Virus record (IMG/VR): IMGVR_UViG_3300047491_000661
Coordinates: 1 to 26,902 of that record
DNA: 26,902 nucleotides
Reading direction: 5' to 3' (one strand)
DNA from: a virus
The notes beneath the pieces were generated by a model. It did not search any database and was not told the origin of the DNA. It saw only the letters and a list, made by a program, of their open reading frames with translations. Each line of letters opens with the position of its first letter. The first letter of the stretch is position 1. A program made the position numbers and the translations under genes. This document shows, piece by piece, positions 1 to 26,902 of the stretch.

Positions 1-57
1 GAATGCTCTAGCTTGTCCAACCTTATGAGGGTTGTAAGATACTAACCTTCCACCCGC
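1..57 (-). tRNA. Partial tRNA-like sequence, Met (CAT) anticodon arm, cut by window edge
   Basis: Read on the minus strand, positions 34-18 form a perfect 5-bp anticodon-type hairpin, CAACC-CTCATAA-GGTTG. The 7-nt loop has U33 and the anticodon CAT in the normal place. Upstream, GCGGG followed by TG could be the acceptor strand and positions 8-9, and AAG/CTT could be a short D stem. Against a standard tRNA, the D loop lacks the usual GG, the sequence after the anticodon arm (GACAAGCTAGAGC) is long for a variable loop, and the T arm and 3' acceptor fall outside the window. It may be a divergent phage tRNA-Met or a chance or decayed hairpin. Confidence 0.3.
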
Positions 58-79
58 AACTGAACTGACAATCTTTTTT

Positions 80-193
80 AATAACAGCAGGCAACGGCTC
101 ATGGGAGAATCATGTCGGAACGCTTTTTAATTCATTCCGCTGGTCATTGTTGATTATCCTGACCCCTCCCACGAACCTGTGTCTGCTGTTATT
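80..193 (-). ncRNA. Structured RNA with terminal helix and pseudoknot
   Basis: I read four nested helices on the minus strand. P1 is 11 perfect pairs between 193-183 and 90-80. P2 is 12 pairs between 177-166 and 107-96. P3 is GGTCA (164-160) with TGACC (146-142). P4 is 7 pairs, 139-133 with 122-116. In the 13-nt P3 loop, AATCA (155-151) is complementary to TGATT (112-108) after P4, which gives a pseudoknot closing the junction. P2 holds two and P4 one G-U wobble that exist only in the minus-strand transcript (A-C on the other strand), so the RNA is read leftward. It starts 15 nt after the stop of the small gene at 208-372 and precedes the tRNA-like sequence. I do not recognise the class, and hammerhead core sequences are absent. 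Confidence 0.65.
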
Positions 194-207
194 GAGTTGT
201 TAAAGTT

Positions 208-372
208 CTATCTATCTTCTAAATTATCTCTATAAGAGTCGGGGTCTGCTTCTTTCTTAGGTGTTGGCTCTTCGTCTACCCCGGACATTTTATCTAACTG
301 ATTTTGATACTGTTGTTCTGCCCACTCTTCGTTTGTTTTGTTGCTCATTTGTTTGGCATTTACATAATTCAT
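208..372 (-). CDS. Small acidic hypothetical protein, 54 aa
   Basis: The protein is hydrophilic and rich in Asn, Gln, Glu and Asp, with no membrane segment and no recognised domain; it begins MNYVNAKQMSNKTNEEWAEQ. I chose the ATG at 372 over the ATG at 393 because a near-perfect Shine-Dalgarno, AGGAGGAGA (386-378 on the minus strand), lies 5 nt before it and would fall inside the coding region of the longer form. This is one of only two strong Shine-Dalgarno sites found in the window. The gene has its own promoter about 90 nt upstream and is followed by the structured RNA at 193-80. Its function is unknown; the strong translation signals suggest an abundantly made early protein. Confidence 0.6.
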   Translation of the reverse strand: MNYVNAKQMSNKTNEEWAEQQYQNQLDKMSGVDEEPTPKKEADPDSYRDNLEDR

Positions 373-463
373 AATAATCTCCTCCTGGTACATTCGGCCT
401 TTGTACCAAAATTACTCTCTGATCTTTACATATTTGGCATTTAATTTTTTTTCTCATACTTAT

Positions 464-492
464 ATTTTATACTTGCTATAAATTTAATGCAA
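464..492 (-). promoter_or_regulatory. Sigma-70-like promoter for the 54-aa gene
   Basis: On the minus strand TTGCAT (492-487) is followed after 17 nt by TAAAAT (469-464). The predicted start is near 457, giving a leader of about 85 nt that ends in the strong Shine-Dalgarno of the gene at 372. The -35 overlaps one half of the dyad at 471-494. Confidence 0.5.
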
Positions 493-494
493 GT
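471..494. promoter_or_regulatory. Dyad operator-like site (ACTTGCTATAAA / TTTAATGCAAGT)
   Basis: Two 12-bp half sites face each other with no gap, and 10 of 12 positions match when one is reverse-complemented. The site covers the -35 and spacer of the leftward promoter. The half site TTTATAGCAAGT recurs at 10710-10721, and the related TTTATTGCTTGT recurs in the other control regions at 6388, 10778, 11047 and 11079. I infer a binding site for a phage or host regulator. Confidence 0.45.
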
Positions 495-500
495 AGGGGG

Positions 501-509
501 TGTGGATAA
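501..509 (-). promoter_or_regulatory. Perfect DnaA box (TTATCCACA)
   Basis: The plus strand reads TGTGGATAA, which is the exact complement of the consensus DnaA box. It lies in the gap between the RecU-like gene and the promoter of the 54-aa gene, 6 nt from the dyad at 471-494. Two more perfect copies occur at 6397-6405 and 10756-10764, also in intergenic control regions. Confidence 0.55.
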
Positions 510-510
510 A

Positions 511-978
511 TCAAACTACTAACACTGCAATTTCTTTTGCCCGTTCAGCTGTGAGGGATTTCTGTTTTCTTGTATCACGCTCGTGCAAGATGTTACCAAT
601 AGGAATTAAACAGAAAAATCGTGGATATTTAATAACAATATAAGCCGGCTCCTGACGAAGATAAACATAATCTGGCTCGCCATTAACACCCTGAACACGT
701 ATAAGGACACCTTTCTTACTCTCGTTGATAGCGACAGCGTATTGTATCTGACGGTCGTCTAGTTCCTTAAAAGGAAAATAATTCTTACCTCTGGTATCTT
801 TAGTCTCTATCGAACAAGTTGGCCTTGGGTTAGCTTCAATCCACGCTCGGAGTTTGAGACCGAAGTTGGCTTCTTTCTTTTTTATAATTTTAGGAAGTTT
901 TGGTAAAAACAAAGGTTTCCCATTTTTATAAATTACGACATCATCCAACATTCCAATATATCCATTTTTATTATTCAT
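511..978 (-). CDS. RecU-like Holliday junction resolvase (PD-(D/E)XK nuclease)
   Basis: The 155-aa protein carries a restriction-fold nuclease signature. IETKDTRGKNYFPFKELDDRQ (residues 57-77) gives the E58-T-K60 catalytic pair, the FPF patch and the following Gln, in the spacing seen in RecU and phage resolvases. An upstream Glu at 37 and the helix FGLKLRAWIE could supply the N-terminal part of the site. The predicted role is cleavage of four-way junctions made during phage recombination or before packaging. The start overlaps the end of the SF2 helicase gene by 8 nt, so the two are probably coupled, and it is the last gene of the leftward operon. The family assignment is from motifs only; another PD-(D/E)XK endonuclease is possible. 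Confidence 0.6.
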   Translation of the reverse strand: MNNKNGYIGMLDDVVIYKNGKPLFLPKLPKIIKKKEANFGLKLRAWIEANPRPTCSIETKDTRGKNYFPFKELDDRQIQYAVAINESKKGVLIRVQGVNGEPDYVYLRQEPAYIVIKYPRFFCLIPIGNILHERDTRKQKSLTAERAKEIAVLVV

Positions 979-2110
979 ATTTCCATTCCGAAGGCACGAA
1001 ATCCTTGCCTTCTTGTATTACTTTATAAACATTCTGATCAGCCCGACCGCCAATCAGATAATAATAAGCGACCGGATGAAGATCATGAATGCGACGCACA
1101 CGAAACTTCATCTGCACCCAATCCCTAACCTTGTAGCTCATACTAGCAAACATGATAGCCGAGAAAGTATTAGCATCAAAGCCGACACCAAGACTTGCCT
1201 GCACCACTAAGAAACATTCATCACTGTCATTTGCCTGTTTGAGTATATCCTCCTGGTTCTTAACGCCACCATGGACCATAAATGTTTCTCTATCTTTACC
1301 TAGCTGTTTGGCTAATTCTTCCAACTGTTCAATATAATAAGCCACTACCAAAACTTTGCGATAATCTTTAGCGATGTCTAAAATCTCTTTAACCTTGTTA
1401 GACTGTTCATGCTTATGCTGAGCTACGAACTTGGCGGTTGGAGTAACTATCTCTAAAGGACATTTAAAGGGTTCATTTTTGACCGTTATAACGCTTTCAG
1501 ACACAGGTGGTAGATATTCCACACAGTCCTTTAAAAGGACAATATCGGTGTATTTTTGGAGTAATGGGCGCATTTTAGACCGCCAATCAGGCTTAGGCAT
1601 ATAGGCCGGGCGAGGAAGATAGGGTAAATAAGACAGTTCAAAGAACTCCGAACGCCAGACCTTCCAGTCAATATAATGTCCGATATAACAGAGTAGGGAG
1701 TGGAGGTTCCAAGGATTTGACCGTACTGGTGTGGCTGTTAGAAGCAATATCGGACAATCATACTTTTTAATCTGCTCATAAAGTTTGGTCGCTAACTGTG
1801 ATCTAGCTTTCGTAAATAATGGTGATGCAAATTCGTCTGCTTCATCCACGACTATGGCTGACCATTTATGATGTGGTTCTTTTTTAAATTGCTCTTTGGA
1901 CCAAACAGTTGCTTTAGTATCCCACTTCTTTAAGGTTTCTTCCCACTTCTTAACAATCCGCTTAGTACATATTACCAAAGCATCAGAGTCACGCCCATCA
2001 TGTAGCCAGACAGAGGCACAAACTGATTTCCCAGTACCACCCTCGTGTGCAAGGATGGCTTTATCAGGGTAACCTCTAGCATATTTAATTTGATGTGGTA
2101 ATAATTCCAT
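971..2110 (-). CDS. SF2 DNA helicase/translocase (SNF2-like)
   Basis: The 379-aa protein has the helicase motifs in order: a Q-motif-like LLPHQIKY at residues 3-10, Walker A HEGGTGKS at 22-29 (Lys28), DEAD at 89-92, LTATP at 124-128, a motif V-like ASLGVGFDA near 305, and motif VI QMKFRVRR at 333-340. The layout is that of compact SNF2/DEAD-type ATPases used by phages for recombination or replication restart. It probably remodels DNA junctions together with the RecU-like resolvase that overlaps its end. The ATG lies 5 nt after the 3' strand of the structured RNA at 2244-2116 and has no Shine-Dalgarno, so the RNA may affect its translation. Confidence 0.85.
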   Translation of the reverse strand: MELLPHQIKYARGYPDKAILAHEGGTGKSVCASVWLHDGRDSDALVICTKRIVKKWEETLKKWDTKATVWSKEQFKKEPHHKWSAIVVDEADEFASPLFTKARSQLATKLYEQIKKYDCPILLLTATPVRSNPWNLHSLLCYIGHYIDWKVWRSEFFELSYLPYLPRPAYMPKPDWRSKMRPLLQKYTDIVLLKDCVEYLPPVSESVITVKNEPFKCPLEIVTPTAKFVAQHKHEQSNKVKEILDIAKDYRKVLVVAYYIEQLEELAKQLGKDRETFMVHGGVKNQEDILKQANDSDECFLVVQASLGVGFDANTFSAIMFASMSYKVRDWVQMKFRVRRIHDLHPVAYYYLIGGRADQNVYKVIQEGKDFVPSEWKYE

Positions 2111-2115
2111 AACTA

Positions 2116-2244
2116 ATAATGGGCAGGAGAGGCTGGCGGAGGCTCAAAACTTACTTAGGTGGTGGCTGTGAGAATGGGCGAACAACTTACCCAAAAGCAA
2201 CCATATCACTACCTCTTAAAATGCCAGCCTGTTCTGCCCACTAT
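2116..2244 (-). ncRNA. Structured intergenic RNA with long terminal helix
   Basis: The gap between the 279-aa gene and the helicase gene is closed by a long helix. Positions 2240-2223 pair with 2137-2120 at 16 of 18 positions, and A-U and G-U pairs extend it to 2244/2116; the G-U at 2241/2119 exists only in the leftward transcript. Inside, GAGGT (2215-2211) can pair with GCCTC (2143-2139), GTTG (2201-2198) with CAGC (2168-2165), and TGGGT (2193-2189) with GCCCA (2179-2175). The 3' strand ends 5 nt before the start codon at 2110. It could be a structured leader that controls the helicase gene, or a separate RNA. I do not recognise a riboswitch class. Confidence 0.55.
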
Positions 2245-2254
2245 AGTTACACAA

Positions 2255-3094
2255 CTACCACTTCTCAGGTGTTTTACCGTCAGTTATTTCCTTAACATCC
2301 TTATCAAAGGTGTCTTCACCTTCTGATTTCTCATTAGCTTGCTCTAGGAAGTACTGAGCATCAGAAGCAACCTGTGCTTTTAATTCAGCTTGGGTGTTGA
2401 TAACTACCTCAGCGACTTCAGGATCAATCAAGCCTTTGCTCTTAAAGGTCATCTTACGATAGGTGTTAATACCATTAGTCTCCTCAACGGAACCGAGCTC
2501 GGTGACTACTGTAGATGGATTAAGCTTCCTGCGATAGTCTAAGAACGACCATTTAGAAGACTGGCTAAGATTACACTGATGTAATTCACCATTATAAATA
2601 ACATAAAGAATCGTTTCCTCATTTAGATTACTTGATGGCTTACCCTTAGCACTAAGCTTAGGATAACGTGATTGTAATTCCGCTGGTGTGCCACGAGCGA
2701 TGACGCGCTTATCAAGAAATAATGGAATAATCTGCTCCTTGTCATCATATATTGGGGATGAGATGTACTTATTCAAGCCTTTATCGTAGAAGCGTAATTG
2801 CTTGCGATGAAAAGTGATGATAACATCCGCTTTTTCTCCAATATACTTTTTAGTCCAGACCTTCTTTCCTTCTTCATTTACTTCTCCTTCGTCTTTCTCG
2901 GTGTAGAAAGTTCCGGCCGCTTCAATAACCTCAATCTTCTTATTCTTACCAGTTCCCTCTTCTTTGATAATATCCTTAGCTAACATACCAAATCGTGGTA
3001 GTGACACTCTTGAAGAATCGTCAGCCACTGGATAAGACCCATTCAATACCTCTAACTGCTCTGGTGTTAATACATTATTTTCTTTTTTTGACAT
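2255..3094 (-). CDS. Hypothetical protein of the replication/recombination operon, possibly ssDNA-binding
   Basis: The 279-aa protein starts MSKKENNVLTPEQLEVLNGS and has a mixed alpha/beta core rich in aromatic and basic residues. It ends in an acidic, low-complexity tail of about 25 residues (EGEDTFDKDVKEITDG). A compact domain plus an acidic tail, between a recombination coiled-coil gene and a helicase gene, resembles phage single-stranded DNA-binding proteins. The usual SSB tip ending in Phe is absent, however, as the protein ends PEKW. No catalytic motif is visible. The gene has no Shine-Dalgarno and is followed by the structured RNA at 2244-2116. Confidence 0.75.
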   Translation of the reverse strand: MSKKENNVLTPEQLEVLNGSYPVADDSSRVSLPRFGMLAKDIIKEEGTGKNKKIEVIEAAGTFYTEKDEGEVNEEGKKVWTKKYIGEKADVIITFHRKQLRFYDKGLNKYISSPIYDDKEQIIPLFLDKRVIARGTPAELQSRYPKLSAKGKPSSNLNEETILYVIYNGELHQCNLSQSSKWSFLDYRRKLNPSTVVTELGSVEETNGINTYRKMTFKSKGLIDPEVAEVVINTQAELKAQVASDAQYFLEQANEKSEGEDTFDKDVKEITDGKTPEKW

Positions 3095-3158
3095 ATATTT
3101 TTATCTTTAAATTTATCTAATAATTTCTCTAATATTGTTTCGACCTAACATTTTTAGA

Positions 3159-3722
3159 CTAGTGTTTATTCCTCGGTATCTGTTCGGTATAGTAACGAAC
3201 CCCGGGAAGTTCCTTACCTTCTAACATGGCTTTTCTGATAGCGACTTCATTAGGTAAAATATATTCTTTCGGTAACATTGTAACATCCATCACCTCAAAG
3301 TTTTTCTTCTCAACAAAAACAGTATTGCCAACACGCTTCTCGGTGCGATCAATATCCTCTAACTTGGACACAGCCTTATCTGTATCTATCTTACCACTCT
3401 CCATTTGACTGACTATCTTCTGCTCTTTTGCTTTCTCAAGAGCAATTTGTTTGGTTTGGTAGTTAGTCATTTGTCCTCTGACATGAGCAATCGCACTCTC
3501 GTAATAACCAATAACCGGTTTCCAGCGGTTAATCTCGGCCATCCGGGCTTTGTTTAATGGTCCAAGAACCTTTTGTTTTTCTTCCTCAATTCTATCGCTT
3601 ATTTGATTTAGTTTAGTTAATAAATTCTCAGCCACCAATAAATCGCCATGACTTTTTACTTTCAATTCTAGCGCCTCATTGGCAATCGGTTGCAACTCTT
3701 TTTTTATAGTTATCTCGTTCAT
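3159..3722 (-). CDS. Coiled-coil protein associated with phage recombination modules
   Basis: The 187-aa protein is almost wholly helical over residues 1-130, with heptad-like stretches around LLVAENLLTKLNQISDRIEEE and the Gln/Lys-rich segment that follows. It then has a short globular end with TMLPKEYILPNEVAIRKAM and KELPGVRYYTEQIP. That end (P-x-E-Y...P-N-E-x-A-I-R-K...G...P-G-V) is common in phage proteins encoded beside recombinases and RecB-like nucleases. A structural role in DNA end protection or recombination is plausible but not shown by the sequence. It sits 28 nt after the RecB-like nuclease gene, in the same operon and without a Shine-Dalgarno. Confidence 0.75.
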   Translation of the reverse strand: MNEITIKKELQPIANEALELKVKSHGDLLVAENLLTKLNQISDRIEEEKQKVLGPLNKARMAEINRWKPVIGYYESAIAHVRGQMTNYQTKQIALEKAKEQKIVSQMESGKIDTDKAVSKLEDIDRTEKRVGNTVFVEKKNFEVMDVTMLPKEYILPNEVAIRKAMLEGKELPGVRYYTEQIPRNKH

Positions 3723-3750
3723 AATAATATAATTATATATCTAATAAAGT

Positions 3751-4359
3751 TTATTGCGAGTATTCTAGGGCATACTTACTCATCTCTTCATACGTCTTTT
3801 TAAGATAACTTCCGAAGTTTAACACCTCGACTAAGGTATGTTTTACCTTAAAGGGTTTAAAATCATTCTCATCAACAAGTGATATTTTCCTTTCAAAATT
3901 CCCGGACTCCTCTAGCTTTGTTGGTAACCAATAAATAAAACAATCAAACTCCTCCGGTCGAATCTTGTGGGTGATATAGATAAGTAATAGGTAGAATAGT
4001 AATTGACCAGTCTCTTGTGCACGCTTCTTGTTCCATTCTTTTTTCCCGGTTTTGAAGTCAGCCAGTTGTTTATTCTTTTTAAAGTTCACACCATCGGGGA
4101 TACCAACCAGTTCTATACCACACATATTCACTTTCATTTTATACTGCATTTCCTCAAAGCGTGGCATGTTGGGTAGGAAGGTTGGATCTTTCTGTATCCG
4201 TTCGTCTATCTCCTTACCAAAGATTAACTCCTCAGTGTCAGGTTCATAAATATTCTCCAGATACTTCCTAGCCCATTGTTCACGGTTAAACTCCCAGCTA
4301 GAGATAGAACTCCAGGATAATGGGCGTGATTTAAAATTGTCCAGGTGGTGTTGTGACAT
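3751..4359 (-). CDS. RecB/Cas4-like PD-(D/E)XK exonuclease
   Basis: From the preferred start (MSQHHL, 202 aa) the protein has the RecB-family nuclease signature: LSWSSISSWEF near the N-terminus, GKEIDERI, then GIPD, LADFKTGK with the D-x-K catalytic pair, and a following Gln-Leu-x-x-Tyr helix (motif QLLFY). It lacks the cysteine cluster of Cas4/AddB, so no iron-sulphur site is expected. It probably resects DNA ends for the phage recombination pathway. The reading frame is open to an ATG at 4380. I prefer 4359 because it reduces the overlap with the helicase gene to 29 nt, but no Shine-Dalgarno decides the start. Confidence 0.75.
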   Translation of the reverse strand: MSQHHLDNFKSRPLSWSSISSWEFNREQWARKYLENIYEPDTEELIFGKEIDERIQKDPTFLPNMPRFEEMQYKMKVNMCGIELVGIPDGVNFKKNKQLADFKTGKKEWNKKRAQETGQLLFYLLLIYITHKIRPEEFDCFIYWLPTKLEESGNFERKISLVDENDFKPFKVKHTLVEVLNFGSYLKKTYEEMSKYALEYSQ

Positions 4360-5713
4360 TGTTGAAATCTTTAAAATCATCAGCTTCGACCTTTCCTTTA
4401 ATTTTTACATTTCTCCAACCACGGATACGATCAGGTTTGCCTTTATTATTAAGCCCGTCAATTAACCCCTCGGATACGAATGGTACATAGTTTGATAAAC
4501 GCTTACCAAGCATATCTTTTGTCTGAGTACTAAGATTTCTTTCTTTACAAAACTCCGCATAAGCCTCATACATTTCTTCTTTAGACACCTCTCCGTCATC
4601 TTTCTGTTGTAACGCTTCTGAAGCAAACATGGCAATCGAAGAACCGGAACGAAGCATTTCAGTTTTAGTCTGAGCCGCGTTATTGTTATATGTAAAACAT
4701 CCTTGCTCAAGCAACCTCTCTAATCCTCTCATCGCTAAATTAAACAGCCCAGATCTTTCTTCTTCTGTCTTAAGACTGGCAATAAAATTTGGTATCTTTT
4801 TCTCAATTTTATTTTCAAATCGCACAACTATCCAACGATTAAAATAGGCATCGTCATTAGCATCTGAAGATACATCCGGGATACGATTACAAGCAAAAGT
4901 AAATTTGCTAAAGTTTATGAAAGAAAATTGATTACCAAATTTATACTCTCCAGTGATTGAGCCACCACCAGTGGCCATTTTAAAAGCACCAGTATCACTA
5001 ACATCTCTCGCGGACAACTCATCAACAAAGTTACCATGCTTCCCGTATAGGTGGGCGGCACTAAACTTATCTGTATTCATTTTTTGAAGTGAGATAGACG
5101 ATAAATTCCACTTACCCAAAAGATGGATAAGAACCTCAAGAAGTGTTGTCTTACCAGTATCACCCTCTCCAACGAATATCATCGCTTTTTTAAACATATA
5201 GTTACGCAAGAAACAATATCCAACCCACTCTTCAACTGTCAGACGCTGTTCCGGAGTCAAAACCTGGTCAAAGAACGCTTCTGTTTTTGGACAGGTTGCT
5301 TTTGGATCATAAATCACAGGTAACTGATAGAGAAAACGATATTTAGGGTCGTGAGGTAACAATTCTTTTGTCTTATAATTAAAGACACCATTTTTAAGGG
5401 GAATATAATCAAGGTCCGTCTCTGAAAATATATCACGACTGACCGCAGTCATATCGGCTATCTTATGTAATGTTTCTAGCTTAGCATTTTTATCCACATT
5501 ATGTTCGAGTATTCGCTGTATCTCTGGAAAAATTAAAGTATTCTCAGCTGGTTTATAGTAACCATCCTGATAGACAAAAAACTCTCTTTCCTTTTCTCCC
5601 ACAGTAACAATAGAATATTTTTTAACAATATACTTAGCCAAAAGATATGTCCCCTCTTTTTTGTTTTTGAGATATACCTTTACTATTTCAATTTCTTGAT
5701 CTATTTCGTTCAT
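4331..5713 (-). CDS. Phage/plasmid primase-type SF3 helicase (D5/P4 family)
   Basis: The 460-aa protein has a D5_N-like region (FFVYQDGYYKP near residue 45, then LKNGVFNYKTKELLPHDP) and an SF3 ATPase. Walker A is GEGDTGKT at 182-189 (Lys188), Walker B is GNFVDEL with Asp231 and Glu232, motif C is FTFACNRIPD with Asn276, and the arginine finger lies in FNRWIVVRF. It should form a hexameric replicative helicase. No AEP or TOPRIM primase domain is visible before the helicase, unlike full P4 alpha-type proteins. The start overlaps the CHC2 gene by 4 nt (ATGA), so the two are translated together and probably act as one complex. Confidence 0.88.
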   Translation of the reverse strand: MNEIDQEIEIVKVYLKNKKEGTYLLAKYIVKKYSIVTVGEKEREFFVYQDGYYKPAENTLIFPEIQRILEHNVDKNAKLETLHKIADMTAVSRDIFSETDLDYIPLKNGVFNYKTKELLPHDPKYRFLYQLPVIYDPKATCPKTEAFFDQVLTPEQRLTVEEWVGYCFLRNYMFKKAMIFVGEGDTGKTTLLEVLIHLLGKWNLSSISLQKMNTDKFSAAHLYGKHGNFVDELSARDVSDTGAFKMATGGGSITGEYKFGNQFSFINFSKFTFACNRIPDVSSDANDDAYFNRWIVVRFENKIEKKIPNFIASLKTEEERSGLFNLAMRGLERLLEQGCFTYNNNAAQTKTEMLRSGSSIAMFASEALQQKDDGEVSKEEMYEAYAEFCKERNLSTQTKDMLGKRLSNYVPFVSEGLIDGLNNKGKPDRIRGWRNVKIKGKVEADDFKDFNNVTTPPGQF

Positions 5714-6342
5714 TGTAGTTTTTTGACTGCTTCTACAAAAGAGCAGTTATTAAGTGTCTGATATATTTTAATTGAATCCCCAGCTGTGTTACAAGAAAAA
5801 CAAAAAACTGTATTCGTCTTTGGATAATAATGTAATGATGGATGTCTATCATTATGAAATGGGCATAAAGCAACTCCTCGCTTGAAGGTAAGTAAATCAG
5901 TAATTAAAAAACTTTTAGCCCTTTCAACATTTAAATAATTTTTAGGTTTATCTTCTAGTATAAAGGTATTTCTTTTAACAATAGCTTCATGACGTTTACG
6001 CCAAGGGTCAATAAATATACCATCAACTAAGTCTAACCAAAACCATTTATCTTCCTCTTTAGCTTTCCGGCTAATAATATACTTATATTCTTGCTCGTGA
6101 TAATTAAGCAAAGCAAGATGTCTTTTAGAATTCCGTAATTGCTTTTGTAAATATTCTTTAGCTTCAGGAAAAATTTTATATTGTTCCATTACTTCTCTTA
6201 CCGGAGCAATCGGTGCTAAATTAATTTGCTTTGGCATATTAAAATTTCCCAAAAAAATTCCACCAACGACTGCACCAGAGGGTATTCCCTTTGGATCGTT
6301 GGCGGAACTTTGTTGGTAAATTTTTTGATTTTTCTGGTGCAT
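5710..6342 (-). CDS. CHC2 zinc-finger primase-associated protein, leaderless
   Basis: The 210-aa protein has a clear DnaG-type zinc-binding domain at its C-terminus: CPFHNDRHPSL and FCFSC give Cys160, His163, Cys181 and Cys184, followed by the usual GDSIKIYQ...SFVEAVKKL helices. This domain recognises template sites in primases and normally sits at the N-terminus before a catalytic domain. Here about 155 residues of unfamiliar, basic, aromatic-rich sequence precede it and nothing follows. The gene is first in the leftward operon. Its promoter places the transcription start at or 1 nt before the ATG, so the mRNA is predicted to be leaderless. It overlaps the helicase gene by 4 nt. Confidence 0.82.
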   Translation of the reverse strand: MHQKNQKIYQQSSANDPKGIPSGAVVGGIFLGNFNMPKQINLAPIAPVREVMEQYKIFPEAKEYLQKQLRNSKRHLALLNYHEQEYKYIISRKAKEEDKWFWLDLVDGIFIDPWRKRHEAIVKRNTFILEDKPKNYLNVERAKSFLITDLLTFKRGVALCPFHNDRHPSLHYYPKTNTVFCFSCNTAGDSIKIYQTLNNCSFVEAVKKLQ

Positions 6343-6349
6343 ACAAATA

Positions 6350-6377
6350 ATTATACTCTCTCTTTTTTTCTTTGCAA
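6350..6377 (-). promoter_or_regulatory. Leftward leaderless promoter of the replication operon
   Basis: On the minus strand TTGCAA (6377-6372) and TATAAT (6355-6350) are separated by 16 nt. Seven nucleotides lie between the -10 and the ATG at 6342, which puts the transcription start at 6343 or 6342. No Shine-Dalgarno is possible in such a transcript. Confidence 0.7.
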
Positions 6378-6387
6378 GTGTAAAATG

Positions 6388-6405
6388 TTTATTGCTTGTG
6401 GATAA
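6388..6405. promoter_or_regulatory. TTTATTGCTTGT motif overlapping a perfect DnaA box
   Basis: TTTATTGCTTGT occupies 6388-6399 and overlaps TGTGGATAA (6397-6405), the complement of the DnaA consensus TTATCCACA. The pair sits between the two opposed promoters that serve 6342 (leftward) and 6446 (rightward). The same motif and a perfect DnaA box lie close together again at 10756-10789. It may be a regulator site, a replication site, or both. Confidence 0.5.
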
Positions 6406-6411
6406 CTTTTA

Positions 6412-6439
6412 TTGCATTTAAAAATAGCTATGATATTAT
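6412..6439 (+). promoter_or_regulatory. Rightward leaderless promoter with extended -10
   Basis: TTGCAT (6412-6417) and TATTAT (6434-6439) are 16 nt apart, and TGA directly before the -10 makes it an extended -10. Six nucleotides separate the -10 from the ATG at 6446, so the expected transcription start is the A of that ATG. Confidence 0.65.
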
Positions 6440-6445
6440 ATACTC

Positions 6446-6640
6446 ATGATTTCAGAAGAGTCCAGACAACGATATAGTGAAGCGTCTAAAAAAAGACAAG
6501 CGCTTATTCCACCAGAGATACGTTCTGCTAGAGCTGTGGTCGCGGCTAAAAAAAGATGGGAGAGAGTGAGCCCGGAAGGTCGTCGGGCACACGCTTTAAA
6601 AATGGTTAAAGCAAGACTAAAAGATGTTACAAATAAGTAA
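6446..6640 (+). CDS. Small basic protein, 64 aa, leaderless
   Basis: The protein is strongly basic and Ala-rich, with MISEESRQRYSEASKKRQAL at its start and repeated Lys/Arg helices (AAKKRWERVSPEGRRAHALK). It looks like one long helix or helical hairpin able to bind nucleic acid, but I recognise no family. The start codon coincides with the predicted transcription start of the promoter at 6412-6439. It is divergent from the replication operon and overlaps the next small gene by 17 nt. By position it could be an early regulator or a DNA-binding accessory protein; this is inference. Confidence 0.65.
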   Translation: MISEESRQRYSEASKKRQALIPPEIRSARAVVAAKKRWERVSPEGRRAHALKMVKARLKDVTNK

Positions 6641-6797
6641 AGAAGTTAGAGATTTAGTTGTTAGTATATTAGGTCATGTCCGGACTGATAACGTAAACTT
6701 TGATATGACAGTTAAAGGGTTAATAGTTGCCCTTAAAGACCTTAGGGAAGTAGAACAAAAAAAGACCTTAGATGAGGCCTTAGAAGAAAAATTATAG
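6624..6797 (+). CDS. Small hypothetical protein, 57 aa
   Basis: An uninterrupted frame begins MLQISKEVRDLVVSILGHVR and ends DEALEEKL. It is predicted helical, with a hydrophobic N-terminal half and an acidic end. It overlaps the preceding basic gene by 17 nt in another frame and is followed 16 nt later by a clear terminator, which supports a two-gene transcript. No domain is recognised. Overlap with the upstream gene suggests coupled translation, as no Shine-Dalgarno is present. Confidence 0.55.
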   Translation: MLQISKEVRDLVVSILGHVRTDNVNFDMTVKGLIVALKDLREVEQKKTLDEALEEKL

Positions 6798-6813
6798 GCA
6801 AAATAGTTTTCCC

Positions 6814-6846
6814 AACCCTATCTCACTCTATCGAGATAGGGTTTTT
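6814..6846 (+). terminator. Rho-independent terminator after the small rightward genes
   Basis: Eleven perfect pairs, AACCCTATCTC (6814-6824) with GAGATAGGGTT (6833-6843), enclose an 8-nt loop and run into TTTTT (6842-6846). GGCAAAA (6797-6803) could alternatively pair with TTTTGCC (6843-6849). The hairpin may also stop leftward transcription from the zinc-finger genes. Confidence 0.8.
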
Positions 6847-6862
6847 GCCTGCCCCGTCCAAA
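6842..6862 (+). repeat. 21-bp direct repeat, left copy
   Basis: The stretch containing TTTTTGCCTGCCCCGTCC is identical, over 21 bp, to 7765-7785. The two copies are 923 bp apart and bracket the two leftward zinc-finger genes. The left copy overlaps the U-tract of the terminator at 6814-6846. Confidence 0.8.
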
Positions 6863-6884
6863 GATTAGTTAAAGGTGATAGCGT

Positions 6885-7397
6885 CTAGTAGTTCCTTTTC
6901 AGATTATGTAAATCCTGCAATCTTTTTATTGTTATAGGAGAACGTCTATAATGCCCTGCTTTTTTGTCGCCTTTCACAAACCTAAACTTCGCCCCTGCTT
7001 CTAGGTTCTTATAAGTTTTATTATCAAGGGCTTGGTCGCCTTTCAATTTTCTATACCACTCTGGTGTTATACCTTTCTTTACTTCTAATTCAAACTTCTC
7101 TCTATATTGCCTAGCTATCATTCCGTGCCGTAAAAAAGCGTGGCTTCCAACTTGCACATACCACTTACCACATACTAAACACTGACACTTATTCTTTGGG
7201 TCGGCTACACTAGCCTTTCTATCATTTCTATTTCTCTGCCACTCAGCTTGCCTACTTTTATACTTTTGATTGTTAAACTTATTCCGACACTCCGCACTGC
7301 AATAAGTTCTAAACCTGTTATTCACAATTTTTCTACCACAAACTTTACAGTCCTCCCGGACTTCTACTTTGAAAGTAGATCCTTTTATATTTTTCAT
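6885..7397 (-). CDS. Two-zinc-finger protein with Ros/MucR-like finger
   Basis: The 170-aa protein has two metal sites. The first is Cys17, Cys20, Cys33 and Cys37 (CKVCGRK...YCSAEC), typical of small treble-clef fingers in phage endonucleases. The second is Cys73, Cys76, His86 and His91 (CLVCGKWYVQVGSHAFLRHG), followed by a Tyr-Arg-x-Lys-Phe helix, which matches the C2H2-type finger of Ros/MucR regulators. A basic C-terminal part follows. No HNH catalytic His-Asn pair is clear, so I favour a DNA-binding regulator over a homing nuclease. The gene starts 4 nt after its zinc-finger neighbour and shares its MKNIK start context. The pair lies between 21-bp direct repeats. Confidence 0.7.
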   Translation of the reverse strand: MKNIKGSTFKVEVREDCKVCGRKIVNNRFRTYCSAECRNKFNNQKYKSRQAEWQRNRNDRKASVADPKNKCQCLVCGKWYVQVGSHAFLRHGMIARQYREKFELEVKKGITPEWYRKLKGDQALDNKTYKNLEAGAKFRFVKGDKKAGHYRRSPITIKRLQDLHNLKRNY

Positions 7398-7401
7398 ATT
7401 T

Positions 7402-7611
7402 TTAATAGTTTTTTTCTGGTAAAATTACTCCGACCACTCCTTTATTTTCTCGGTCTATTGCTCTATCTAATTCCTTGTGAGTAAAAAGATAAACACCGCT
7501 TTTACCCTCAATTCTGTAATACAACTTTTCTCCGCAGTCTACGCAATAATTGGTATCACTTGCGTCTTTATATAAATGTTCGCATATCTTTTCTATTTTA
7601 ATGTTTTTCAT
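7402..7611 (-). CDS. Small zinc-ribbon-like protein, 69 aa
   Basis: The preferred ATG (7611) gives MKNIKIEKICEHLYKDASDT followed by NYCVDCGEKL. C10-x-H12 and C23-x2-C26 could bind one zinc. A longer frame runs upstream to 7725, but its extra residues look non-coding, and the 7611 start has almost the same sequence context as the start of the next gene (TATTAAAA then ATGAAAAA). No catalytic motif is visible. It is probably co-transcribed with the Ros/MucR-like gene 4 nt downstream. The 153 nt upstream to the right-hand repeat show no other gene; a frame at 7616-7825 is judged spurious. Confidence 0.55.
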   Translation of the reverse strand: MKNIKIEKICEHLYKDASDTNYCVDCGEKLYYRIEGKSGVYLFTHKELDRAIDRENKGVVGVILPEKNY

Positions 7612-7764
7612 TGTTTTAATAATGCCCCTGTTTAACGTGCGGGGGAAACACAACCTTTCTGATAAACTTTTTGGCAACAATTCCCGACCTTTGATTTTTG
7701 GAATTATTGACAAAAGATTTTTCAAAAATAGTTTCTGTTTTTTTTGTTTGTTGTGGAAAAATGC

Positions 7765-7785
7765 TTTTTGCCTGCCCCGTCCAAA
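7765..7785 (+). repeat. 21-bp direct repeat, right copy
   Basis: This is an exact second copy of 6842-6862. It lies upstream of the leftward zinc-finger genes and 27 nt from the terminator cluster of the amidoligase operon, and so marks the other edge of the zinc-finger cassette. Confidence 0.8.
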
Positions 7786-7811
7786 CCCTACTAAGGGGGT
7801 TTGAGGGTAAT

Positions 7812-7839
7812 AAAAAACCGATCACTTGTCTATGATCGG
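7812..7839 (-). terminator. Leftward rho-independent terminator (second of a pair)
   Basis: Read leftward, CCGATCA (7839-7833) pairs with TGATCGG (7824-7818) around an 8-nt loop and is followed by six U (7817-7812). It backs up the terminator at 7854-7884. Confidence 0.75.
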
Positions 7840-7853
7840 CATTTTGTTATAAC

Positions 7854-7884
7854 AAAAAACCGACAATAGCTAGTATTTTGTCGG
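7854..7884 (-). terminator. Leftward rho-independent terminator (first of a pair)
   Basis: Read leftward, CCGACAA (7884-7878) pairs with TTGTCGG (7866-7860) and is followed by six U (7859-7854). It ends the leftward amidoligase/amidotransferase transcript. The two hairpins share no stem sequence beyond the first four bases. Confidence 0.75.
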
Positions 7885-7922
7885 ATTTTGTCATTTAGCG
7901 TAATTTGTTTTTACAAAGTAGG

Positions 7923-8033
7923 CTAGAATTGAATATCGTCTGAGTATTTTTCTCTTGTTAGTAAGTTGAATAATGATTTAGCAGTTCTTTTAATGGCTTG
8001 ATTTTGACTTTTAATAAAGATTTTTTGAAGCAT
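7923..8033 (-). CDS. Possible small basic protein, 36 aa
   Basis: A short frame begins MLQKIFIKSQNQAIKRTAKS and ends YSDDIQF. It is helical and basic. It follows the amidotransferase gene by 28 nt and ends 38 nt before the first leftward terminator, so it would be the last gene of that transcript. A GAGGTAAG stretch lies too far upstream (about 14 nt) to be a convincing Shine-Dalgarno. Chance is possible at this length. Confidence 0.35.
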   Translation of the reverse strand: MLQKIFIKSQNQAIKRTAKSLFNLLTREKYSDDIQF

Positions 8034-8061
8034 TTTTAAGAAAACACTTACCTCGTTTTCG

Positions 8062-9045
8062 CTAGAAAACAAGTTTTCTGTTTTTGGCTCGTTCATTTTG
8101 CTCTATCTGATACTCTAACTCTATCAAGTCATTTTCAAGCTCTACCTGTTTTAAGTCATCGCCTATCTCTATCGCTCTACTATACTCGGCATTGAGTTGT
8201 TTATACTCGGCTTTTAGCTCGTCTATGTCCTCGCTATAATCAAAGTCGCTTTCATCATATCCATAGCGATCCCATAAAGAATAGTCGTTATACCCATAGG
8301 GGTTATCTTGTTTATCGCCAAACATAAACTCTCGGCTTGTTGTTTTTAGCGTTTTTAAGTCAAGCTCGTATAGCGTATGCTCGTCTATCTCTTTTCCAGA
8401 TCCCTCGCTCGCTAGTCGCATAAAGTCTTTACTCTCGTCTAGTTTTAAAGGTGATCTTTCATTTCTACCATAAAAGACTTTTAGCACTTGGCTATCGTCT
8501 TTCGTGGTTTGAATAGCTACAAAGGCAATACTACCTGATATATCTAGCTTGTTTTGGCTTTTTTCAATACCATTTGCAAGCTCTATTGCTAGACTTTCGC
8601 TATCGTTAAACATAGTTGAGTAGTAAGTCTTGCCACTAGTGATCCACTCTTTCCTAATTGAAGTTGAATAGTTGAAGCCCTGCTTTTCATGTTTTTCTTT
8701 CAGCTTTTGGCTATCCATTATAACTCCATTATGTATAACATAGTAGTTATATCTTAAATTAAGATTTGACACCCGGATAGGGTGAGCCACCTCGGCAAAA
8801 TTTGGCGTGCTAGTCGGTTGTCGGTGGTGAAACATAATAAGAGATGAAGCTGTAATAGCTTTCAGCTCTTTTCTGATTTCATTTTCGCTTTCCGTTCTAG
8901 TTATTCTATCTATCTTGCCCTTTAGGCTAGAAGCTACAAAGCCAAAGCCCTCTACTCCTCTCGTTTTTTGGCTCTCGTATGCTTTTAGCACTTGTTTGAC
9001 GGCATTTTTACCGTCTTTTCTGATTATTGTTATAATGCCACACAT
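8062..9045 (-). CDS. Class II (Ntn-type) glutamine amidotransferase
   Basis: I start the gene at the ATG that makes MCGIITIIRK, because class II amidotransferases expose Cys2 as the nucleophile; the frame is open to 9111 but the extra 22 residues overlap the upstream gene. The 327-aa protein shows Cys2, the Arg/Gly loop KTRGVEGFGF (28-36), HHRQPTST (73-80), AHPI (87-90), HNG at 105-107 for the oxyanion hole and NDSE at 147-150, all as in the GlmS/PurF glutaminase domain. It should release ammonia from glutamine. No synthetase or isomerase domain is fused; instead residues about 240-327 are Asp/Tyr-rich then coiled-coil. The start lies 1 nt after the stop of the amidoligase gene, so the two proteins probably act as a pair. 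Confidence 0.85.
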   Translation of the reverse strand: MCGIITIIRKDGKNAVKQVLKAYESQKTRGVEGFGFVASSLKGKIDRITRTESENEIRKELKAITASSLIMFHHRQPTSTPNFAEVAHPIRVSNLNLRYNYYVIHNGVIMDSQKLKEKHEKQGFNYSTSIRKEWITSGKTYYSTMFNDSESLAIELANGIEKSQNKLDISGSIAFVAIQTTKDDSQVLKVFYGRNERSPLKLDESKDFMRLASEGSGKEIDEHTLYELDLKTLKTTSREFMFGDKQDNPYGYNDYSLWDRYGYDESDFDYSEDIDELKAEYKQLNAEYSRAIEIGDDLKQVELENDLIELEYQIEQNERAKNRKLVF

Positions 9046-9046
9046 A

Positions 9047-10282
9047 TTATTTATTTTCTGTATTATCGCTTGTAAGTTCATTGACACAAAACTTTTTCGC
9101 CCGGCTTTCAAAATAACCTACAATGTCATCATTTAGATCCCATTTCAGCATTTTATAAAGCATTTCTCGTTTTGTTTTTGGATCGGTTATATTTTGGATA
9201 GTTTTTAGCATTTCCTCGTTATAATCTTTTCCAATAGCCCATTTCATCAAAGACAAGTTCATTTCAGCCCAAAATAGGATCTTATTTTTGTCTATCGTGC
9301 CACTATGATAACGGAGTTCCAGGTGGTTATCCCATAGCAAGCAGTGAAAATTGAAGCCATGATACCTAGTATTGCTGTTTTTTGTCTTTTTGATCTCGTC
9401 AATTATTTTTAGATCATCTTGCCTATACCATATCTGCTCTAGTTTTTCTTGCGTTTCAGCGTTCCTAATCTCGGCTATGTTGTAATCGTTCTGCAAAATC
9501 TTGCAGTAGTGATTATTTCGCCTAGAAAATGGCAAAAACATCATCAAAACTGGTTCTACATAGTAATAAGTAGTAAAAAGTCTTTTACAGTTTTTTAGCT
9601 TGTCCTCGCCTGTAAAACTTTTTGATCCGTCAATGTGTAAGTGAAGCCCACAAGTTTTATCGGTGTAGTAGTCGTTCCGGTTCAAGGTTGAGCAAAGATT
9701 TTTGATAAAGTCCTCGCCCGTCTTTCCCTTTAGAATAGGCGTTTGAAACTCCACACCATTATCACCTAGTGATCCATCATAGGATATACCTAAATCGCAT
9801 GATAGCGTGCTTTCTGCTAGATCATTTTGACTATCATAGTCTTGGCAATAGCACTCTATTTCAACAGCAAAACCTCGTATGGTTTTGATTATATTCCCAT
9901 GCTTAGTGCTTTTATACTTGTCATTTTGAGATACTTTTCTTGTTTGTAATCCGTCTTGATCGTCTTCATCAAAGTTTCCATATCCGTTATCTCGGCAATA
10001 CTCGCAATAATCGTTATTGTCGCTATCAACATATCTATTATCTGTATGGCACCACTCCTCACAATGATAGCAACAAAAATGATCGTTCTCACGACACCCC
10101 TCGCAATAAGCGGTGTCATTAATGTATGTCATGTCCTCCTGATAAAATACACTCTCACAATCCTCGCAAGTTTGGTAATTGTCATCAAAACAATTTAGGC
10201 ACACTTGCTTGTCGTTAGGATCAAGGTATTTAGGATCATTTTCCTGTATAATTGTTTGGCATTTTTCGCAATTTATACTCAT
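9047..10282 (-). CDS. Putative amidoligase (Amidoligase_2/COOH-NH2 ligase) with N-terminal zinc fingers
   Basis: From ATG 10282 the protein is 411 aa (a TTG at 10321 is the alternative). Residues 5-96 hold six CxxC pairs (5-8, 28-31, 39-42, 60-63, 71-74, 93-96), enough for three four-cysteine, LIM-like zinc sites. Residues 137-330 match the amidoligase core of the glutamine-synthetase/GCS fold: GFAVEIEC with Glu141 and Glu143, YDGSLGDNGVEFQTPILKG (168-186), CGLHLHID (211-218) with two metal-type histidines, and LELRYHSGTID (321-331). Such enzymes use ATP to join a carboxylate to an amine. The family is known to be encoded beside glutamine amidotransferases, as here. The substrate is unknown; the fingers could bind a protein or nucleic acid target. 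Confidence 0.82.
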   Translation of the reverse strand: MSINCEKCQTIIQENDPKYLDPNDKQVCLNCFDDNYQTCEDCESVFYQEDMTYINDTAYCEGCRENDHFCCYHCEEWCHTDNRYVDSDNNDYCEYCRDNGYGNFDEDDQDGLQTRKVSQNDKYKSTKHGNIIKTIRGFAVEIECYCQDYDSQNDLAESTLSCDLGISYDGSLGDNGVEFQTPILKGKTGEDFIKNLCSTLNRNDYYTDKTCGLHLHIDGSKSFTGEDKLKNCKRLFTTYYYVEPVLMMFLPFSRRNNHYCKILQNDYNIAEIRNAETQEKLEQIWYRQDDLKIIDEIKKTKNSNTRYHGFNFHCLLWDNHLELRYHSGTIDKNKILFWAEMNLSLMKWAIGKDYNEEMLKTIQNITDPKTKREMLYKMLKWDLNDDIVGYFESRAKKFCVNELTSDNTENK

Positions 10283-10349
10283 ATTTTTATATTTAATTGT
10301 TAAAGAACAAGGATATTGCAAAGACTAGCATTTTGTTTTGTCCTTGCTT

Positions 10350-10404
10350 GTGCTGTTTATTATCAGCACTAGAGAGCGATCAAACCTGTTTGGCTTAATC
10401 GCTC
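10350..10404. other. Two tandem hairpins in the amidoligase leader
   Basis: GTGCTG (10350-10355) pairs with CAGCAC (10364-10369), and GAGCGAT (10374-10380) pairs with ATCGCTC (10398-10404). They lie between the 39-aa membrane mini-ORF and the amidoligase start. No U-tract follows in either direction, so processing, attenuation or protection of the leftward mRNA is more likely than simple termination. Confidence 0.5.
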
Positions 10405-10410
10405 GGCTAG

Positions 10411-10530
10411 TTATGATACTAGAATAGTCAATAGTTTTAGGATATAGTGTTGCTGTAAGAAGTTAAAAGCTATTGAGAAAAAAGCTATCCAGAACATTAT
10501 AATTTTTGTATAGTCTTTTTGAATAATCAT
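10411..10530 (-). CDS. Single-span membrane mini-protein, 39 aa
   Basis: The frame begins MIIQKDYTKIIMFWIAFFSI and continues with a hydrophobic stretch to residue about 37, consistent with one transmembrane helix. Its ATG overlaps the stop of the preceding 46-aa frame (ATGA), which supports real, coupled translation. It precedes the amidoligase gene on the same strand. It could be a membrane anchor, toxin-like or holin-like peptide; the sequence does not decide. Confidence 0.45.
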   Translation of the reverse strand: MIIQKDYTKIIMFWIAFFSIAFNFLQQHYILKLLTILVS

Positions 10531-10667
10531 AGTTTTTCTATTTTATTTATTTGGCTTTTTGTTAAAAACTTATAGCCGGTATGAATAATGAAGCGATTTG
10601 ATCCCCTGTATTTTTTCTTTTTGTCGGTGTATCTATAAGTGAAGCGGTATAGTTTTTTTATTTTCAT
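10527..10667 (-). CDS. Basic mini-protein, 46 aa
   Basis: The frame begins MKIKKLYRFTYRYTDKKKKY and ends INKIEKL. It is very basic and Tyr-rich, with no recognised domain. It is the first leftward frame after the control region at 10668-11122 and overlaps the 39-aa membrane frame by 4 nt. No Shine-Dalgarno is present; the sequence before the ATG is an A-tract. Confidence 0.45.
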   Translation of the reverse strand: MKIKKLYRFTYRYTDKKKKYRGSNRFIIHTGYKFLTKSQINKIEKL

Positions 10668-10709
10668 TTTTTTTGTTTTATTGCTAGTGATCGACCTTTC
10701 ATGTAGTAG

Positions 10710-10789
10710 TTTATAGCAAGTAAAAAAGAGAGTAAAGGGGGATTTTAGCGTAAGTTGTGGATAACTTGCTGTAAATGTTTATTGCTTGT
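10710..10789. promoter_or_regulatory. Cluster of TTTAT-GC motifs with a perfect DnaA box
   Basis: The cluster holds TTTATAGCAAGT (10710-10721), the DnaA-box complement TGTGGATAA (10756-10764), ACTTGCTGTAAA (10764-10775) and TTTATTGCTTGT (10778-10789). The last three are packed within 34 bp. This repeats the arrangement seen at 6388-6405 and 471-509. The gap 10668-11122 contains no gene that I can support; it holds this cluster, the inverted repeat and the iterons. Confidence 0.5.
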
Positions 10790-10891
10790 GGTGTTTTTTG
10801 TGTTGTAAAATAAAGGTTTTTTAAAGTATGGGTAAAATATGGCTCTATTAAGCCATTATTAGACAATACTTTTTATACTTTGTGTCTGTTT

Positions 10892-11010
10892 TGATACAGC
10901 TGATACAGCTTTTTTTTAGTCACGTCAAAAGTTATGATATACTATTTTATAGTATGTTATAACTATAATTATGGGCTAATGACTTGAAAAAAGCTGTATC
11001 AGGTGTATCA
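10892..11010. repeat. 24-bp inverted repeat with inner AT-rich hairpin (candidate origin element)
   Basis: The left arm 10892-10915 (TGATACAGC twice, then T6) and the right arm 10987-11010 (A6 then GCTGTATCAGGTGTATCA) pair at 22 of 24 positions around 71 nt. Inside, AGTTAT/ATAACT and ATACTAT/ATAGTAT (10930-10964) form a second, very AT-rich hairpin. Each arm is itself a tandem 9-bp direct repeat. Together with the iterons and DnaA box this looks like a replication origin or a complex operator. Confidence 0.55.
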
Positions 11011-11014
11011 GGAT

Positions 11015-11090
11015 TTTATCGCTTGTTATGTTAGATCTTTCAGTTTTTTATTGCTTGTTATGTTAGATCTTTCAGGTGTTTATTGCTTGT
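11015..11090 (+). repeat. Three iterons TTTAT(T/C)GCTTGT at exact 32-bp spacing
   Basis: Copies start at 11015, 11047 and 11079. The first two continue into an identical tail, so GCTTGTTATGTTAGATCTTT plus CAG occurs at 11021-11043 and 11053-11075. The 32-bp period is three helical turns, so bound proteins would lie on one face. The third copy overlaps the -35 of the promoter for the packaging operon. Confidence 0.7.
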
Positions 11091-11115
11091 TTTTTGTTTT
11101 TGTTTGTGATAAAAT
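11087..11115 (+). promoter_or_regulatory. Leaderless promoter of the packaging operon
   Basis: TTGTTT (11087-11092) and TAAAAT (11110-11115) are 17 nt apart. The ATG at 11123 is 7 nt after the -10, so transcription should begin at 11122 or 11123. The -35 overlaps the third iteron, so the iteron-binding protein should control this operon. Confidence 0.55.
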
Positions 11116-11122
11116 GTAATGT

Positions 11123-11611
11123 ATGAATAGTGAAGTGAGCTTACTTGATGAAAATATAAGAGGAAATATCAGAACGCTTTGGCTTAATGATAATGACTAC
11201 AAAACCATTTGTGAAAAATTAAAAATTAGTCAAGGCACTTGGGATAATTATTATTTTTTGAATAGATATGGTTTTCGTGATTTTATACAAAAAGTTAAAG
11301 CGGAAAAGTTTTTATTGAACGCTGAAACGATCTCGCAAGAAGTGTTTAATCAAAAATCAGAGGACAACGCAAAAATACTTGCTATCAAACAAAAAGAAGC
11401 AGAGTTTATCAGGGAAACTCTCGGAAAAGATCTCGGCTATTCTAAACGCCCGGATAGCATCAACATAAATGTCAATAAAAATGAAGCGCTTGACGATGAA
11501 CAAAAAAAGCGTTTGACAACCTTACTTGGTGGTGTCAAAATAAACACCGAACAAGTGCTAGAAAATGGCTCAAAACAAGGGGAAAATGGTAATCAGGATA
11601 TTATAACATAG
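11123..11611 (+). CDS. Putative small terminase subunit
   Basis: The 162-aa protein has an N-terminal helix-turn-helix-like region (LWLNDNDYKTICEKLKISQGTWDNYY, residues about 19-44), a central charged helical region and a polar C-terminal tail. Its size, helix-turn-helix and position at the head of the rightward arm, one gene before the large terminase, fit a TerS that recognises the packaging site. No signature motif proves this, and the 122-aa neighbour is an alternative TerS candidate. The start is predicted leaderless, with iterons directly upstream. Confidence 0.6.
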   Translation: MNSEVSLLDENIRGNIRTLWLNDNDYKTICEKLKISQGTWDNYYFLNRYGFRDFIQKVKAEKFLLNAETISQEVFNQKSEDNAKILAIKQKEAEFIRETLGKDLGYSKRPDSININVNKNEALDDEQKKRLTTLLGGVKINTEQVLENGSKQGENGNQDIIT

Positions 11612-11719
11612 ATTTAAGGGTTAGAAAATAACGCCCGACAAGGTATATTGTGCGACATGGCACAAGTTAAAAAAGAAAATAGGGGGTAGGGTGTTAAAAC
11701 CAGAACCGAGGAGTTTAAT

Positions 11720-11752
11720 ATGAAGGTGCTCAACTGTCCAAACAATTTTTAG
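11720..11752 (+). CDS. Possible 10-codon leader peptide with strong Shine-Dalgarno
   Basis: GAGGAG (11708-11713) lies 6 nt before an ATG that opens MKVLNCPNNF and then stops, 8 nt before the ATG of the 122-aa gene. It is one of only two strong Shine-Dalgarno sites in the window. It may couple or attenuate translation of the next gene. Alternatively, a -1 slip at TTTTT would fuse it to the 122-aa frame. The rest of 11612-11760 shows no gene. Confidence 0.3.
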   Translation: MKVLNCPNNF

Positions 11753-11760
11753 AAACTTCA

Positions 11761-12129
11761 ATGGCATACATAAATTATTTTAAGATGGTGGGGGGATACA
11801 AAAAATTTCTGGAAACTTCAGGTATTCCAGAAGATCTTTCTAAATTAAATATTAGACAAGTTATAAAAAGAAAAAATATTGCTAAAAAAAATTTAGAATT
11901 ATATTTTCAATTATTTTCATCAAGCAAAAAAAGACTCGCTTACACTCGTTATATTCGTGCCACAATAAAAGCTTGCCATGATATTCAAACCAAACGTCGC
12001 TCACAAGCTGTTGATTATTATTACTCACTTCCTAAGGATCAACGCACTTCAAAAAACTGGATAAAATATACATCATTATTTAGCAACACTGGCAAGTGTT
12101 CTAAACAAATACAAGAAAATGCTCAATAG
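11761..12129 (+). CDS. Hypothetical basic protein, 122 aa, before the large terminase
   Basis: The protein is basic, helical and Tyr/Lys-rich (KRKNIAKKNLELYFQLFSSSKKRLAYTRY), with no recognised domain. Its end overlaps the terminase start by 11 nt. The frame is open upstream of the ATG and reads YEGAQLSKQFLETSMAY, so FLETS occurs once before the ATG and again at residues 16-20, after KK. This suggests a small duplication or a longer original protein. A packaging role is inferred from position only. Confidence 0.6.
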   Translation: MAYINYFKMVGGYKKFLETSGIPEDLSKLNIRQVIKRKNIAKKNLELYFQLFSSSKKRLAYTRYIRATIKACHDIQTKRRSQAVDYYYSLPKDQRTSKNWIKYTSLFSNTGKCSKQIQENAQ

Positions 12130-13603
12130 AGAAGCTTTACAGTACCTAATAACTGCTACCCCTGCTGAACGTAAATTCCTAGTGGATAAGGACTTTGCTC
12201 TATTCTTTTGTTATTATTATGTAGATTATATTAAATATCCTTTTGCTCCGTTTCACTATGAGATGTTTGAAGATATACAGAAGTTAATTTCTGGTGAATA
12301 TCGGGAAGTGGCATGGGTGGCGTATCGTGAAAGTGCTAAGACTTCTATTGCTAAAGGCTTTATTACTTGGTTAATTGCTACTAATAAGAAGAAATATATA
12401 AATGTGGACTCCTTTGATAAGGAGAATGCTGAGCGAATGTTATTCGATGCTATTCTCGAACTTCAAAAGAACCCTAGGATAATTCAGGATTATGGTGAAC
12501 TTTATAACGCTAAGCGTAATTCCGAAGAGCTTACTCAGAAGAAGATAAGTAACTTCTTAACTAATAATGGTATTCGTGTGGAGGCGCACTCCACGCAGGA
12601 GTCTATCCGAGGTCGTTTGCATGGTGCACAGAGACCAGATGCCCTTATCCTCGACGACTTCGAGACAAACAAGACAAAGGACTCTGAGGCGTATACCAAC
12701 CAAGTGGCTGGACATATATCGGAAGCTCAATCTGGTATGGATGCTAATGGTATTGTGCTGTATCTATGTAACTACATTACGGAGTATGGGAATGTGGCGG
12801 CACTATTCGAGAGATCTAAGACGGACACCCGGCTAAAGGTCCGTAAGGTAGATGTTATCGATACAAACACCAACCTGCCCACTTGGCCGGAGAAGTATGC
12901 ACTTACCACGGAGGAAGCAAAGGCTAACAACAAGGTATCCATAGAAGATATACGACGTAAACTTGGACCACAGGTATTTAATGCGGAGATGATGAACTCT
13001 CCTATTGATACTGATAGCCAAGAGTTCTTACAGACATGGTTTAAATATGTCACACGAGAGGAGGTATTAAGGAAGAATACTAGGAAGTTCGCCTTGATAG
13101 ATTCAGCGATGTCTAAGAAGTCCGAAAGTGATAATACCGGTATCTCACGGGTGTATGTGGATGTTGAGAACAAGTGGTATGTATCCGGGAAAAAGTACAA
13201 GGTAAATGCTAAGTCATTGATTGACCTGCTATTTCAGCTTCATGATGAGGGGATGGAGGCTATCGGTATCGAGACTACAGCCTATACTGAAGGGGTAATG
13301 CCATATTTTCAGGAGGAATGTCGAAAAAGGAACAAATATCCACGTATCAAAGAACTAAAACATGGCGGTGTGCAGAAGGAAACCCGTATCAGAGGGCTTA
13401 TTCCTAGGTATGCCAATGGGGATATATACCATATTGCTGGGGAATGTGATGACTTGGAGAACGAATTACTCAGATTTCCTAAAAGTAAGAACGATGATGT
13501 GATGGATTCACTCGCTTATGGTCAACAAATCTGTGCTAAACCGTATCAGACATCAAATTTTACACAAAAAGAAGAAATTATGTATCCGGAAATCGGAATT
13601 TAG
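12119..13603 (+). CDS. terL: Terminase large subunit (packaging ATPase and nuclease)
   Basis: The 494-aa protein shows both terminase domains. The ATPase has a deviant Walker A, AYRESAKTS (68-76), and a Walker B, ALILDDFE (175-182, Asp179/Asp180). The RNase H-fold nuclease has FALIDSA (Asp328), GIETT (Glu385) and KNDDVMDS (Asp459, Asp460, Asp463). The length is normal for TerL of headful or cohesive-end phages. It drives genome translocation through the portal and cuts concatemers. The start overlaps the 122-aa gene by 11 nt, and the portal gene follows after a promoter. Confidence 0.93.
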   Translation: MLNREALQYLITATPAERKFLVDKDFALFFCYYYVDYIKYPFAPFHYEMFEDIQKLISGEYREVAWVAYRESAKTSIAKGFITWLIATNKKKYINVDSFDKENAERMLFDAILELQKNPRIIQDYGELYNAKRNSEELTQKKISNFLTNNGIRVEAHSTQESIRGRLHGAQRPDALILDDFETNKTKDSEAYTNQVAGHISEAQSGMDANGIVLYLCNYITEYGNVAALFERSKTDTRLKVRKVDVIDTNTNLPTWPEKYALTTEEAKANNKVSIEDIRRKLGPQVFNAEMMNSPIDTDSQEFLQTWFKYVTREEVLRKNTRKFALIDSAMSKKSESDNTGISRVYVDVENKWYVSGKKYKVNAKSLIDLLFQLHDEGMEAIGIETTAYTEGVMPYFQEECRKRNKYPRIKELKHGGVQKETRIRGLIPRYANGDIYHIAGECDDLENELLRFPKSKNDDVMDSLAYGQQICAKPYQTSNFTQKEEIMYPEIGI

Positions 13604-13605
13604 TT

Positions 13606-13634
13606 TTGTATTTGACAAAAAATTATGCTATAAT
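13606..13634 (+). promoter_or_regulatory. Extended -10 promoter of the head operon
   Basis: TTGTAT (13606-13611), a 17-nt spacer and TATAAT (13629-13634) with TGC directly before it. The spacer contains TTGACAAAAAATTATG, which is nearly repeated at 16664-16679 and partly at 21666-21675. The leader to the portal ATG is about 30 nt and has no Shine-Dalgarno. Confidence 0.65.
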
Positions 13635-13668
13635 AGTGGAATATTAACAAGAACCAACTAATTTTTAA

Positions 13669-15606
13669 ATGAAAGCACAAGAAATACAAGAAATTCGCGA
13701 TCAATGTATCAAAGAAATTGATTTTGCGCGTAAATACAAGCAAGGAAAGGTGCGTAATTGGCAACTTAATGAAAATCTTTACTACGGAAAGAAGATAGCG
13801 ACAACCGAATCAAGAGCCAATGTTGATCTTGGGCGAATGCAGGAATTTGTGCATACACTATTATCAAAGGTTAATGAGCCTTTGGTATTTAAATTTACAA
13901 AGAGGAAAGAATCACAACTTAAGCGTGTGCAGATTTTGAACGCACTGGTGCAGATAGATCGCGAGAAAGATAATTGGGATATAAAAGATTTGGTAGCGAA
14001 GAAGCAGTGTATTCTTTATGGCCGGGCGATTTATTCTTATGCGGCTGGGGATGATAAAAAAGTCTATGCTCCATGTTTGGAGAATATTGATGTATACGAT
14101 TTCTTGATTGATCCAAGCGCTGGAGGTATTGATATGGAGCGAGCAAGGTTTTTGGGAAACTATGGCATAGTAAAAACACGACAGGAATTAGAGGCAGGAA
14201 TGAAGTCTGGTTTATATATTAAGGATGAGACAAAACAATTGTTAGATGGTGTTGGTAACAATACTGAGACTCCACAAAATGAAAATGATAAGAGAGTAAG
14301 AACACAAGCACAGAATACCACTTATACTAATAAGGAATTACAGGATAATGATAAGTTTAAATTCTGGCAGTGGTGCACAACTTATGGTGGGGAGAGATAT
14401 GTTGTATTGGTAAATACAAACGGAAGAGCGATACAGATTACTCCATTATCAGAAATGTTTGAGAGTGGTTTTTGGCCTTATTGGTCTTATGCTGCATTTC
14501 CAGATCTAACCGAATTCTGGACACCATCTTTTGCTGACTATGTTAGGGAAATGTTTATGGTACAGAACGTATCCATTAACCAAATGCTTGATAATGCTGA
14601 GGCGGTTAATAAACCACAGAAGGTGGTGAATATCGGAGCGTTAGAAGATTTGGCACAGTTGAAATACCGAAGAGATGGATTGATTTATACTAAAGGTGAT
14701 TATGATGCGAATAAAGTTATTCAGACTTTGAATGTTCCATCTATCAATACTCCGATTGAGGTATTTAATGTTCTTGAGAGTATTCAAGAGAAGGCTTCAG
14801 GTGTGACAGCTGGTTCTAAGGGTGTGGAGGATACAACCGGGCGATTGGGTATTTATCAAGGGAATCAGATTGCAGCGGCGGATAGATTCCGATTATTTAA
14901 TAAGAGTTATTCTATTGGGACACAGAGGTTTGCTAAGTTGTATGAATACGGGGTAAGGGAGAATCTTCTTAAGAGAGTGGCAGTACAATTAGTTGGACCA
15001 AACGGTGTGGAAATTAAAGAAGTTAGACGAACTGATATATTCAAGAAGGGTGATGACTATGGACTATTGATTGAGGCAAGTAATCAAGAGGTATTGGTTA
15101 CTTTACAGGAGATGCAAGAAAAACTTAAGTTCCTTGCTTCACAAGCCCAGAATCCAATACAGAACCCAAAGAAGGCGTATGAGATTTCAGCTAAGGTGGC
15201 AGGATTTACGCCAGAGGATATTAGAGAATTGTTAGATACATCTGAGTTTGGGAATAGTGAGATAATGTCAGAGGCCGACAGAGATATTGAGTCTCTATTA
15301 GCTGGTGATAACATTAAACCAAATAAGTGGGCGAATAATGCTTATAAACAGAGGATGGTCGATTACCTTAAAGATCACGAAGAAGATATTGATAATGAAC
15401 AGTTCCAGAGAATCGCATTATATATTCGTTCTTTGGACCAAATCATTATTGGAAACGAAGTTAGAGCATTTAATACCGGTGTAGTAGAAGATATAAATAA
15501 TCAATCAGCCATGTTATCTGGTCGATTATTAAAACCATCAGCACCCAAGAACGGGGTAGGGTTAGAGGGTGGTAATCAAATATTTAATAATCCCGCACAA
15601 ATATAA
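13669..15606 (+). CDS. Portal protein
   Basis: The 645-aa protein directly follows the large terminase and has the make-up of podovirus-type portals. It has a charged helical N-terminus, the LGRMQEFVHTLLSKVNEPLVFKFT region, an alpha/beta core with VYDFLIDPSAGG and WWC-like aromatic segments, and a long helical C-terminal part (about 470-600) that would form the stem and crown. It should form the dodecameric ring at one vertex. The assignment rests on size, position and overall pattern. A protease or MuF domain is not fused. Confidence 0.82.
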   Translation: MKAQEIQEIRDQCIKEIDFARKYKQGKVRNWQLNENLYYGKKIATTESRANVDLGRMQEFVHTLLSKVNEPLVFKFTKRKESQLKRVQILNALVQIDREKDNWDIKDLVAKKQCILYGRAIYSYAAGDDKKVYAPCLENIDVYDFLIDPSAGGIDMERARFLGNYGIVKTRQELEAGMKSGLYIKDETKQLLDGVGNNTETPQNENDKRVRTQAQNTTYTNKELQDNDKFKFWQWCTTYGGERYVVLVNTNGRAIQITPLSEMFESGFWPYWSYAAFPDLTEFWTPSFADYVREMFMVQNVSINQMLDNAEAVNKPQKVVNIGALEDLAQLKYRRDGLIYTKGDYDANKVIQTLNVPSINTPIEVFNVLESIQEKASGVTAGSKGVEDTTGRLGIYQGNQIAAADRFRLFNKSYSIGTQRFAKLYEYGVRENLLKRVAVQLVGPNGVEIKEVRRTDIFKKGDDYGLLIEASNQEVLVTLQEMQEKLKFLASQAQNPIQNPKKAYEISAKVAGFTPEDIRELLDTSEFGNSEIMSEADRDIESLLAGDNIKPNKWANNAYKQRMVDYLKDHEEDIDNEQFQRIALYIRSLDQIIIGNEVRAFNTGVVEDINNQSAMLSGRLLKPSAPKNGVGLEGGNQIFNNPAQI

Positions 15607-15610
15607 ATAA

Positions 15611-16039
15611 ATGAACGATAAACCAATATACGAAGTAATTAGTAATCACGAAGTGCCAGAACTTTCTACAATTAAGAAAAGCAATATTACTGTAGAAATA
15701 ACTTTAGCAGATACATTAAAGGCAATTGAGCAGAATAAAAAGAGTATAGAGAGTTTGCGAGCAGAGATGAATATTAAGGAGGCATTGAAGATAAATGTAA
15801 AACAAAATCATCCAGAAGCATTTGATATTGATCCAAAATTAAGAATTGCTGTTCATCTTTTACAAGAGGCTGATAAATTTCTTGATCAAGCAAAAAAGGT
15901 TATGACACAGTTAGAGGATGCTAATAAAGAATTGGAAGCCGAAGTAGAAGAAATTAATATTCAGACTGGGATTAAAGCAATGACAACAGATGAAAAATTA
16001 GAATTATTAAAACAAAAAGACGAGTTAATTAAAAAATAA
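15611..16039 (+). CDS. Coiled-coil hypothetical protein, 142 aa
   Basis: It is helical with heptad-like Leu/Ile spacing in residues 33-60 and 75-120 (LLQEADKFLDQAKKVMTQLE). It begins MNDKPIYEVISNHEVPELST and ends in a Lys/Glu-rich helix. It starts 4 nt after the portal stop, in the same transcript. It could be a head-assembly or internal protein. No family is recognised. Confidence 0.65.
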   Translation: MNDKPIYEVISNHEVPELSTIKKSNITVEITLADTLKAIEQNKKSIESLRAEMNIKEALKINVKQNHPEAFDIDPKLRIAVHLLQEADKFLDQAKKVMTQLEDANKELEAEVEEINIQTGIKAMTTDEKLELLKQKDELIKK

Positions 16040-16040
16040 T

Positions 16041-16292
16041 ATGCCAAAAAGAAAATTACCAAAAAATTATAAAGAAAGTACATTTTTTACAATGAAGGCT
16101 AATCCTGAAGGAGCCTCTATTGGAAATTTTGTAAATAATATGAAAAGAATTCCAAGAGCTTTTAGCGAGGTTGGAACTGCTATCATAAATAATAATACTC
16201 CTGCAAGACGTAAGCATAGAAGAAATGCTATGCCAATGAATTATAAGAATCCAAAGTATAAACCATCTAGTGGTATTGGAGTTGGTTATTAA
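16041..16292 (+). CDS. Small very basic protein, 83 aa
   Basis: It is rich in Lys, Arg, Asn and Pro (MPKRKLPKNYKESTFFTMKA, then ARRKHRRNAMPMNYKNPKYK), with few acidic residues and a Gly-rich end. It is probably unstructured and nucleic-acid binding. It lies 1 nt after the previous gene. It may be a packaged DNA-condensing or minor head protein; this is inferred from charge and position. Confidence 0.6.
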   Translation: MPKRKLPKNYKESTFFTMKANPEGASIGNFVNNMKRIPRAFSEVGTAIINNNTPARRKHRRNAMPMNYKNPKYKPSSGIGVGY

Positions 16293-16311
16293 AAATAATT
16301 AAACATCTATA

Positions 16312-16596
16312 ATGGAAAAAATAGAAGAAATTAAGGATGATATAAAAAAGTATTCAGCAATAGGTGCTATTTCTTCTACTCCTGGTGGTAAAATTGTAAT
16401 TGAGCGTATACAAAAAGATATAGTTTCAAATATTGATGAATTACGCAGTAAATATAAAACGATTAGTCATGTAGAGATGATAGCTCTTTGTGCTAGTCTA
16501 TCAGAAAAGTTAGCTTTATTGAGGGTTCTTAATAAATCTAAGAAATTAAAAAAAATAGCAGAAGATGAATTAAAATTTCTTCTTAAAGAAGAATAG
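16312..16596 (+). CDS. Small helical protein, 94 aa
   Basis: It begins MEKIEEIKDDIKKYSAIGAI and is predicted wholly helical, with alternating charge and a Lys-rich end. No domain is recognised. It is the last gene of the first head transcript; tandem hairpins start at its stop codon and a new promoter lies 62 nt beyond. Confidence 0.6.
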   Translation: MEKIEEIKDDIKKYSAIGAISSTPGGKIVIERIQKDIVSNIDELRSKYKTISHVEMIALCASLSEKLALLRVLNKSKKLKKIAEDELKFLLKEE

Positions 16597-16640
16597 GCAC
16601 TCGTGTGGTGCCACATGCCACTTGCTCGTTCCAGGTGGCA
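16596..16640. other. Two tandem hairpins at the end of the portal transcript
   Basis: GGCAC (16596-16600) pairs with GTGCC (16608-16612), and TGCCAC (16616-16621) pairs with GTGGCA (16635-16640). They lie between the stop codon and the next promoter. No U-tract follows, so they are weak as rho-independent terminators; a role in mRNA end protection or processing is possible. Confidence 0.5.
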
Positions 16641-16657
16641 GTTGATACCATACGAAA

Positions 16658-16686
16658 TTGTTTTTGACAAAAAAATATGGTATACT
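16658..16686 (+). promoter_or_regulatory. Extended -10 promoter of the scaffold/capsid genes
   Basis: TTGTTT (16658-16663), 17 nt and TATACT (16681-16686), preceded by TGG. The spacer TTGACAAAAAAATATGG is almost that of the promoter at 13606-13634. The leader is about 100 nt with a CCAGA/TCTGG hairpin (16724-16742), a repeated GCGTTAAA just before the start, and no Shine-Dalgarno. Confidence 0.65.
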
Positions 16687-16792
16687 GTTTATTAAGAACG
16701 ACCCTGAGTTGGGTTAAAACTTTTTCCAGAATTGAGACTCTGGTCCTAAAGGAAAATAAATCTCCGATGCGACAGCGTTAAAGCGTTAAAAT

Positions 16793-17560
16793 ATGGCCGA
16801 CGAGACCAAAATCACTCCTGCTCCTGAGGAGGCAAAAACAGAGGAGAAAGCAAAGGTAGAAGCTAAGACCGAGGATACCAAGTCTGAGGTAAAAGATACC
16901 AAAATAGGCGATGTTATTAAGACCGATGCCAAGCCACCTGAAGAGGTAAAGGCTAAAATGGTGCCAGAAGCTGTCTTCTTGGAAGAGAAGAATGAGCGCA
17001 AGGCATTGGCTAAGGAACTTAAAGAAGTTAAAAGACTTCTCGAAGAAGGTGCTTCACGAAAGGAAGTATCTGCTGACGTAAAGGAAATCGCCGAAGAGTT
17101 TGGTCTCACTGAACAAGCGGTTTCAAAACTGATTGCTAAAGTGGGAGAACAAACAAAGGCAGAGTATGATAAGGAGATAGAGGCAAAACTGAAGCCAATT
17201 CAAGAGAAGGAACGTGCAGAGAATGTTGAAAAAACATTCAATGAACACTTCGAAAAATTGATGGAGGCTATGCCAGAGTTCAAGGGTATAGCATCGAAAG
17301 ATGTAATCCGAGCGCTCACCATGGATCCAAGAAATGCCAATAAGACTTTCGCTAAGATACTTGAAGAATCTTACGGTCATCTAGTCACCGGTAAGAAAAC
17401 TTTAGAAAAAGCACAGGCTAGAGGTGGTGTGTCAGATGCCACTGTAGATATTAAACGAATGGCTCACGACATGGAGTATTATAAGGAAGTTGCTGCTAAC
17501 CCAGAACTTTTCAAAAAATACAAAGATGCTACGTTTGCTGAGCGAATGAAATATCTATAA
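16793..17560 (+). CDS. Head scaffolding protein
   Basis: The 255-aa protein has an N-terminal, highly charged, Ala/Lys/Glu-rich disordered stretch of about 55 residues. A coiled-coil follows (LEEKNERKALAKELKEVKRL), then helical segments to the end, which is basic (KDATFAERMKYL). This composition, the length and the position 46 nt before the capsid gene are the usual marks of a phage scaffold. It would direct capsid assembly and then leave or be degraded; no protease gene is seen nearby. The start has no Shine-Dalgarno and follows a structured leader. Confidence 0.8.
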   Translation: MADETKITPAPEEAKTEEKAKVEAKTEDTKSEVKDTKIGDVIKTDAKPPEEVKAKMVPEAVFLEEKNERKALAKELKEVKRLLEEGASRKEVSADVKEIAEEFGLTEQAVSKLIAKVGEQTKAEYDKEIEAKLKPIQEKERAENVEKTFNEHFEKLMEAMPEFKGIASKDVIRALTMDPRNANKTFAKILEESYGHLVTGKKTLEKAQARGGVSDATVDIKRMAHDMEYYKEVAANPELFKKYKDATFAERMKYL

Positions 17561-17606
17561 AAGTAGAACGAGCCACTGATATTTATTCATTAATTTTAAT
17601 AATAAA

Positions 17607-18800
17607 ATGGCTTTAACAGACTATAAAGTAGCTTATGACATGACCTATGAAGAGGTCTTTAATAAGGTACTTGTCGCAAAATCAATTGCGAATATGAGAT
17701 ACGAACCAACTTTGACCTTCGGTGGTTCTGTCACGAGATTTATTTACGATGCGTCAGCAGTTCGCGTTCGAACTGTATCCCGTGGTTCTGCATCTACTAT
17801 TGATGCTATCACTGACTCAACTGAGGCTTTGACTATCAACCTTGAAAAGGAAGCTGTATTCTACATCTCTGATGGTGAAGTAAAGCAGACTGGTCCTTTG
17901 AATCCAGGTGAAGTTATCGGTTCACAAGTCGCAGTCAAGGTGGCTACTGATTTGGATGCTCGTGTATTAGCAGAAGTTTTGAATGCTGCTTATGCGTTTG
18001 ATAATGGTGACTTGACTACTGGTACTTCAGACGGTACTGGTATTTCATTGACTTCCACAACTGTTCCTCAGATGGTTACTCGTATGCCTGCAAAATTGCA
18101 AGCACAAAACCAAGTTTTGACAAATATGGCTTTGGTTGTTGACCCTTACATCGCTTCAGACCTTGCTCAATACCTATTGGGTAAGCAGTTTGATGTTGTG
18201 AATGCAATCTGGAAGAACGGTTATGCTGGTGATGTATCAATGGCAGAGGTTTATGTTTCAACTAACTTAACCTCAACTGCATTGTTTACTGATGCTGGTT
18301 TAGCTGATGGTGAGACTATTGTAATCAATGGTGTGACTTTCACAGCAAAGACTACTCTTGGTTCTACTGCTGGTAACTTTGCCCTTGGTGCAAATAATAC
18401 TGAAGCTATCGCTAACCTTGTTGCTTTGATTAATGATCCAGCTACGACCACTTCAGTGGGTGTGGCACTTGCCGCTGCTGACATTGTGAAATTCACTGAT
18501 ACCTATAAGATATCAGCTGTTGTTACAACTGCCGCTTCTTCATTGACTATCACTGCTGTTGGTGCAGGAAGATTAACTCTTTCTGACACTTGTGCTTCTG
18601 GTGCTTGGACTTTGAACACCTTACACTGCTACTATGGTAAGAAAGGTGCTATCGACCTTGTTGTACAGGACATTAGTTCTGTAGACATGAGAGAGACCGC
18701 TGATAGACGTGGTACTAACGTGTTCTCTAGCTATCTTGCTGGTTTGAAGACGTTTACTGATGGTGCTAAGAAATTCTTGGACGTTAAGATTGCAGTCTAA
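17607..18800 (+). CDS. Major capsid protein with an inserted surface domain
   Basis: The 397-aa protein lies just after the scaffold gene and has the coding bias of a highly expressed gene. Residues 1-220 and 340-397 look like an HK97-fold capsid of the P22/N4-coat type (YEPTLTF, VSRGSASTID, helix VAVKVATDLDARVLAEVLNAA, and the C-terminal RRGTNVFSSYLAGLKTF). Residues about 224-338 form a separate, Thr/Ala/Gly-rich beta domain (GETIVINGVTFTAK...EAIANLVALIND...SSLTITA) of a kind often grafted onto phage structural proteins. It would decorate the capsid surface. A perfect 10-bp hairpin follows the stop. Confidence 0.85.
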   Translation: MALTDYKVAYDMTYEEVFNKVLVAKSIANMRYEPTLTFGGSVTRFIYDASAVRVRTVSRGSASTIDAITDSTEALTINLEKEAVFYISDGEVKQTGPLNPGEVIGSQVAVKVATDLDARVLAEVLNAAYAFDNGDLTTGTSDGTGISLTSTTVPQMVTRMPAKLQAQNQVLTNMALVVDPYIASDLAQYLLGKQFDVVNAIWKNGYAGDVSMAEVYVSTNLTSTALFTDAGLADGETIVINGVTFTAKTTLGSTAGNFALGANNTEAIANLVALINDPATTTSVGVALAAADIVKFTDTYKISAVVTTAASSLTITAVGAGRLTLSDTCASGAWTLNTLHCYYGKKGAIDLVVQDISSVDMRETADRRGTNVFSSYLAGLKTFTDGAKKFLDVKIAV

Positions 18801-18819
18801 ATCCAGATTGTTTTCTTAC

Positions 18820-18849
18820 TTTGCTCAGGTTCTCGACCACCTGAGCAAA
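18820..18849. terminator. Perfect 10-bp hairpin after the capsid gene
   Basis: TTTGCTCAGG (18820-18829) and CCTGAGCAAA (18840-18849) pair fully around a 10-nt loop. It lies 20 nt after the capsid stop. Only ATTAAG follows, with no U-tract, so it may be a partial terminator or a 3' barrier that raises capsid mRNA over the downstream genes. Confidence 0.55.
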
Positions 18850-18867
18850 ATTAAGAAAATAAAAAAA

Positions 18868-19173
18868 ATGATAACACAAGAATTTATAACTTATACACTA
18901 GGAATAGTTGCATTACTTAATGTTGGAGTTGCTATATGGAATTCAATTAAAAAACCCCAAGAGAAAAGCGAAGTGAATGATGCTGTATTTTGTGAGAGAA
19001 TGAAGAACTATGAAAATTCTACAGAAAAATCAATTCAACTAGCACTTAATCACTCACACACAGTTGAATCAAAACTTGATGGTCACATAAAAGATAACCA
19101 ATCATTTGCCTTTGAAACTACAAAGTCATTATCAAAAATTGAAGCCTTATTAGAACAACATTTAAAACAATAA
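18868..19173 (+). CDS. Membrane-anchored coiled-coil protein, 101 aa
   Basis: I start at ATG 18868 (MITQEFITYTLGIVALLNVG) because the longer frame from 18760 runs through the end of the capsid gene and the hairpin. Residues 5-26 form one transmembrane helix; the rest is polar and helical (SIQLALNHSHTVESKLDGHI, then a Leu-rich end). The topology recalls small phage membrane proteins such as spanin or holin partners. Its place between capsid and connector genes is unusual for lysis, and a virion or ejection role is equally possible. Confidence 0.6.
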   Translation: MITQEFITYTLGIVALLNVGVAIWNSIKKPQEKSEVNDAVFCERMKNYENSTEKSIQLALNHSHTVESKLDGHIKDNQSFAFETTKSLSKIEALLEQHLKQ

Positions 19174-19174
19174 A

Positions 19175-19798
19175 ATGTTAACATCAGAAATTATATCAAA
19201 ATTTGAACTACAAGTAGATGACAGCACCGAGCTTTCATCCGCTGAAGAATTAGATTTAGCGAATAAAATATATCAACAGGTTTGTTCTTTTAGACCTTGG
19301 GAGTTTTTGAAGAAGACAGCTACTGGTTCTATTGTCGCTGGACAGATAACTTTACCAACAGATTTTGCATACTTAGCTAATAATTATCAATCAAGTGATT
19401 CTTCTGTTGCTACTGAATCAGAAACCGCTCCTAAGGTTGTATTCGTAGGAACCAACCTTGATCCTTATCGTGTTATAAACTTCTCAGACAGACGACAATA
19501 CGCTAATCAGAATGTTTGTTACATTGACCATAGTAATTCTACGATAAAATTTATTGTAACCCCATCAGCTACGACTTATGAGTTTGATTATATTAAAGTG
19601 CCAGAAGATTTGACTCTTACTACTTCTCCAATATTTCCAGCAAGATTTCACGATATTATCGCCTATGGTATGGCAGCTGATGATTATGTTATACAGCAGA
19701 GTGATTTAACTAAAGGTTTAATGCAGGCAAATATGAAGAAGTATCAGGAAGTATTAAATGATATGTCTTATTGGAACGCTATGCAAATAAATAATTAA
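19175..19798 (+). CDS. Head-tail connector (adaptor) protein
   Basis: The 207-aa protein begins with helices (MLTSEIISKFELQVDDSTEL...LDLANKIYQQVCSFRPWEFL), followed by beta-rich sequence with TGSIVAGQITLPTDFAYL, a middle loop region and a C-terminal helical part (FPARFHDIIAYGMAADDYVI). This pattern, an N-terminal helical bundle with the RPWxFL motif and a barrel insertion, is that of podovirus tail adaptor proteins such as P22 gp4-like and tubular A-like proteins. Its place before the propeller-type tail protein supports this. It would form a ring under the portal. Confidence 0.7.
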   Translation: MLTSEIISKFELQVDDSTELSSAEELDLANKIYQQVCSFRPWEFLKKTATGSIVAGQITLPTDFAYLANNYQSSDSSVATESETAPKVVFVGTNLDPYRVINFSDRRQYANQNVCYIDHSNSTIKFIVTPSATTYEFDYIKVPEDLTLTTSPIFPARFHDIIAYGMAADDYVIQQSDLTKGLMQANMKKYQEVLNDMSYWNAMQINN

Positions 19799-21664
19799 AT
19801 GAGCGATAGTATAATTAACGCATTTTCAAAAGGAACATGGAATGTAGGTTCAGATGAGAACATACCAAAAGACGCCTCTTCTTATTCAAAAAATTGGCTA
19901 ACTCGTGATGGGTATGTTGTTCTTTCTTATGGTAAACTTCTAATTGGTGCCCAGGGTTCTATTGGAAAAGTATATTCAGAACATTTCGGCTATAAAGTAG
20001 ATGGTACTAAGGTACATTATAGAAAGATAAATTCTAAGATTCAATATCTTAATGGTTCAACTTGGACTGATATCATTACCGGGCTTACAGCAACCGCTGA
20101 TTATACTTTTTCTAACTATTCTTCACTCTCTGGATCATATACTTATGTATCTGGTGTTGATGGTATTTGGAAAATAATCAATTCTCATCCGGCTTCTCCA
20201 ATTAACGTCACTAATACTTCTAAAAATTTTAAAGGATATTCAATTATTGATAAAGGTAGGATGATTCTTTGGGGTAGGACCGAAAACCCAACTGGACTTT
20301 ATGGTTCATATATTGATGCACAAGATTCAACCGTTTATACTACAGTTGCAAGTGAAGCAAAAGGAGCAACGACTTCTGGTACTTTAGCTTTTAAAGCTGG
20401 AGGAGCTACTCGTTCTTGTTTCGGAATACAATTAACTATCACATCTGGAGGAGAAGTATTTACTGATGACTATAAAGGTAATCTAACAGGTTCACTTGGT
20501 GGTACTGGTACTATCAACTATGCGACTGGGGCTTGGACATGTTCCGTCTCTGGTGCTGGTACGTTTTCTTATCAATGGGAAGATTCTAATGCAAAGGGTG
20601 TAACTGATTTTTCTTTTACTGCAACAAGACTTGCAGGTGAGGGGTGGAGAGTACCACAAGACGTTGGTGGTGATCCGATTATTTCAGTATTGGTTGGTGT
20701 AGATGGTGCTTATTATTCTATTAAACAGCAGTCTGCTTATCGGTTAGAGATATCGGCTAATGATTTAACGATTACCAATGAAGTCTATCGTCGTGAACTT
20801 GGTATGCCATTTTTACGAGCGGCGGTATCGACAGCTAAAGGTATTGTATTTATGAACACCTCTAATTCCTCTGATCCTAAACTGACAATATTAAGGAAGA
20901 ATGAAATTGGTACAGAGGTTGAACCATACCCACTATTTCCACAATTCGATTTTTCTAATTATGATTATGATGAATGTAATGTTTATACACATGATAGGTA
21001 TGTAGTTGTAGCATGTAAGGAAAAAAATACACCGATAAATAATAAAATATTACTTTGTGATTTAACCACTGAAACTGTTGATGAAACTGAATTTCATGCT
21101 CGTTCTTTCGCTCAAGATGGTGATAATTTATATGCCGGTTCTTCATTAACAGAATCAACCTACTTAATGTATGATGGTTTTGATGATGATGGATTATCAA
21201 TTTCCAACGAATGGATTTCTAAAGGTGAACAATATGAGGCATTAGGAATTGCCGAATCACTGAAGAAGATTAAGAAATTAAGAGTGAAGGGTTTGATTGA
21301 TCCAGATCAAGCGCTTGAGGTATATGTATCTTATGATGATGCTGGTTATGCGCTTGCCGGTACAATATTGGGTTCTGGCACCTATACAGACTTTAATACT
21401 CCACAGTCTATCGGTGGAAACTTAGTTGGCACAGTACAAATGGGAGGTGCTGATTTATCTTTGGCTTATCCTTTCTATGCTGAAATCAAATTAAAATGTC
21501 CAAAATTCCGTAAACGTAATGTAAAATTCGTTGCAAAGAGCATTGGATACTGTGCAGTTGAAAGTTTGATGGATTGGAATATCTCAAGATTTGAGGGACG
21601 TGTTCCAAAACGATTCCGTACTAAGCAGAACGCCAGTGTTGACGGAACGCAGGTGGATATTTAG
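19799..21664 (+). CDS. Tail nozzle/stabilisation protein, beta-propeller type
   Basis: The 621-aa protein starts 0 nt after the connector stop (TAA then ATG). It has repeated blade-like segments (YTYVSGVDGIWKII, GRMILWGRTENP, YYSIKQQSAYRLEIS, RYVVVACKEKN) typical of the podovirus nozzle proteins (P22 gp10-like, T7 gp12-like). Residues about 185-290 look like an inserted beta domain (GTINYATGAWTCSVSGAGTF), a module frequent in phage virion proteins. The C-terminus (AVESLMDWNISRFEGRVPKR) is conserved-looking and basic. It should close the DNA channel after packaging and anchor the fibres. Confidence 0.72.
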   Translation: MSDSIINAFSKGTWNVGSDENIPKDASSYSKNWLTRDGYVVLSYGKLLIGAQGSIGKVYSEHFGYKVDGTKVHYRKINSKIQYLNGSTWTDIITGLTATADYTFSNYSSLSGSYTYVSGVDGIWKIINSHPASPINVTNTSKNFKGYSIIDKGRMILWGRTENPTGLYGSYIDAQDSTVYTTVASEAKGATTSGTLAFKAGGATRSCFGIQLTITSGGEVFTDDYKGNLTGSLGGTGTINYATGAWTCSVSGAGTFSYQWEDSNAKGVTDFSFTATRLAGEGWRVPQDVGGDPIISVLVGVDGAYYSIKQQSAYRLEISANDLTITNEVYRRELGMPFLRAAVSTAKGIVFMNTSNSSDPKLTILRKNEIGTEVEPYPLFPQFDFSNYDYDECNVYTHDRYVVVACKEKNTPINNKILLCDLTTETVDETEFHARSFAQDGDNLYAGSSLTESTYLMYDGFDDDGLSISNEWISKGEQYEALGIAESLKKIKKLRVKGLIDPDQALEVYVSYDDAGYALAGTILGSGTYTDFNTPQSIGGNLVGTVQMGGADLSLAYPFYAEIKLKCPKFRKRNVKFVAKSIGYCAVESLMDWNISRFEGRVPKRFRTKQNASVDGTQVDI

Positions 21665-21670
21665 TAAAAA

Positions 21671-21682
21671 TTATGGTATTAT
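21671..21682 (+). promoter_or_regulatory. Possible extended -10 promoter for the fibre genes
   Basis: AAAAATTATGG directly precedes TATTAT (21677-21682), matching the spacer end and extended -10 of the promoters at 13606 and 16658. No good -35 is present. The transcript would have a 20-nt A/T-rich leader before the fibre gene at 21707. Confidence 0.45.
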
Positions 21683-21706
21683 TAGTTTATAATTTAAAAT
21701 AATTTT

Positions 21707-22597
21707 ATGGCCTTACCAAAAATTGTAGCAGATCTTGAAACATCACTTGCTGCTAAAATAGCAGTTGGAGGAACTACAGGTACTTTAATAAGTAATGTAG
21801 ATGACGATGGTGTTACTCTAGCTGATGGAACTTATTACTTCACTCTCGACGGGAATAACTCTGCTAAAGAACATATTAAATGTACTAAAACAGGTACAGC
21901 TCTATCTGATATATATTCTGTCTCTCGCCAAGGTGTTGAAACATCTGGATGTGTTCGTGAACACCGTGTCGGGGCTAAGGTTATTATGACCGATTATGCT
22001 ACTTATAAGAACTATTTTGAAGCTGCAGTTATTTCTGGACCGGGTTCATCTACTGATAATGCTATTACAAGATGGAATGGAACAGGTGGAAATGTCTTAC
22101 AAAATAGTTTAGTTACAGTTGATGATAATGGATCTATAAATATACCTACTGGTCAAACATATAAAATAAATGGAACAGCTTTGGCTAAAGGAGATGTTGG
22201 ACTTGGAAATGTTGATAATACATCAGACTCTACAAAAAATTCAGCTACAGTAACTCTAACTAACAAAAGAATAACACCACGTATTACAACAATCACTTCT
22301 TCAGCTACACCAACTGTTAATTCAGATGATTGTGATACTGTAACAATTACAGCTCAAGCAGCAAATATTACATCAATGACCACTAACTTATCTGGTACTC
22401 CAACGAACTTTCAGAAACTGATTTACAGAATAAAAGATGACGGTACAGCTAGAACTATTACTTGGGGAGCTTCGTTTGCCGCTAGAGGTGTTGCTTTACC
22501 AACAACGACAACTATCTCAAAGGTCTTAACTGTTGGATTTATATACAACACAGTAACTTCAACTTGGGATTGTATAGCATCAGCTCAAGAATCTTAA
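21707..22597 (+). CDS. Tail fibre protein
   Basis: The 296-aa protein has a short N-terminal region that may attach to the tail, a central fibre repeat region with the hallmark KGDVGLGNVDNTSDSTKNSA (residues about 164-183), and a C-terminal beta-rich part with TWGASFAARGVALPTTTT. It lacks a recognisable chaperone or enzyme domain. It follows the nozzle gene and precedes a LamG-type protein, so the two probably form the adsorption apparatus. Thr/Ser/Gly richness fits a beta-helical trimer. Confidence 0.7.
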   Translation: MALPKIVADLETSLAAKIAVGGTTGTLISNVDDDGVTLADGTYYFTLDGNNSAKEHIKCTKTGTALSDIYSVSRQGVETSGCVREHRVGAKVIMTDYATYKNYFEAAVISGPGSSTDNAITRWNGTGGNVLQNSLVTVDDNGSINIPTGQTYKINGTALAKGDVGLGNVDNTSDSTKNSATVTLTNKRITPRITTITSSATPTVNSDDCDTVTITAQAANITSMTTNLSGTPTNFQKLIYRIKDDGTARTITWGASFAARGVALPTTTTISKVLTVGFIYNTVTSTWDCIASAQES

Positions 22598-22603
22598 AAC
22601 ATT

Positions 22604-23962
22604 ATGGCATTAACAGATAACCTAGTCTCATACTGGAAGTTAGATGAATCTTCAGGCAATGCTTCTGATAGTGTTGGAAGTAGAACTCTAACAAACGTTA
22701 ATACTATTACTTATTCTGCTGGTAAAATAAACAACGGAGCTAATTTTGTAACGTCTTCTTCTCAATATTTTACTTTTACTCCAATCGGTTTATCCAATAC
22801 CTCATTCAGTATCGCTGGGTGGTTTAAAATTGGAACAAATCAGGAGGGTATGATTTATAGTGAGGGTATATCTGGTAGTGCTAATCCTTTCATTTCGATC
22901 GGTAGGGCAGGAGGTACTGGGTCAGATTGGGAATTGGTTGCTAGAGACGGTTCTTCGGTTGGTCTAGTTTCACAGTTTACAGCAGAAGTAACTCGTAATG
23001 TTTGGCATCATTTTGTTTGGACAATGACGACAACGCAATCAAAACTGTATTCTGATGGTGTGTTGATTAGGACAGATAGTTTTACTGCAAATTCATTTAC
23101 TGCTAATGTTGGAAGAATAGGTGATAGAAAAAGAATAAACGAAGAAAATTATTTTGGCGGTTCTCTTGATGAAATAGGAGTTTGGACTAGAGTTTTATCA
23201 GCAGATGAAGTATCTCAATTATTCAATTCAGGTAGAGCTAATGCCTATTCTTTTACAGCAACACCAAGTCTTTATGGTGGTGTCAGTTACTGGAAATTTG
23301 ATGAAAGTAGTGGAGATGCCTATGATTCAGTAAGTTCTAATACATTAGTAAATACAGGTACTGCCACTTTTGCCTCTGCAAAAATTAACAACGGTTTAAC
23401 CTTAAATGGTACTAATCAACATCTGAGAACAGCCAGTACCGTCTTAGCATCTGGCACTGCTGTAAGCGTTAGTGTTTGGCTAAAAAACGGTAGTGCTAGC
23501 CAGGGTATTGACGTTACTGTATTTTCCTGCCAAAACGACAACTCCGGAGGTTTTTTCGTAGCTAAATCAACATCTGGAAGCGGAAACGAATATAGCCTTG
23601 TTTATAGTAACGGCACAGCATATCAAGGTTTTGGTACTGGTACTTTTGCTATATCTACATCGAATTGGGAGCACTATGTATTTATTATAAACGGTAATGC
23701 TAGATATGTTTATAGAAATGGTGTTCAAATTGTGAGTGATACATTAAGTGGAAACATTAGTCTAACTACTGCCTCAAGATTGACCTTAGGAAATTATCCA
23801 TTGATATCCGCTGATAGGTGGTGGAACGGGCGTCAAGATGAATTCGGTATCTGGTCTCGTGCTTTATCTTCCACCGAAGTAACAGCACTTTATAATTTAG
23901 GTAATGGATTACAGTATCCTTTTACTGCCACATCAACGGGTAATTTCTTTTTAATAATTTAA
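22604..23962 (+). CDS. Receptor-binding protein with two tandem LamG (concanavalin-like) domains
   Basis: The 452-aa protein consists of two homologous units, about 1-215 and 222-445. Each opens with SYWK(L/F)DESSG, passes a WHHFVWT or WEHYVFI strand, and closes with G(V/I)W(T/S)RxLSxxEVxxL(F/Y)N. These are the marks of LamG/pentraxin jelly-rolls that bind carbohydrate. The second unit has diverged from the first, mainly in loops such as residues 85-125 of the first. It starts 6 nt after the fibre gene. The likely role is binding a host surface sugar. Confidence 0.8.
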   Translation: MALTDNLVSYWKLDESSGNASDSVGSRTLTNVNTITYSAGKINNGANFVTSSSQYFTFTPIGLSNTSFSIAGWFKIGTNQEGMIYSEGISGSANPFISIGRAGGTGSDWELVARDGSSVGLVSQFTAEVTRNVWHHFVWTMTTTQSKLYSDGVLIRTDSFTANSFTANVGRIGDRKRINEENYFGGSLDEIGVWTRVLSADEVSQLFNSGRANAYSFTATPSLYGGVSYWKFDESSGDAYDSVSSNTLVNTGTATFASAKINNGLTLNGTNQHLRTASTVLASGTAVSVSVWLKNGSASQGIDVTVFSCQNDNSGGFFVAKSTSGSGNEYSLVYSNGTAYQGFGTGTFAISTSNWEHYVFIINGNARYVYRNGVQIVSDTLSGNISLTTASRLTLGNYPLISADRWWNGRQDEFGIWSRALSSTEVTALYNLGNGLQYPFTATSTGNFFLII

Positions 23963-23974
23963 TAATTTAATAAT

Positions 23975-25579
23975 ATGGCATCACTAGATCAATCAACAAA
24001 AGATTTTATAAAGAAACTCAGAGATGAGGGAATTATTACTGAGAGTCAAAAAAAATCTGAGAATAAACTTAAGGAGTATAATAAATCTCAAAAGAAAACA
24101 TCAACACCGGTTACCACACCAACAGCACCGGTCTCTTCCTATACCGGCCCATCAATTGTTGATTATCTATCTTCTACCGGTCAAGCATCTGATTATGCTT
24201 CTCGTGCCCAATTAGCTGCTGCTAAGGGTATTTCCAATTACACTGGTACTGCAGAGCAGAACACCCAGCTTCTGAATACATTAAGGGGTGGTGGTAGTAC
24301 AACCACAGCACCAAGTACTACTTATACAGCTCCAGCAACTACACCAACACCATCAGCAGTTTCTAACATGACTCCGACAGATTTTGTTAAACATCTTGTT
24401 TCAATTGGTGCAGTTAAACCAGAAGATGAAGCTAGATCAATCGGTATTGCTACTGGTGGAGCAACAAAAGACACTCCGTTTGATATCAGCCAATATGTTC
24501 CAAAGACAGATAAAGAAATCGCCGACACTGAAGAGCGTATTCGTGTTCTTAAAGAAGAAGCTGCTAAACCAGAGACAGACGCAGAGGCTAGAGACAGAAT
24601 TACTGCACTATTTCAGAGAGAAATTGATGCCCTTAATGCTGCCTATGCTCAACAAAAAATAGAAGCAACTAAGGCCGGATTAGCTAATCTCGGCACTAAT
24701 CGCGCTTCACAAGCTCGATTTGGTCTGCTTGGTTCAACATTTGGTGAAGCTGAAACTAAAGGTATTGAAGAAGAAACTACAAAAAAGAAAGAGGCAATCG
24801 ATGTTGCAAATCAGGCTGCTTTAGCTCCTGTCTATAATCAAATAACACAAGCAGTGATGGAATCACAAAAAGCAAAACAAACAGCTCGTGTCAGCTCTCT
24901 TGAAGATTATCTAGCACAGTTAAAGAGTGCTAAGGAGACCAAAGCCACAATCGCCGCTAATGCTATTCGTAATATTATTGTTAATGGTGCTAAACCATCT
25001 GATAGTGATCTTGATAAGATGGCAAAACAGATTGGTGTAGACCCAGCGGTATTTAAGGGAGATTATAGAACAGCGGTGAAGAAACAAGAACAAGACTCGG
25101 CAAGTCAGTATGATGATTTAACTTTATCTGAAGGACAGAGTAGATTCGTCTACAATTCTAAGACAGGTAAATATGAAGCAGTCGCGAATGTGCCGAAGAC
25201 GTATAAGGCATCCAATGAGGATGATGTATCTAATAGTAGCTTCTTGGATATTATGCAAGAGGCCATCGATGCTGACGCCACACCAGAGCAGGCTGCTAGA
25301 GAGGCTGCTTCTCTGTCTGAGTCAATGGGTATATCTGTGACTCAGCCACAGTTAAATTCTTGGGTCAGTCAAGCAAGAAATTTAAAAAAGCGAGAGATCA
25401 AGTCTCCGACAACGACAGAAGAAGAAGAACCTAGCTGGTGGCAAAAAATATTAAGTAGGCCGGTTAATCGACCTGTCTACTCGAAACCTGTAGCTTCTTC
25501 CATGGATAATCTGTTAAAAACAATGGAAGCGCAAAATCAAGCGACAAATAATTTTTTTAATAATCTTTTTAATCAATAA
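23975..25579 (+). CDS. Internal virion/ejection protein, 534 aa
   Basis: It has a helical N-terminus, a Thr/Pro-rich linker (about 42-55 and 105-130) and a long helical, Ala/Glu/Lys-rich central region (residues 185-350, with EIDALNAAYAQQKIEATKAG and NRASQARFGLLGSTFGEAE). The C-terminus has Trp-Trp and Asn-rich segments. Linker plus extended helices is typical of proteins packaged in podovirus heads and ejected with DNA. No lytic enzyme motif is seen. The next gene also looks like an ejection protein, and both are in the fibre transcript. Confidence 0.6.
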   Translation: MASLDQSTKDFIKKLRDEGIITESQKKSENKLKEYNKSQKKTSTPVTTPTAPVSSYTGPSIVDYLSSTGQASDYASRAQLAAAKGISNYTGTAEQNTQLLNTLRGGGSTTTAPSTTYTAPATTPTPSAVSNMTPTDFVKHLVSIGAVKPEDEARSIGIATGGATKDTPFDISQYVPKTDKEIADTEERIRVLKEEAAKPETDAEARDRITALFQREIDALNAAYAQQKIEATKAGLANLGTNRASQARFGLLGSTFGEAETKGIEEETTKKKEAIDVANQAALAPVYNQITQAVMESQKAKQTARVSSLEDYLAQLKSAKETKATIAANAIRNIIVNGAKPSDSDLDKMAKQIGVDPAVFKGDYRTAVKKQEQDSASQYDDLTLSEGQSRFVYNSKTGKYEAVANVPKTYKASNEDDVSNSSFLDIMQEAIDADATPEQAAREAASLSESMGISVTQPQLNSWVSQARNLKKREIKSPTTTEEEEPSWWQKILSRPVNRPVYSKPVASSMDNLLKTMEAQNQATNNFFNNLFNQ

Positions 25580-25581
25580 AT

Positions 25582-26902
25582 ATGACTTTTATACCCGGAT
25601 CAATAGCTAAAAAATATACGGGTGAATCAACAGTAAAGGATACTAAATCTTTTGTTCCAGGTTCTGTTGCTTCGAAGTATTCACAAACAACCAGTAAATC
25701 TGGTGGATTTGTGCCTGGTTCTATCGCTTCAAAACATGGTGCTGGTAAAGCTGATACTAAATCATCTTCCGGTCTGTATAATCTAGCGGTTCAAAACGGG
25801 TTACAAAAACAAGCTGATAATATATTAAAGAGTCAATCTGGAGAAGATACGAAAAAGATTTTTTCTGGTGGTTTTATTTCTGATGTGTTTGATGTTCTAA
25901 GCGCTCTCCAATATGGTGTAACCGGTGTATTAAAAGGTAAAGGTTTTGCAGAGGGCGTTAAGACAAGGCAATCATTTGCAGATAAAGATGCACTTGGTGA
26001 TAAAGGTATTCCGGGAATTATTGGTGGTATTGCTTTAGATATTGCTGTTGATCCATTAACCTATATTGCTCCATGGACTATTGCTAAGAAAATTCCAATG
26101 ATTACCAAGGGGGCTAAACTGGCAGAAGAAGCAGTATTTGGTAAGCGTGTAACAAAAACAATTGAAGAAGGAGAGGGTATTGCTAGTACTGTTGGGGAAG
26201 TAGATAATGTTGTTAATAATACTATCCACCAAGCCAAAGCATCTGACCAATCTTTTGATTTTAAATTAAACGAATCTCTTAATGAAATTTTGAGTGATTA
26301 TCAACCTGGAGAAAAATTATATTCAATTTACCAAAAAGGAAAAATATCATCAGTAGATGATATAAACTATGTAATTAGAGAAATTAACGACCAAGTTAAC
26401 CCGGGCGGTCTATTATCTGATAGGTTTAATGATGCTGAAATAATTGGTGATAAAATCAAAATAAAGAAATTGAATAAACTTCAAAATGATTTAATAAAAA
26501 CAAAGTCACAATTAGAAAAATTAAAACAAGAATCTTTTAAAGCAAAGTTAGATAATGTACCTGTTAAAACTAGCACAGAGCCTGTATCAATGGCACAAGA
26601 ACTACCTCAAATCCTTCGTGGTACAAAGGGAATGACAGCAGATAATATAATGGCTACTCACCCGGACATTAAACTTAAAAAAGATGTCCCAGCTACCGAT
26701 ATTCATGGCAACAAGGTAAAAATACCTGATGGTGAAGTGCTTACTCCTTATGAACTCAAAGGAAATAAAATCCTATTACAAGACGGAGAAACTTATATCG
26801 TATCAAAAGCTCAATTCCAAAACATTAAAGGACAATCTGTTTCAAAAGAAGTTAAAGAGTTCGCACCTGAATTTAAAGGGTTGGAGGAGACAGTGAAGGG
26901 AA
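25582..26902 (+). CDS. Large virion/ejection protein, 5' part only (runs off the window)
   Basis: The frame is open for 440 codons to the window end. The N-terminus carries three copies of a short repeat: FIPGSIAKKY, FVPGSVASKY and FVPGSIASKH, about 17-24 residues apart. A hydrophobic segment follows near residues 130-165 (GIPGIIGGIALDIAVDPLTYIAPWTIAKKI), and then a long polar, helical part. Such sequence is common at the start of very large internal or polyvalent virion proteins of podoviruses. Any enzymatic domain would lie beyond the window. The start follows the previous stop by 2 nt and lacks a Shine-Dalgarno. Confidence 0.65.
   Translation, partial: MTFIPGSIAKKYTGESTVKDTKSFVPGSVASKYSQTTSKSGGFVPGSIASKHGAGKADTKSSSGLYNLAVQNGLQKQADNILKSQSGEDTKKIFSGGFISDVFDVLSALQYGVTGVLKGKGFAEGVKTRQSFADKDALGDKGIPGIIGGIALDIAVDPLTYIAPWTIAKKIPMITKGAKLAEEAVFGKRVTKTIEEGEGIASTVGEVDNVVNNTIHQAKASDQSFDFKLNESLNEILSDYQPGEKLYSIYQKGKISSVDDINYVIREINDQVNPGGLLSDRFNDAEIIGDKIKIKKLNKLQNDLIKTKSQLEKLKQESFKAKLDNVPVKTSTEPVSMAQELPQILRGTKGMTADNIMATHPDIKLKKDVPATDIHGNKVKIPDGEVLTPYELKGNKILLQDGETYIVSKAQFQNIKGQSVSKEVKEFAPEFKGLEETVKG

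Follow-up and report, generated by a model that had tools for sequence, protein, structure and literature searches.

A phage amidoligase with a predicted LIM-like zinc array and an adjoining class II glutamine amidotransferase

A virus record in IMG/VR (IMGVR_UViG_3300047491_000661, positions 1 to 26,902) encodes an amidoligase in which six CxxC pairs, equivalent to three predicted Zn(Cys)4 sites, precede a GCS/GS-fold core, and the next gene encodes a class II glutamine amidotransferase (GAT-II). Our preferred reading, which we put forward tentatively, is that the pair constitutes a two-component enzyme that would amidate a carboxylate with glutamine-derived ammonia and ATP, the target being docked by the array. 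The pairing of amidoligase and GAT-II is already known in phages (LUZ24-like, OM43 and Arthrobacter phages). The zinc array on a phage amidoligase seems to be undescribed, and what is new, although priority is not certain, is this array, the way it goes with GAT-II, and how such enzymes contrast with amidoligases linked to a cyclotransferase. Below, "the window" refers to the whole stretch of DNA that was analysed, 26,902 nucleotides in length.

Two enzymes and a cysteine array

The amidoligase gene lies on the minus strand, running from an ATG at 10282 to a TAA at 9047-9049 (Table 1). A sequence-only reading of the window had the coordinates right, as well as the motifs VEIEC, GVEFQTPILKG, CGLHLHID and LELRYHSGTID, all of which are present in the 411-residue protein. 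The GAT-II frame begins with MCGII at 9045, one base (9046) after the amidoligase stop as that reading had noted, and ends at 8062. The two genes are thus coupled as read from their coordinates, and translational coupling is likely. The pair heads a leftward operon that contains primase, helicase and nuclease genes. GC content of the window is 36.8%, and the regions upstream of most genes are AT-rich and lack a clear Shine-Dalgarno motif. A second contig, IMGVR_UViG_3300042261_000709, is 100% identical to the window over 10,370 bases. Among the window ORFs scanned we recognised no base-modification or pathway genes and found no ATP-grasp protein, second ligase or cyclotransferase, on a contig that may be incomplete. 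PADLOC defence models matched neither the amidoligase nor the GAT-II gene, and classification of the pair as a defence system was dropped for that reason.

Table 1 Features of the amidoligase/GAT-II locus in the window
Feature	Coordinates	Strand	Basis
Amidoligase gene, 411 aa: N-terminal predicted zinc array and GCS/GS-fold core	9047..10282	-	PF12224, phrog_2443, AF2 model
Predicted zinc-array region, residues 5-96, LIM-like/treble-clef-like modules	9995..10270	-	Six CxxC = three predicted Zn(Cys)4 sites
Amidoligase catalytic core, residues 136-404	9071..9877	-	Invariant alignment columns; structural matches over 128-411
Class II glutamine amidotransferase (GAT-II; Ntn glutaminase), 327 aa, N-terminal nucleophile Cys2	8062..9045	-	NCBIfam, conserved residues
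Single base between amidoligase stop and GAT-II start	9046..9046	-	Sequence read directly

Profiles and models agree with the amidoligase fold assigned from the sequence. Pfam Amidoligase_2 (PF12224) matches residues 157-345 with an E value of 7.6e-21 (score 75.5 bits; cut-off 22), and the PHROG matches, phrog_2443 (E 1.6e-23) and also 7469, are annotated as "amidoligase enzyme". An AlphaFold2 (AF2) model of the whole protein, run with 38 aligned relatives, has a mean pLDDT of 89.6. Structure comparison of residues 128-411 returns YbdK (Z 14.5 over 246 residues) and plant glutamate-cysteine ligase (Z 13.7), the modelled core matches glutamine synthetase with Z 12.6 (others about 12), and Foldseek also finds the pupylation enzymes Dop and PafA. 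This part of the protein therefore has a fold in common with YbdK, gamma-glutamylcysteine ligase, glutamine synthetase and PafA/Dop; it differs from YbdK-type enzymes in its sequence (about 10% identity), the extra array and the separate glutaminase gene. The catalytic residues are intact as judged from a 38-sequence alignment (A2), in which E141, E143, D169, S171, E178, C211, G212, H214, H216, R306, N311, E322 and R324 are invariant, and the conserved Glu, His and Arg positions fit the predicted ATP-dependent formation of an amide bond. HHalign gave no match between the amidoligase profile and E. coli GshA, and we therefore claim no residue-by-residue mapping to the metal sites of glutamate-cysteine ligase.

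The CxxC pairs, located at residues 5, 28, 39, 60, 71 and 93 and thus ahead of the core as the sequence-only reading had described, are not readily obtained by chance: 20,000 composition-preserving shuffles of residues 1-112 gave a mean of 1.4 CxxC and a maximum of 5, never reaching six. Alignment reveals a conserved ladder, with 12/12 cysteines invariant across 25 aligned arrays. Homologous arrays contain 4-12 CxxC at a regular spacing of about 22 then 11 residues, so that array size ranges from 2 to 6 modules among relatives while the cysteines remain invariant. From these pairs we infer zinc binding.

The LIM-like character suggested for the modules is supported by several comparisons. Searched against solved structures, the array profile finds LIM domains best (CRP1, E 1.2e-6; PINCH, 2e-6; FHL2, 2e-6). 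Modelled alone by AF2, the array has a pLDDT of 93.4; LIM proteins top its Foldseek list, weakly (E 4e-3), and VIA-align gives a LIM Z of 4.0, tied with FYVE and ZZ fingers. Pfam LIM (PF00412) does not match the window's own array; it matches 15/25 homologous arrays with E values of 0.05 or lower, down to 6e-9, and the L197 protein surpasses the cut-off with 44.5 bits. The window array shares the repeated CxxC-x~20-CxxC modules of the LIM domains of PINCH, FHL2 and CRP, but its ligands are all Cys and its successive zinc sites would be separated by about 7 residues (Cys31 to Cys39, Cys63 to Cys71), where a true LIM domain has 2, which is why we describe it as a LIM-like, treble-clef-like array and not as a true LIM domain. 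LIM-like modules bind proteins in solved relatives, and to our knowledge LIM-like protein-docking arrays are uncommon outside eukaryotes; the array could also bind nucleic acid or merely stabilise the fold. Array-bearing amidoligases are matched by phrog_16683, of unknown function according to PHROG, and by an uncultured phage protein in BFVD (A0A6J7X2B6) with the automatic name "LIM domain containing protein". Phage amidoligase/GAT cassettes were reportedly first proposed by Iyer et al. in 2009; that original proposal aside, we found no literature linking an amidoligase with LIM domains and no description of this architecture.

The product of the second gene has the features required of a class II glutaminase, namely an N-terminal Cys, a glutamine-binding Arg and Asp, and an Asn-Gly oxyanion hole. 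In a 26-sequence alignment the nucleophile C2 is conserved in at least 90%, and R29, G30, H73, R75, T78, H105-N106-G107 and D148 are invariant. NCBIfam glmS/purF N-domain profiles match the window protein (E 6e-12 for glmS, partial). Its score with Pfam GATase_6 is 20.5 bits, below the cut-off of 27, which relatives pass (56 bits in L023, for example). A profile of the GAT-II family has GlmS, PurF and AsnB as its nearest solved relatives (E 9e-30 to 7e-11; GlmS 9e-30), compared with E 0.7 for the gamma-glutamyl amidohydrolase EgtC. In tblastn the window GAT-II matched no phage record, which we attribute to its divergence, since profile searches readily found partners. Many loci encode a GAT-II with 2-6 CxxC of its own at the C-terminus, a module that the window GAT-II lacks. 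These CxxC-ended frames (L023, 2483-3658; L033, L038, L068, L180, L196 and others) resemble the amidoligase arrays; Pfam LIM matched none of the four such proteins tested.

Partner genes across environmental amidoligases

To put the pair in context we surveyed amidoligases in IMG/VR, which were clustered at 50% identity into 100 clusters; the second survey profile (A4) was biased towards array-bearing sequences. Among the matches listed, 68/175 non-identical untruncated amidoligases have at least four CxxC, and 42/100 clusters (~40%) have an array, with one to three CxxC in 5 and none in 53. The earlier impression that an array is unusual on a phage copy is thus not borne out in the environmental clusters among the matches listed, though the 12 GenBank phage homologues examined at the outset all lack one. 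MW202733, a podovirus genome from Manatee Spring, encodes an array amidoligase followed by a GAT-like gene.

Recurrent pairing with the amidotransferase, which the sequence-only reading had proposed as a check, was found across phages. Scoring as neighbours only same-strand genes within 450 nt that matched GAT-II profiles built for this analysis, a GAT-II neighbour is present in 41/42 array clusters vs 19/53 clusters without CxxC among the matches listed (Fisher p 5e-11), and in 5/5 clusters with one to three CxxC among those same matches. The 19 array-less clusters linked to GAT-II indicate that the array is not needed for the coupling. Gamma-glutamyl cyclotransferase genes have a different distribution, occurring in the available flanks of 1/42 array vs 28/53 array-less clusters among the matches listed (p 2e-8). 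Both partners are present in five array-less clusters among the matches listed, and also in Melvirus.

The association between array and GAT-II is strong by count but may reflect common descent. The array label is clustered on the amidoligase tree, where it needs 12 changes, and branches with good support require no fewer than 6 of them. An independent-pairs test of the link, which has low power, gave 2/6 pairs in the same direction. Distances between ligases and between GAT-II proteins are correlated (Mantel r 0.57, with 0/2000 permutations as high), and a single locus (L174) holds the nearest relative of both the window amidoligase and the window GAT-II; the terminase of that phage is 42% identical to the window terminase over residues 273-483. 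As judged by layout, the pair has no further recurrent neighbour across the survey set.

Possible functions of the pair

In the two-component enzyme that we tentatively favour, GAT-II would hydrolyse glutamine and pass the ammonia to the amidoligase, whose GCS/GS-fold site would activate a carboxylate with ATP to give an amide. The N-terminal array of predicted zinc modules would serve as a docking arm, recruiting the amidoligase to a target that is most likely a protein or peptide and perhaps to GAT-II as well. The closeness of the GAT-II family to the ammonia-producing domains of GlmS, PurF and AsnB, and its distance from EgtC, supports glutamine-fed amidation; the lack of a recurrent third gene favours direct action on an existing substrate over a multi-step pathway; and a module number of 2 to 6 with invariant cysteines is as expected of a docking arm. 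The co-occurrence of array and GAT-II, the correlated distances of the two partners, the protein binding of solved LIM-like relatives and the similar CxxC modules that end many GAT-II proteins also speak for this reading. Points against it are the clustering of the array on the tree, the amidoligases that pair with GAT-II and have no array (19 clusters among the matches listed, and one of the two in L015 and in L243), and the missing Pfam LIM match for the CxxC modules of GAT-II. A wider proposal, that a large phage family of GCS-fold ligases amidates or tags proteins, with a changeable LIM-like array to aim them and a dedicated glutaminase to feed them, is doubtful at this stage. If true, phages would encode a system of post-translational modification whose aim is modular and which differs from the cyclotransferase-linked amidoligases. 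Phage amidoligases are common, and their split by partner gene and docking arm provides a testable handle, with the arm usable as bait for the target; should that target prove to be proteinaceous, phages would have here a little-known route to rewriting host or virion proteins. The literature surveyed reports no tested substrate of a phage amidoligase.

The near exclusiveness of the cyclotransferase and GAT-II contexts (1/42 array vs 28/53 array-less clusters with a cyclotransferase, among the matches listed) could also be explained if GAT-II substitutes for the cyclotransferase seen beside array-less amidoligases. The amidoligase would then join the gamma-carboxyl of glutamate to an amine and GAT-II would hydrolyse it off, and the nearest solved folds do include ligases that use this gamma-carboxyl. 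Ergothioneine synthesis offers a known ligase and class II amidotransferase-type pair of this kind, EgtA being a GCS-type ligase that adds a gamma-glutamyl group and EgtC a class II amidotransferase-like amidohydrolase that removes it (PMC9103826). However, the GAT-II family is far nearer to the GlmS/PurF glutaminases than to EgtC, and GAT-II and cyclotransferase coexist at some loci (the five array-less clusters among the matches listed, and Melvirus), making this explanation unlikely.

Modification of the cell wall or surface, in which the pair would amidate or cross-link peptidoglycan peptides or a surface polymer and so block superinfection, has been proposed in print for related amidoligase/GAT cassettes of phiEco32, RIO-1 and LUZ24-like phages (PMC10580990, PMC5498523, PMC11318856). 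Those papers offer a proposal and not an experiment, and we consider such a role improbable for the window pair: a LIM-like docking arm is better suited to a protein target than to a peptide of the wall, and the published cassettes, which can have as many as seven genes, include additional ligases as well as ATP-grasp and cyclotransferase genes that are not seen beside the window pair among the ORFs scanned. The phage cassettes (phiEco32, LUZ24, tf, UFV-P2, RIO-1/PSA-HP1 and OM43 phages) resemble the window in having Amidoligase_2 near a GATase_6 gene in the early region; several also hold a COOH-NH2 ligase, ATP-grasp and cyclotransferase, whereas the window has the pair alone plus the zinc array. 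Similar in layout are the Arthrobacter phages Salgado (gp98/gp99) and Ottawa (gp65/gp66), in which, as in the window, the amidoligase is directly followed by GAT-II and neither ATP-grasp nor a second ligase is annotated; unlike the window, these pairs lack a CxxC array and their loci contain a cyclotransferase-like ORF.

The genes might instead be ordinary auxiliary metabolic genes in which nothing is docked and the array just stabilises the protein or mediates contact between ligase and GAT. Some GAT-II partners end in similar CxxC modules, so that the modules could pair mutually, and the array can be missing or lose its cysteines (L191, L073); the wide variation in module number and the lack of a module on the window GAT-II argue against this, and we regard it as decidedly improbable. 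Finally, a role in small-molecule or base-modification chemistry, in which the pair would amidate a metabolite or a modified nucleotide and the array would bind nucleic acid, is very unlikely given the lack of base-modification or pathway genes among the window ORFs scanned and of a recurrent third enzyme, even if zinc modules can bind DNA or RNA and the operon headed by the pair includes primase, helicase and nuclease genes.

Locus variants and relatives

Several loci depart from a simple pair. In L015 (1841-6573) and L243 (1869-6300) four abutting genes encode an array-less amidoligase, GAT-II, an array amidoligase and GAT-II, that is, two complete pairs in tandem that are relatives of the window pair, with one of the two amidoligases lacking the array. 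A single contig (L210, 6591-14090) has one GAT-II amid five CxxC-array amidoligase paralogues. A recurring layout (L023, L027, L033, L059, L063, L085, L188, L196 and others) consists of an amidoligase of ~600 aa, GAT-II, a gap of ~300 nt and an array amidoligase of ~390 aa, the longer amidoligase having ~190 additional N-terminal residues ahead of its array. The amidoligases at L073 (857-2104) and L282 (3542-5026) are linked to GAT-II and have no CxxC pairs; the long N-terminus of the former still has aromatic and acidic residues in a repeated pattern, and resembles an array that has degenerated and lost its cysteines.

Relatives were also found in Omnitrophota, Oscillospiraceae, Bdellovibrio and archaeal bins. 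Three Omnitrophota contigs (L216, L217 and L218, one from a single-cell genome) encode an array amidoligase and GAT-II with a 203-aa ORF downstream, the L217 copy of which matches RNA polymerase sigma factors; the window terminase had no match in three Omnitrophota genomes. In Oscillospiraceae genomes, some of them from isolates, an array amidoligase abuts GAT-II (loci L226, L228, L229, L230 and L234-L236).
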